From Artemia franciscana (Eukaryota; Arthropoda; Branchiopoda; Anostraca; Artemiidae): a stretch of DNA of 64,000 nucleotides. The stretch is taken from positions 1,728,552-1,792,551 of the forward strand of contig NW_027062662.1 of NCBI RefSeq assembly GCF_032884065.1, read 5' to 3'. Of the stretch, positions 1-64,000 are shown in pieces. A model generated the notes under the pieces. That model was not told the origin of the DNA. It was given only the letters and a program-made list of their open reading frames with translations, and searched no databases. Each line of letters opens with the position of its first letter. Positions within the stretch are counted from its first letter, which is position 1. A program made the position numbers and the translations under genes.

Positions 1-985
1 AGATCTGGTGACTTTAGGGGGAGTTGGAGGGGGAGACCGAAAAGCTTGGAAAACGTGAAAATTGAGGTATCTTTATATTACGAATGGGTGATCGGATCTG
101 AATAAAACTTAATATTTAAAAAGATTTTATGTCTCAAATGCTCCATTTTCCATTCGAATCAGATCTGGAGATATCGGGGTTGGAGGGGAGAAACAGAAAT
201 CTTGGAAAACGCTTAGAGCGGAGAGATCGGGATAAAACTTGATGGGAAGAATAAGCATAAGCTATAGATACGTGATTGACATAATTGGCATGGATCCGCT
301 CTCTTTGTGGGAGTTGGGGGGGATGTTAATTCGGAAAAATTAGAAAAATTGAGGTATTTTAAACTTAAGAATGGGTGACTGGATCTTAAAGGAATTTGAT
401 ATTTAGAAGGAACTCATGTCTCAGAGCTCTTATTTTAAATCCCAACTAGATGTGTTGACATTGGGGGGAGTTGGCGGGGGAAACCGAAATCTTGGAAAAC
501 GCTTAGACTGGAGAGATCGGGATGAAACTTGCTCGGTAGAATAAACAAATGTCGTAGATACGTGATTGATGTAACCGACTGAATCCACTCTCTTTGGGGG
601 AGTTAGGGGGGATCCAGTGCTTCTGGGCAAGCTAGGACGATGGAAATAGGTAGCCGTGTCCGGGAGCTTCACAAATTGACTTAATAAAATCGTTTTCCCC
701 GATTAGACCATCTGGGGGGGGGGCTGAAGGGACAGGAAAAAGTAGAAAAATGAGGTACGTTTAACTTACGGGTGGGTGATCGGATCTTAACGAATTTTGA
801 TATTTAGAAGGACCTCGTATCTCAGAGCTCTTATTTTAAGTCCCGACCGGCATTAAGCTTCGGATTTTCCTTTTAAATCAATCCATTGATTCTTAGGATT
901 TTGCTAGAGCTCATGCCATAATGAGCTCTTGGCTTTTCCAGCCTCGTCACAAGTGCCATATGAGCTCTTAGCTCTTGTTTTACAA
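1..985 (+). repeat. TR-A repeat element, copy 1 (5'-truncated)
   Basis: This is the 3' part of a dispersed element present four times in the window, all in the same orientation. It consists of diverged units of roughly 280 bp that contain recurring phrases such as 'gagctcttattttaaatccc', 'gggggagttggggg', 'cttggaaaacgctt' and 'gatcggatcttaa'. It ends in the family's 3' signature of two related blocks carrying 'catatgagctctt' (about 910-985). The palindromic head seen in the other copies lies before the window or is lost. Short open frames inside it are not shared between copies, so I see no coding capacity. Confidence 0.75.
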
Positions 986-2187
986 GGCGGACAAATATTT
1001 TGGGGAGAGGGGTTCATATACCGAATCCCCTTGGATATGGCATTGCATATGACTGTGTCTTCTTATGCTTGATCCTATCTAACAGAGAATTGAAAAGCTT
1101 ATAGTCAAAATCAATTTATCTACGAAAAGTCAAGCTTTCATTCTAAATGTCTAAATGTTAGGTTATTTATGCCCCCAATTAAATTCTTCATGTCCCCAGT
1201 TAAATTATTCATGTCTCCAGTTTAAATTCTTTATGTCACCAGTTCAGTTTAACATATCCCCAGTTAAATTATTCACCTTATTGAAGTCTATAAAGAACTT
1301 GAAGAGAAAAGTAAGAAAAATCAGTTTATTTTCTAAATTAAATCAAAGTTTATTGGACCATTTTTTCTGGCCTTGGTCGTTTGGTACGGTTCCCAAAATC
1401 ATCACAGTACGAATGCGAACTGATGAAAATAGACAGACCAGGAGTTTACTCAAGTGAACCGTCTTCCACATGCGAACCCTCATTTTACACTATGAGGTTA
1501 AAACATTTATGCAGCTGAATAGTCCCTAGGGCTTAAAACATGAAGAGTATTATTCTTGGCTTTGTTTATCAAAAGCTTCTGGTGTATTGTGACATTAGAT
1601 AACAATTAAATAAACAGGTAAAGGTTTTTCAGCTGAAAATAAGGAGTGATATTAAAACTTCTAAAGACCAGAAATTATTCCGTATATGAAAGGGACAGCC
1701 CCCTCTTTAGCACTTCGCTCTTTACAATAAAGTTGTTTTTATTTGATTTCAGATGGTTTTCCCAAGAGCACCGGGATATCAATGAGACGCAAAATGGTGG
1801 ATATCAATGAGACGCAAAATGGTGCATACGATCTTCGAAGGCTGAATCAAAACTAATTCATCAGCAAACAACAAATAAAATTATTTATAATAAGCTGATA
1901 ATGTAAATTAGCTTTTTGTTCTTGAATTTCCCAATTTCCTATGTGTCTTTGTTCTTTTCCCTTTTTTAGATTCAATGACTGTAATATTTTTAGGTGACAT
2001 ATTTTCCATTACATCGTCATTTTTTTACTGAATAAACTACTTTTAAAATATTCAAACTTGACTTAGTTAATTTTCTGAAGCATTATAATAATATAGTTGA
2101 AAAATGGTCAAGCTTAGACCAAATAAATGAATTTTGGGAGAACAGCGCTAAGATTTAGACTAACTAATTAAATTTTTGTGAAAAGCT
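986..2187. other. No gene seen; small FB-A relic
   Basis: AT-rich DNA with no recognisable gene. About 1625-1755 resembles the terminal hairpin part of the FB-A repeat ('cagctgaaaataaggag', 'cgctctttacaataaag'). There is a short local duplication of 'gatatcaatgagacgcaaaa' near 1777-1820. The 100-codon open frame at 1155-1457 is built on repeated 'ccccagttaaatt' phrases and looks non-coding. Confidence 0.5.
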
Positions 2188-2680
2188 TTAGATAGATAGA
2201 TGTTTATTTACAACAAGAATTAAACCATTTAAACAAACAGCGCAAATGCCTAATGGCATACTTAAGCGCGTGGTATATCACCAAAAAAAATAAAATAAAA
2301 AAACACACAAACAAAAGAAAAAACCGTCATTACTTCGGCTTAAACTAATTTGCACTTCTTTCGGAAATCAAACTTCAACAATTACAACGGAAAACATATT
2401 ATGGGAGACTAGCAACATCATTTCTTAATAACTTTAGAATTTTATTTCTATCATTACAATTTCTCACAGCTATTGGGATTAAATTCCAAACTTCTGGACC
2501 AATATGACGCAAACTAAATCCCGATCGCACCGTTGCCCTAATTTCAAAAGAGAAATCAGAACTATGAGATGTTGGGTAATTGTGGAATTGTGAATTTGTC
2601 GGGAATAATCTTGGGAAATTTAGTGAAAATTGTCCAAAAACATAATTGTGGCAAATATTAGAAATATTTTTATTTCCACT
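2188..2680 (-). pseudogene. 3' end of a CR1/L2-like non-LTR retrotransposon (ORF2 C-terminus plus 3' UTR)
   Basis: Reading the minus strand from about 2675 to the TAA at 2401-2399 gives roughly 90 open codons without a start. They match the conserved C-terminal tail of CR1/L2-type reverse transcriptase proteins: a 'CHNYVFGQ' segment, an 'IRATVRSGFSLRHIGP' segment, then 'GPEVWNLIPIAVRNC' and a short basic end. The 3' UTR continues to about 2188 and finishes in a short TCTA microsatellite, as many elements of this group do. Everything upstream (endonuclease and catalytic RT) is missing, consistent with 5' truncation during target-primed insertion. It is distinct in sequence from the larger element at 17.4-21.4 kb. 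Confidence 0.75.
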
Positions 2681-3480
2681 ACAGAATTTACAGAAATTTA
2701 ACTTCCACTACACTTTACCTCCAGCCCCCTAATGTATCGCGCATTTTGCCATGTGTTACTCTTGTTTTTACCGTGTACTTATAAATTGAATCAATGAAAA
2801 CAAAATCAATGAGTTTTTTCCTTTTTTTCATAAAAAATAAATTTTTATAAATTCATAAAATTAAATTAATAACATAAGAGAACACAAAATGGAAAAGTAG
2901 ATTCAATAACTGTAACATTCTTGTGTGACATATTTTCCATTATATACTGATTTTTTTTTTTTTTTTTTGCTACATGAAATGCTTTTAAAGAATGCAAATA
3001 TGACTTTGTTAATTTTCTGAAGCATCATAATAATCTTTTCACTATCTTTCCCAAGAGAACGAGAGGAAATTTCTGAAATTTGAATTTTCCTTAGAAAGTT
3101 TGAAATTTCTTAAATATGAAACAAAGCTGAATTTAGAACCTTTTGTTACCTTTTGTTTTAATCTTTTTTTTAATCTTTAATTTAATTTAAATTTTGTTTT
3201 GTTACCTTTTTTTAATCTTTTTGTTACTCTTTTGTTACCACACTGCTTATTTCCTATTTGGGATCATGGTTCAAATTCACCATGTTGTCTAAGATATAGT
3301 TGTATCTTTGAAAAATAACCTAGGCCTTATAATTATAAAACATAAACTAGATACAAATTAAAGAAAAATATAATTTGATTCCCAACTTAATTTTCTTTTC
3401 AAGCAGAATAGGCTCTAATCTACTGCTGGTAGCTTGACCAATGTATATTTATTATTTCTTATATTAAGGGGGGGGGTACC
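2681..3480. other. No gene seen
   Basis: Low-complexity AT-rich DNA. It includes a T run at about 2951-2968 and repeated 'ttttgttacc' phrases near 3140-3235. The phrases 'attcaatgactgtaatattttt' style near 1970 and 2905 are weakly similar, suggesting an old local duplication. Nothing coding is visible. Confidence 0.4.
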
Positions 3481-3700
3481 CCTATTCAATGTATAGCTCT
3501 TCACGCTAAAGTTCTTAAGTACTTTTAAAGAGCTTCTTCAAATTAAACAGCCCTTGTGTTTCAAGAGTCGTTCTTAAAGAATCGGTACAAAAAGACAAAC
3601 TTCGGTGTAAAGAGTGAGGGAGTGAGGAGCGGGCAGTCCCCTATACATTATTATATAGAGGATATATAAATCCTATATATCAGGGCAATCACCTAATATA
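3481..3700 (+). repeat. FB-A fragment
   Basis: Contains a degraded version of the FB-A internal hairpin: 'cttcacgctaaagttctt' on the left and 'cttcggtgtaaagagtgag' on the right, separated by AT-rich spacer. Divergence is high and boundaries are approximate. Confidence 0.45.
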
Positions 3701-3761
3701 CGAAGTAATTGATGGTTCCCAAAATCACCACGATCTTTTTTCCCACGCTCACAATGCCCAC

Positions 3762-4708
3762 GACTCAAAATACCAACAACTCAAAATGCCCACGATTGGA
3801 TAAATTTTAGGTTTCAGTCTTTAATTAGGGATGAGGCAAGGGGTTGCTCACTCCTCAAACCCGTGTAAACCGGGTGCCGGTGCCGGAAAGCGCTGGGAGG
3901 GTGCCATTCCATCCTAGACACGGTAAAAACTGACAAAAGTGGAAGGTGCCGGGTGGGTGCCATTTCATCCTAGACAGGATAAAAACTGACAAAAGTGGAA
4001 GTTGCCGGATGGGTGACGGGGGGTGCTGGGAGGTGCCATTTCATCCTAGACAGGGTAAAAACTGATAAAAGTGGAAGGTGCCGGGAATGAATGTACAACG
4101 GGTGCCAGTGCTGGGATGGTGCCGGGAATGAATGTACAACGGGTGCCAGTGCTGGGATGGTGCCGGGAATGAATGTACAACGGGTGCCGGTGCTGGGATG
4201 GTGCCGGGAATGAATGTACAACGGGTGCCGGTGCTGAAAGGGTGCCATTTCATCCCAGAAGATGGTAAAAACTGACAAAAGTGTATGGTGCCACGTGGGT
4301 GAAAAATAATTGTTTTCTGTGTTTCTTGATCAGTTTAGAATTGTTTGCGTTCAAGTAAAGAACCAATGTCGTATAAAATTGTGCCGACACAGGAGCAAAT
4401 CCAGGAGATATAAATCCACCAGTTAACTTGCATCATGAATCAAAGAAAGATTCTTTGATTAAAAATAACAGTTTTAGGATTTGTGTTTGGGATTTTACCC
4501 TGTCTAGGATGAAATGGCACCCTTCCGGCACCCTCCCAGTGCCCCCCAGCACCGGCAAACGGTGTAAATGGTTTTGGGGAGTGAGAAACCCCTCTTTCCA
4601 TCCCCAATTAAGGACTGAAACCTAAAGTTTATCCAATCGTGTGTATTTTGAGTCGTGGGCATTTTGAGTTGTTGGCATTTTTCGTGGGCTTTTTGAGTCG
4701 TGGGCATT
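3762..4708. mobile_element. Inverted-repeat element with internal minisatellite
   Basis: The left arm (about 3762-3935) and the right arm (about 4497-4705) are inverted copies. 'acgactcaaaat', 'cccacgattggat', 'aggtttcagtctttaatta' and 'catcctagacacggtaaaa' on the left return as complements on the right. The interior is G-rich and built from repeats of 'ggtgcca', 'catcctagacagg' and 'aaaactgacaaaagtgg', leading into a tandem array. This is the layout of a foldback-type or long-TIR non-autonomous DNA element. No transposase is visible and no target-site duplication could be fixed. Confidence 0.6.
4078..4246. repeat. 41-bp minisatellite, four units
   Basis: The phrase 'ccgggaatgaatgtacaacg' recurs at 4081, 4122, 4163 and 4204, an exact 41-bp period. 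Units differ only at a few positions (for example 'gtgccagtgctgg' against 'gtgccggtgctgg'). Because 41 is not a multiple of 3, the frames rotate; the repetitive minus-strand open frames here are by-products. Confidence 0.9.
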
Positions 4709-4719
4709 TTCAGTGTTAG

Positions 4720-5262
4720 CCGAAATAGTTGCTGTTCGTTTAAGTTTTAATGCTGCTCCTTACTTTCAGTTAAAAGAACTTGTTTTTATTTAATTTCTAA
4801 TCTTTTTTCAACTAATGATGGGAAATCAAATTTCTCTCCGAAGATTGGGGCTAACTGGCCTCCAAACTTTTTAGACACCTAAAAAAAGAACATTAGAGTT
4901 TTAAAGTTTACGCGTATCCATGATCCACAAAATACAAAATTCCATATTTTTGTAGATAGAAACTTGAAACCACTACAATAAGGTTCTCTGATACGCTGAA
5001 TCTTATTGTGCGATTTTCATCAAAATGTCTTGAGTTTTAAGGGGGGTATCCCCTTTTTCGAAAATCCAGCAAATTTTATCAGGCTCCTATCTTTTGATGT
5101 GTAACACTAAACTTTACGGATCTTATATGTTTGGCATAAGCATAATAAACCAATTCTTTTAATGCATCTGTTGAAATAAAAATCCATTTTTAAAAGATTC
5201 GGTTACTATTGAGCCGCATTGCTCTTTACTACAGTTCGTTACTATGAACTATTTGACAAATT
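4720..5262 (-). repeat. FB-A repeat, partial copy (minus)
   Basis: It runs from 'gctccttactttcagttaaa' near 4757 to 'gaactatttgacaaattc' near 5262. This is the reverse complement of the FB-A layout, whose outer end reads TCAAACAGTTCG. Internal landmarks include 'ctgatacgctgaatct' and 'gttactattgagcc'. The middle is shortened compared with the copy at 13.7-15.3 kb. Confidence 0.7.
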
Positions 5263-7124
5263 CAGCCAAATCATCTTCTGTTTACCACCTTTAAAGTTAT
5301 GACCATCCAGTTGGGTTCTGATGCTCAAGGACACACGCATTTGGGCTCCCCCCAAAAAACCTTATTTTTCCTAAATTTCCGCATACTTGATGAATTATCA
5401 AACAAAAATTAGCTATCTTAATCCCCCCCCCCAAAAAAAAATGAATAGTTTATGCAGGGAGGAAGAAAAGAAAGAAGGGAGAGGAGGCAAAAGAAAAAGA
5501 GAAAACAAAGGAAGCACAAGTGCCAAAATATGATTTTGCTTGATATTCGGAACGTGCTTCTGTAAATTCCTGGTGAGGGGTGTCTGCTCAAGAAAATACC
5601 CGCCATTTGTTTTGATTTGCAATCAATATCGAGAGATTTTAGAGTTTTTTTTAAAATATTACTAAAGTCTCCTTCTGATTATTAACATGTTACGAGGCCA
5701 GATCCATGTAATCGTCACTATCATCACTAATAATCCAATATTATCATTTATTGGAATATTTTTAAATTTATTTTTACACCTGTTTCTTAGCACTATAGCA
5801 GGTGCTCTCTTTTTACCAGAGTTTAGCCATTTGTGCAACCTGATGTATGAATTTGAGGAGAACAGAAACCCTTTAATCCTGGAGCCCAAAGAAACTAAGT
5901 TTAATCCCCGTAAGATTTTCTTCTGGCAATGTAATGTACTTTTTTTCAAGAAGGGGGATTGGTTGTAGTAGCAGAGTTCCTCCATGTCACAAACATCTAT
6001 TCTGATTACAGTCTATCTTTGTCCTTTTTGCCAGGTCTCATTATATAAACGTTTTATGTAGAAAGTTAAAATAGGGCTCATTCTATTACATATACTGAGA
6101 TCCCGTAACCCTTTTAAGTAAACAGAGATTTGAGAGTAACAATCTCTTCATATATTTTACATCAAAAGTATATATTTAGGAAATTTTATTTGTTTTTGAA
6201 ATTAAGACTGAAGGTTAAGGGATGCAAGAATTCATTTTGGAATGGCTTGTATTCGTGAAAAAAAAACAAAAAACAATAAAATACCAGAAAAATTGCTAGA
6301 ATCTTAATAATTTTAAGGTACAGGGCCAAAGACCAAAGATATCAGAATGATTTGCTATTTCTGTTTTTAAGAGCCTCCATCCCTGGCACCTTATTAGGAA
6401 TTTTCTTCTGTGGGGAAAAGAGGGGTAATTGAAAAACAACATTTATTTGAGCCAGAAGTGCCCACAAATTCAGGAAAAAACAATTTTGAGGGGGACGCAG
6501 GCCCCAAGGCCTATCCTAATTTCCATTCCTCCATCCAAACAAGTCAATGTATATTTCCGTTATTCCCCCCTTCTAGGTATGCTCTTGTAACCTAACCTTA
6601 CAAGGTTATATATATCCTTTTTTGTATAATATAGTTGTACTTTTGTATTCTTGTTATCCGTGTTCCGCAAGTACTGCAGGTTAATTTTCTTGGCAGTTTT
6701 GTAATAGTCGCCAGGGAATAAGTAAGAGAACATACAACCAATTAATTCATTATTTGACCTGGTCTATAATTAAATTTAGCGTTAACTATGGATCTCTAAT
6801 TGCTAAGCACTAGTTACAAAAACAATGACTGACTAAAGCTTGAATAAGGCGAATGCGTTCATTGTTATGAAAAACCGTGTACAATGGCATGTAGAATGTA
6901 TGTTATGGAAAACCGAATCTAATGGGGTTTGTCACGCGTAGTAGAACTGTGACAGAAAAGCCTAGCTTGTACTAGTTAAAGAGTATGCTTAACTAATAAG
7001 AGTGGGAATTGGTACTAGAGACAACAAACAAAACTATAAACGCCATCCATTGTTTGGCAATACTCGGTATTTTGTCAATGTAATAATCAAAATTGATCTG
7101 TTATATTTGACTATAATAATCAGT
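5263..7124. other. No recognised gene
   Basis: AT-rich sequence. At 5662-5985 both strands stay open for roughly 90-107 codons. The minus-strand reading has a mixed hydrophilic composition and could be an old coding relic, but I recognise no family. The rest shows only simple repeats (C and A runs near 5424-5440) and nothing else I can support. Confidence 0.4.
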
Positions 7125-8392
7125 AATTGATGTTAAAAGTAAAGATCACCATCTAGTAGTGTCTAAGGTTAATTTAAAGCTGAAATTTCGGAAGGGCAAC
7201 TCCCTCCCGGAAAGTTATGATGTTGGTAGACTTCAGGATGAAAATTCGAGGACCAGTTGAGTACTAAACTTGAGAGTTTAAAATTTGACAATGTGGAAGA
7301 TGGATGGAATAATTTCAGAAAAACAATATGTGAAGTTGCAGATGGTGTCCTAGGGAAGAGTGCTAGGACTGCAACTAGGACTATTAGTGAAAAAGCTTTA
7401 GGTTTAATAGAGAGTAGAAGGGATTTGTATAAGAATTATCTGAGTGATAGGTCGTATGAAAACAAAAGGAATGTAAAGAAAGTGGAGAAAGCATTAGAAT
7501 ATGAACTAAGGAGATGTGAAATGGAGGCGATGGATAAAATTGCTGAGGATCTGGAAGATGCGGCTAGACGGTATAATAGTAAAATATTATACTGACATGT
7601 TAATAAATTGAAAGGGAGTAGCCAATCCGGACTAGTCCCAGTTAAAGATAGAAATGGGGCCACAATTAATTATAAGGAAAAAGTTAAAGAAAGATGGGTG
7701 GAACATTTTGAGAATGCGCTAAACCGAGATACAGTTGCAGAAAAAGATATAGATGAAAATGAAAAAGTTTGTGATACATTGGATGTGAAGGAAGATTTGT
7801 TTAGTGAGGAAGAATTAGCGACAGTACTAAAAGGATTAAAAAATAATAAGGCCCCAGGTGCTGATAGTATGATTAATGAGTTCCTTAAATATGGTGGCTC
7901 TGAGGTTAGGAATAAGTTACTGAAGATTATGAACATGATTTTTGAAAAAGGAGAAGTACCCAATGATTTTAGGAAAACCTTAATTAAACCACTGTATAAG
8001 AAAGGTGACAAGAGTGAGTGTCGTAATTATCGAGGCATTAGTCTGGTCTCTGTAGGTAGCAAATTACTGAGTAATATGATACTTTTTAGACTGAGGCATG
8101 CTGTAGACAAAGTTTTAAGGGAAGAACAATGCGGTTTTAGAAAAGGTAGAGGATGTGTCGACCATGTTTTCACTCTTAGGTTAATAATTGAGAAGTCCCT
8201 GCGTTGTCAAACACCTTTGGTCCTTAGTTTTATCGATTATGAGCAAGCTTTCGATTCTGTTGATAGAACAGCGTTAACAAAGGTCTTATCGTTATATGGT
8301 ATACCAGAAAAATACATTGAAGTGATTTGCGCTATGTACGAGAATAATACTGCTGCGGTTAAGGTAGGAAAGAGGGTTAGCAACTGGTTTTG
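7125..8392 (+). pseudogene. RTE-like non-LTR retrotransposon, copy 1, 5' part (endonuclease end and RT)
   Basis: It starts in the last part of an APE-type endonuclease ('KDHHLVVSKV', about 7143-7172), then enters the linker and reverse transcriptase. RT landmarks are 'NNKAPGADSMINEF', 'IKPLYKKGDKSECRNYRG', 'EEQCGFRKGRGCVDHVF' and the catalytic 'SFIDYEQAFDSVDR' (first Asp of the RT triad). Defects: a frame change near 7255, an in-frame TGA at 7593-7595, and interruption at about 8392, just after 'NWFCIK', by an FB-A repeat. The endonuclease N-terminus is missing, so the copy is 5'-truncated. Its role when intact is target-primed copying of its own RNA; this copy cannot make a full protein. Confidence 0.85.
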
Positions 8393-9752
8393 TATCAAAC
8401 AGTTCGTCGTAACGAGCTGTAGTAAGGAGCGACCCGGCTCAATAGTAACCAAAACTCTAAAAAATGGAATTTTGGTACCAATAGCTGCATCAAAAGAATT
8501 GCATTTTAATGCTGATTTTAAATATATAAATTTCATCAAGTTTAGTCTTACCCATCAAAAGTTACGAGCCTGAGAAAGTTTGCGTTATTTAGAAAATAGG
8601 GGGAAACACCCCATAAAAGTCATAGAATCTTAACGAAAATCACACCATCAGATTCAGCGTGTCAGAGAATCCAACTGTAGAAGTTTCAAGCTCCTATCTT
8701 AAAAATGTTGAATTTTATATTTTTTGCCAGAAGGCAGATCACGGATGCGTGTTTATTTGTTTGTTTGTTTTTTTCTTTCTTTTTTCCAGGGGTGATCGTA
8801 TCGACCCAGTTGTCCTAGAATGTTGCGAGAGGGCTCACTCTAACGGAAATGAAAAGTTCTAGTGCCCTTTTTAAGTGACCAAAAAATTGGAGGGCACCTA
8901 GGCCCCCTCCCACTCTAATTATTTTCCCAAAGTCAACGGATCAAAATTCTGAGATAGCTATTTTTTTCAGCGTAGTCGAAAAAGCTTATAACTATGTCTT
9001 TGGGGATGACTTACTCCCCCACAGTCCCCGTGGGAGGGTTTACAAGTTCAAAACTTTGACCAGTGCTTACATATAGTAATGGTTATTGGGAAGTGTACAG
9101 GCGTTTTCAGGAGGATTTTTTGGTTGGAGGCAGGGGTTGAGAAGAGGGGGATATGCTGGGGGAACTTTCAATCGAGGAATTTGTCATGGGGAAGAAAATT
9201 TCCATGAAGGGAGCGCAGGATTTACTAGCATTACTTAAAAAAAACAATGAAAAAATAAATATGAAAAAGTTTTTTTTTCAGCTGGAAATAAGCAAAAGCA
9301 TTAAAACTTAAAACGAACAGAAATTATTACCCATATGAGGGGCTTGCCTCCTCCTAATACCTCGCTCTTTACGCTAAAGTATTTTTAGTAATTTCAACTA
9401 TTTATTCTACAGCCTTTGTGATTCAGGGGACAAAATTTAAGCTTTAGTGTAAAGAGCAAGATATTGACGAGTGGGCAAACCCTCTCATATATGAAGTAAA
9501 AACATATGAATATAGTAGTTTGTTATGTAAGGGGCTTTTCCTTCTCAACGCCCCGCTCTTTACGCTAAAGTTTTTTGCTGTTTTAAAATGTAGAGTTAAG
9601 AGAAAGAGTCAAACTTTAGCGTAAAGAGCGGGGCGTTGAGAAGGAAAAGTCCCTTTCATATACGGAGTAATTTCTGTTCGTTTTATGTTTTAATGTCACT
9701 CCTTACTTTCATTTAAAAAACTCGTTTTTTTTATATTTAATATTAAATCAGG
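8393..9752 (+). mobile_element. FB-A repeat inserted in the RTE-like element
   Basis: It begins with the family terminus 'caaacagttcgtcg' and ends in 'tttaatattaaa'. Inside are the usual landmarks ('gagcgacccggctcaatag', 'cagattcagcgtgtcagag', 'ggtgatcgtatcgacc') and then a chain of hairpins built on 'cgctctttacgctaaag' and its complement, at about 9362-9455 and 9548-9640. It splits RT reading between 'CIK' and 'SGVKHGC'. An RTE paralogue at 23041-23067 shows the uninterrupted site. No protein is encoded, so mobilisation would depend on enzymes supplied elsewhere. Confidence 0.85.
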
Positions 9753-10676
9753 AGTTAAGCACGGTTGTGTTCTATCCCCCTTTATATGGATCATTTTGAT
9801 GGACTTCGTCTTAAGGAGCACAGGAAAGGCAATTGGAGACCATGGAATCAAATGGGGAGGAAGAACGCTCTTGGACTTAGATTATGCTGATGATTTAAGC
9901 ATATTAGATGAAAGTGTGAGCAAAATGAATGAATTTTTAGAGGTTTTACGAGTTCAGGGTGCTAAAATAGGCTTGAAAATTAATGTTAAGAAGACTAAGT
10001 CACTAAGGCTAGGAATAACTGAAGATGAACAGGTGACATTAGGTAACGAAAAGATTGATCAGGTTGGGAGCTTCAGTTACCTTGGTAGTATTATTAGTAA
10101 AGATGGTGGGAGCAGTGAAGATGTTAAAAGTAGAATAGCTAAGACTCAGGGTGTTTTTTCACAGTTAGAAAAAGTTTGGAAGAATAGAAAGATAAGTCTG
10201 CAAACCAAGATTAGAATATTGGAAGCTACAGTGATGACACTGGTCAAATATGGCTCTGAAGCATGGGCACTCCGAAAAGCAGATGAAAATTTACTAGATG
10301 TTTTCCAGAGAAATTGCCTACGGATTGTTCTGGGTACCCAGCTGACTGACCGTATTTCAAACAGTAGGTTGTATGAAAAGTGTGGTTCAATCCCGCTTTC
10401 TGGGGCTATAATGAACGAAAGGTTGAGATGGCTAGGGCCCGTTCTACGGATGAAGGATGACAGATTACCAAAGATTGTCCTTTTTGGCCAAACGTCTGGG
10501 GCTACACGGAAAGCAGGTCGTCCTTGTCTGGGTTGGGACGATGTCATAAATAAAGATTTAAAGGAAATGGGAACATCCTGGGAGGGTGTAAAGAGGGAGG
10601 CTTTAAATAGATTAGGTTGGAGAAGGAGCGTGCGTAGCTGTGTTGGCCTCAGGCGGCTTGGTGCTGCAGTGAGTTA
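9753..10676 (+). pseudogene. RTE-like retrotransposon, copy 1, 3' part (RT catalytic core to C-terminus)
   Basis: Continues the RT from the 5' part: 'SGVKHGCVLSPFIW', the catalytic 'LDYADDLSIL' (YADD box), thumb segment 'VGSFSYLGSIISKDGG', then the conserved tail with 'LRIVLGTQLTDR', 'GRPCLGWDDVINKDLKEMG' and 'CVGLRRLGAAVS'. About 310 codons are open to the TAG at 10674-10676. The tail with 'GRP..W.DD' is typical of RTE-like elements. The 3' flank is rich in 'tta'/'gta' triplets (10677-10700), which may be the element's tail. Together with 7125-8392 it forms one element of about 2.2 kb once the FB-A insertion is discounted. Confidence 0.88.
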
Positions 10677-13600
10677 GTATTATTAGTAGTAGTAATAATC
10701 AGAATAGTTAATCTAATTAATGTAATTGGTAAAATTAGTGGAATAATAAATGTCTCATTCCAGTTAATAAAAAAAAATACAAAACAAGTAGGATCCAGAA
10801 ATTTTATTATATAACCCTAGGACTATGTCCAAGCATTTTGTGGGAGTGGGACTGAGACACGGTTGATATGGTATTAGTTTTCACACTTGTTACTAAACAT
10901 TGAGGGTTCTAAAACATAATTTCAATTTATTTAAATCCCGATTTCAAGTTAGTAAATATCCAAGTATGTAATACTGAACTAAGTAATAACATCACTTTAA
11001 CTCATAGCAACAATGTAAAAAAGAAAACTAAACATTAATTAAAGATGAAACCACAGATGAATCGTCATGAATAAATAATATGTGTATGAATGTAACACAG
11101 GATGAAACCTTGGACATTAATATTACAATCAATCGAAGTTAATTTGTGAATACATCAGGTTATGGTATTTAAAATCTTAACCTACTTCTCTTTAATTTCT
11201 TTCTTCAAATATGATACGTATGAAATTAAAGGCAAGGGTTTCATGCTGAATGAGGAGCATTTGACTAGTGGTAGCACGGCCGTATCCAGGAAGGGGGCTT
11301 AGGTACAGACGTGGCTCCAGCATTTTTATTGGGGGGGGGGGCAAAAATGTCAAAGTTGAGCTGCTTTCAGTATTAAGATTATCTTCACTTTCTGTTAATG
11401 CGTTACTATAAGAAGATGTAGATGGTAATCCAATCCCATCCCTTTTCAATACCTTCTTCTACTTTCCATTGCTTTTTTAAAGTTAGTTCAGAGCCAAAGA
11501 ATGTAAAGAGCTCTGTCCTTAATAAACTAAATAAAATTGATCCGTTATAAAACACATCAAATTTGAGAGCTGGAAAAAACTGTTTTTTACGGAACTGGTT
11601 AAGGAACTGAACGTTTGGCCATCTTACATCGCTGAGCCAACAGATGTGCTTATTCTGAATTAATAGTTTACAGAACACATATTACCCCAGCTGTACCGAT
11701 CCTTGGACTACATGTGCTTGCCTTCTTCCACCTCGTGGGGGGGGGGTGTACCAAGCGGTTAAAAAGTTAAGATATCACACATATTCCTTATGTCTTCACA
11801 CGTAAAAAAGTTACTATTTAGCAAAGACGTTACTTGGTTATATTCAAAAATACTACAGAATACAATAAACAACGTACATGTATCAAAAAACACAAATTAA
11901 GTAGTGTACTCAGCTTTTACCGCAGCTTAGATAGCAATACAGCTATGAAAACTCGATTTGTTTTTGGGACACAATGCGCGGCAGTGATACTAGTGGCTGA
12001 AGACAGGAAACTGGCAGCACAACTTAGATACCAATATTGGTATCTAAGCTGTGTATGCAACACAACAAAATTGCGTTCCCGACTACGGTGTTGTAGTACG
12101 ATCTACACGTCGGAGCGGCTTGGAGGAGCCGCCAAGTTTAGAGCTCTGTACCAAAAGCATCTCGTGGGCAAGATAGGAGTTTTCATAACTGTATATCGGT
12201 ATCTAAGCTGTGGCTTTTACAAACGCAGTAAGCAATGAGTTGCTGTAGACGACAGTAGTGTACTGTAAACATGTATTTGGGAGAGTGATGGTGAGCTTAA
12301 TAAGCTCGGTTTTTTTCTTCCAGCCTTACTGTTAATATTAAAATGCATGTCCCCCTTCCATTTCCTTCAACTCCAGCGTCCATCATAGACACTAAATCTC
12401 GTAGTTCAGCTACATGCTATTCAAACAGCCCCTTGTATCGTGTCATTCAGTTGCATGTGATTTGAAAATGAAGTCTTAACAAATCAAAAAGTACATCCTT
12501 TAAATTGGCACTGTTGACCTTATACAGGGAAATTATAACCCCCTCATTGAACAACAAGAAAAAATCACTTTTATATGGGCAGCAGTGACATGTCCTCTTA
12601 TTTTTCTTCGCCGCTATGGAGGCACTGGAACATCATAGAAAGCTGTTTGAGGACTCGTAAAAGCTAATTCTTATATCTCATTTTTTTTGTATTTTCGACA
12701 TAAAGTGCCACATGAACGCCAAAAGCGCAATTTGGGTGACATTTCTGAAGTGGAAAGGCTGGTTCGGAAACTTGGACACCATCTATAGCTAATTATAAGT
12801 TCATTTATAGACTATTTTGTAAATTTAATTGCTTTTTATAAGTTGGACTTAATAAAGCAATCATAAAGTGCCACATGGCACCCAAAAAGTACACTTTGGG
12901 TTGTTTTTTTTTCATAAGAAAAAAAGGATATTGCAAAATGAAGAAATTCGGCGGACTAATTTTCCCCCACCTCTGTGGAAATTTTCGCACATGGAGAATC
13001 TCCCTTGAAACTTACCCTACATTTGAAATAGCTACAGTATTTTTAATTTAAGGTATTCGAAAAAAAAGTGTGATTTCTTTACTTCACAAAGAGCATTGTT
13101 TGATCAAGGATACCCAGAAAATCTGAATAACTCTTGGCAGCATTGCGGTTGAAACCTTACACTAATTAAAGTTTGCCAGGGATGCCAATTGTATAAGAAA
13201 AATTGATACTTAGAGTTAAGAAATATTTAATCGTATAAGAAATATTGACACTTAGAATTTGGAAGTTACCTTCTTCTTTGGGCATGAGGCTTACACATTT
13301 TCTGAAGAGGGGGAGGGTGGAGGATACTAAATATTTGTTTATGTCTAGAATTCCTTTCACCAATCAAATCTCGGTCTCCTAATTCTGCATGTTAAAACTG
13401 ATAACTATAGAAAAAGAGTATGGGCTGGCGCTGCTTAGATGTGAGCTTAAAATTTCTAAATTGTACAACAATATACATATATTGTTTGGATTCACTTAAT
13501 CCTACTTGCAACAGACATTTAACACAGCACATTGATGCAGAGATAAATGTCACACAAGTAGCACTGGCGTTACTTGAAATGTGACTAACAAAAGTAATAT

Positions 13601-13721
13601 TCCTGAGTACTTTAATGCCAATTGTTTTTTGGAGATGGTTAAAAGAAATATTTAGAAAAACGAAAATAGAAAGAAGTCAGCACGGTATTGCGCATACAGG
13701 CAAATAAATTTACAGTTATTT
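10677..13721. other. No gene supported
   Basis: Mostly AT-rich. Notable items are G runs at about 11330 and 11738, and a somewhat more GC-rich patch at 11830-12240 that holds a 134-codon open frame without recognisable similarity. At 12660-12910 the phrase 'ataaagtgccacatg' occurs twice, each followed by 'tttgggt', suggesting a diverged local duplication. I see no splice-supported exon. Confidence 0.4.
12023..12048. repeat. 26-bp perfect palindrome
   Basis: A perfect inverted repeat centred between 12035 and 12036, with half-site CTTAGATACCAAT. Related partial half-sites lie nearby: 'gcttagatag' near 11926 and 'ggtatctaagctgtg' near 12197. It could be a replication or recombination by-product, the centre of a small element, or a protein-binding site; the sequence does not decide. 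Confidence 0.85.
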
Positions 13722-15254
13722 TGACTCTTTCTCTCAACTCTACTTTTTAAAACAGTAAAAACTTTAGCATAAATAGCAGGGCGTTGAAGAGGGAACAGCC
13801 CCTTTCATATACGGGGTAATTTTTGTTCGTTTTAAGTGTTAATGTCGCTCCTTACTTTCAGTTAAAAGAAAACTTGTAATTTTTATTTGATTTCTGAAAT
13901 TTTTTTTAGTTAATCCATGTTTTTATTTTGGTTCTCTGCAGATGAATAATTAAAGCGAAATATGCATATTTAGTTATTTGGCTAAATGGCTTTCCCATAA
14001 TTTTGATCAACTGATTTTGAGAAAAAAGGAGGGGGTGGAGGCCCAGTTGCCCTCCAATTTTTGGGTACTTAAAAAGGCAACTAGAACTTTTAGTTTTTTA
14101 CAAATGTTTTCATCAGTAAAAGATATACATAACTTATGAATTATCTTACATAACAAACTACTATATTCATATGTTTTTACTTCATATATGAGAGGGTTTG
14201 CCCACTCGTCAATATCTTGCTCTTTACACTAAAGCTTAAATTTTGTCCCCTGAATCACAAAGGCTGTAGAATAAATAGTTGAAATTACTAAAAATACTTT
14301 AGTGTAAAGAGTGAGGTATTAGGAGGAGGTGAACCCCTTATATGCGTAATATTTTCCGTTCGTTTTCAATTTTAATGCTACTCCCTACTTCCAGTTGAAA
14401 AAAACTTTTTCATATTTATTTTTCCATTGTTTTTTAAATAATGCTAGAAAATGCTGTGCCCCCTTTATGGAAATCTTCTTCCCCCATGACAAATTCCTCC
14501 ATGGAAAGTTTCCCCCCAATAACTTCCTCTTCTCAACCCCCCTCCTAACCAAAAAACCCTCCTGAAAACGTCTGTACACTTCCCAATAACTATTACTATA
14601 TGCAAACACTAGTCAAAATTTGCAACTTGCAGCCTCTCAGATGGGGACTGTGGGGCAGTAAGTTGTCCTCAAAGACATATTTATAACGTTTTTTGACTAT
14701 GCTGAATAAAATGGCTCTCTCAGAATTTTGATCCAACAATTTTGAGAAAAAATGAGCATGGGAGGGGGCCCAGGTGCTCTCCAATTTTTTGGTCACCTAA
14801 AAAAGGCACTAGAACTTTTCATTTCCATTAGAATGAGCCCTCTTGCGACCTTCTAGGACCACTTGGTCGATATGATGACCCCTGGGAAAAAGAAATTTTC
14901 CCAGAAATCTTCTGGCAAAAAATACAAAATTCCACATTTTTGTAGATAAGAGTTTGAAACTTCTACGATAGGGTTCTCTGATACGCTAAATCTGATGGTA
15001 TCATTTTCGTTAAGATGCTATGACTTTTAGGGGGTGTCTCCCCCTATTTTCTAAAATAGGGCAAATTTTCTCAGGCTCCTAACTTTTGATGGGTAAGACT
15101 AAACTTGATGAAAATTATATATTTAAAATCAGCATTAAAATGCAATTCTTTTGATGTATCTATTGGTATCAAAATTCCTTTTTTTAGAGTTTTGGTTACT
15201 ATTGAGCCAGGTCGCTCCTTACAACAGTTTGTTGCCATGAACTGTTTGATAAAT
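13722..15254 (-). mobile_element. FB-A repeat, near-complete copy (minus)
   Basis: In reverse orientation: hairpin end at about 13735-13870 ('cttactttcagttaaaag'), middle landmarks 'ggtttgcccactcgtc', 'cattttgatccaac' style phrases and 'gacttactgccccac' (complement near 14650), and the outer end 'gaactgtttgat' at 15239-15250. It closely parallels the arms of the 44-49 kb foldback. Short open frames in it occur at the same place in other copies but code for no conserved protein I recognise. Confidence 0.8.
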
Positions 15255-17384
15255 GAGTATCAAAACCGACACTGCTTGTCTCCATTTTCTTCTAGTATTT
15301 TTGTCTTTGAAACAGAAACTGATGTGGTTATTATGATTGTGTCACAAAAATCTTTTGTAGTGCAATTTGGTCAGAAAAATGACACTATTTATTTCTAATC
15401 TGAAACTGTATTTGATGTCAACCAGGTTTGCCATAACCTTTAGGGACTAAAGTGTCAAATTCAGTAAAAAAAGGGACACTTTTAGTGTTCTCCTAGAAAA
15501 TTAGCCAATATACTTTAAAAGTTGACAAAAAAAGACTTTAAATGGTTTTCTCATGACTCCAAGGCCAGATTTACGTTTTTCTTTTTCAAGTAAAAGCAAA
15601 GCAGTTCTTCAAATAAGTAAAATCCCATAAACCACAAATTGCCTTATACGCAAAGAAGAAAAAGAATTCAGTACAATTTCTTGGGTTCTCTTGAACCTTT
15701 GGTTGTACTGATTATCCTTCTTCCAATAACTCAGCAAAGCCCTGTTTTTACTATGGTGTTTTCCAGCACCAAAGCCGGCTTTGCTGCTTTTTGGATGACA
15801 GTTTTCATTTTTGGCAACAAATTCGAAAGCGCAGTCTTATTTCAGGAACTGCAGAAGATTCTGAATCATTTGTTCTGTGTTTAAGGTGTTACAGGAACAT
15901 AAAGAGAAGTTGGAGTAAAACTAAGATGAGTGACAAAATGTGTTGTTTAGTTTTTACATTTTCAGCCAAAATGTCAACTCTGTACTGCGAGAAGACGAAA
16001 ACAGCAATAAAACCTGTCTTCACTATGAGCCATCTTGGCTGAAAAACGCCATAATGAAGACAAGGCTTAAAGATTTGCCCCAGTAGACCACAAATACAAT
16101 GTCTGTTGCTGCTGACATGGCTTAATTGCCCTCAATCCCTCTTTTCCTTCAGTAGCATATCAGATCTTCTGCAAAATTTTGTTGACCATTTCCTGCAGAC
16201 TGATATCAAGTGAATTGAGACTTGATAGCAAGTGAAACGTGCTTGGATTGGAACATGCTTCACATCCTTTTCACCTGGCTTTTGCCAATGCCTTTGGTTA
16301 CACTGTTCTTGCAAAAATACACAACCACAGCATTACTTCATCTAAACATTAATGTATTCATGATATCAATTAACTAAGAGATCAAACTTGATAAGAAGAG
16401 AAATAATGACAAGACAAATATTGCTTGTTCTATATAAAGCTAATCTATTCTTGAAAAAACAAAGAAATGTCAAATTCTTTGCAAATAGTGACAAGACAAA
16501 TATCACATGTGCTCAATCAAATGTTGAAATAAAAAAGAAAAAGCACAAAAAACCAAAGGGAAAGGCTTTTTGGTGTCAAGAATAGCTATGGTTTTTCAAG
16601 GAAAATCTGTTTCTACCAACTCTTTTTCTTCTGAGAAGAGGTCAACAGCATCTGTAAAAGACAGTGGAAAGGCTTATTTAATTGCAATCCTTTTCACCTA
16701 TAGCAGACAAATGTCTGAAAATGTCTAAAATGTCTGGTGCACAAAAAATGTCTAAGCAAATCTGAAATATTTTGCACTAGGCCTTTGCCATCTTTGCAGC
16801 TCAAGATGGAACAAACTAAAAAAGCTAGACAGCATGACAAGACCTTTATAAGGGAAAGACTGTGCTGGATTACAAATATGGTGCATTCCATGTTATGAAG
16901 GCTAATGAAAAGTGAGCAGATACAGAATGATTTGGATTCCAATTCAGTAGCCTTATACAGAGGTTGAGCCACACTCTGGGTTCAGAAAAGGCCAAGTTTT
17001 TCAAGAAAGAAAGGAGAAAATTACAAGAATATGAGAGTATGAAGGGAAACTTTAATGCAGAATTCCTGTACAAGAAATCTGTTCAAAGCTTCAGCTTTTT
17101 TTTGAAAAATATTCAAAAAAATCTAGACCATTCTTTGGGCAATCTAAGACTACCTAGAGCAATCATAGGGACCCAAAAAGGATCCAGACGGTGCTCCCAG
17201 AGGCTCCAGGGCCTGGCAACTTGGATTGTTTTGCTAGCATGAGAACCAGCTCATATTTCTAGTATGTTTGAAAGTTTAGATAGGTCCCCTTGGTCACACA
17301 GCATGAGAACCTGCTCATTTTCCCAGTATTTAGAAAGTTTAGGTAGGTCCCCAGTCACACACCATGAGAACATGAGAAAAAACA
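15255..17384. other. No gene supported; small tandem duplication
   Basis: No recognisable coding sequence. At about 17236-17372 a unit of roughly 65-70 bp is repeated ('agcatgagaacc.gctcat', 'gaaagttta..taggtcccc', 'gtcacac'). The open frames of 60-100 codons in this stretch overlap one another on both strands and show no family signature. Confidence 0.45.
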
Positions 17385-17570
17385 CACAAAAGATTAGATT
17401 AATTTATTTCAAAGACATGTGTACAAAACATTTTGCTGTACCTGCTAAGAAAGCCCCTTTGGGCTTGTTGGCAGCAGGTGGCAGTCATCTCTACTCTACA
17501 TATTACTACATACAAAGATTCTACTTATGACACTCACGCATTATTACTATACTTTTGCATCATTACCATA

Positions 17571-20075
17571 CTATTCTTTTGCAAGGATGAATCTCTTAAC
17601 AACAGCTTTGAAGGAAGCCAAATGACTCGAATTTCTTATTTCAATTGGAATAATATCCCATACAGAGGGGGCAAAATTTCTAATCACGAAAGAAGCTCTA
17701 GCCGTATTTCTAAATGGGTGTACCAGATTTGATGCCCCTCGTGTATTGTGGCTATGAAGATCACAATTAATGGAGAAAAAATTTTCGAAAGAAGAGGGAA
17801 GTATATTATTAATAAATTTATATGTGAAAATACACATATAATGAAATCGTCTGCAAAAAGGATTATACCAGCCTCTGACAAATAATACTTAATCCAATCA
17901 ATAAATATTAAAAATAAAAGAGGACCTAGTATAGAGCCCTGGGGTACTCCGCAAGTTATCGTACTAGCTTCAGAAGTAAAACACCCATTCACCACAACCT
18001 GCTTTCGGTCACTTAAATAAGATTCAAACCAAGACAAACTCTTTCCGGTAACACCGATTTTTTCCAGCTCAAGTAATAACTGTTTATGGTCAATCGTATC
18101 AAAAGCCTTTTTCAAATCCAGGAATAAAGCAGCTGGAATCAGACCCGCTTCAAACGACGTATTTACCCAGTCAACAAGTTTAATGGTTGCCATTTCTGTG
18201 GACATTTTTTTTCTAAAACCAAATTGAGTATTTATAAGAATTGTATTATTTTCAACGTAATCAGTTAGCCTGGATCCTATCACCTTTTCATATATTTTTG
18301 AAAAAAAAGGGAGGATAGAAATGGGTCTTTTGTTTGAAGGGTCGTCTCTTTTACCTCCTTTGTACAATGGTATTATTTTAGCCACCTTCAAAACTTCCGG
18401 GAAAATTCCTTTTTCCATAGACTTATTAATCAAATTACATACAACTGGTGTTAAAACTGATTTAACTGATTTAGCAATCTTAAGAGAAATCCCGTCTACG
18501 CCACTTGAGTTTGATTGGATTCTACTGATAATTGTACTCACTTCACTTATGCTACAAGCATTAAAAACCAGCTGATTTTCTACTGGAATTTCCGACTGAA
18601 CTATTTTGGGAGGTCGCTTAATTCTTTTCCGAGCATCGTCACAAAGTTTCGCTCCCTCACTAGAAAAATAATCACATAAATAATTCGCAACATCATTTGG
18701 GGTAGTCAAATTCCCCCTCTCTGTTTGTAATTTATTAATAACTTCTATTTTACCCTTTTGACCCAGGAGTGAATTTACTGTTTTCCATGTTTTTTTCATA
18801 TCACATTTATGGTTCATAAATTCATTTTGTAAATACATTTTTTCAGCTTTCCGTTTTAATCCGTTTAAAGTATTCCGGTAATTTTTAAACTGCTGAAAAT
18901 TAATGACAGATGGTTCCCCTAGGTATATTTTATACAATTCATTTTTCCGACTTATAGAATTTAGAATGCCCTGTGTAATCCATGGTTTCTTAGGGAATTT
19001 CGTACTACCTCGTACTACCTTTAAGTCTTCTTAGAGGACACGTATCATTCAATATCTTTGTAAATATTGGAACAAAAATGTCATACGCAACCGACGGGTT
19101 ATCTTCTTCAAAAACTGGAGTAAAATCTGCATCATCCATTTCTCTCTCAGATTTTTTTAAATTATCATTTCTTAAATCACGAAAATATGTTTTATTTATT
19201 TGACCACTCTTATTTATAATCCTGTAAGATTGTTTTATTTTACTAAGAAGAAATATATGGTCGGATCCATCCGTGAGTAGAACATCAGCATACGAACTTT
19301 CAAGCAGCTTTCCATCCACAAATATATTATCGATAAGAGTCGCAGACTAATCAGTTACTCGTGTAGGAATAGTTACCAGGGGGTACTGGAATGATGAAAT
19401 CATAGAGTTAAGAAAATCTAGGCGGCTTGTACTTTTAAGGAGGTCAATATTGAAATCCCCCATTACTACTTTATATTTATGATCATTACTAAATTTCTCA
19501 ATTAAATGCTCCATTTTCTCAATAAAAACATCCTCATTAAATGACGGTGTCTTATAAACTAAACCAACAACTACATTTTTATCAGATTTATCTTCTATTT
19601 CAATAAAAAGAGTCTCAAGTCTTCCTTCAAGCCAAAGTGTGAGATCCTCGCTTACCCAATACGAAACTCCTTCCTTTATCAACAAAGCCAGACCGCCTCG
19701 CTCCATAACCTGTCGTTCTTTTCTTTCACTAACATATCCTGGAAACTGGAAATCCCACACTGAAAAAGTATCCCTATTCGTTACAAACGTCTCACATAGT
19801 CCTATTACTAACGGTGTTTCTTGCATATCACTTAATATGTTGCACAGTGTAGGGTATGCAGTCCTAAGGCCTTGGCAATTCCAAAATGCAAAAATAGTAT
19901 CTTCTTTGACCGACCATTTCTTCAGCGACTGACTATCCAAAAAATTACTAGCTTTCATTGCTTGAGTATTATTTCCTTCACTTAAATTATCATTTGCAAT
20001 AGGGGTGGATAATAATTGGTCAACAGACAGCCGATTACTTTCTAAGTCTGAAAGCCTGTCGGTCATACTATTCAT
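17571..20075 (-). pseudogene. ORF2: APE endonuclease and reverse transcriptase, disrupted
   Basis: It starts at ATG 20075. Endonuclease motifs in order: 'FAFWNCQGL', 'GLCETFV', 'RGGLALLIKEGVSYW', 'VGLVYKTPS', 'VMGDFNIDLL', then 'TLIDNIF' and 'DGSDH'. The RT follows: 'SNSSGVDGISLKIAKS', 'IPLYKGGKRDDPSNKRP', 'QFGFRKKMSTEMA', 'LDLKKAFDTIDH', 'GVPQGSILGPLLF' and 'FADDF'. Three lesions are visible: an in-frame TAG at 19349-19347; a 10-bp tandem duplication at 19001-19020 that shifts the frame between endonuclease and RT; and a deletion just after the FADD box (about 17840), which removes the thumb region and joins the RT to the C-terminal tail ('NTRGASNLVHPF', 'FAPSVWDIIPIEIRN'). The copy is dead. 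Confidence 0.88.
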
Positions 20076-20216
20076 GATAATACACTAGTATGCTCAATAG
20101 TGCGAACTCTTTGATATCTTAATGACGAAACAAACAAAAAAGTTTTTGACACGAGATTAGCGAAACAAAGCAGCCAACCCCAAATAATTGAAAGAACTGA
20201 GGATGGATTCAACATG

Positions 20217-21239
20217 TCAGTACTGGTCACTGATCAGGTCATTCAGTGACCTAATTTTCAAGATGGCTGAACTGTTTTCCGGTTTGGCTAGCACACGGCC
20301 ACCATCAGTCCAAACATTCCGAGCTCCAAATTTGTCGCGTGCCAGATTCAGCAGTTGCTTACGTTTTGGTGTTTAATACTCAGATATAAATACTTTCGAT
20401 CGGGCGAGCTTCTTTTTGTTCATGAACACGCGGTTTGCACACTCAGATGAATGAAAAGTGACGAGAACAGGCGGGATAACATTTTCCGCTGATCTAACTC
20501 GAGTACGTAAGCGCTCAGTTGACTTGATGTCACTAGCAAGCACACGGATCTCCATCTTAGCATTGAATAACTCTAGAACGCTATTGGGCAGCGTTTCTCC
20601 ACCTAGCTGAGACAGTCCATGGATTAGAAGAACGTTCGATCTTCTTTCCTGTTCCAAATCGTCGTTGCGGTATTCTAGAATTTCGATGCGATTTTCTAGC
20701 GCCGTTATTTGAGCTTGAAACCCCTTAAGCATCTTTTCAATATTTGCAAATTTTGAACTGTAATCGAGACTTATTACATCATAGATCTCGGTAACAATAG
20801 TGTTAATTGCTTGTTCACTGATCACGCCTTTGTCGCCTGAACATTTCTCAATCACCTGTTTGTGAATATCCTGACGAAGATTTTCTTTCAATTTGGCAAA
20901 TTCACTCTGCGCGTTTACTAGGGTAGACGAGAGTGAAGATACACTGTTTGTCGAAGCAGCACCAGCAATTCTCATTATTTCTTGATACACATCCGGAAAT
21001 GTGGCTAGTTCAGTAAAAGCACCTTGAACTCCTTTCGACTTTTTCTTTGAAGCTTCGGGGAAATTTTTTTCGAACGGCAAAATGAATCCCTCACTCAGTG
21101 ATGCTTTTTCGTGTGATCCGTAGCAAAATACTTGATAAGATTTTCCCTTCTTCGATGCAGTTATACCAACTATTCGAACAGGCCACAAAGGGTAGCCGTA
21201 GAATTTGCCAAACGCAACGTCATTAACACTGTAAGACAT
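20217..21239 (-). pseudogene. ORF1: PWWP domain, coiled coil and RRM-like nucleic-acid-binding region
   Basis: The likely start is the ATG at 21239, which sits at the domain edge with G at -3; an earlier in-frame ATG at 21347 adds 36 residues of low plausibility. Residues about 4-75 form a PWWP domain of HDGF/LEDGF type: 'DVAFGKFYGYPLWPVRI' (the PWWP box reads PLWP, residues 17-20), 'YQVFCYGSHEKASL' and 'ILPFEKN', then a basic 'KKKSKG' turn and a helix. Residues about 110-195 are heptad-like, ending in 'LENRIEILEYRNDDLEQE'. Residues 200-288 ('SNVLLIHGLSQ', 'RLRTRVRS', 'PVLVTFHS', 'NKKKL') and the continuation ('RKQLLNLARDKFGARNVWT', 'GGRVLAKP') match the RNA-binding ORF1 core of many non-LTR elements. 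An in-frame TAA at 20375-20373 interrupts the C-terminal part, which runs on in frame to the TGA at 20219-20217. Of the three LEDGF cage positions, two are aromatic here (F13, W19) and one is Cys (39). Confidence 0.85.
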
Positions 21240-21400
21240 CGCAAACTTGATAATGTCTAATTTCCTGAGCTTCCAACAAAATGGGAAGTGCGGGACCCGG
21301 TACACCTGTCCCCAGCAGTTTAAGTACAAAAGTACGGCCGGTACCACTACGGCTCTTCTGTACCGTTCCCGCTCTCTTCTGCAGTTGGAGAGCTCGACGA

Positions 21401-22701
21401 ATTAAATTTTTTTTTCGCCAAAATAGGTTGATGTGGCAACACTGCTGGCTGATTAGTTGGCGTTTCCTGATTTTGATAAATTCAATAATTTCAAATTACT
21501 TGTAAAGAATAAGAGTCCATAAATTTCCACTTGATTAAGCACAATTTATTTTATTTTCCTGTTCAGCCACTAAATTCAGTGCTAAAATCAATGCTTAATT
21601 TTGGATTTCACTAAATTATCGATAAATATCGGATAGTCTTAACTAAATTCGCACTGCTTTATCCCGACCTATATTATATAGGTCACTGATCATGAAAATA
21701 TCTATAAGAAAATCCACATCCAAAAAGTGACTGAGCAGCAGCAAATCAGGATTAGATAGTTTGCTTCTAATAACTATACAGGCCGCACCTTTGCATAATC
21801 CTGTAGAATAAAAGTCATAAGAAACCTTAAGCTTTTATTTACCAGCAGTTATATGCTTGCTTCAGTTTTCTATCAAAAATACTTTTTCTAAACTCTCTTA
21901 AGCCAGTCACATGCTTCACGACATTTGAAATTTCGCGATTTTAAAAAGGAAAGTAGCGCAGATATGATAAAAAAATCCCTAAGACGAAAACGAGCCTGAA
22001 AAGCACAAAGCACAAGTTAAAAGCAGTTGCAATTAAGAAAAAAATGAAAACAAAAGGTGCCTTTGCCTTTTTTGAAAAAGGTGCCTTTTTTCACCCAACA
22101 GTGGCATGGTGTCACCCAGAGTGAAAAAGTGTCAAAAAAGCACTAAAAGTGTCCTTTTGTAGCCCTGATGTCAACGCTGTGAAACAAACTGAACATGAAT
22201 AAAACTCCTGTGGATGATAAACTTCCTGTATTTGTGTTTCCCCATATTTTAAATTTTTACCTTGATAATCCAAAAAGTTTGAAGCAAGTTTTGACTATCT
22301 ATAATCCCTATGATAGTACAATTTTATTCAAAGGTGTGTAGGCCTAATGAATTAAACTTAAGTGTGGTATACAAATATTTGACTTAGCCTATGGTTAAGG
22401 TATGGCTACTTGTAAGGGAAGAATCATGTAGGAAAAAGAAAAGAAAGAAATGTTTGGCTTTTCTAATTATTTTGCCACTGAAGGATAGAATTACTATACA
22501 GTGGTCCTTCCAAATATAATTAGCCTAGTATTTTCTTAAGTTGCAAAATATCCTAAGTATGCTTAAGTTAGGCTACAAAGTTTAATGCAAACTTCCAAAT
22601 CTGGCCTTGTTCTATATTTTTCCTTTTGTTTGGAGGGGGGGGGGTGAATGAACATTATAGATTTTGCAGCTCTTCTGTAGCCTAGGCTAATACCCCTGCT
22701 T
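21401..22701. other. No gene seen
   Basis: AT-rich DNA of unknown content. About 22050-22170 has repeated 'aaaggtgcc' and 'aaaagtgtc' phrases that resemble 15450-15500, so both may hold pieces of one unrecognised repeat. A G run lies at about 22636-22647. No coding signature. Confidence 0.4.
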
Positions 22702-24285
22702 TTAACTCACTACAGCACCAAGATGTCTCAGGCCAACACAGCTACACATGCACTTCTTTCCTCCTCTATTGCAATCTGTATAAAGCCCCCTCTTTTACAC
22801 CCTCTCTACTTTTGACATCTGTGATTTACCAACCATAGACTACTCACTAAGAATGCTACCCAAGTTAATAAGTCAACTTGATTGATTTTCTTGTTACCCA
22901 AAATCACCTCTTCACCTTCACTCATTCCTAGTCTTAGCAGCTTAGTTTTCTTAACCTAATTGGGTATGTGCTATCCCATTGACTTTGCTTTGCTCTTCAG
23001 GACAAAGTCTATATAAGAAGTTGTAAACTATATTGTTCTTAACCCCTGATTTGATACAATACCAGCCACTAATATTATATCTTACCTTAACTGCAACAAT
23101 GCTATTTTTGTACATAGCACTAATTACTTTTGTGTATTTATCTGGTAGGCTGTACCTTACAAGGATAGGACCTTTGCTAAAGCTATTTTATTAGTAGAAT
23201 TACAGGTAAAATTCTAGTTAATTGACTTCTTGCTATCTCAGAAAGGGTTTAGGTTAGGAAAATGAAACTTTCAGGGGTGAATCTACAGACTAAAGTATGT
23301 CCTAGGAAAAGATTTTTAAAGCAACTACCTCCACTCCTACTCCCTTTAGAGGGCCCTGACCTTTGATGACCTTTAAAAATATGTGTGCTATAAAAGTGAA
23401 ACCTTGAAAAATAGATCTTCTGCTTAATTGAAGTACAACAAAATTGTTTTCAGCTTCATAACTTTGCTCAATTCCATTTTATAAGGTTTTAGAAATATGC
23501 AAATACATATCCTAAATTTTGAAGAAAAAAAAAAACATTGATATGGCCCAAAATTCTTCTCAAATAACAGGAAATGCATTTTCAGAACTAAAGGTGTCAG
23601 AACAGAACTAAAAAGCAACTAGTTAGTGAAAATTATGGTAAAATGTTGTTTTGTCAAAATTTCAATAGGTATAGACCTGTCATGTAGGCAAATTTCAGGG
23701 CCCTCTAGAAGAAGAAAGAGTAGAGGTGGGTGCTTTAAAATGCCTTCCCAGGACGTACTTTAGCCTGTAGACCCATCCCTGAAAGTTTCATTTTCCTAAC
23801 CTAATCCCTTTCTGAGATAGCAAGAAGTCAATTAACTAGAATTTTACCCATAACTGTTCTTCTCTTAAAACTTAATCTACATCTTCTTTAAGTTTAAAAA
23901 GTATCATCATACTGAGCAATTTGCCTAGTGCCTGTATAATTACCACCCTTATCACCTTGATTACAGAGGAGTTTAATTGTTTTCCTAAAATTGCTGGGAC
24001 TTCCCCTTTTTGAAAATCATTTTCATAATCATCAGTAATATATCTAACTTCATAACCATCATATTTAAAATAAAGTCATTTACTACACCATCAGCACCTT
24101 GGACCTTATTATTTTTTAATCCTTTTACTAATGTCAATAATTCTTCCTTCAGATCCAAAGTGCCACAATCTTTTTCAGTTTTTTCTGTATCTTTTCCTGT
24201 CACTCTATCTCACTTCATCATATTCTTAAAATATTCTGCCCATCTCTTTTAAACTCTTTTGTTATCACCAATTATGGCCCCAATG
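22702..24285 (-). pseudogene. RTE-like retrotransposon, copy 2 (heavily decayed, broken by a MITE)
   Basis: On the minus strand the same protein as copy 1 can be followed in pieces: linker and RT start at 24285-23960 ('TLVKGLKNNKVQGADGVVNDF', 'MIMKMIFKKGK'); 'KLLSMMILFKLK' and 'LREEQ' at about 23930-23850; then, after the MITE, 'NKIALAKVLSL', 'VISAMYKNSIVAVKV', 'WYCIKSGVK' (23067-23041), 'DFVLKSKAKS', 'KKTKLLRLGMSEGEEVILGNKKI' in part, and the tail 'SCVGLRHLGAVVS' with TAA at 22704-22702. Many frameshifts and stops, and about 65 codons around the first RT catalytic Asp are gone. It documents the RTE sequence before the FB-A insertion found in copy 1. Confidence 0.82.
23205..23848. mobile_element. 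MITE-like element with long terminal inverted repeats
   Basis: It begins 'ggtaaaattctagttaattg' and ends with the complement 'caattaactagaattttacc'. Inverted similarity continues inward for roughly 150 bp ('cttgctatctcagaaaggg', 'gaaaatgaaactttcaggg', 'agggccct'). Total length is 644 bp with no coding capacity. It sits inside RTE copy 2 where about 65 codons of RT are missing, so insertion and deletion are linked or the site was eroded later. Confidence 0.8.
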
Positions 24286-24300
24286 CAGAAAGTTAATGTA

Positions 24301-24427
24301 AAAAAAATTAAAAGATAAATAAAATTCAGTAAAAGCCAAAAATTATAAGAATCAAATTTTTAGGCTTTTGGTATTAACTCTTATAATTTTTGGCTTTTAT
24401 TGAATTTTATTTATCTTAATTTTTTTC
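24301..24427. repeat. AT-rich hairpin, about 49-bp arms
   Basis: The left arm 24301-24350 and right arm 24379-24427 are near-perfect complements ('aaaagccaaaaattataaga' against 'tcttataatttttggctttt') with a loop of about 28 bases. It lies between RTE copy 2 and TR-A copy 2 and may be a small foldback insertion. It encodes nothing. Confidence 0.8.
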
Positions 24428-24488
24428 ATATTTAGTTCCATGTTTGTTTTGTTGGTTTTTTCTTTGGCATTTTCCTTGAATATATTAT

Positions 24489-26823
24489 TATGGCACTTGG
24501 TATCTACCAAGTGACATATAGCAAATGCAAATTCTGTTAGTCTATCTGTCTGTCCTGGTTTTGCTACTTTAGGCACTTCCTGGTAAGCTAGGACAGTAAA
24601 ATTTGGCATTATCAGGAACCAGATAAGATTAAATTAAAAATTGCCATGTCCCCAATTTGGCCATCTGAGGGTGAGTGGCAGGATGGTTAAATCAGAAAAA
24701 TTAGAAAGAATGAGGTATTTTTAACCTCAAAATGGGTGATTGGATCTTAATGAAATTTGATGTTTAGAAGGATATTGTGTCTCAGAGCTCTTATTTTAAA
24801 TCCCGACCAGATCTGGTGACATTGGGGGAGTTTGGGGGGGGGGCTAAAATCTTGGAAAATGCTTAGAGTAGAGGGATCAGGATGAAATCTGATGGTAAAA
24901 ATAGGCACACGTCCTAGATATGTGATTGATATAACTGGATTGGATCTGCTCTCTTTAGGAGAGTTGGGGGGGATTCTGAAAAATTGGAAAAAATGGGTTA
25001 TTTATAACTTACAAAGGAGTGATTGGATTTTAATGAAATTTGATGTTTGGAAGGATATTTTGGTCTCAGAGCTCTTATTTTAAATCCTGACTGGAACCTG
25101 GTGAAATTGGGGGGAGTTGGGGGGAAGGAAACCTAAAATCTTGGAAATGCTAAGAGTGGAGGGATTGGGATGAAAGTTGGTGGAACAATAAGCACAAGTC
25201 CTAGCTACGTGATTGACATAACTGGAACGGATCTCTCTTTGGGGAGTTTTTTTTGGGGGGGGGGTTAATTCTGAAAAATTAGAACAAATGAGTTATTTTT
25301 AACTTGTAAAGAAGTGATCAGATCTTAATGAAATTTGATGTTTGGAAGGATATTGGATCTCAGAGCTCTTATTTGAAATCCTGACCAGATCTGTTGACAA
25401 TTGGGGGAGTGGGAAGGAACCTAAAATTTTGGAAAACACTTAGAGTGGAGGGATTGGGATGAAGCTTGGTGGGAAAAATAATCACAAGTCCAAGATACAT
25501 GATTGATGTAACCAGAATGGATCCACTCTCTTTGGGGGAATTCTGAAAAATTAAGAAAAAATGAGGTATTTTTAACTTACAAAGGAGTGATTGGATCTTA
25601 ATGAAATTTCATATTTAGAAGGACCTCGTAACTCATTTCTCTCATTTTAAATCCAGACCGGATCCATTGTCGTTGGGGGGGGGGACTAAAATTCTTGGAA
25701 AAGACTTAAAGCAGAGAGATCAGGATGAAACTTGGTGGGAAGAATAAGTGCAAGAATTTGGAACAATTAGAAAAAAATGAGGTATTTGTAACTTATGAAT
25801 GGGTGATCAGATCTTAGTGATATTGGATATTTAGAAGGATCTTGTGCTCTAGGACTCTTATTTTAAATTCCGACCAGATCCGGTGACATTGGGGGGGAGT
25901 TGGAGTGGAAACCAGAATTCTTGGAAAATGTGAAAATTGAATTACCTTATGAATGGGTGATTGTATCTTAATGAAACTTGATATATAGAAGAATATCATG
26001 TCTCAGTTGCTCTATTTTCAAATCAGATCCGCAGACATAGAGGGCTGGAGGGGGGAACCAGAAATCTTGGAAAACGCTTATAGTGGAGAGATTGGGATGA
26101 AACTTTATGGTAAGAATAAACACAAGTTATAGATACAAGATTGACGTAATTGGAACGGGTCCGTTCTCTCTGGAGGAGCTGGGGGTTGTTAATTTAGAAA
26201 AACTAGAAAAAATGAGGTATTTTTAACCTAAAAATAGGTGACCAAATCTTAATGAAATTTGATGTATAGAAGGAAATCATGTCTCAGAGCTCTTATTTCA
26301 AGCTCGACCAGATCTGTTGACATTGGGGGGAGTCGGAGGGGGAAACCAGAAATCCTGGAAAACACTTATAAATATTGTAGATACGTGAGTGAAATAACCA
26401 GACTGGATCTGCTCTCTTTGGGGTAGTTAGGGGGTGTGGTTCAGTGCTTTGGCGAGTTTGGCGCTTCTGGACGTGCTGGGATGATGAAAATTTGTAGGCA
26501 TGTCAGGGAGCTGCACAAATTGACTTGATTAAGCTGTTTTTCCTGATTTGACCATCCAAGGGGCTGAAGCGAGAGGAAAAATTAGAAAAATTAAGGTATT
26601 TTCAACTTACGAGTGGGTGATTGGATCTTAATGAATTTTAATGATTAGAAGAACCTCGTGACTCAGAGCTCTTATTTTAAATCCTGATCAGCATTAAGCC
26701 TCTGATTTTTCCTTCTAAAGCAATCTATTGATTCTTAGAATTTTGCTAGAGCTCATACCATATGAGCTCTTGGCTCTTTTGACCTCATCACAAGTGCCAT
26801 ATGAGCTCTTAGCTCTTGTCTTG
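24489..26823 (+). repeat. TR-A repeat element, copy 2 (longest)
   Basis: It starts with the head 'ggcacttggtatctaccaag', an imperfect-loop palindrome (CACTTGGTA / TACCAAGTG), followed by 'tctgtctgtcctggttttgc' and 'gctaggacagtaaaatttgg'. The body has about seven internal units whose 'gaccagatctggtgacattg' landmark falls near 24805, 25088, 25382, 25655, 25872, 26023 and 26307, spacings of about 150 to 295 bp. It ends with two 'catatgagctctt' blocks. No intact protein is shared between copies. Confidence 0.8.
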
Positions 26824-28652
26824 TTCATGCTGAAGAAGAGAGGGAGTTGTCCTCTTGAAATATTTGCTCTGTGTATTTTTTCAGTATTCTCATTTGCCCT
26901 TTAAAAACGCCATATTTGATTGTTTTCTTTCTTTATATTAGGGGTGGAGAAAGGAAATTATGAAAGAGTATGTTATAAATTATTAATATGTTATAATTTA
27001 TAAAGAGTTATAAATTATGTTACAAGTATTGCTTCTTTGCCATTAAATGCCATTCCTTATTCTATTTAATCTTTTTTAGATTTAATCAATTAATTGGTAG
27101 TCTTGATTTATGCATGCTTGTGCCCTCTATCACACTTTTCTTGTAGTATCTTCAAAATATACAAAGGCTGGATCTGTTTATTGTTGTAAAACAGTTCTCT
27201 AGTAAATATTGGTGTATATCAGTCTCTACTTTCTACAAGGGCCAGTCCAAGGGTTAGCATTACAGTGTAATAATTCCTCTTGGATAGAAACAGATGAAAT
27301 ATAATAAGAAGTTGCACTGTAACTTTCCCTGTCATAATCGTATTTGGGAAAACCTTTCAGAGTATCAGTGAGCCCAAAAAGTAATATAGTGCTATTGCTA
27401 ATACTGCTTGACTGCTTTTGCCTAAAGATGGGAAAAATCAACATTTCTAATATCAGCGGAGGATTTTGTGATTACAATGTCCAAGATCAATGGGGCAAAA
27501 TTAGCCATAAAGACATTGGTTTGTGTAATTTGTTATTGCAAATAATTATCTTGTGAAGTTTGCAGGAATTGACTTTCAAACAACTCATCAGGAAGCTATT
27601 TTGCATTTAAATTCCAATTGGTAGAGGTTAGGTTAAAGTTATCAACTAGTAGAAACTCAGAAATAAACCAAGAATCAGAATAAAACACTAATATTATTTC
27701 ATTATTAAATATAGATAATTCACCAACACTTGGACCTAGATAAACCACTGCAACTCTAAAAGAACTTTGGGAGCCAGGCAATATACATCAACAACTAAGC
27801 ATTCACTGATGCTTTATGCAATGAGCTCGTCAACTTTCATATGTTTCAACAATGTATGAAGATAAATTAAAATCCAATATTTAAAGTTACTATTTATTGT
27901 GAGGTAAAAGCACACACTTGTTGGAAATACATATCTGGTTGTTGAGAGTTCTAAGGCAACGATTCTTTAATAATAACAAGATGGGTGTTTTGGCTGGTAT
28001 TAGGGCTTGAAATTCCCCAATTTTTTTAGTCCTTGTCTGTGTAAAGAACAGACAAATCATTCCACTGTTTCCCCACCGAAAGGCCTCACTTTTGCAGCTT
28101 CCAGTACTGCTTTCCCATTTCTAATATTCCAACTGCCTGCTGCTTTCCTTTCAATAAGTTATTTTTCCAAAACATTTTAATTTGTCTTGTGTGCAAATTA
28201 GGCAGTTGTTTGGTCATTAAAGAAACCAAAACCTGGAAGTATAGCCTTTATGCTTGCAGATCATTTGTCAAGAAAAAAGAAGCAACATTCTGTTCCACAG
28301 GGTTGCAAATTATTTATCATTGCCATTATTTGTCATCACACTTTGCAGCATGATCAATTTTGTATATATTGCTTTGAGAAGGTTTTCAAACAACGGTTTG
28401 TTTGTTAGAAGAATTCTAACAAGAAAGAATTCTTGTTAGAATTCTTGAATAAAGCTTGCCAACAATTTTTATTAGCTCACAGAAACACAAATTTTTTATT
28501 TTTGTTTTAATGGTGCAAAAACAACTTATCTAGTACTAATCATTATAAGATCGCCAAAAAAGTACTCAAAGGAAAACTTTAGAGGCCTATAACTCAGGGA
28601 ATATACATTTTCTCAGTAAAATAAGGAAACATCTATTCATTATTTAGATTTT
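26824..28652. other. No gene seen; one strong hairpin
   Basis: AT-rich intergenic or intronic DNA without recognisable coding content. A perfect hairpin lies at 28409-28446, half-site AAGAATTCTAACAAGAA with a loop of about two bases. Confidence 0.45.
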
Positions 28653-29800
28653 TATGGCACTTGGTATTAACCAAGTGACATATAGCGATCACAAATTCTG
28701 TCTATTGGTCTGTCTGTCGGTCTGTTTGTCCTGGTTTTGCTACTTTAGGCACTTCCAGGTAAGCTAGGATAATGAAATTTGGCAGGCGTATCAGGGACCA
28801 GACCAGATTAAACTAGAAATAGTCGTTTTCCCGATTTGACCATCTGGGGGGGGGAGTGGGGGGCCGATTAATTTGGAAAAAATAGAAAAATGAAGTATTT
28901 TTAACTTAAAAACGGTGATGGATAGGATCTTAATGAAATTTGATGTTTGGAAAGATATTGTGTCTCAGAGCTATTATTTTAAATCCCGACCAGATCCGGT
29001 CACATTGGAGGGAGTTGGAGAGGGGGGAACCTAAAATCTTGGAAAACGCTCAGAGTGGAGCAATCGGGATGAAACTTGGTGGGAAAAATAAGCAGAAGTC
29101 CTAGATACATGATTGACATAACCGGAACGGATTACGGATTACGAACTTACAAAAGAGTGATCCTATCTTAATGAAATTTCATATTTAGAAGGACCTCAAA
29201 CTCAGATCTCTTATTTTAAATCCCGATCGGATCCAGTGTCATTAGGGAGGGGGGAGACCGGAAATCTTGAAAAACGCTTAAAACGGCGAGATCATGATGA
29301 AACTTGGTAGAAAGAACAAGTCCAAGATAGGTGACTGACATAACCAAACCGGATCCGCTTTCTTTAGTGGAGTTCAGGGGGGGGGGGAGTAATTCGGAAA
29401 AATTAGAAAAATGAGATATTTGTAACTTATGAACGGGCGATCAGGTCTTAATGAGATTTGATATCTAGAAGGATCTTGTGCTTTAGAACTCTCATTTTAA
29501 ATCCCGAACAGATCCGGTGACATTGATGGGAGTTGGAGGGGGAAACCGGAATTTTTGGAAAACGTGAAAATCGAGGTATCTTACAAATGGATGATCGGAT
29601 CTTAGTGAATTTTGATATTTAGAAGGACCTCGTGACTCACAGCTCTTATTTTAAATCCTGACTGGCATTAAGCCTCTGATTTTCCTTTTAAAGCAATCTA
29701 TTGATTCTTAGAATTTTGCTAGAGCTCATACCATATGAGTTCTTGGCTCTTGGCTCTTCCGACCTCGTCACAAGTGCCATATGAGCTATTAGCTCTTGAT
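28653..29800 (+). repeat. TR-A repeat element, copy 3 (short)
   Basis: Same head ('ggcacttggtattaaccaag', so the palindrome is slightly damaged), same early segment with 'ggcaggcgtatcagggacc', about four internal units, and the same 3' end with two 'atatgag.tctt' blocks. About half the length of copy 2, differing mainly in the number of internal units. Confidence 0.8.
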
Positions 29801-30139
29801 TAAAATCTTTCAAGGTTCCAAAAATCATATCCCAATTTGGGCTTTTGGATACTTAAACAACTACATGTATTTTACAAAATAAGAAAAATTCAGAATAAAA
29901 ATAGTAGTTTTTGGTAGTATTCAATGACAAATAAAAATAAATCTTAAAAAAGCAAAGAGATGGAATATATTTTAATTTAATATTATATAAATTTTTTATA
30001 ATCATCATCATCATTATATTTATAACCCATCGCAAAAAAAAACTGGGCAGAAAGCCCAGAAAAAGACAGAGTAAAAATCAAGAAAAGAAAAAAAAAGAAA
30101 AAAAAAGAAAAAAAGAAACAACAAAAATAAAAACACACT
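29801..30139. other. No gene seen; purine-rich tract
   Basis: AT-rich, ending in an A/G-rich tract at about 30040-30125 that gives long Phe/Leu-rich open frames on the minus strand. These are composition artefacts. Confidence 0.5.
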
Positions 30140-31245
30140 TTGACAACTACAAACAAGGGACAAACAGAAATGACCAAAGATGGGAAGACATCTGGCATTT
30201 AGTAGTGAAATCACAAATACGCTTCTCAACAACTCCAGCTGGGTTTACCGAATGATACTTTCTTTGCAGAAAAGAGTCACTTGTTCAAGTTGGAAGTTCC
30301 ATTAAATAATTTGCAAATTTAAAGTAAAGGAGAATAACTTGCTTTCTTTTGCCATAATTAAGGAAAGACCAAACAGGAGCAAGGGCAAGTAAGTGAGGAA
30401 CCGTTAGGCTATTATATAAGTGAGAATAGTGAAATCTACTTAGATAGGAAACATTTGAAGCCAGGGAGGCATACGCAGCCCAGGTCTAACTGGCATAATT
30501 TTTAATTGCCAGGTTTACAGTTTCTTTCAGGTTTGCTCCAATATGCATGCCCAGGTAAGTAAGGCTGCTAGCAAAAGAAAGCTCAGAGCCGGATAGACTT
30601 ATTTAGTTTCTATTCCCTTTATAGTTGGATGGCAGAACAACTGTTTTATCGGTATTAAAGCTCAAACCAACTATAAAAAAACAACAACAAATTTTTAACT
30701 GAAAGTAAGAAGCGACATTAAAACAAATAGAAATTATTCTGTATATGAAAGAGACTGTCCCCTCCTCAATACATCACACTTTTCAATAAAGCTTTTTATT
30801 ACTTTAAAAAATAGGGTTTTGACATAGAGTCAGACGTTAGCGTCAAGAGCGAGATGTTGCGGAGGGGACTGCCCCTTTCATATATGGAATAATTTCTGTT
30901 CGTTTTAAATTTTAATGTCGCTAAATGTTTTTCAACAAATGCAGGTTCGAATTTGGCTCACCGCACATGAAAAATAAAAAAGGAATTTGCATGTTAACTT
31001 TGGCAAAGTTTCCCTCCGTGTAAAATTTCCTCTGGAAAGTTCACTTTTAGAAACTACCCTCCTTACACCCATCGGAAAAATATCTTTGTACTTTCTCAAT
31101 AACCAATAAAATATGTAATATTTTACGGGAAGATACTCTAGACAATTCCAACCCGATATTGAATTCGGTTTGATTGAATTTCAATTCCCTTTATAGTCGA
31201 ATGGTAGAACGACTGTTTTATCAGTATTAAAGCTCAAACCAATGT
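30140..31245 (-). pseudogene. Non-LTR reverse transcriptase C-terminal relic, split by an FB-A fragment
   Basis: Minus-strand reading upstream of 30671 gives 'GLSFNTDKTVVLPSNYKG' followed by 'SLSGSELSFASSLTYLGMHI' and 'GANLKETVNLAIKNYAS', the RT thumb pattern (K-T-V-V-L then Y-L-G). It then continues to about 30160 with 'AYASLASN', 'KQVILLYFKFANYLMELP' and 'RKYHSVNPA', the post-RT region. A second piece of the same protein ('GLSFNTDKTVVLP') is present at about 31186-31245. An FB-A fragment lies between these two directly repeated segments of about 60 bp (30611-30671 and 31186-31243). Stops are frequent. It is not the same element as the RTE or the PWWP element. Confidence 0.6.
30676..31150 (+). 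repeat. FB-A fragment with hairpin
   Basis: It has 'aactgaaagtaagaagcgac' and the hairpin around 30727-30895, with degraded 'cacacttttcaataaagc' on the left and 'gttagcgtcaagagcgag' on the right. The outer stem 'ccctcctcaa' / 'ttgcggagggg' is still paired. The TCAAACAG terminus is absent. Confidence 0.6.
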
Positions 31246-31844
31246 GTTTGTACTCTTAATTATTGTGTCTTAACTCTGTTGATTTATTCACCAACTTCAG
31301 AGTTGATGGTTTCATAATCTTTTCCCATGCTATACTGTTTTGAGAAGTGCATTTGGCAAAATAGCTATACATTTATTGTTGGTAAGATTTTTTATTGTGG
31401 GAATGTGCATGCTGACAAAGAAAAAATAATTTTATGCTGAAAATGGAACAAAAATATAACAGAAGCTAATTGTACTGTCTAAATCCACAGAGTAGCAATG
31501 TTTTACTTGTTTTGAAAAAATATATGCTAAAAGAAAATCCTTGGTTGGGGGGGGGGAGGAGGTAATAATCAGCTATCTTAAACTGGATCAGACAGTTTTG
31601 GGCTTTTAGCAACAACATTTTTTGCTGATATATTAGAAAAGTTCATTTTCAGATTATTATATTTTATTTCTCACCAAAGTTTGGCTATTAATCCAATCCC
31701 TCTCCTGGGCCTGATAAATTTTTTAGGGTTTTGCAAGGAGTTAATTCACCTTCTTCTGGGCAGTGGCTCTTCTTCAAACATTTGAACTATCCTTTTTCCA
31801 GAGACATACTTGATCGCTTTTTCTTTGAAGTTTTTTTTTTTTAG
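31246..31844. other. MOSPD-like intron sequence before the MSP exon
   Basis: No gene seen. It ends in a T-rich tract at 31831-31842 directly before AG (31843-31844), a textbook polypyrimidine tract and 3' splice site for the exon at 31845. The upstream exons of this gene should lie to the left but I did not find them. Confidence 0.6.
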
Positions 31845-32008
31845 TTTTGAGCACAGCCCCTAGAAAATATGCAGTTGTTGACCCAGAAGGTCAAATAAAA
31901 CCCAAGTCCTGTGTTGATATTGTTGTCAGACATGTGGCACCATCGTTAACGTCATGCAACATTGAGGACAAATTCCGGATTCAGATAACCGAGTTTAGGA
32001 ATTCAACA
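31845..32008 (+). CDS. MOSPD1: MOSPD1/3-like protein, exon with second half of the MSP domain
   Basis: MOSPD1 and MOSPD3 are tail-anchored ER membrane proteins whose cytosolic MSP domain binds FFAT-related motifs at membrane contact sites. This exon encodes 54 codons, '(V)LSTAPRKYAVVDPEGQIKP', 'CVDIVVRHVAPS' and 'DKFRIQITEF', matching the second half of the MSP domain in the MOSPD1/3 subfamily rather than VAP proteins (note the 'CVDIV.RH' and 'DKFR.Q' signatures). It is preceded by a T tract and AG, and followed by GTAAGT at 32009. The first two bases complete a codon begun in an upstream exon (phase 1). The end is phase 0, which fits the next exon. The domain's N-terminal strands and the initiator Met must lie in exons I could not find. 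Confidence 0.9.
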
Positions 32009-32614
<606 letters not shown>

Positions 32615-34327
32615 ATTATGGCACTTGGTATCTACCAAGTGACATATAGCGATCGCAAATTCTGTCGGTCGGTCTGTCTGTTTGTCCTTCCCGGTTTTGC
32701 TACTTTTGGCACTTTCAGGTGAGCTAGGATGATGAAGTTTGGCAGGCGTATCAGGAACCAGACCGGGTTAAATTAGAAACTGTCGTTTCCCCGATTCGAC
32801 CATCTGGGGGGGGGAGTGGGGGGACGGTTAAATCGAAAAAATAGAAAAAAGGAGGTATTTATAATTTAGAATGGGTGATCGGATCTTAATGAAATTTGAT
32901 GTTTGGAAGGATATCGTGTCTCCAAACTCTTATTTTAAATCCTGACCGGATCAGGTGACATTGGAGGGATTTGGGGTGGGGAAACCTAAAATCTTGGCAT
33001 ACGCTTAGAGTGAAGGCATTGGGATGAAACTTGGTGGGAAAAATAGGCACAAGTCCTAGATACGTGATTGACATAACCGGAACGGATCCGCTCTCTTTCG
33101 GGGGGGGGGGGGGGTTGTGGGAATGGTTAATTATAATAAATTAAAAAAATGAGGTATTTTTAACTTCCAAAGAAGTGATTGGATCTTAATGAAATTTCAT
33201 ATTTAGAAGGATCTCTTAGCTCAGATCTCTTATTTTAAATTCCGACCGGATCCAGTGTCATTTGGGGGGGGGGGCTGAAAATCTTGGAAAACGCTTGAAA
33301 ACACAAAGAGGAGAGATCAGGATGAAACTTAGTGAGAAGAATAAGCACAAGTCCAAGATAAGTGACTGACAGAATCTGACCGGATCCGCTATCTTTTGTG
33401 TAGTTGGGGGGGGGGGAGTAATTCAGAAAAATTAGGTATTTGTAACTTACGAACGGGTGATCACATCTTAATGAAATTTGATATTTAGAAGGATCTTGTG
33501 CTTTAGAAGTCTCATTTTAAATCCCGACCAGATCCAGTGACATAGGAGGGAGTTGGTGGGGGAAACCGAAAATATTTGAAACCGGATATCTTGGAAAACG
33601 CTTAGAGTGAAGAGATCAGGATGAAACTTCATGGGAAGATTAAGCACAAGTTATAGATACGTTATTGACACAATTGGAACGGATACGTTCTCTTTGGGGG
33701 AGCTGGGGGTTGTTAATTTGAAAAAAATTAGAAAAATTGAGGTATTTTTAAATTAAGAACGGGTGGCAGGATCTTGAATGAAATTTGATTTTTAGAAGGA
33801 ACTCATGTCTCAGAGCTCCTATTTCGAATCCCGACCAGATCTGTTGACAATGGGGGGAGTTGGAGGGGGAACCGGAAATCTTGGAAAACGCTTATAAATG
33901 TCGTAGATTCATGATTGACGTAACCGTACTGGATCCCCTCTCTTTGGGGGACCTAGGGGGTGGGGCTCAGTTCTTCGGCGAGTTTGGTGCTTCTGGACAT
34001 ACTAGAACGATGAAAATTGGTATGCGTGTCAGAGAGCTGCACAAATTGACTTGATAAAGTCGTTTTCCCCGATTCGACCATCTGGGGGGCTGAAGCTAGA
34101 GGAAAAATTAGAAAAAATGAAGATCTTAATGGATCTTAATGAATTTTGATATTTAGAAGGACCTCGTGACTCAGAGCTCTTATTTTAAATCCCAACCAGC
34201 ATTAAGCCTCTGATTTTCCTTTTAAAGCAATCTATTGATTCTTAGAATTTTGCTAGAGCTCATGCCATATGAGCTCTTGGCTCTTTCGGCCTCGTCACAA
34301 GTGCCATATGAGTTCTTAGCTCTTGTT
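32615..34327 (+). repeat. TR-A repeat element, copy 4
   Basis: It starts with the intact palindromic head 'ggcacttggtatctaccaag' and 'gacatatagcgatcgcaaat', then 'ggcaggcgtatcaggaacc'. The body has about five internal units ('gaccggatc..gtgacattgg' near 32943, 33243, 33527, 33834) and the twin 'catatgag.tctt' end. About 1.7 kb, intermediate between copies 2 and 3. It lies in the MOSPD intron in the gene's own orientation. Confidence 0.82.
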
Positions 34328-34663
34328 TTTCAAAATTGAGACTATTAGAGTATAGTCAGCCAAAGCGCTTACGTCTTCATGTGACTCATCTGTAGGCTTT
34401 TTCCTGTATGTAATATCAACGTAAGAAGAGATAAAGATTACTATAGAATATTATGTAAACTATAAGATATTTTTTATTTTGTAAACTTTAAAGTAATTTA
34501 TAATATAGACTAGCTGTTGGGGTGGCGCTTCAGGCCACCCCAACACCTAGTTGGTGGGGCGCTTCGCGCCCCACCCCCAAGCCCCCCCGCGCGCGTAAGT
34601 CGTTACGCGCCATATTAGTTACGCGCCATTGTAGTTGCGTCCCTGTGTCCCACCTGTGAATAG

Positions 34664-34694
<31 letters not shown>

Positions 34695-34695
34695 T

Positions 34696-34839
34696 TTAAC
34701 TACGTAAAACATGCGAATATACAACATTCATCGCTGTCCCATTGTCTGTGCATATAAATAGATTGTCAGGTTTACTGACTCTTGAACATGCAACATATAA
34801 TTGTCCATGGGAAAAACAATCCGTATTCAGATCTATACC
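34696..34839 (-). pseudogene. C-terminal 47 codons of Helitron Rep/helicase
   Basis: The minus-strand frame 'GIDLNTDCFSHGQLYVACSR' continues to '...VVYSHVLRS' and TAA at 34698-34696. 'HGQLYVACSRV' is the final motif of Pif1-type helicases, the DNA-unwinding half of the Helitron protein. Upstream is a pair of stops and the minisatellite, so the rest of the helicase and the whole Rep nuclease are gone. The same tail recurs near 35538-35681, 36470-36611, 37105-37245 and 38030-38155. Confidence 0.85.
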
Positions 34840-34859
34840 TCATTATTCGAATGATGTGT

Positions 34860-35215
34860 CCCTGTGTCCCGGTCGTCATTTGTGTCCCGGTATCCCAGTT
34901 TGTAATTTCTCTTTGAGTATCCCGGTCGTCATTTATATTCCCTGTGTCCCGGTGTCCCGGTCGTCATTTGTGTCCCGGTCTGTAATTTCTATTCGAACAA
35001 TCCCTGTGTCCCGGTCGTCATTTATATATCCCGCCTCTGCCCCCGGCGTCCTCGTTGTAGTTGTGTCCCTATGTCCTGGTCGTCATTTATATTCCCTGTG
35101 TCCCGGTCGTGATTTGTGTCTGGGTGTCCCAGTCTGTAATTTCTCTTTGAGGTTCCCGGTCGTCATTTATATTCTTTGTGTCCCGGCCGTCATTTGTGTC
35201 CTGGTGTCCCGGTAT
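34860..35215. repeat. Helitron minisatellite, block 1 (more blocks at 35700, 36617, 37255 and 38165)
   Basis: Irregular repeats of 'gtcccggtcgtcatttatat' alternating with 'tgtgtcccggt' and 'ctgtaatttctctttgag'. Similar blocks lie at about 35700-36090, 36617-36780, 37255-37640 and 38165-38365. On the Helitron's coding strand the array would encode Asp/Arg/Thr-rich text such as 'NDDRDTG'. The Val/Pro/Cys-rich open frames on the other strand have no independent support. Confidence 0.85.
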
Positions 35216-35370
35216 GTAATTTCATCAGTTGACAAACATGACGTCAGTCGACAAACAACTTCATGACGCATACAACTCAATCCTTATAATGACGTCAGTC
35301 GACACACAAACATGACGTCACTCGACAGACACACACACACAGACAACTTATTTTTATATATATAGATTTA

Positions 35371-36885
35371 CTAGCTGTTGGGGTGGCGCGCCCCAACACC
35401 TAGTTGGTGGGGCGCTTCGCGCCCCCCCCCCAAGCCCCCCCGCGCGCTTAAGTCGTTACGCGTCATATTAGTTACGCGCCATTGTAGTTGTGTCCCTGTG
35501 TCCCACCTGTGAATAGAGATAGATATAAATATATGTTTTTAACTACGTAAAACATGCGAATATACAACATTCTTCGCTGTCCTATTGTCTGTGCATATAA
35601 ATAGATTGTCAGGTTTACTGACTCTTGCACATGCAACATATAATTGTCCATGGGAAAAACAATCCGTATTCAGATCTATACCTCATTATTCTAATGATGT
35701 GTCCCTGTCCCGGTCGTCATTTATATTTTCTGTGTCCCGGTCGTCATTTTTGTCCCGGTGTCCCAGTTTGTAATTTCTCTTTGAGTGTCCCGGTCGTCAT
35801 TTATATTCCCTGTGTCCCGGTCGTCATTTGTGTCCCGGTGTCCCGGTCTGTAATTTCCATTCGAACAATCCCTGTGTCCCGGTCGTCATTTATATATCCC
35901 GCCTGTGTCCCCGGCGTCCCCGTTGTAGTTGTGTCCCTGTGTCCCGGTCGTCATTTATATTCCCTGTGTCCCCGTCGTGATTTGTGTCCGGGTGTCCCAG
36001 TCTGTAATTTCTTTTTGAGGTTCCCGGTCGTCATTTATATTCCCTCTGTCTCGGTCGTCATTTGTGTCCCGGTCTGTAATTTCTCTTTGAGTGTTTTTTC
36101 TTTTTAGTTTTTTTTTTAGTTTTTCATCTTTTTTTTCTTTTTTCAGTTTTCTTTTTCTTCTTTATTTTTCAGCGTCACTATGAAGTACGTATCGCCGAAC
36201 CTTTGTTTTTTTTAACTTAAATCTGGTAGGCATTGATGACCTTATCCAAGTCAAAATCCCAAACCCAATCATCATCGCTATCATTTTCAGTTTTGATGTT
36301 TTGACTCTCGCTGTCCAGGTGGATTTTCATCTAACTGCGCGGTTTTGCGTTCTTTAGCCGCAAGCCTGTTTTCTTGCTGTTCTTGTGATTCCTCGGCACG
36401 CTTTCTTTTCTTACTTTCTCTATCAGTTGCAAGCCAGTTTTCTTGCTGTTCTTGTGATTCCTCGGCACGCTATGCTAATATACAACATTCTTCGCTGTCC
36501 CATTGTCTGTTCATATAAATAGATTGTCAGGTTTACTGACTCTTGAACATGCAACATATAATTGTCCATGGGAAAAACAATCCGTATTCAGATCTATACC
36601 TCATTATTCTAATGATGTGTCCCTGTGTCCCGGTGTCCCGGTCGTCGTTTATATTCCCTGTGTCCCGGTCGTGATTTGTGTCTGGGTGTCCCAGTCTGTA
36701 ATTTCTCTTTGAGGTTCCCGGTCGTCATTTATATTCCTTGTGTCCCGGCCGTCATTTGTGTCCCGGTGTCCCGGTATGTAATTTCATCAGTTAACAAACA
36801 TGACGTCAGTCGACAAACAACTTCATGACGCATACAACTCAATCCTTATAATGACGTCAGTCGACACACAAACATGACGTCACTC

Positions 36886-36925
<40 letters not shown>

Positions 36926-36949
36926 ACTTATTTTTATATATATAGAAGA
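35371..36949 (-). mobile_element. Non-autonomous Helitron, array copy B (composite)
   Basis: CTAG end at 35374-35371 and TC end near 36949, with TTTA separating it from copy A (35367-35370). It holds a helicase tail, a minisatellite block, a T-rich stretch (about 36093-36170) and the N-terminal coding block (about 36235-36470). A junction at about 36472 then leads straight into a second helicase tail and minisatellite block. The second tail at 36475 has no CTAG hairpin of its own, so B looks like two internally recombined copies. A (CA)n tract lies at 36889-36921. Confidence 0.8.
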
Positions 36950-36953
36950 TTTA

Positions 36954-38873
36954 CTAGCTGTTGGGGTGGTGCTTCGCGCCCCCCCCAAGCCCCCCCGCGC
37001 GCGTAAGTCGTTACGTGTCATATTAGTTACGCGCCATTGTAGTTGTGTCCCTGTGTCCCACCTGTGAATAGAGATAGATATAAATATATGTTTTTAACTA
37101 CGTAAAACATGCGAATATACAACATTCTTCGCTGTCCCATTGTCTGTGCATATAAATAGATTGTCAGGTTTACTGACTCTTGAACATGCAACATATAATT
37201 GTCCAGGGGAAAAATAATCCGTATTCTGATCTATACCTCATTATTCTAATGATGTGTCCCTGTGTCCTGGTCGTCATTTATATTCCCTGTGTCCCGGTCG
37301 TCATTTTTGTCCCGGTGTCCCAGTTTGTAATTTCTCTTTGAGTGTCCCGGTCGTCATTTATATTCCCTGTGTCCCGGTCGTCATTCGTTTCCCGGTGTCC
37401 CGGTCTGTAATTTCTATTCGAACAATTCCTGTGTCCCGGTCGTCATTATATATCCCGCCTGTGTCCCCGGCGTCCCTGTTGTAGTTGTGTCCCTGTGTCC
37501 CGGTCGTCATTTATATTCCCTGTGTCCCGGTCGTGATTTGTGTCCGGGTGTCCTAGTCTGTAATTTCTCTTTGAGGTTCCCGGTCGTCATTTATATTCCC
37601 TCTGTCTCGGTCGTCATTTGTGTCCCGGTCTGTAATTTCTCTTTGAGTGTTTTTTCTTTTTAGTTTTTTTTAGTTTTTCACCTTTTTTTTTCTTTTTTCA
37701 GTTTTCTTTTTCTTCTTTATTTTTCAGCGTCACTATGAAGTACGTATCGCCGAACCTTTGTTTTTTTTAACTTAAATCTGGTAGGCATTGATGACCTTAT
37801 CCAAGTCAAAATCCCAAACGCAATCATCATCGCTATCATTTTCAGTTTTGATATGTTTTGACTCTCGCTGTCCAGGTGGATTTTCATCTAACTGTGCGGT
37901 TTTGCGTTCTTTAGCCGCAAGCCTGTTTTCTTGCTGTTCTTGTGATTGCTCGGCACGCTTTCTTTTCTTACTTTCTCTATCAGTCGCAATCCTGTTTTCT
38001 TGCTCTTCTTGTGATTCCTCGGCACGCTATGCGAATATAAACAATCTTCGCTGTCCCATTGTCTGTGCATATAAATAGATTGTCAGGTTTACTGACTCTT
38101 GAACATGCAACATATAATTGTCCATGGGAAAAACAATCCGTATTCAGAACCTCATTATTCTAATGATGTGTCCCTGTGTCCCGGTGTCCTGGTCGTCATT
38201 TATATTCCCTGTGTCCAGGTCGTCATTTGTTTCCCGGTGTCCCAGTTTGTAATTTCTCTTTGAGTGTCCCGGTCGTCATTTATATTCCCTGTGTCCCGGT
38301 GTCCCGGTCGTCATTTGTGTCCCGGTGTCCCGGTCTTTAATTTCTATTCGAACAATCCCTGTGTCCAAGTCAAAATCCCATGACCTTATCCAAGTCAAAA
38401 TCCCAAACCCAATCATCATCGCTATCATTTTCAGTTTTGATATGTTTTGACTCTCGCTGTCCAGGTGGATTTTCATCTAACTGCGCGGTTTTGCGTTCTT
38501 TAGCCGCAAGCCTGTTTTCTTGCTGTTCTTGTGATTCCTCGGCACGCTTTCTTTTCTTACTTTCTCTATCAGCCGCAAGCCTGTTTTCTTGCTGTTCTTG
38601 TGATTCCTCGGCACGCTTTCTTTTCTTACTTTCTCTATCAGCAGCAAGTTTTTTGGCATAGACTCTTTGAGCAGCTTCCTCGGCTGTTGCCATTGTAGGT
38701 TCTTCAGTCATTTTACAATTAAACATTTTTCCGTGAACGAATGTCTTAAATACCTTTAATGACGTCATCATCATAACAAACATGACGACAACTAACTTCA
38801 TGACGTCAGTCGACACACAAACATGACGTCACTCGACACACACACACAGACAACTTATTTTTATATATATAGA
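36954..38873 (-). mobile_element. Non-autonomous Helitron, array copy C (composite)
   Basis: CTAG at 36957-36954, preceded by TTTA (36950-36953), the same spacer as between A and B. The 5' TC end is at 38873-38872, followed by T on the plus strand. It contains two helicase-tail blocks (37105, 38030), three minisatellite blocks or part-blocks, and two N-terminal coding blocks (about 37790-38020 and 38400-38711). The N-terminal block nearest 38711 keeps its start codon, as expected for the 5' end of the gene. Confidence 0.82.
38400..38711 (-). pseudogene. N-terminal part of Helitron Rep/helicase gene with 23-residue repeats
   Basis: It starts at ATG 38711 ('MTEEPTMATAEEAAQRVYAK'), the first ATG after an AT-rich leader that follows the Helitron 5' end. 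Then comes a 23-codon (69-bp) unit, 'AADRESKKRKRAEESQEQQ' plus 'ENRL', present twice in full and once in part. It continues to 'QLDENPPGQRESKHIKTEND' and 'SDDDWVWDFDLD', after which the frame runs into rearranged sequence. The KKRKR core resembles a nuclear localisation signal and the rest is highly charged and probably unstructured or helical. I infer Helitron identity from position between Helitron ends and partnership with the helicase tail, since the Rep domain itself is absent. Confidence 0.72.
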
Positions 38874-39235
38874 TATTAACATGCAAAAGGCATTATAACT
38901 ACATGCAAAAAGTATAGCAAAAAACATTTTTAGCCTATGTTATGTTAAATATTAATATAGTGAGGAACAAAACAAGAATATACTAATTCTGTAGTTGCAA
39001 TCTAGTGCGAGTTAAACATTTCCTATAGTAGCAAAATATAACGGAGATCAACCTATAGCCCTTAGTAACTGAAGAATTAAAATAGTGTTCTAAATAGAGG
39101 ATCAGAAACGTTCATTATAAATGGGAGAACCAGCTGTAGCCCATGGTAACTGAAGTACTAAAAGGAATCACTGTACAGATGATGATGCAACACATACTTA
39201 TCTTTGCAGCAGATAGTATAATACAAATCTATTTT
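38874..39235. other. No gene seen
   Basis: AT-rich intron sequence with a local repeat of 'actgaag.a.taaaa' phrases at about 39067 and 39149 ('tagcccttagtaactgaag' and 'tagcccatggtaactgaag'). Nothing else recognised. Confidence 0.5.
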
Positions 39236-40790
39236 AATCAAACAGTTCGTGGTAACGAACTTACTATTAAGCAACCTGGCTCAATAGTAACCGAAACTCT
39301 AAAAAATGGTATCTCCATACCAACTGATACATGAAAAGAATCAGAACTTTATGCTGATTTTGAATATAAAAGTTTCTTCGAGTTTAATCTTACCCATCAA
39401 AAGTTATGAGCCTGAGAATATTTGCCTTATTTTCTAAAAAAGGGAAACACCACCTAAATGTCATAGAATCTTAATGATAAGTACACCGTCAGATTCAGCG
39501 TATCGAAGAACCTTACTGTAGAGGTTTCAAGCTCCTATCTGCAAAATTGTGGTATTTTGTTTCCTTTTTTCCAGAAGAAAGATCACGGATGCGTGTTTTT
39601 TTCCCAGTGGTGATCGTATCGACTTAGTGGTCCTAGAATGTCACGAGAGGGTTCATTCGAATTGAAATTAAAAATTCTATTGACTTTCTTGATTAAAAAA
39701 CAACATTTAAATTAGATTAATAAACTTTTTTTTTTAATCTGCATTCTTATGTACAAGCATGATGAATGGACGTTGTCGAATTGAGTGTCCAAAACAGATA
39801 TTAGCAGAATGAGAAAGCAGCAGCTCTAAAGAAATGTCAAGTTTTGATCCAGTATCTAAAACGATACTGGATCAAACAGTTCGTGGTAACGAACTGTATT
39901 TAAGAGGTGATTCAGCTCAATAGCTACTGAAACTCTGAAAAACGGAATTTTGATACCAATAGATACATCAAAAGAATCGGACTATAGCAAAGAGCAAAGT
40001 CATGCCCAACAGAACTGAACCCTGTTTTTTTAATATTAAATTTAAAAGATATATTTTAATGCAATACATTAAAAGTTCTCAATAACAGGGAATCGAACCT
40101 CGGTTTTCCATGTAAAAAATTGAGATGCTTTCTATTATACCATCGAAGACTTCTGAAATATTAGTTACATATAACCAAAGTAAAAAACGAATAGTAAAGC
40201 TTATAATAACTGATTATTACTGGGAGACTATTACTCGAACCATACGTGAGGTTCGAACTCGAGACCTTAGAATTACAAGATCTACGCTCTACTGAGTGAT
40301 TCACCAATGTTTGTATATTATAAATGAATACCCATTTTGAGACAATATCGAAAACGAGTTATGGAAATTAGCTGCCTTACTTTTTGAAGTTCGTCTCTTA
40401 CTATACCAAATAAGAAAGAGCCACAGACTTTTTCCTGTTCGTAATTATTTGTAACAGTTCGTGGTAACAAACTGTAAGTAAATAGCAACCGAAACTATAA
40501 AATGGAATTTTGATACCAATATAAATCAAAAGAATTGGATTTTTATAATGATTTTAAATATATAAGTTTCGTCAAGTTTAGTCTTAGCCATCATTAGTTA
40601 CGAGCCTGAAAATTTTGCCTTACTTCCGAAAAAAAGGTGAAAGACCCTCTAAAAGTCATAGAATCTTAACGAAAATTACACCGTCGGATTCAGCATATCA
40701 AGAGAACCTTATCGTAGAGGTTTCAAGCTCCTATCTGCAAAAACGTGGAATTTTGTATTGTTTTACGCCAATAATAAAGATAAATGTATG
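39236..40790 (+). repeat. Cluster of three partial FB-A copies
   Basis: Three 5' ends of FB-A in the same orientation: 39239-39690, 39866-39985 and 40450-40770. Each begins at or near 'caaacagttcgtggtaacga' (the third has lost the CAAA) and continues through 'ggaattttgataccaa', 'cccatcaaaagtta' and 'cagattcagcgtatc'. All are truncated before the hairpin section. tRNA-like pieces lie between the second and third copies. Confidence 0.75.
40080..40320 (-). repeat. Two tRNA-like sequences, probably SINE heads or tRNA pseudogenes
   Basis: At 40088-40150 the minus strand reads a B-box-like 'ggttcgattccc' preceded by an A-box-like 'tggtataatag', resembling a decayed Asp/Glu/Gly-type tRNA. At 40245-40312 the minus strand has 'cactcagtagagc' (D arm), 'cttgtaa' (anticodon loop, TGT) and 'gagttcgaacctc' (T arm). 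Stems contain mismatches and no clean acceptor stem was found. A related piece of the second one recurs at about 40835-40915. I would not annotate these as functional tRNAs. Confidence 0.45.
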
Positions 40791-40915
40791 AAGACATTTT
40801 GCTGGTTGGGCTGCTAAAAAAATTTCCTGACAGGTACCTTAGAATAACAATACCTACGCTCTTATGAGTGATCCACCAATGTTTGTGTATTATAAATGAA
40901 TGTACATTATAAATG

Positions 40916-41926
40916 AGACAAATATGTAAACGGCCGTCGTCCACGGGAGTTATCATATTCGAAATATTTTTAATTAGACTTATAATACTTATGATGGCCA
41001 TGAGAATCACAGTACAACCGAGATCAAAAACTAATCTGGAACCTTGAATGTTTTTGGCGATTGAAAGAGAGAAGAATTCTTATCTGCTACACGTTTTTGT
41101 CACTTCTTCCTATGCGAAAAAGTGACACATCCTTGCTGCTCAAGATGGGGGACTGTAAATCTTCTACATGTTTTTTTTTTGGTTATGATGATTTCAATGA
41201 TGCAGTTTGATCCGACACCATCTTCAGGGAGTTTCAGGCTATTTTTCAAAAAATCTATAAATTGCTTTTTTTGCGATAAATTTTACCATTAGATTAATCA
41301 AGACGGTAGTTATTAGTCCTGAATCAGCTTCAAAGAGCAATACTTCCTCACTTGACTTGTTTTTTCAAAACGTCTTATTAAATTTTTTGGTTATTGACGG
41401 CTAGAATTTGTTCTTTACTAGGTTGCAGCTGACGCTGCAACCATTACATACATTTATAATTAGTTTTGCCGATTATATTTTAAATTACGGTTTATTTAAC
41501 CACAATAGACACTAGAGGTAGCAACTTATATTCAAATGAGCCCTTAAACAGCTCTCTAGATACACTATCTAGTGTATACTTTTATTTCTGTTTCTAATAA
41601 AATTTCCTCCAAAGTTAAACAAACAAAAGGCAAAGAGAAAATTGAGCTGGAACTGAATACGTTATGTCAGCTCAAGTTTAGATAACTGAAGTTATAGCTA
41701 GAAGGAAATATTTGTACAATAAGAAACAATGATCATTTCCTAGATTTTCAAAGCCCTGTTTGGTGCAGAAGCGTCTTATTTAAATTCTACATGCGGATTG
41801 CTTGCAAACTCACTTGTTATTTGTAGTAGATAAATAATATCAAATTTATAGTATGGCATTATCAATGACATTTTGTTTCATGTAACATTAGAACAGATGT
41901 CCGAGAAAGAAAAAAACTGATTTAAA
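40916..41926. other. No gene seen
   Basis: AT-rich intron sequence without recognised repeats or coding pattern. Confidence 0.4.
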
Positions 41927-42298
41927 ATGTCCTACTCTATATATGCTGATGATAGTTTAAGAAATCGTGATGAAAAGTGGCTGAAAAAATATCAAATGAT
42001 AGAGATATTTGAGACTATTGACAAAGATACGGGCTCTCCTAAGGGTGAAGATCTGTTGTTACGTACGCCTATCATACATTCTTCGGGATACGAAACAGTC
42101 TATACTCCCAGTGAAATATTAAACACGGACATTGAACAGCTGTTCAAGTCTCCTGGTAGAAACAACGTAATGTTGGATGCATGCGAGGCTATTGACAAAG
42201 ACAATGACGTTCTAAATATCGGAAATATGTTGGCACCTTATATTGCATATCCTTCACGATGCACAGCATTCGACAAGCGTCAATACAGAAAATGGTGA
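41927..42298 (+). CDS. Unknown protein, repeat unit 1 (123 codons)
   Basis: I do not recognise this family. The frame from ATG 41927 to TGA 42296-42298 is acidic and hydrophilic, with no signal peptide or membrane segment. It contains an 'E..ETIDKD' motif ('FETIDKDTGSPKGEDLLL') and, about 55 residues later, 'DACEAIDKDNDV', so it is internally repetitive. The stretch 'PSEILNTDIEQLFKSPGR.N' to 'CTAFD' is matched by the second unit downstream. After the stop, sequence at about 42375-42440 still parallels the end of unit 2, so the unit is longer than its open frame and probably damaged. It lies inside the MOSPD intron on the same strand. It could be a lineage-specific gene, cargo of an unrecognised element, or a pseudogene pair. 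Confidence 0.5.
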   Translation: MSYSIYADDSLRNRDEKWLKKYQMIEIFETIDKDTGSPKGEDLLLRTPIIHSSGYETVYTPSEILNTDIEQLFKSPGRNNVMLDACEAIDKDNDVLNIGNMLAPYIAYPSRCTAFDKRQYRKW

Positions 42299-42449
42299 AA
42301 GGGATGTGCCGTTTAAGTGTTCCGACAGAAACAGCGTATTTCTGAAATAAAAGAACTTATCACTTTCCCTTTCATACTTTCAAGAATGCAAGTCAAGTGG
42401 CATTCCCATGACAACCCTGGATTCAGAACATGTTTTCCAAGATGAAAAG

Positions 42450-43037
42450 TGCCTGGAAAGAGCTCAGTTGGTGGAGGTATGCAAGACTATTGACAAAGAC
42501 ATTAACCCTCCTTAAGGTGAAGATCATTAATAACATCTCATATAAAATACTCCGGAATTCAAATTAATTTGTATGCCCAGTGAAATTTTGAACATAGATA
42601 CAGAAAATGATGAGTTGTATTATCTGCCCAAGTCTCCTAGTAGAAGCAACATGATGTTGGAGGCATGCGAGGCTATTGACAAAGACAATGACGTTCCAAA
42701 TGTCAGAAATACGTTCCCATCTTATACTGCAAGCCCTTCACCATACACAGCATTCGATATTACCAATCAAATGGCAAACGTCTATGCAGTAAATCATATT
42801 TTCATATTTCCAAGAATGTATGTCGAGTGGCACTACCATGACAACATTGAATTCAGAACGTGTTGTGCAAGACGAGCCGCTCAATTTGTCATGCAAAACA
42901 CAATCAACGAAAAAAATGCGTATTTAAACCCTTTTATATGCCATCGTTGTCCCGGAAAACCTGAACATTACGTTCAAATTTTTTTTTTTAACAAGTGCAG
43001 CCAAATCGTAGTTAGATCAGTAACTGTTGGCTATTAA
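42450..43037 (+). CDS. Unknown protein, repeat unit 2
   Basis: A diverged tandem copy of unit 1. The region 42450-42570 reads 'LERAQLVEVCKTIDKD' and then has stops where unit 1 is open. From ATG 42573 a 154-codon frame carries 'MPSEILNIDTENDELYYL', 'EACEAIDKDNDVPNVRN', 'SPYTAFD' and then a part not open in unit 1, 'FPRMYVEWHYHDNIEFRTCC' followed by a Cys/His-containing 'CHRCPGKPEHY'. The last segment might be a small metal-binding fold but this is speculation. Conservation of long protein-level similarity between units despite DNA divergence suggests past coding selection. Confidence 0.5.
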
Positions 43038-44253
43038 AGACATTAATGACCTTCCGTAGCCGAAATTTAAGAAGAAGAAAAACAGGCTTTGAATGAAGCT
43101 TATAATGACAAATGATTCCAATGTAATGTTAACTTGATAATATTACTTTTTATCGTGAATCAACACCAATTTGAAAAAAAATTGTTTGACCGAAATTCAG
43201 CCAAAAAAATTGTTTCGAACGTTTTCAAACTTTTATGTATGGGCAAAGAAAACGCCAATTTTAAAACAAATAAGGGTGGAGGCATGGACTCCTAATAAAT
43301 GAATGAGCCAAACAATGTGTTTAAACAAACGGCTTAAAGACTTGATCCCTAAGTCTCTTGCCCTAGAGAACCAAATGCTAAGAAAAATAGGCTAAGGTCA
43401 CGAACCCAAATAGGTTAAAATACGGTTTTGGAAAGATCCGAAACATCGTTTTTCCCAATAACTTTTATAATTCGGAAATCCCTTGGCAAAGGAGAAGCTA
43501 GCGTACAAAAAAAGTGTTTAATGCCTGGGCCCTTATGTCAAGGATTAGTGTTTTTCATCGACCTGGAACCTTCATTGTAATCAGAAAGGGATGGGGTATT
43601 TTTGCTAGGTTCCCCCGTCCCTTCGTAGTCTTTTTTATGTTCAGTTTGATTTATTTATTAAAAATGTTATGCAACAAAAATAATACCCAGTGGCAATGAT
43701 ATTTTCAAAAATAGTTTTGTGGATTGGCGGCGGTTATTGTGAGCCTCTGGGCCAAACGAATGCCATTCTATATGAAAATAATAAAAACTAAAAATTAGTT
43801 TTCCCTAATAAGGGGACTGAGATAAAAAAAAACACACATTTTTTGAAACGACTTGAAAACTACATCTATGAGTATCTGTATTTTGATTTTAGCGAAGCAC
43901 CAATAACAGTCTCCCCTATAGTTTGTGTAAGTAGGGGGAAACCCCTCTCAGGTGTTTGGTAATCTTTGTTTCTGTTTTAATTCCATTTGATTATTATTCT
44001 TTTTAATTTCTGTTTGTTTTGGGTTTCATTCATTAAGGCAACATCTAGTAATTTCTAAGGGTTACTTAGTTATTTATTTGGTTTTCTTGTTAGTCAGTTT
44101 GGGATCTTCATTTTTTCTTCGTTTATTTATTATAGTCTCTGTCTGTTCTGAGTTTATCATGTTGCAAATTACTTTGTGTTTGATTGTTTTAATTTTAAGC
44201 GTTCTCTTTACTTAAATTTGAAGGTTTTTTTTGGGTGCGGGGGTTAAAAGCTG
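43038..44253. other. No gene seen
   Basis: AT-rich, low-complexity in places (T-rich 43960-44230). No repeats I could match elsewhere in the window. Confidence 0.45.
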
Positions 44254-45693
44254 ATCAAACAGTTCGTGGTAACGAACTGTAGTAAGGAGCGACCCGGCTC
44301 AATAGTAACCAAAACTCTAAAAAATGGAATTTTGATACCAATACCTACATCAAAAGAATCGCATTTTAATGCTGATTTTAAATATATAAGTTTCATCAAG
44401 TTTAGTCTTACCCATCAAAAGTTACGAGCCTGAGAAAATTTGCGTTATTTTAGAAAATAGGGGGAAACGCCCCCTAGAAGTCATACAATCTTAACGAAAA
44501 TCACACCATCAGATTCAGCGTATCAGAGAACCCTACTGTAGAAGTTATAAGCTCCTATCTACAAAAATGTGGAATTTTGTATTTTTTGCCAGAAGGCAGA
44601 TCACGGATGCGTGTTTATTTGTTTTTTTTTTTTTTTTTTTTTTTTTTCCAGGGGTGATCGTATCGACCCAGTTGTCCTAGAATGTTGCAAGAGGGCTCAT
44701 TCTAACGGAAATGAAAAGTTCTAGTGCCCTTTTTAAGTGACCAAAAAAATTGGAGGACACCTAGGCCCCCTCCCACGCTAATTATTTCACCAAAGTCAAC
44801 AGATCAAAATTCTGAGATAGCCATTTTATTCAGCGCAGTCGAAAAACCTTATAACTATGTCTTTGGGGACGACTTACTCCCCCACAGTCCCTATGGGAGG
44901 GGCAACAAGTTACAAACTTTGACCAATGCTTACATATAGTAATGGTTATTGGGAAGTGTACAGGCGTTTTCAGGAGGATTTTTTTTGGTTGGGGGAGGGG
45001 TTGAGAAGAGGGGGATATGCTGGGGGAACTTTCCATCGATAATTTGTCATGGGGGAAGAAAATCTCCATGAAGGGAGCGCAGGATTTACTAGCATTATTT
45101 AAAAACACAATGAAAAACTAAATATGAAAAAGTTCTTTCAGCTGGAAGTAAGGAACAGCATTAAAACTTAAAACAAACAGAAATTATTACCCATTTGAGG
45201 GGCTCACCTCCTCCTAATACCTCGCTCTTTACGTTAAAGTATTTTTAGTAATTTCAACTATTTATTCTACGGCTTTTGTGATTCTGGGGTCATTCTTAAT
45301 GAATTGGGCCAAAATTTAAGCTTTAGTGTAAAGAGCGAGGATCTGACAAGGGGGCGAACCACCTCATATATGTAATAAAAATATGAGAATACAAGAGTTC
45401 TTTACGTAAGCTAATTTATAAGTTACGGAAATCTTTTACCAATAAAAATATTCGTAAAAAATTAAAAGTTCTAGTTGCCTTTTTAATTAACAAAAAAATC
45501 GGAGGGCAACTAGGCTTCCTCCCCCGCTCTTTTTTTCTCAAAATCATTCGATCAAAATTATGAGAAAACCATTTAGCCAAAAAAAAAAAAATGCAAATTT
45601 CATTTTGATTATTCCTCTGCGGAGAGCCAAAATCAAAACATGCATTGATTCAAAAACTTTCAGAAATTAAATAAAAAAAAAACAAGTTTTTTT

Positions 45694-46545
45694 AACTGAA
45701 AGTAAGGAGCGACATTAAAACTTAAAACGAACAGAAATTACTTCGTATATGAAAGAGGCTGCTTCCTCATCAACGCCCCGCTCTTTACGCTAAAGTTTTT
45801 TACTGTTTTAAAAAAAAGAATTGAGAGACAGAGTCAAACTTTAGCGTAAAGAGCGGGGCGTTGATGAGGAAGCAGCCTCTTTCATATACGAAGTAATGTT
45901 TTTTGATTATTCCTCTGTGGAGAGCCAAAATCAAAACATGCATTGATTCAAAAACGTTCAGAAATTAAATAAAAAAAAGAAGTTTTTTTTAACTGAAAGT
46001 AAGGAGCGACATTAAAACTTAAAACGAACAGAAATTACTTCGTATATGAAAGAGGCTGCTTCCTCATCAACGCCCCGCTCTTTACGCTAAAGTTTTTTAC
46101 TGTTTTAAAAAGAAGAATTGAGAGACAGAGTCAAACTTTAGCGTAAAGAGCGGGGCGTTGATGAGGAAGCAGCCTCTTTCATATACGAAGTAATGTTTTT
46201 TGATTATTCCTCTGCGGAGAGCCAAAATCAAAACATGCATTGATTCAAAAACGTTCAGAAATTAAATTAAAAAAAACAAATTTTTTTAACTGAAAGTAAG
46301 GAGCGACATTAAAACTTAAAACGAACAGAAATTACATCGTATATGAAAGAGGCTGCTTCCTCATCAACGCCCCGCTCTTTACGCTAAAGTTTTTTACTGT
46401 TTTAAAAAGAAGAATTGAGAGACAGAGTCAAACTTTAGCGTAAAGAGCGGGGCGTTGATGAGGAAGCAGCCTCTTTCATATACGAAGTAATTTCTGTTCG
46501 TTTTAAGTTTTAATGTCACTCCTTACTTTCAGTTAAAAAAAACTT
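45694..46545. repeat. Three tandem 297-bp hairpin units in the left foldback arm
   Basis: 'aactgaaagtaaggagcgac' starts at 45694, 45991 and 46288, spacings of 297 and 297. Each unit holds a perfect hairpin of about 62-bp arms, from 'attacttcgtatatgaaaga' through 'cgccccgctctttacgctaa' to 'agttt', mirrored after a loop of about 45 bases. The right arm has just one such unit (about 47935-48190). Confidence 0.92.
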
Positions 46546-46859
46546 TTTTTTTTTATTTAATATTAAATAAAGTTGTAGTGGGGCCCTGTGGATCCGGCCC
46601 GACAGATAAGGGTATACTATTGGAGCTACTAATCCCTCGGTATACCTGATTAACCGCATACATGTGGCTTTTACGTTTCACTACATACGATCTAGCAAGT
46701 TTTACATATTGAAGTTAATGAACTTTTAAGTAAGAATCATTGCGCCAGTAAATTCAAACGACCTCGGCAATGATGTAGGTTTTGCGCAGAGGATGTTGTA
46801 TGCTTTTGTAAATTTAACTGTTAAAGGTCAAACAGGTTTTGAGGGTCAATGACACTTGT

Positions 46860-47115
46860 TTTTGGGAATGCTTACCTATGTTGAGAATGACGTAGTCTTA
46901 CGTGATTTGTTAGATTTGTTGAGAATGACGCATTCTCGCCTAATTTGTTAGAGGTCAGGGACTGCCGGTCAAGTGGGGAGCTCCCGGTTATAACTGAGGA
47001 CGCCGAAATTTTTACCTATGTTGAGAATGACTTAATCTTGCGCCACTTGCTGGATTTATTGAGAGTGACGTAATCTTGCGTGACTTGTTATAGTCCAGTG
47101 TGGTATCCTCTATTG
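46860..47115 (+). repeat. Short irregular repeats in the foldback centre
   Basis: 'gttgagaatgacgtagtctt' and variants recur near 46878, 46916, 47018 and 47056, each followed by 'acttgttagat' or 'cttgctggatt'-like text. Spacing alternates between about 38 and 100 bp. The area is GC-richer than the arms. Function unknown. Confidence 0.6.
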
Positions 47116-47371
47116 TATCTGAAGACGGCACACACGTGGGTGTTTCGAAATGGCGGTATATATTTGAGTGTAGCGTATTGGCGGCGCACGAGTGACTGTT
47201 ACGTAGTGACGGCGCATGTGTGGGATTTTACGTAATACTTTAAACACAATTTTCTTCAGGATTTTCGCCCACTTTAGGAATCGAATGCATGACTAGAGAC
47301 TTCCCAATGACCTGACCAGAGCCTTAACCATCTGTACGAGAAAACTATTCATAATATTGTTGATCGAGAAA

Positions 47372-47576
47372 TACATTCTATACGACAAGCTATCCTCCAC
47401 TGGCACCCGTCACCGAGGAAGACCAAAGAATCCGCTCCGTAGGACATGTGAACGTGACAGAAAAGCCCTCCCGACGAGACTCATATCCAGAGTGGGAAGA
47501 TGTGTATGCAGCAGATCACATGAGGGAAGATTGGAGGCTACTCACCGACGCCCTATGTGCCTCCGGAGGCACTTGA
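47372..47576 (+). pseudogene. C-terminal tail of a non-LTR retrotransposon ORF2, frameshifted
   Basis: One frame gives 'TGTRHRGRPKNPLRRTCERD' and the next, after a shift near 47480, gives 'SYPEWEDVYAADHMREDWRL' and 'LTDALCASGGT' to TGA at 47574-47576. 'GRPK.....R....' followed by 'A.D...W..L..ALCA' is the conserved end of RTE-like ORF2 proteins. It differs clearly from the RTE copies at 7-10 kb. About 65 codons survive in the centre of the foldback. Confidence 0.7.
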
Positions 47577-49625
47577 GGAACTAAGATCTAAGGTCATATA
47601 CAAGATACAAATAACAAAAGGTAAAACAACAAGGAATTAAAAAAAATAGATTAAAAATATCCTAGAATCATCACTTAAAGTAAGTCCATTAATAAAAAGA
47701 ATGGGATAACCGTTTCCAAAAGCATATCTCTGATAAAACTTCATGATTTACAAAATTAAAACAATGGAAATTTAAATATGGATGCTCAATCGTTGGAATA
47801 CTGAGATATTTATTGCATCATTTCAATGTTGGACGTCCTTCTACTCGACAATAATTGAATGGATGAAGTGCTTTCAAGAACGAAGTTCAGTTGCAATATT
47901 TTGTTTTTATTAAATAAAAAAAACGAGTTTTTTTAACTGAAAGTAAGGAGCGACATTAAAACTTAAAACGCACAGAAATTACTTCGTATATGAAAGAGGC
48001 TGCTTCCTCATCAATGCCCCGCTCTTTACGCTAAAGTTTGACTCTTTCTCTCAATTCTTCTTTTTAAAACAGTAAAAAACTTTAGCGTAATGAGCGGGGC
48101 GTTGATGAGGAAGCAGCCTCTTTCATATACGAAGTAATTTCTGTGCGTTTTAAGTTTTAATGTCGCTCCTTACTTTCAGTTAAAAAAACTCGTTTTTTTT
48201 AATTAATTTCTGAACGTTTTTGAATCAATGCATGTTTTGATTTTGGCTCTCCGCAGAGGAATAATCAAAACGAAATTTGCATATTTTTTTTGGGGGGGGG
48301 GGGGGCTAAATGGCTTTCTCATAATTTTGATCGAATGATTTTGAGAAAAAAAGAGCGGGGGCGAAGCCTAGTTGCCCTCCGATTTTTTGGTTAATTAAAA
48401 AGGCAACTAGAACTTTTAATTTTTTACGAATCTTTTTATTGGTAAAAGATTTACGTAACTTATAAATTAGCTTACGTAAAGAACTTTTGTATTCTCATGT
48501 TTTTATTACATATATGAGGGGATTCGCCCCATCGTCAGTACCTCGCTCTTTACACTAAAGCTTAAATTTTATCCCAATTCATTAAGAATGACCCCTGAAT
48601 CACAAAAGCCGTAGAATAAATAGTTGAAATTACTAAAAATACTTTAGCGTAAAGAGCTAGGTATCATAAGGAGGTGAGCCCCTAATATGGGTAATAATTT
48701 CTGTTTGTTTTAAGTTTTATTGCTGTTCCTTACTTCCAGCTGAAAAAGCTTTTTCACATTTATTTTTTAATTTTTTTTTTTTTAAATAATGCTAGTAAAT
48801 CCTACTCTCCCTTCATGGAAGTTTTCTTCTCCCATGACAAATTCTCGATGGAAAGTTCCCCCAGCATATCCCCCTCTTCTCAACCCCTCCCCCCAACCAA
48901 AAAAATCCTCCTGAAAACGCCTGTATACTTCCCAATAACCATTACTATATGTAAGCACAGGTCAAAGTTTGTAACTTGTTGCCCCTCCCACGGCAACTGT
49001 GGGGGAGTAAGTCGTCCCCAAAGACATAGTTATAAGGTTTTTCGACTACGCTGAATAAAATGGCTATCTCAGAATTTTGATCCGTTGACTTTGGGAAAAT
49101 AATTAGCGTGGGAGGGGGCCTAGGTGCCCTCCAATTTTTTTGGTCACTTAAAAAGGGCACTAGAACTTTTCATTTCCGTTAGAATGAGCCCTCTTGCAAC
49201 ATTCTAGGACAACTGGGTCGATACGATCACCCCTGGGGAAAAAAAAAAACAAAAAAACAAATAAACACGCATCCGTGATCTGCCTTCTGGCAAAAAATGC
49301 TAAATTCCACATTTTTGTAGATAGGAGCTCGAAACTTCTACAATAGGGTTCTCTGATACGCTGAATCTTATGGTGTGATTTTCGTTAAGATTCTATGACT
49401 TTTAGGGGGTGTTTCCCCCTATTTTCTAAAATAACGCAAATTTTCTCAGGCTCGTAACTTTTGATGGGTAAGACTAAATTTGATGAAACTTATATATTTA
49501 AAACTAGCATTAAAATGCGATTCTTTTGATATAGCTATTGGTATCAAAATTCCATTTTTTAGAGTTTTGGTTACTATTGAGCCGGGTCGCTCCTTACTAC
49601 AGTTCGTTACCACGAACTGTTTGAT

Positions 49626-50940
49626 TCTTTTTATTTTAAATTTATTCCTTATTTCAAGCTTTTCATGGTTTAGATTCCTCCCTCCTCAATAATGAGGGCA
49701 CCTTGTTGTATAGATGCAAAATATTCTTGTAGTTTTATGAAATTGAGTATTTTGTTTTTCCATTGTTTGTCCTCTATGAAACATGTGATTTGAAACATTA
49801 AGTCGGTTCCCTATGTAGTTTTGCAAATTTGTTCATCGGACTCTCTTTTATATTTCTGACGAGCTGTGACCATAGTGAATGGGACAAACAACATCACAAA
49901 ACACTCCCGCAACCCGGTTTCTTTTCAGATCAAGATAGAAAGAGATTCTTCCACTGAATATGAGCAAATACACTAAACCTGAATCAGTACGCTTTTCTTA
50001 AAGATAAATCATTTCCTTCTAGTAATTCTCTTATCTACCCACATTATAGGTTTTGATGATTCATTTAAGAGATCCCAGTCAACATACTGAATCAGTTAAT
50101 CAGGAGCATTCAACTCTACTGAGCATGCTGAATTTGATTTAACGATTCGACATAAAAATCAGATAATGATTCAGTTAAGAGATCCCAGAGCATTTACTGT
50201 TTAAATGTACAAGTAAATCCAAAAGATCTCGAAATCGCGACCTGGAGTTTTCGAATCTCAAAATGGGAACCTGGAAATTTCTCCCAGAGGAAATGTCAAG
50301 ACATCGAAAGCATAAATCTGCCCAAAACCCCGAAGTAAAGAAAAAGATCATCAAGCCCATTATTAGTTCCTGATAAGTCTTAAACCCACACCGTATACAA
50401 AGGGCCTAATGGATTAATCTTTGGGAAGTACATGAAAAATAGAGAAAAGCACAGTGTTGCATTACTTTAAATAAAACAAGTCTTCAAATTTTAAATAATA
50501 CTGTCAATTTACTGGTCTGAATCTGAAACTATATTTTTATTGCCAGCATCTTTGCCGTATATTTGATTAGTCGGTTATGTAGATGATATTTTTCAGATTT
50601 GAAAAGGGCTGATTTACAGAGGCTGTATGCGTGATCAGGGGCCGTGTATGGGATCTATTGGTTTTGTTTTGTTGGTTTGTTGTATCAGTTGCATAAAAAT
50701 ACAACTTTTTCCTCTCGCCCTTGCTAAAGCTGATATTTTCATAGTTAAAAAAGGGCCTGGATTTTATCTTGCCTTGAAAGTGGCCAGTTTCTGGTTGTTT
50801 TCAGAACGTAGCCAGATTTAGTTCTACGTCTACTGCTACTACTTCTACTTTTTTTCGTGAATGGCACAACTCGGCATCTTTAACCTTTAGTTGCCTCATT
50901 ATTATTTTCTTTTCTATTGATGTGTAATTTTTCATTCTAG
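49626..50940. other. Intron sequence before MOSPD linker exon
   Basis: No gene or matched repeat seen. It ends with a T-rich stretch and 'ttcattctag' at 50931-50940, the acceptor of the next exon. Confidence 0.6.
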
Positions 50941-51076
50941 ATTTTTGGAAAGAAAGATGTCCCTGCAATACTTCATAAAGAAAGTGACACAGGCGTCCTC
51001 CAAGCGGATAGTGATTTGGGAATGGATGATTTTCGGTTGACCAAAAGTGAATTCGTAACGGAATCTGTTACCAAAG
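50941..51076 (+). CDS. MOSPD1: MOSPD1/3-like protein, linker exon
   Basis: 136 nt, phase 0 start and phase 1 end, flanked by CTAG and GTAATT. It encodes 'IFGKKDVPAILHKESDTGVL' and continues to 'FRLTKSEFVTESVTK' with a split Gly/Asp codon. The opening 'I.GKK.VPA.L' corresponds to the end of the MSP domain in MOSPD1 ('..LGRKEVVATLLP'). The rest is the acidic cytosolic linker between MSP domain and membrane anchor, which is variable in this family. Joining with the exon at 31845 keeps the frame. Confidence 0.85.
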
Positions 51077-51814
51077 GTAATTGAATCTAATGAATAATCG
51101 TCAGATGATCATCATATGATCCCATCACTGTTACCCGAAATGAAGCCCGTGATTGTCCTGTATATCAGGTGTCAAAATCCTTAAGAAGTTTTATGATTCA
51201 TTTCAATATTTTACTTCAAATTCGTAAACTTGCTATGCAAATGAATAAGGTAGCTATAGTCGCTGCAAACACAAGCTTGCGTCTATAGGAACTTTATAAA
51301 CGAAATTATGTCAAAATATAAAACCTTCCTTCTTGGATATATCGAAATAAACCCACTTGCCCTAGTTAACGCGATCTTAGCTTAAGAGATTCGAACTTGA
51401 AATAGTCATAGGCCGGTATGAGTCATGCTTTTAAATAACTTTGGCATTTGTATTAACCTAGCCATGCTTTTCAATATCTTACTGATACTCAAAACTTAAA
51501 GTCATTGGATGTCCCTTATACGAGCCGTGTCATTGAAATAGCTCTCGTGATTGTGTCAACCAAGTATTTCTTCGTAACACATTTTATGTTGCCTGGGATA
51601 TCAAACGCGGTTAGGGGTGCCCGAAACGCTGTTATTCCGGGAGTTTTTTTTAGGCCATTTTGAAGGGTGACCAATCTGTCGTGGTTTTATTTATTTATTA
51701 TAAGTATGAGCATCAAGTAAGAGTGGAGATGAATGAATAAGCTCATATTCCATTTTCTGCTATTATGCAATTATTGTTTTCATTTGAGTTTTCATTTAGT
51801 GCAAATACCGTATA
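51077..51814. other. Intron sequence, nothing recognised
   Basis: Begins with the donor GTAATT. No repeat or coding pattern was matched. Confidence 0.5.
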
Positions 51815-52049
51815 TGCAGGGCGCGATAGCGAAAAAAAAACAGCTGCTGTAGAGCTCACACGAAACAGTATTTATGGAAACTATTCACTTCGATATTGTA
51901 TGTCTACTAACAGTTTAGTACATCATCTGGATTACAATTCTCTAGAGAAACTAATCGATCCTGGGCCGTATCCAAGATCTTTAAAAACTTACTTAGAAGA
52001 AGGACGGTCTTACAAGTCAAGGTTCTCTAAATATCTTACCATATCTTAA
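51815..52049 (+). pseudogene. Possible fragment of a protein-primed B-family DNA polymerase
   Basis: About 77 open codons end at TAA 52047-52049. 'KKTAAVELTRNSIYGN' resembles the palm motif of B-family polymerases (K......NS.YG), followed after a short gap by 'DYNSLEKLI' and a Pro-rich turn, a spacing seen in polymerases of Maverick/Polinton-type elements and related adintoviruses. There is no TM, signal or other domain. Only this scrap is visible and no capsid, integrase or terminal repeats were found nearby, so the identification rests on one motif. Confidence 0.35.
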
Positions 52050-55000
52050 TATACGACAAGATTTAAATTCAAAAAATTATTATCATATGCCTGGGTGGTG
52101 GGTCAAGTTTGCACTAATAGCAAAAAAATGCAAAAAGGTCAAAATGCCAAAAAAGACTAAAAAAGTTAAATTAAAAAAATATTTAAATGAATTAAACAAA
52201 TGAAAACGCAAAGGCAGTTTAGTCAGGTGGGTAAAATAAAAGCATATTTTAGTAAAAAAAGCATATAAAAGACTATTGAATAAGTTCATTTAATTATTGG
52301 CCGAAGACGGTTAAAAGAAGGGTTGGGAAGGAATTGAATTTACCATCTCATCCACGTATGGGAAAAAGTTGTTAATTTTCTCTGGAAAAGTTTATTGGGG
52401 TGAAAATAAAGAGTTTCGTCAAAGCAAAGTGAGCAAGGTCAAGTTTAAAGGTGACCAAATTGGCTTTCTGAAGGAGGGAGATAAAAGGGACTTCACCCAC
52501 ATTAAAGATAATTCTTAGGGCCTCTTTTTAGACTGTCTCTATTATGTCTGGTTATTCATTATAGATGACAGACAAGACAGGCTTAAAGGATTAAGCTTGC
52601 GAAAAAGAGGAAATTCTCCGGGATTCAATCTCGAATATTAAAATTTTATGTTGTAACTGGGTTTAAAGACAAATGACATATCAGGTTGATTTTGTACTAC
52701 CAAATCTTCGAAGAAATTTGTTCGGATTTATGTTGCCTTTCGCTTTGTTCTTTGTCTAATTATTTATGTCCATATTTTGCATAAAAGGGATAAAGTGCCC
52801 AAAAAGTCATTATCTATAAAAAGACGGAAATTTGGAGCAAAGTCCGATTAACAAGGTTGGAAAATTGCATACGAGACTTAGGGAATAAACATCATGTTTC
52901 AACTCGAATGTTTCATGGAGAATTAAAAAAGAAAAGTGAAACTTGCAAATTTCAAAACAAATCAGACATTTTAAACAAATCATACCGTGAAACTCAGTGG
53001 GACGGAAAGATTGTAATTTTTTTGCCAAACTGTATGTTACAATCGCATACTATGTGCATTTTCTCAGGCACAAAGGGGTTGTTTTTTGTTTTAGTTTTAT
53101 TTCATTTAATTTCAAGAATTCAAGTAGCAATTATGGGTAGCATATTAACTGTTTTTCTGGTGCTGCTTCACTATTTTTTATTATTAACTATCATGAATAT
53201 TGAAAAAAAAAAAAATCTTAAAAAACACCTGACGTATAGCTGTGAGTACAAAAAAGGAGGAGCCTACGAATATATTGCCTATATACAACATGGTGTCCTA
53301 ATCATTGAAGAGGAAAGAATGTAAACCATAAAAAATTTAAAATAAAAACAATCAAAACAAAAGACCACAATAGAACCCTATTCTTGGAAACATTACATCA
53401 GCTTACCTCAACGCAGAAAGATTTTGCTTATAGCACACACAAATAATAAAGTGCTTGGAGTAATTAAACGATTTTAGCACCTAGTAGCCAAAGTAGCTAG
53501 TGATAGTAGTATCAAATATTAATGCAACAAATATAGACCATATTCTCTAAATAAACATGGGATCCTCACACTCGCGCTGGTAAAAATTACAACTTGGTGT
53601 AACATTTTTGAACATGAATCATCTTCTGGAAGACGGTTTTGAAAGTTTCAAACTCTAGGAACCAAACTTTTCAGCTAGTAGCCCTGTAGTGCACAAATCT
53701 GAAGGACTTGCTTGCGCTCGGTGAACGATTTTGAAAGTATTCAAGAGAGTATCTTAAACGCCACATTGTTTTTTTCTTTTTTCGATAAGAAAAGATAGCG
53801 ATCTAGCATGTGCAGTAAAATCTAGCATGTGCAGTAAAATTTGGGACTTCTTTCCCTGCTAACATCATCTTATGCTTCAAATCATGACATGTGACTAAAT
53901 TAAATGATGCTTGGCTATTAAATTATTCTAATTCAGCATTGATTAAATAATTGATGTAAATTGAGTTAAATATTTATTTAATTCAATGATTATAATGGTA
54001 TTGCAATATAACTCAATCTAATATAACTTAAAATATAATTCAAAGTCTCCTAGTTAAATCTAATAAATAAACAGTGTCATTTGTTTCCAAACACCTACTA
54101 ATTTTCTCACATCATGGATGCTTTAGGTGACTTATCTTACTTCGAATAATTTGTTCTTAGCAAGACGTAAAGCTTTTTGTACAATTCCTAAACTTAATTA
54201 AAGAATCCAAAACATTACATTCAATGAAGATTGGGCAGACCTTCTGTTAAACTTCTGCTATTATGTCTTATTGTCAGTGTTATATAGAGGGTATCCCAAA
54301 ACGAAAACCTGATTTGAATCTTCTATAAATCTAACTGATTTGTTTGAAAGAAGCAAATAAATGCTTCTTTCTTGATTTAAATTCTCTAAGGTGTTTTCTA
54401 TAAGGTGTGGCTTGTGAGATGTTTCAAACAGTCCAAATTGGCTATTTAAGTCTACTTCTGTATTACTAGCATTGTTTCTAATAAGTGTCATTCTCAGTTT
54501 AAATTCTCTACTATAAATCTAACTGATTTGTTTGAAAGAAGCAAATAAAACATCACTGTCTCTTCAGAAGATGTTGAAAAAAAAATACGTGAAGCACAAC
54601 ATTGGGCATATGCCCCCCCCCCCCCTGCTAGACCCACAGGCACTTATTCTAACCGTGAAATATAGCCTGAGGAGCTTTGCCTGGTTTTTGATAAAGGGAG
54701 AAAACACCCACAAAAGTCATGGAATCTTAATGAAAATTGTACCGTCTTATTCGGTGTATCAGAGAACCCTATTTTAGAGGTTTGAAGCTTCCATCTGCAA
54801 TTTTTTTTGGCCAGAAGAAAGAACCTGTGATCTGAATTTTTATGTTGCTGCTGGGAGGCGCTGTGCTCATAGCGGTAATACCTTTAAATTCCTGCTTTGA
54901 CCATGTTTACCACAAATGGTTTCTTTTATACAGTTTTACCTTTCCTTTGCTTCTACTGCACAACCCCCTTACAGTAAAAAGCCCTTTCACGGAAGAACGA

Positions 55001-55869
55001 AATCGTATATAAAACAAGGAACACAAAAATCTTCATCCTTGTGAACTTATGTACTTTAAAAGCTTCTGGGGCATGAGAGCTAGCATTTTATTTTGCTACT
55101 AGATTTATCATTTGATTTATTTGTCCTTATTATTTGGCTCTTTGCGATTTTATTTTATTTATTATTTTCTATTTGTGCTTTTTAAATAGTGTGCTTGTTC
55201 AGCGTTATAATTGTACTTGTTCCTAATAGACCTCATCTAGTGCCGTTTTGTAGGGGAGGGCCAAAAGGCCATGTCCCCGTAAGGTTCAAAATAAAAAATG
55301 TGTGGTAAACTGCATGATTTAGTTTTTAACTCAGTTTTTTTCTAGTCCCCACTCACCACCAAAAATAATCGTGAATTTTTGCCCGTGTCAAAGAAAAACC
55401 TTATCAATTATTGATTAAAATGAATGAGACGTTTCCTTTCATTGTTTTCATTTCTGATTGGAAAAAAATATGAAGTACTGCATGGTTCCAGTCTTGAGGT
55501 GGAGGTGTTCAAGCTACGATGATTTGCGACACTGCATACCCTCTTTCAGCCTCAATTGGAAAATATTATCGCGGCAGCAAATCAGTAGAAAGCTACCTCT
55601 TCATACCCGAGACGTATGCATGGTAAAATGTCTTAAATTTTCTTTTTTGAAATATCAAATAGTCTTGGAATTTTTTATGAGCGCCCCTCTATTTTTGTAT
55701 TTCCCCCACCCCTTCAGGTAAAATGCTTGCAGAGGCTTCTGCTTTATTTTTGAGTGTCCCTGGAGACATGGGTGGAACTAATTCACCTCATAATGTTTTA
55801 TTTTATGCTTATCTACTTTATTTATGCTTATAAGCAGAGATATAATTATTCATTCATTCTTTTTTTCAG
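52050..55869. other. Intron sequence with scattered relics
   Basis: No gene supported. A 155-codon open frame at 52857-53324 has a hydrophobic middle but no family signature or splice context. 'ctaactgatttgtttgaaag' and flanks are directly repeated at about 54324-54362 and 54512-54549. An FB-A fragment (plus) lies at about 54685-54835 ('aaagtcatggaatcttaatg', 'gtatcagagaaccctatt'). The stretch ends with 'ttctttttttcag' at 55858-55869, the acceptor of the next exon. Confidence 0.5.
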
Positions 55870-56034
55870 ATCAAAGGATAGATGCCCGTTCAAGTCCTAA
55901 TTATTTAGCTTTACTCGTAGCTGCTATTTGTGTTGCAGCGCTCATGTTACCAACGACAGGTGACGCTGATACCCAACTGCCAACTTACCTGCATCTGACT
56001 TTGCATCAAAAACTTGTATTTGCATATACCCTAG
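55870..56034 (+). CDS. MOSPD1: MOSPD1/3-like protein, membrane-anchor exon
   Basis: 165 nt, phase 1 in and phase 1 out, between TTTTTTCAG and GTAAGT. It encodes 'DQRIDARSSPNYLALLVAAI', then '[20 protein letters not shown]' and '[16 protein letters not shown]'. In vertebrate MOSPD1 the same arrangement, a hydrophobic segment ending in 'ALMLPT.G', a short acidic loop and 'YLHL...QKLV.AY.LG', forms the two C-terminal membrane segments. This is the best-conserved part of the gene here and makes the family assignment firm. The split Gly codon continues in the exon at 62577. Confidence 0.93.
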
Positions 56035-56408
<374 letters not shown>

Positions 56409-57330
56409 AGTCTCAGAAGATTTGATATAATTTCAGATTATTTAGTTGCATCGGGGAATTACGATTACGGTTCTATACTTCCGTGATAAAGAGTGTGCTT
56501 TAAGCTAATTGGTTTGTTTTTGTGACCTATGACGTGACTTGACGTTTTGTGTCGTTATATTTTGTGAATTTTGCGACATGAAATAATATCGGGTTCCGGC
56601 TGGTGACGTAACATTTGTGTTACGTGAAAGAATAACAGGTAAATATTTGCATCAATGAGCAATCGAGATTACGGTCCTACACCTCCGTGATAAAAATAGG
56701 CTTGAAGTTCATTGGTTTATTTTTGTGATGTGTATTCGTTAGCGAATCTCATTATTTCTTATTTCTTGATAGCCAAACAACCCCGCCAATATAAAGTTTA
56801 AATAACTTTAAGTTCATATAAAGCTGGGAACTTGAAACAATATCTTAAAAATGCTTGCGCCGTCTGGCTAGTAAAACCTCTTAACTCAGTTTAGCTTTAT
56901 ATTTGTGCTTCATAGTGGAAATGATATTGACTCTTGCAGCTTTTTTGGCTTTATTTTTGATTACCAGAATCACTCCTGTTGAAGCCGTCGCTGCGACGAA
57001 AACTGACTTAACAAAGTTGCGTTTCCTTTCCACCATTTTGGTGCCATCTGTCTTGACTACGCTGACTACATTGCACTTACTGCAAGAAGTCACGGATGGT
57101 GCATCGTCCACCAGTGGAAACAAACTGACACGAAGGAGACGTGGATGCCGGGCAGGGAAAAATGAAACGAGAAGGCGCACGGGGCAGCTATTTTGGTACT
57201 AGTGACAATCCGTGACAATTGTCCTTCACCAAAACAAGTGTTTGAGCGAAAGCTGGTGAAAATCAAGATATCTCAAACTCCAAAAATACTGAGTCTTAAG
57301 AAAATTGACGACACCCCGTGTGCCGCATGC
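56409..57330. other. Intron sequence, nothing recognised
   Basis: A weak duplication of 'atttgcatcaatgag' / 'gttgcatcggggaattacga' text occurs near 56445 and 56648 with following 'ttacggt.ctac..c'. The overlapping open frames of 99 codons on both strands at 56881-57202 have no family signature. Confidence 0.45.
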
Positions 57331-57359
57331 AGGACAGCCCGCCCGTTCTTAAGCCGATA

Positions 57360-57905
57360 GTGTCCCATTGGCCCACCATGCCTAATTTCCTCTCAGCTAA
57401 CTGTCGATCCCTTTTTGACAAGATGGAAAACTTAGAAGTCCTGCTCCGTAGCAGCAACATAGCTGTTGCTACTGTGAAGGAAATTTGGAACCTTGATGAG
57501 GCTGGATACAACTCATTTCTAAGTAGTCGAAATAGTCGAGGTAACAACAGGCTCGGTGGTTGTGTGAAATCTTCGGAGGTGTAGGAATGTATCAGGTAAC
57601 TCCTTCCTGAACTCACAAATCCAGATCATGAGGTTACATGGGTAATATGCAAAATGGACTACGCCCACTGTTATGGCCCTGACCTGTGAACGCAGCCGCC
57701 TTTACCCGGGCGACAAGTGAAATCAAGGCGCGGCAAAAAAAAATTAAAATGATCAAAAATGCAAAATGCTAGTATGGTCGTGAAAAAGTTGACTCCCTGC
57801 TCAACACCGAACCTACAAATTGGCACCGCTCGGTCAAAGCGATGAGTGGAAATGTTCCAAAAATCTGTGTAAAGATATCTGACGATAATGGGCGAATACT
57901 GGGGC
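57360..57905 (+). pseudogene. Outer CR1-like retrotransposon, endonuclease and linker remains
   Basis: 'MPNFLSANCRSLFDKMENLE' is the opening of an APE endonuclease (N in the 'N.RSL..K...L' motif), followed by 'AVATVKEIWN' (catalytic E region) and 'GGCV'. After a frame change, 'LPELTNPDHEVTWVICKMDY' continues the endonuclease. Then a jump to the pre-RT linker, 'VDSLLNTEPTNWHRSVKAMS' and 'GNVPKICVKISDDNG'. Most of the endonuclease is deleted. The element appears to resume at 60780, with other retroelement DNA inserted between. Confidence 0.65.
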
Positions 57906-57994
57906 CTAGTGTCAGATTAGTTAGGATCTAATCTTCATCCTTCAACTGTGATTCCAACCAAAATAAACAGAAAATACACATTCACTGATTGACA

Positions 57995-59010
57995 ACATGT
58001 TTTCCACATTTTGTCCGGCGATGATATTAGTCATCACTTGCGACAAAGCTGATCACTTTCCTATACACACTATCTTCAACACAGTGAGGATGTCAACTCC
58101 TCTCGTAAGAACTAACAAGGATCTACAAGTAGTCAATCTTAAACAGGAGAATCCTAAACCGTTAAAAGAAGAGTTAAAAAAAGGTTTCTTGGGACAGTGT
58201 ACTAGCAAAAGAAGATGCGAACGAAGGTTTTGAAATTTTCCACAATTCGTTTGTAGCTGCAGATAAAACCTGCTGTTTTAAAGAGAAACCAAGAAACTAT
58301 GAAAGAAAAAATACACCAACATCCCATGGTTTACCGAAAGCTTACTTTGTGTGCATAATTAAGAAATAACAAGTTATGGGCAAATTACAGAAACCTCAAA
58401 AAAAACCAAAGAACCTAGAGAGATATGAGACGTATAAGAAATGGCTTCATTCAGTTCTGAGGAAAGCAAAAAGAGATTATATGAGTAACAAACTATCAAA
58501 AAGTGGGAAAGATGGACGAAAAGTCTGGAAGTTTTTTATTTCGGTTTTGCGACCAAATAATAAAAGATCAGAATTGCCTTCCATATTTTTTGTCAACCCA
58601 CTCAGGTTGCAAAAGAACTCAGTACATTTGTCACAGGGATAGGAAAAATTACATCTAATTCTGAGAGAAGTCCCCAGAAACCTTAAAGTATTACCTTGAA
58701 TCAGCATGTACCAAATCAATGGCAATGACTCCAGTGACATCAACTGAAGTGGGGCTAATTGTAAAGACCTTGAAAGGCACATCAGCATCTGGATTTAACA
58801 GGATACACACGAAAGCCTTGAAAGCAGTCCTCCCTTTTATCCTTGAGCCATTCACTTATTTGGTAAAGTTGTCTCTAAGAAGTGGTGTTTTTCCTTCGAT
58901 ACTAAAGAAAAATTCCTCTGCATAAAGGTGGCCCACAGGACGATCCATCGAACTTCCGACCCATAGCAATATTATCTGTTTTATCAAAAGCTTTTGAAAA
59001 CCATACAACA
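57995..59010 (+). pseudogene. Inner CR1/Jockey-like retrotransposon, endonuclease end to early RT
   Basis: 'CDKADHFPIHTIFN' is the last endonuclease motif (DH). It is followed by a linker ('ANEGFEIFHNSFVAA', 'WFTESLL', 'ERYETYKKWLHSVLRKAKRD', 'YMSNKL') and early RT motifs 'TSTEVGLIVKTLKGTSASGF', 'SLRSGVFPSILK' and, after a frameshift, 'PLHKGGPQDDPSNFRPIAIL' and 'SVLSKAFE'. Several frameshifts. RT palm motifs with the first catalytic Asp are missing before 59010. It continues in pieces at 59825. Confidence 0.7.
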
Positions 59011-59214
59011 TAGAGATTATTTTGTATGCATACTTTTTTAAGATTACTAGTGATTTTTGGGATATACTGGAGGTAAATTATGTTTTGGGGCTTATCGGGA
59101 TTCTCACATGGTAAATTATCGTTTCGAGAAAGAATTTCGAGAATTCCACCAGAATTTCGAGTAACGCCTACAACAGCATAAGGACGGTATCACCAAAGCT
59201 CTGAATTCTAATGT

Positions 59215-59562
59215 TACTTTTTTTTCTCTTGGTTCTGCGTTAAGCAGCCATGTTTTTGAAAATACAAAATACCTAGCCACAAAATACTTTTTGAAGAATC
59301 TGTTAGTATTAGCAATGATCTAGGCATAAAGCAAGTAGTTCGAGAAGCAATTGATATCAGACTTAAGATTAATAATAATAATGTTTCCTTAAATAGGGAT
59401 TTAGGAGAATATTCACTAAATGCTCTATACACAAATTTAATTAAAAATGAACTTACGAAATATTATAAAAAACAAATAGTTATTAACACAGAACCTGTCA
59501 CAAATAGACCTATGAGGTCAGCAGCGAAAAAAGCTAGGCTGGCATTAAAAACATGTTTTTAA
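59215..59562 (+). pseudogene. Penelope-like element, C-terminal (GIY-YIG region) fragment
   Basis: Reads 'SALSSHVFEN', then in another frame 'SHKILFEESVSISNDLG', 'IKQVVREAIDIRLKINNNN' and 'VSLNRDLGEYSLNALY', to TAA at 59560-59562. The H...I.FE....S......R.A.EI followed by 'NRD.G' pattern is typical of the end of Penelope-like proteins, whose GIY-YIG endonuclease follows the RT. One frameshift near 59270. It separates the two halves of the inner retrotransposon, so it probably inserted into it. Confidence 0.55.
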
Positions 59563-59824
59563 ATCATCCTCTTTCATTTCAATGAATTGCCTCGTTTCAT
59601 CACAATTTATTTATCAGTCCTGGTTGAACTTCGCTGAGGTAAGGATGCTTGGACTGTTTTGAAAACTGTTCATTTTAGTTTTATTGATTTTATCCTCATT
59701 TAATTTTTTTTTTTGTAATGCTGTAGGCGGTCCTCGGACACATGCCTGAAATATTCATTCTAATTTGTTTCCCACTGTCCTGAGAAATTCCCTATTGTTT
59801 TTCTTGTTTTTGGTGTTTGACATT

Positions 59825-60465
59825 ACTAACAAGCAAGATGAACTTATAGCATTCGCCGACGACGCTACAATGACCTACTACGGACTCGACAGTCTTCACT
59901 CCACCGGAAGCTTGAAAACATCATAGAAGAGATCTATATGTGTTTGGATGCCAACAAACTTGTCATCAATGTGGAAAAATTTTGCATCGTAATATTTTCT
60001 AGTTTAGGAACCCTTCACCCGGAAATAACAGGAATTGTGACGTCTCTTGGAAAGGTTCAACGACCAGCAAATGGATTTGCAAAATATTTAGGAGTACTAG
60101 TGGATTAAAACCTTTTTTTCCTTCCTCACATCTATGCTGTAGAATTAAGTATTTCGAGGGATCTGGGTATCATGAGGAAACTGAAGCACAAACTCCTACG
60201 TAAAACCACCCTTCTCTACAATGCGCTCGATTTCATCCGTAAGAATGGCTTGAAGGTCATCAAACACACAGAACATTATGTCTCGCTGAAATCGCTATTT
60301 GAGCTCTCCTGTTTGATTTTTGCTTTCAGATTCTTCTCCGGCTTTCTTCCACCACCTTTTAGGAATCTATTCCGTTTGGTAGCAGAACAGCATCTTCCAA
60401 TTACAAGACTTCTCACTGATCCATATTCGACATACGCCAACAGTGAGGTCCAATTTTTCGCCTGA
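59825..60465 (+). pseudogene. Inner CR1/Jockey-like retrotransposon, RT catalytic box and tail
   Basis: 'DELIAFADDATMTYYG' contains the FADD catalytic box. It is followed after a frameshift by 'CLDANKLVINVEKFCIVIF' and 'ANGFAKYLGVLVD' (thumb YLG motif), then 'HIYAVELSISRDLGIMRKLK', and a degraded C-terminal part ('FFSGFLPPPFRNLF', 'ITRLLTDPYSTYAN') with TGA at 60463-60465. Together with 57995-59010 it makes one element interrupted by the Penelope-like fragment. Confidence 0.68.
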
Positions 60466-60779
60466 CATCGTCTGCGCTAAGGCTTACAATACCCGTCCGC
60501 TTTAAATGAGAGGTAGGAGCTCCCTTGGTTCTTACAGAAAGAGAATAAAAAATGTCTTGTTTTGAAATAAATTAAATTGAATAAAAAATTTAAATAGATA
60601 AGAGATTTTAGTCATTATTGAGTAAATTTTTTTGCGTGGGGATATGAGTGGTTTGCTCCTGGATGAAAAGGTGAGGACTTGTAGGGACAGTTTTGTTGGT
60701 AGGGGCCATGGTTGTAAAAGAAAGCCTTAGTGCGTAATAAGTTTTGAGGCGATAAGGGACTCAGCATGCATTTTTGCAT

Positions 60780-61931
60780 AGAGACGAGAGATATGTATGT
60801 TATGAATGTTATTTTTTTTTAATAAACCCAAGTGAACTGACTGAACTGAGTGACGGTAATGCATTTCTCACCTCCATGTGTACCACTTTTCCAGTCGTTA
60901 CTTCCCCGGAGAAAGCCTCGCTTCTTGATGATTGCCCTAACGAAGGCATAATAGCACTCAGTTTATTTAGGTGTATAGTGAAATCAGGAAAGTGAAGACA
61001 AACGTCTCTCCTTTCCCAGGCGAAATCCCTGCAAAGCTTATGCGTGAATTTGCTTTGTTTCTAGCCTTACCTCTCTCAGTTCTTATAAACCAGTGCTTTG
61101 CATCTGGGACCTTCCCTAGATCGTGGAAAAAGGCCCACATCCGTGCAATTCCTAAAGTGAACCCGCCCAAGGCGTGTGATAATTTAAAATCAATCACCCT
61201 AAAACCATGTCTACCAAAAGTGACAGAATCGTTCATCTTGCGGTGGTTACTAGAGCAAGTTATGCTTTTGAAAAATACCAATATGAAAAACTCCCAAAAC
61301 GTGGGACGTCTATATACCTATTCAGAATATATGATCAGATCTTGAAGTGACTTGAAAAGCAAGGCTCTTTTATCGACCTAGCCAGCCATCAACTTTCCCA
61401 AAGCTTTTGATCTCCTATCACACCTAGTGGCCTGTCGGACCACTATAGTCCCTTGTCCGCCAAATTCTTGAGTATGGGCATTGTTCTACAAGACCATACT
61501 ACAACAAGGACATAGATGCTCTCGAAAATGTTCAGAGGAGGATAACTAAATTCTCTCCCAGGTTACGTTCCCTTCCCTACGAAGAGCGGCTGAGAAAGCT
61601 TGAAATCCCAACCCTTGCCTATAGATTCCATCGTGGTGATCTTATTGAAATGTACAAGCTCTGCAATGGAGCCTATGATAACGTACCAGCCCAGAGAATC
61701 GTGCAGTTCAATAAAAATCATCTCCGAGGACATCAGTACAAAGTGAGTACGGAACGCTTTTACAATGACATGGGCCGATGGACTTTCGGCAACCGAGTGG
61801 TTCAGCATTGGAACAACTTACCAGAAAGAGTAATCTGCTCCACAAACCTACTGACATTCAAGAAGGAAGTTGATGAATATTATTCAAGTGACATTTTCTC
61901 CTTGTGCAAATTTAGAAGAAATGCAAATTAA
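60780..61931 (+). pseudogene. Outer CR1-like retrotransposon, RT start and C-terminus
   Basis: 'NAFLTSMCTTFPVV' and 'VYSEIRKVKT'-like text lead into RT motifs 'GEIPAKLMREFALFLALPLS', 'CFASGTFPRSWKKAHIRAIP' and 'KVNPPKACDNLKSITL' (61000-61200). The palm is deleted. From about 61450 a clean frame of some 160 codons resumes with 'ILEYGHCSTRPYYNKDIDAL', 'ENVQRRITKF', 'LPYEERLRKLEIPTLAYRFH', 'RGDLIEMYK' and 'VVQHWNNLPERV', the typical CR1-like C-terminal domain, to TAA at 61929-61931. The good state of the tail against the broken middle suggests a moderately young insertion damaged by deletion. Confidence 0.78.
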
Positions 61932-61944
61932 GATTGTTGTTTTG

Positions 61945-62290
61945 TAGAGGCTTAACGGCCAGGTAAAAAGGATAAAAAAGGATACGGCATTAGACTTTAC
62001 AGTCCGTACCGGCGGTGCTGATCTCCGTTTCTTGGCCCTTCAGCCAGGAAGTGCAATGGGGGGCTGGGGGCCAGCCATCCTGTGCTTTCGCACACCCTTC
62101 CTGTTTACCTTCCCCAGATTTCTGCAGGTACCCATTTAGAGCTGGGTCGACTCTGGCTAAGCTTACAGAGTCACGCCACTGACCCCCGTCCCAAAATGAA
62201 GAATCGGGTACACCGGGATTCGAACCCGCATCCTCTCAGACAAGGGATCCCGAATCCATTGCACCAACCCACTCGGCCAGCCATCAAATT
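61945..62290 (-). repeat. tRNA-derived SINE
   Basis: On the minus strand the head reads 'ggctggccgagtgggttgg' (A box) and, about 40 bases later, 'gggttcgaatccc' (B box), a tRNA-like pol III promoter. The body follows with 'agccagagtcgacccagctc' and 'aatgggtacctgcag', a block widespread in invertebrate SINEs. It ends near 61945. It directly abuts the 3' end of the CR1-like element at 61931. It sits in the last MOSPD intron, opposite to the gene. Confidence 0.75.
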
Positions 62291-62576
62291 TGTGAATATA
62301 TTGATCTACTTATTTACGAAACAACGTCAATTTAGTTTATTTTGTTCCCATAGGGCCATGGGAACATAATTATGGCTTGCGTTTGTCTATTCCCTCCACA
62401 TCGTCTTGTATGATTTTTCACTGATCATGTATTTGCTTTTGAATTCGTTTTCTTATTTTAACTTATCTTTTATATGACTGCATGTGTTGCAAATTAATTT
62501 TAAATAATGTAATTAATGACAATTTATAAATTAATTGATTAATTTGCGAAACTAATTGATAAGTTCTCTCTTTCAG

Positions 62577-62608
62577 GCCTCATGACTATGGTGGTCCTAA
62601 ATCATTGA
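62577..62608 (+). CDS. MOSPD1: MOSPD1/3-like protein, terminal micro-exon and stop
   Basis: After 'ttctctctttcag' (62564-62576) the sequence completes the split Gly codon and encodes LMTMVVLNH, then TGA at 62606-62608. Vertebrate MOSPD1 ends with 'LGLITM.ILRT', so the match 'LGLMTMVVL' in the right phase with a good acceptor is strong despite its length of 32 nt. It completes the second membrane segment begun at 55870-56034, and leaves only a few residues on the far side of the membrane. The 3' UTR runs into AT-rich DNA and then an FB-A fragment at 62765; I could not assign the poly(A) site. Confidence 0.9.
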
Positions 62609-62764
62609 AAATCTGACGGAGATTACTATTCGTACGTGTAGTTAGCTTATGTAGATACGCTTGATCGGTCTGTGTGTTTTTTTATATTTTTCCGTTGGTA
62701 TTAAAATATTTTTTGCATGAATTTCTAATTTTTGGGAAATAATTAAAAAATTACAACTCGACCA

Positions 62765-63140
62765 CCCCTGGAAAAAAAAAACACACATCCATGATCTTTC
62801 TTCTGGCAAAAAAAAACGAAATTCCACGTTTTGCAGATAGGAGCTGGAAACCTCTACAGTACGGTTCTCTGATACGCTGAATCTGACGGTGTAATATATA
62901 TTAAGATTCTATAACTTTTAGGGTATGTGTCCCCTTTTTTCAAAAATAAGACAGGTTTTCTCAGGCTCGTAACTTTTGATGGTTAAGACTAAACTTGATG
63001 GAACTTTATATTTGAGAGCAGCATAATAATCAAATTCTTATGATGTATCTATTGGTATCAATTTCCGTTTTTTAGTTTCGGTTACTATTGAGCCGGGTCG
63101 CTCTTTACTTACAATTCGTTACCAAAAACTGTTTGATAAT
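62765..63140 (-). repeat. FB-A fragment (minus)
   Basis: It runs from 'acccctgga' through 'ctctgatacgctgaatctga', 'ctcaggctcgtaacttttga' and 'gttactattgagccgggtcg' to the outer terminus 'aactgtttgat' near 63136. The hairpin section is absent. It lies just downstream of the MOSPD stop codon, possibly within or beyond the 3' UTR. Confidence 0.75.
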
Positions 63141-63728
63141 GTTAGAACCAAGCGTGAATCATCGCATAACATGCGTAGAAAATTAATAAGAATACAAGAA
63201 ACTGGGAAAAACAATTGATAATCAGGACAAAATTTTGGGTAAGTGTCCGAGTGCTTTACTCGAAGCCATACTGAAAATCATCCAGAAAATACTATACTTC
63301 TAAAAAGGAAAGTAGACGGAAAAACATAGCTGGCTTAAAACCTTTGCTGAATACACCCGATAAAGATATTGCCCGATAATTAGCCGGATTCCATCTTCTT
63401 GCTTTTCCGACATTTGTGAAATGATAGGTAAATGCTTCTTGAATATCAAGTTTACCATGGATTGCTTTTTAGGAAGATCGAATCAATATGATTGACCCTT
63501 GAATAAAGGACGCTCAATCTTTATAAATAAACGTTAAATGATTATGTTAGTGAGAATGCAATTAAATTGTCATCTAAAGTTATTTATACGTAACTGGTGT
63601 CTGTAAAAATTTCGATGTACTTATGTAGATTCCAAGTACTAGTTACGTATTAGTTTGTTTAATTAATTTTTATACTCTGAAGCCTGAGCGCAATGAAAAG
63701 CAGAGGAAGGTTTGCTAGTTTTTTTTCA
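63141..63728. other. No gene seen
   Basis: AT-rich sequence without recognised features. Confidence 0.45.
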
Positions 63729-64000
63729 GAGAAATTGCCTACGTGTTGTTCTGGGTACCCGGCTGACTGACAATATTTCAAACAATAGGCTGTACGAAAA
63801 GTGTGGTTCAATCCCGGTTTCTAGGGCTAAAATGAGAGAAAGGCTAAGATAAATAGGGCCCATTCTATGGATGAAGTATAAGAGATAACCGAAAATTGTC
63901 GTTTTCAGCAAACCGTCTAGGGCTAAACTGAAAGCTGGTCTTCCACGAATAGGATGGGAGGATGTAAAGAAAGATTTAAATGAAATGGGAACTTCCTGTG
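63729..64000 (+). pseudogene. RTE-like retrotransposon, copy 3, C-terminal part cut by window end
   Basis: The same tail protein as in copy 1: 'QRNCLRVVLGTRLTDNISNN', 'RLYEKCGSIPVSRAKMRERL', then stops at two places within 'IGPILWMKYK', and 'GWEDVKKDLNEMGTS' at the edge. It begins abruptly after a T run at about 63719, so it is 5'-truncated or interrupted there. Confidence 0.85.

Follow-up and report, generated by a model that had tools for sequence, protein, structure and literature searches.

The first open reading frame (ORF1) of a LINE-type (non-LTR) retrotransposon in the genome of Artemia franciscana begins with a PWWP domain of the HDGF/LEDGF type. The element lies in a stretch of 64,000 nucleotides, hereafter called the window. 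On the combined weight of sequence and predicted structure, we consider it probable (roughly 0.6) that the ORF1 protein (ORF1p) uses this domain to dock the RNP of the element on nucleosomes. PWWP is the kind of chromatin-binding domain that HIV borrows from its host, and it may help the element to choose or hold its chromosomal place.

The domain occupies residues 7-74 of the window ORF1 (21018..21221, minus strand), which match Pfam PF00855 with 29.2 bits (E 1.3e-6; Pfam cut-off 25.6). The same Pfam family scores 32.9-38.7 bits in six further families of the same genome, all six above 25.6, and exceeds the cut-off in three of five public relatives, the other two falling slightly below it (25.2 and 25.1). 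The top PDB match of the window sequence is HDGF (phmmer, 1.1e-8), followed by LD23804p of entry 6kco (titled Shuguo, and which we take to be a fly protein; 6.1e-8) and then by HDGF-related proteins. The window sequence alone scores 38.0 bits against HDGF versus 28.3 against PWWP2B, and a profile of seven families scores 53.9 bits (1.6e-13) against HDGF versus 22.5 against PWWP2B and 22.3 bits against NSD2, with the best non-HDGF-type PWWP at 5.5e-4. The AlphaFold model of the window ORF1 has the PWWP beta-barrel and matches the HDGF PWWP at E 5.9e-7 (Foldseek); the Foldseek and VIA lists contain many PWWP rows, behind which other folds may be hidden. The resemblance to the HDGF/LEDGF-related subfamily extends, by sequence, to the C-terminal helices. 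A preliminary description of this DNA had recognized a PWWP of this type from sequence motifs, all of which are present in the window ORF1. The profile search that it proposed for the start of ORF1 returns the significant match to PF00855 given above, and the best PDB match and the predicted fold agree with it.

The copy of the element in the window lies on the minus strand and is dead. Its ORF1 (20373..21239) starts with an ATG at 21239 and encodes 288 aa up to an in-frame stop at 20375-20373. Past this premature stop the remainder of the frame, corresponding to the C-terminal core, continues through 20217..20372 to a second stop at 20217, and its product resembles by eye the C terminus of the public relative P0005. 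The span of 20217..21239 first assigned to ORF1 was right about the start; its end ignores the in-frame stop. The window ORF1 can be called broken because the open frame of nine other copies, 97-98% identical to it, is longer (394 aa from stop to stop versus 342 in the window). ORF2 is in pieces. Its APE-type endonuclease part occupies 19347..20084 in a frame of its own (PF03372, E 4.6e-6), the reverse transcriptase (RT) part runs in a different frame from 19030 to about 17846-17684 (PF00078, E 5.1e-27; the lower end of 17846 was set by tblastn against the ORF2 of family A, described below), and a C-terminal remnant at 17574..17843 aligns by tblastn with residues 925-1014 of the same ORF2. Relative to family A, about 180 codons are gone from the C-terminal half. 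It is the premature stop in ORF1, together with the frame break and internal loss in ORF2, that marks this copy as dead.

The PWWP domain is fused to an ORF1 of recognizable architecture. The AlphaFold model of the window ORF1 places a long helix, presumably a coiled coil, at residues 142-201 (20637..20816, minus strand). For the full-length public relative P0003, both Foldseek and VIA align residues 161-350 with the trimer structure of L1 ORF1p (2ykq/2yko) at 12-15% identity over the fold alignments, and on the fold of this relative the protein has the coiled coil, RRM and CTD of a Type II (Tnp22/L1-like) ORF1. Sequence profiles match the L1-like ORF1 core weakly (E 0.07), and Pfam reported no Tnp22 in the window or in the scanned families. 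The fusion of a PWWP to a coiled coil and ORF1 core, as originally proposed, is thus supported by the predicted helix in the window and the L1-ORF1p-like fold in P0003. L1 ORF1p differs in that, to our knowledge, it has no PWWP.

The window copy belongs to a multi-copy LINE, as is plain from the matches to the window ORF1 and the scored PWWPs. The searched genome comprises 1.27 Gb in 6468 contigs. A PWWP search of it gave 733 first-look candidates, of which the best 150 were scored; the window ORF1, whose core and PWWP had been put forward as a query for further copies, gave at least 142 matches (135 of 2647 candidates scored). Seven families are represented by L022 (A), L023 (B), L026 (C), L031 (D), L030 (E), the window itself (F) and L038 (G), and an eighth, H, was recognized in L047. 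The ORF1s of A, B, C, D, E and G share 33-39% identity with that of F, and at least eight diverged families in this one genome have the PWWP-ORF1 design. Both ORF1 and ORF2 are open in L022, L023 and L031, representing three families. Identity reaches 99.3% over 4.9 kb between two copies of family B and 99.1% over 1.9 kb between two of family D; such near-identical copies suggest that activity was recent on a relative scale. The PWWP-LINE group is large, old and recently active. We also observed four near-identical copies of the window family arranged head-to-tail at 6.6 kb spacing, each with open ORF1 and ORF2 frames (G000:C17:33243615-33266818).

Elements of families A, B and C measure 4.7-5.0 kb. 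Seven of the nine A-C copies whose ends were inspected start with AGT at the alignment edge; the 3' ends of the inspected A-C copies are short tandem repeats, and in family D the copy L031 ends with such a repeat followed by an A run. ORF2 contains the APE-type endonuclease and RT of a non-LTR element, and the family D RT matches L1 ORF2p (6.8e-15) and R2. In three ORF2s Pfam found endonuclease (EN) and RT domains only, and no RNase H. The absence of RNase H and the tandem-repeat 3' ends are compatible with a CR1/L2 (Jockey superfamily) LINE. By eye, AGT 5' ends are seen across three families (L022, L021, L023, L024, L025, L026, L035) and are perhaps a shared start-site element. Two loci have two successive PWWP starts before a single ORF1, perhaps through partial duplication (L029, 2183-2569 and 2838-3887; L039, 1655-1981 and 2304-2621).

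Mean identity among the seven families is 44% in the PWWP, 31% in the middle of ORF1 and 39% in the coiled coil plus core, in a count from which the C-terminal ends of F and G are absent. The PWWP is the best conserved of the three ORF1 segments and, as judged from these alignments, is under constraint. Such conservation rules out the notion that the domain is neutral baggage. For the D-E pair, dN/dS is 0.14 in the PWWP (dS 1.85) and 0.11 in the core (dS 2.38); this was the only family pair used, dS being saturated between most families. Family distances in the PWWP correlate with those in ORF2 (rho 0.53, permutation p 0.010) and with those in the rest of ORF1 (rho 0.40, p 0.050), and the correlation between the rest of ORF1 and ORF2 is weak (rho 0.20, p 0.20). 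The weaker correlations are due in part to exchange between families. Indeed, family E is a chimera that pairs an ORF1 resembling that of D (59-62% identity) with an ORF2 resembling that of C (61% over 516 residues), the junction is identical in L007, L009 and L030, and the PWWP was retained through this exchange.

What the domain binds depends on its methyl-lysine pocket. The cage of PSIP1 (LEDGF) consists of M15, Y18, W21 and F44 according to the available text of PMC3663649, and that of HDGF2 is given as Y18, W21 and F44 in the text consulted of PMC3119473. The window copy has F, Y, W and C at the four PSIP1 positions. The preliminary description listed the cage as F, W and C; these residues are present, but the cage has four positions and the tyrosine had been left out. 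In a set of 18 family sequences, F is invariant at the M15 position and W at the W21 position, and the Y18 position is Y in 15 and F in 3. Cys stands at the F44 position in 17 and Ala in 1, and the neighbouring F45 position is Y in all 18. A full aromatic cage (M15/Y18/W21/F44 or aromatic equivalents) is thus found in none of the 18, F44 being replaced throughout. Single copies show a little more variety at the F44 position, with Cys in 39 of 43, Trp in two (L006 and L008), Phe in one (L004) and Tyr in one (L002); the 43 are the element PWWPs caught by script in loci up to L053, excluding the host-like L005 and counting two loci twice (L015/L032 and L016/L031). The Trp-bearing L006, of family D, has an open ORF1. 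The host protein of 6kco, also HDGF-type, has Tyr at the F45 position as the window does, but retains Phe at the F44 position. The loss of one aromatic wall and the gain of another, alike across families, looks from these alignments like a pocket rebuilt under selection rather than lost. The K73/R74/K75 DNA-binding patch is kept in part only and is less conserved than the pocket.

We propose the following course of events as the best explanation overall. ORF1p would trimerize through its coiled coil and coat the element RNA, as expected from its L1-like fold. As membership of the HDGF/LEDGF subfamily suggests, the PWWP heads (probably three in each trimer) would attach the RNP to nucleosomal DNA, and the rebuilt methyl-lysine pocket could provide a preference for some chromatin state. 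Docking would then raise the local concentration of the RNP where ORF2 nicks and primes reverse transcription. Two features of the domain count against docking: the incomplete K73/R74/K75 patch, and the substitution at F44, a residue needed in PSIP1 for binding or folding. There, W21A and F44A abolish binding, perhaps through unfolding, and M15A leaves PSIP1 without enrichment on H3K36me3-rich genes (available text of PMC3663649).

A more specific account is that the LINE group acquired an HDGF-type PWWP whose pocket was then rebuilt (F replacing M15, C replacing F44 and Y replacing F45), and that this domain now guides the RNP, in the manner of LEDGF, to a chosen methyl-marked state of chromatin, thereby shaping the insertion sites of the group. 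This we advance tentatively, at somewhat less than even odds.

A stricter version is that the element encodes its own equivalent of LEDGF, the PWWP reading H3K36me2/3 and directing the element into the bodies of transcribed genes, much as LEDGF does for lentiviral integrase. We find this version doubtful. F44 is Cys or Ala in all 18 family sequences, and LINE target choice is partly governed by the ORF2 endonuclease. It does draw support from the subfamily assignment by profile, the constraint on the PWWP, and the aromatic residues at three of the four cage positions in 18 of 18 sequences. Moreover, mutation of two cage residues of JASPer, Y23A and W26A, abolishes H3K36me3 binding (sections seen of PMC6877644); in our own alignment these residues appear equivalent to Y18 and W21, and both are conserved in the element PWWPs.

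Alternatively, the PWWP might now serve ORF1p simply in binding nucleic acid or in nuclear retention, contacting RNA, ssDNA or nucleosomal DNA and reading no methyl-lysine. The replacement of F44 in all 18 family sequences fits this idea, as do the structure of the HDGF-type PWWP "Shuguo", solved with ssDNA (6kco), and the contacts that HDGF-type PWWPs make with DNA via a basic face (PMC3663649, in the text available). We nevertheless think it unlikely: all 18 sequences retain the W21 and Y18 equivalents and an aromatic residue at M15, which exceeds the needs of DNA binding, and the pocket is better conserved than the basic patch.

A third alternative is that the PWWP counters the host, competing with or mimicking HDGF/JASPer-type host proteins so that the chromatin of the element stays active or escapes silencing. 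Against such a role, ORF1p is thought to act in cis and remain with its own RNA. We judge this alternative quite improbable, notwithstanding the enrichment of Drosophila JASPer on telomeric LINEs and the lowered expression of most measured transposable elements upon JASPer depletion (both from portions of PMC6877644).

The linkage of the PWWP with the rest of the element also bears on the docking reading. In the window family, an RT lies 2.2-3.1 kb downstream on the same strand in 18 of 18 near-full ORF1 copies (at least 90% identity, start by residue 7, span >800 bases, window included). The pairing script took 39 of the 142 ORF1 matches and 45 of the 97 RT matches, the latter from a search in which the best 94 of 34585 candidates were scored. 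The other 21 ORF1 matches in the pairing are all partial or diverged; an RT hit accompanies 12 of them, and the remaining nine, which have none among the RT matches listed, weigh against docking. Same-strand EN/RT frames were identified by protein match at 18 of 20 chosen loci around PWWP hits; at L036 the ORF2 is seen by nucleotide match only, and L033 holds an ORF1 fragment only.

The reverse comparison starts from ORF2. In family D, 18 ORF2 copies reach the first ORF2 residues (best 45 of 46078 candidates scored), and a PWWP-ORF1 stands at the right distance in 12. Of the remaining six, two retain a frameshifted PWWP, three have lost their 5' ends up to a point within ORF1 (residue 79, residue 31 and near 27-30), and the last begins only past ORF1; target-primed reverse transcription is expected to leave such a pattern. 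We also inspected the DNA upstream of ten chosen RT hits that had no scored ORF1 hit. A PWWP is present in one (L047), the ORF1 C terminus alone in two (L043, L044), and an ORF1 core without PWWP in two decayed family-H copies (L041, L042), which have identical DNA before the core and a start codon out of reach. In the other five (L045, L046, L048-L050) ORF1 is absent from the inspected stretch; because L045 and L050 contain endonuclease sequence there, their ORF1 may lie further out. Three window-family RT copies without a listed ORF1 were inspected as well: L060, cut past ORF1, L061, with nothing recognizable in the inspected stretch, and L062, which keeps its 5' end and has lost most of ORF1. 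None of the inspected copies had a different domain where the PWWP would stand. The joint travel of PWWP and ORF2 raised in the preliminary description accordingly holds for most copies with a surviving 5' end and fails in L041, L042 and L062; these three, together with L060 and L061, are further points against docking. The idea that the domain is a chance host HDGF exon beside a retroelement, for which we found no support, has next to no prospect of being correct given the constant RT spacing in 18 of 18 copies, at least eight families and homologues in public data.

No host HDGF donor gene emerged from the best three of at least 145 matches (150 candidates scored) to the human HDGF PWWP, all three (L051-L053) being LINE copies; the host HDGF exon may be split by introns. 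Public protein searches, two of which scored only about 8000 candidates, returned at least 21 relatives (P0001-P0021), 12 with a precomputed PWWP domain. P0011, which has a PWWP, is nearly the same as family A and may for that reason stem from another assembly of the same species. P0003 has a best match of 48% in the genome of the window (best 116 of 3440 candidates scored) and, lacking a close match there, most likely belongs to a different genome. A PWWP is absent from P0020 and from P0021, which is labelled Iphiclides podalirius; both match the C-terminal core only, which suggests that an existing L1-like ORF1 gained the PWWP. No relatives of the family D ORF1 were confirmed in the prokaryote collection.

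Two known systems invite comparison. LEDGF/p75 (PSIP1) tethers lentiviral integrase to chromatin. It shares with the PWWP-LINEs the PWWP subfamily and the docking of mobile-element machinery on chromatin, the latter predicted for the LINE; there, however, a host protein acts with an integrase, whereas here the domain is encoded by the element and insertion presumably proceeds by target-primed reverse transcription. Chromoviral (Ty3/Gypsy) integrases carry chromodomains, and so provide a second case of a Royal-family chromatin reader borne by an element. Those are LTR elements with the domain on integrase, unlike the non-LTR element described here with its domain on ORF1p.

Within LINEs, a survey of the ORF1s of 448 Jockey-superfamily elements describes PHD, RRM, CCHC, Tnp22, esterase, zinc-finger or leucine-zipper types (Metcalfe and Casane 2014, PMC4120745); PWWP is absent from its Table 1 and the word occurs 0 times in the text available. 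The PHD-bearing CR1/L2 ORF1s of that survey likewise have a domain of histone-reader type, which in some subgroups accompanies a Tnp22-type (L1-like) core, and the transfer of ORF1 between lineages proposed there for the Jockey superfamily is matched by the D/C/E exchange observed here. By contrast, the PHD is a zinc finger, whose fold is unrelated to that of an HDGF-type PWWP. Its text as available suggests general targeting for the ORF1 PHD domain, with no functional study of ORF1 PHD domains known to its authors as of 2014. Chromatin-reader-bearing ORF1s were thus already known and a PWWP reader had not been listed there, so the novelty lies in the type of reader. Searches of the open literature (titles, abstract openings and selected passages of the papers listed, with most subscription papers and Repbase Reports outside reach) found no description of a PWWP-bearing LINE ORF1, in keeping with the initial impression that no such non-LTR family had been described. 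A Magnaporthe paper deals, in the part seen, with a PWWP gene that carries a DNA transposon insertion, a separate matter.

How APE-type LINEs choose insertion sites is an open question. A recently active LINE with a reader whose residues are well mapped (M15, Y18, W21) makes the targeting idea directly testable. If true, it would provide a natural analogue of the LEDGF tether, encoded by the element itself, and the conserved change in the pocket may point to a new PWWP ligand.

The window contains other repetitive DNA. A repeat at 14001-15250 recurs beside or inside several PWWP-LINE copies, for example inside a family B copy in L034, and a tandem repeat with a unit of roughly 0.28 kb at about 24480-26000 has relatives in L031, L037 and L038. 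By eye, the plus strand has two frames of a different LINE-type reverse transcriptase at 7596-8573 and 9694-10677, a fragment resembling the C terminus of a different LINE ORF2 at 61449-61931, and, at 34700-36107, frames with a repeated peptide (CPGRHLY.LCPG-like) that are probably a translated tandem repeat.
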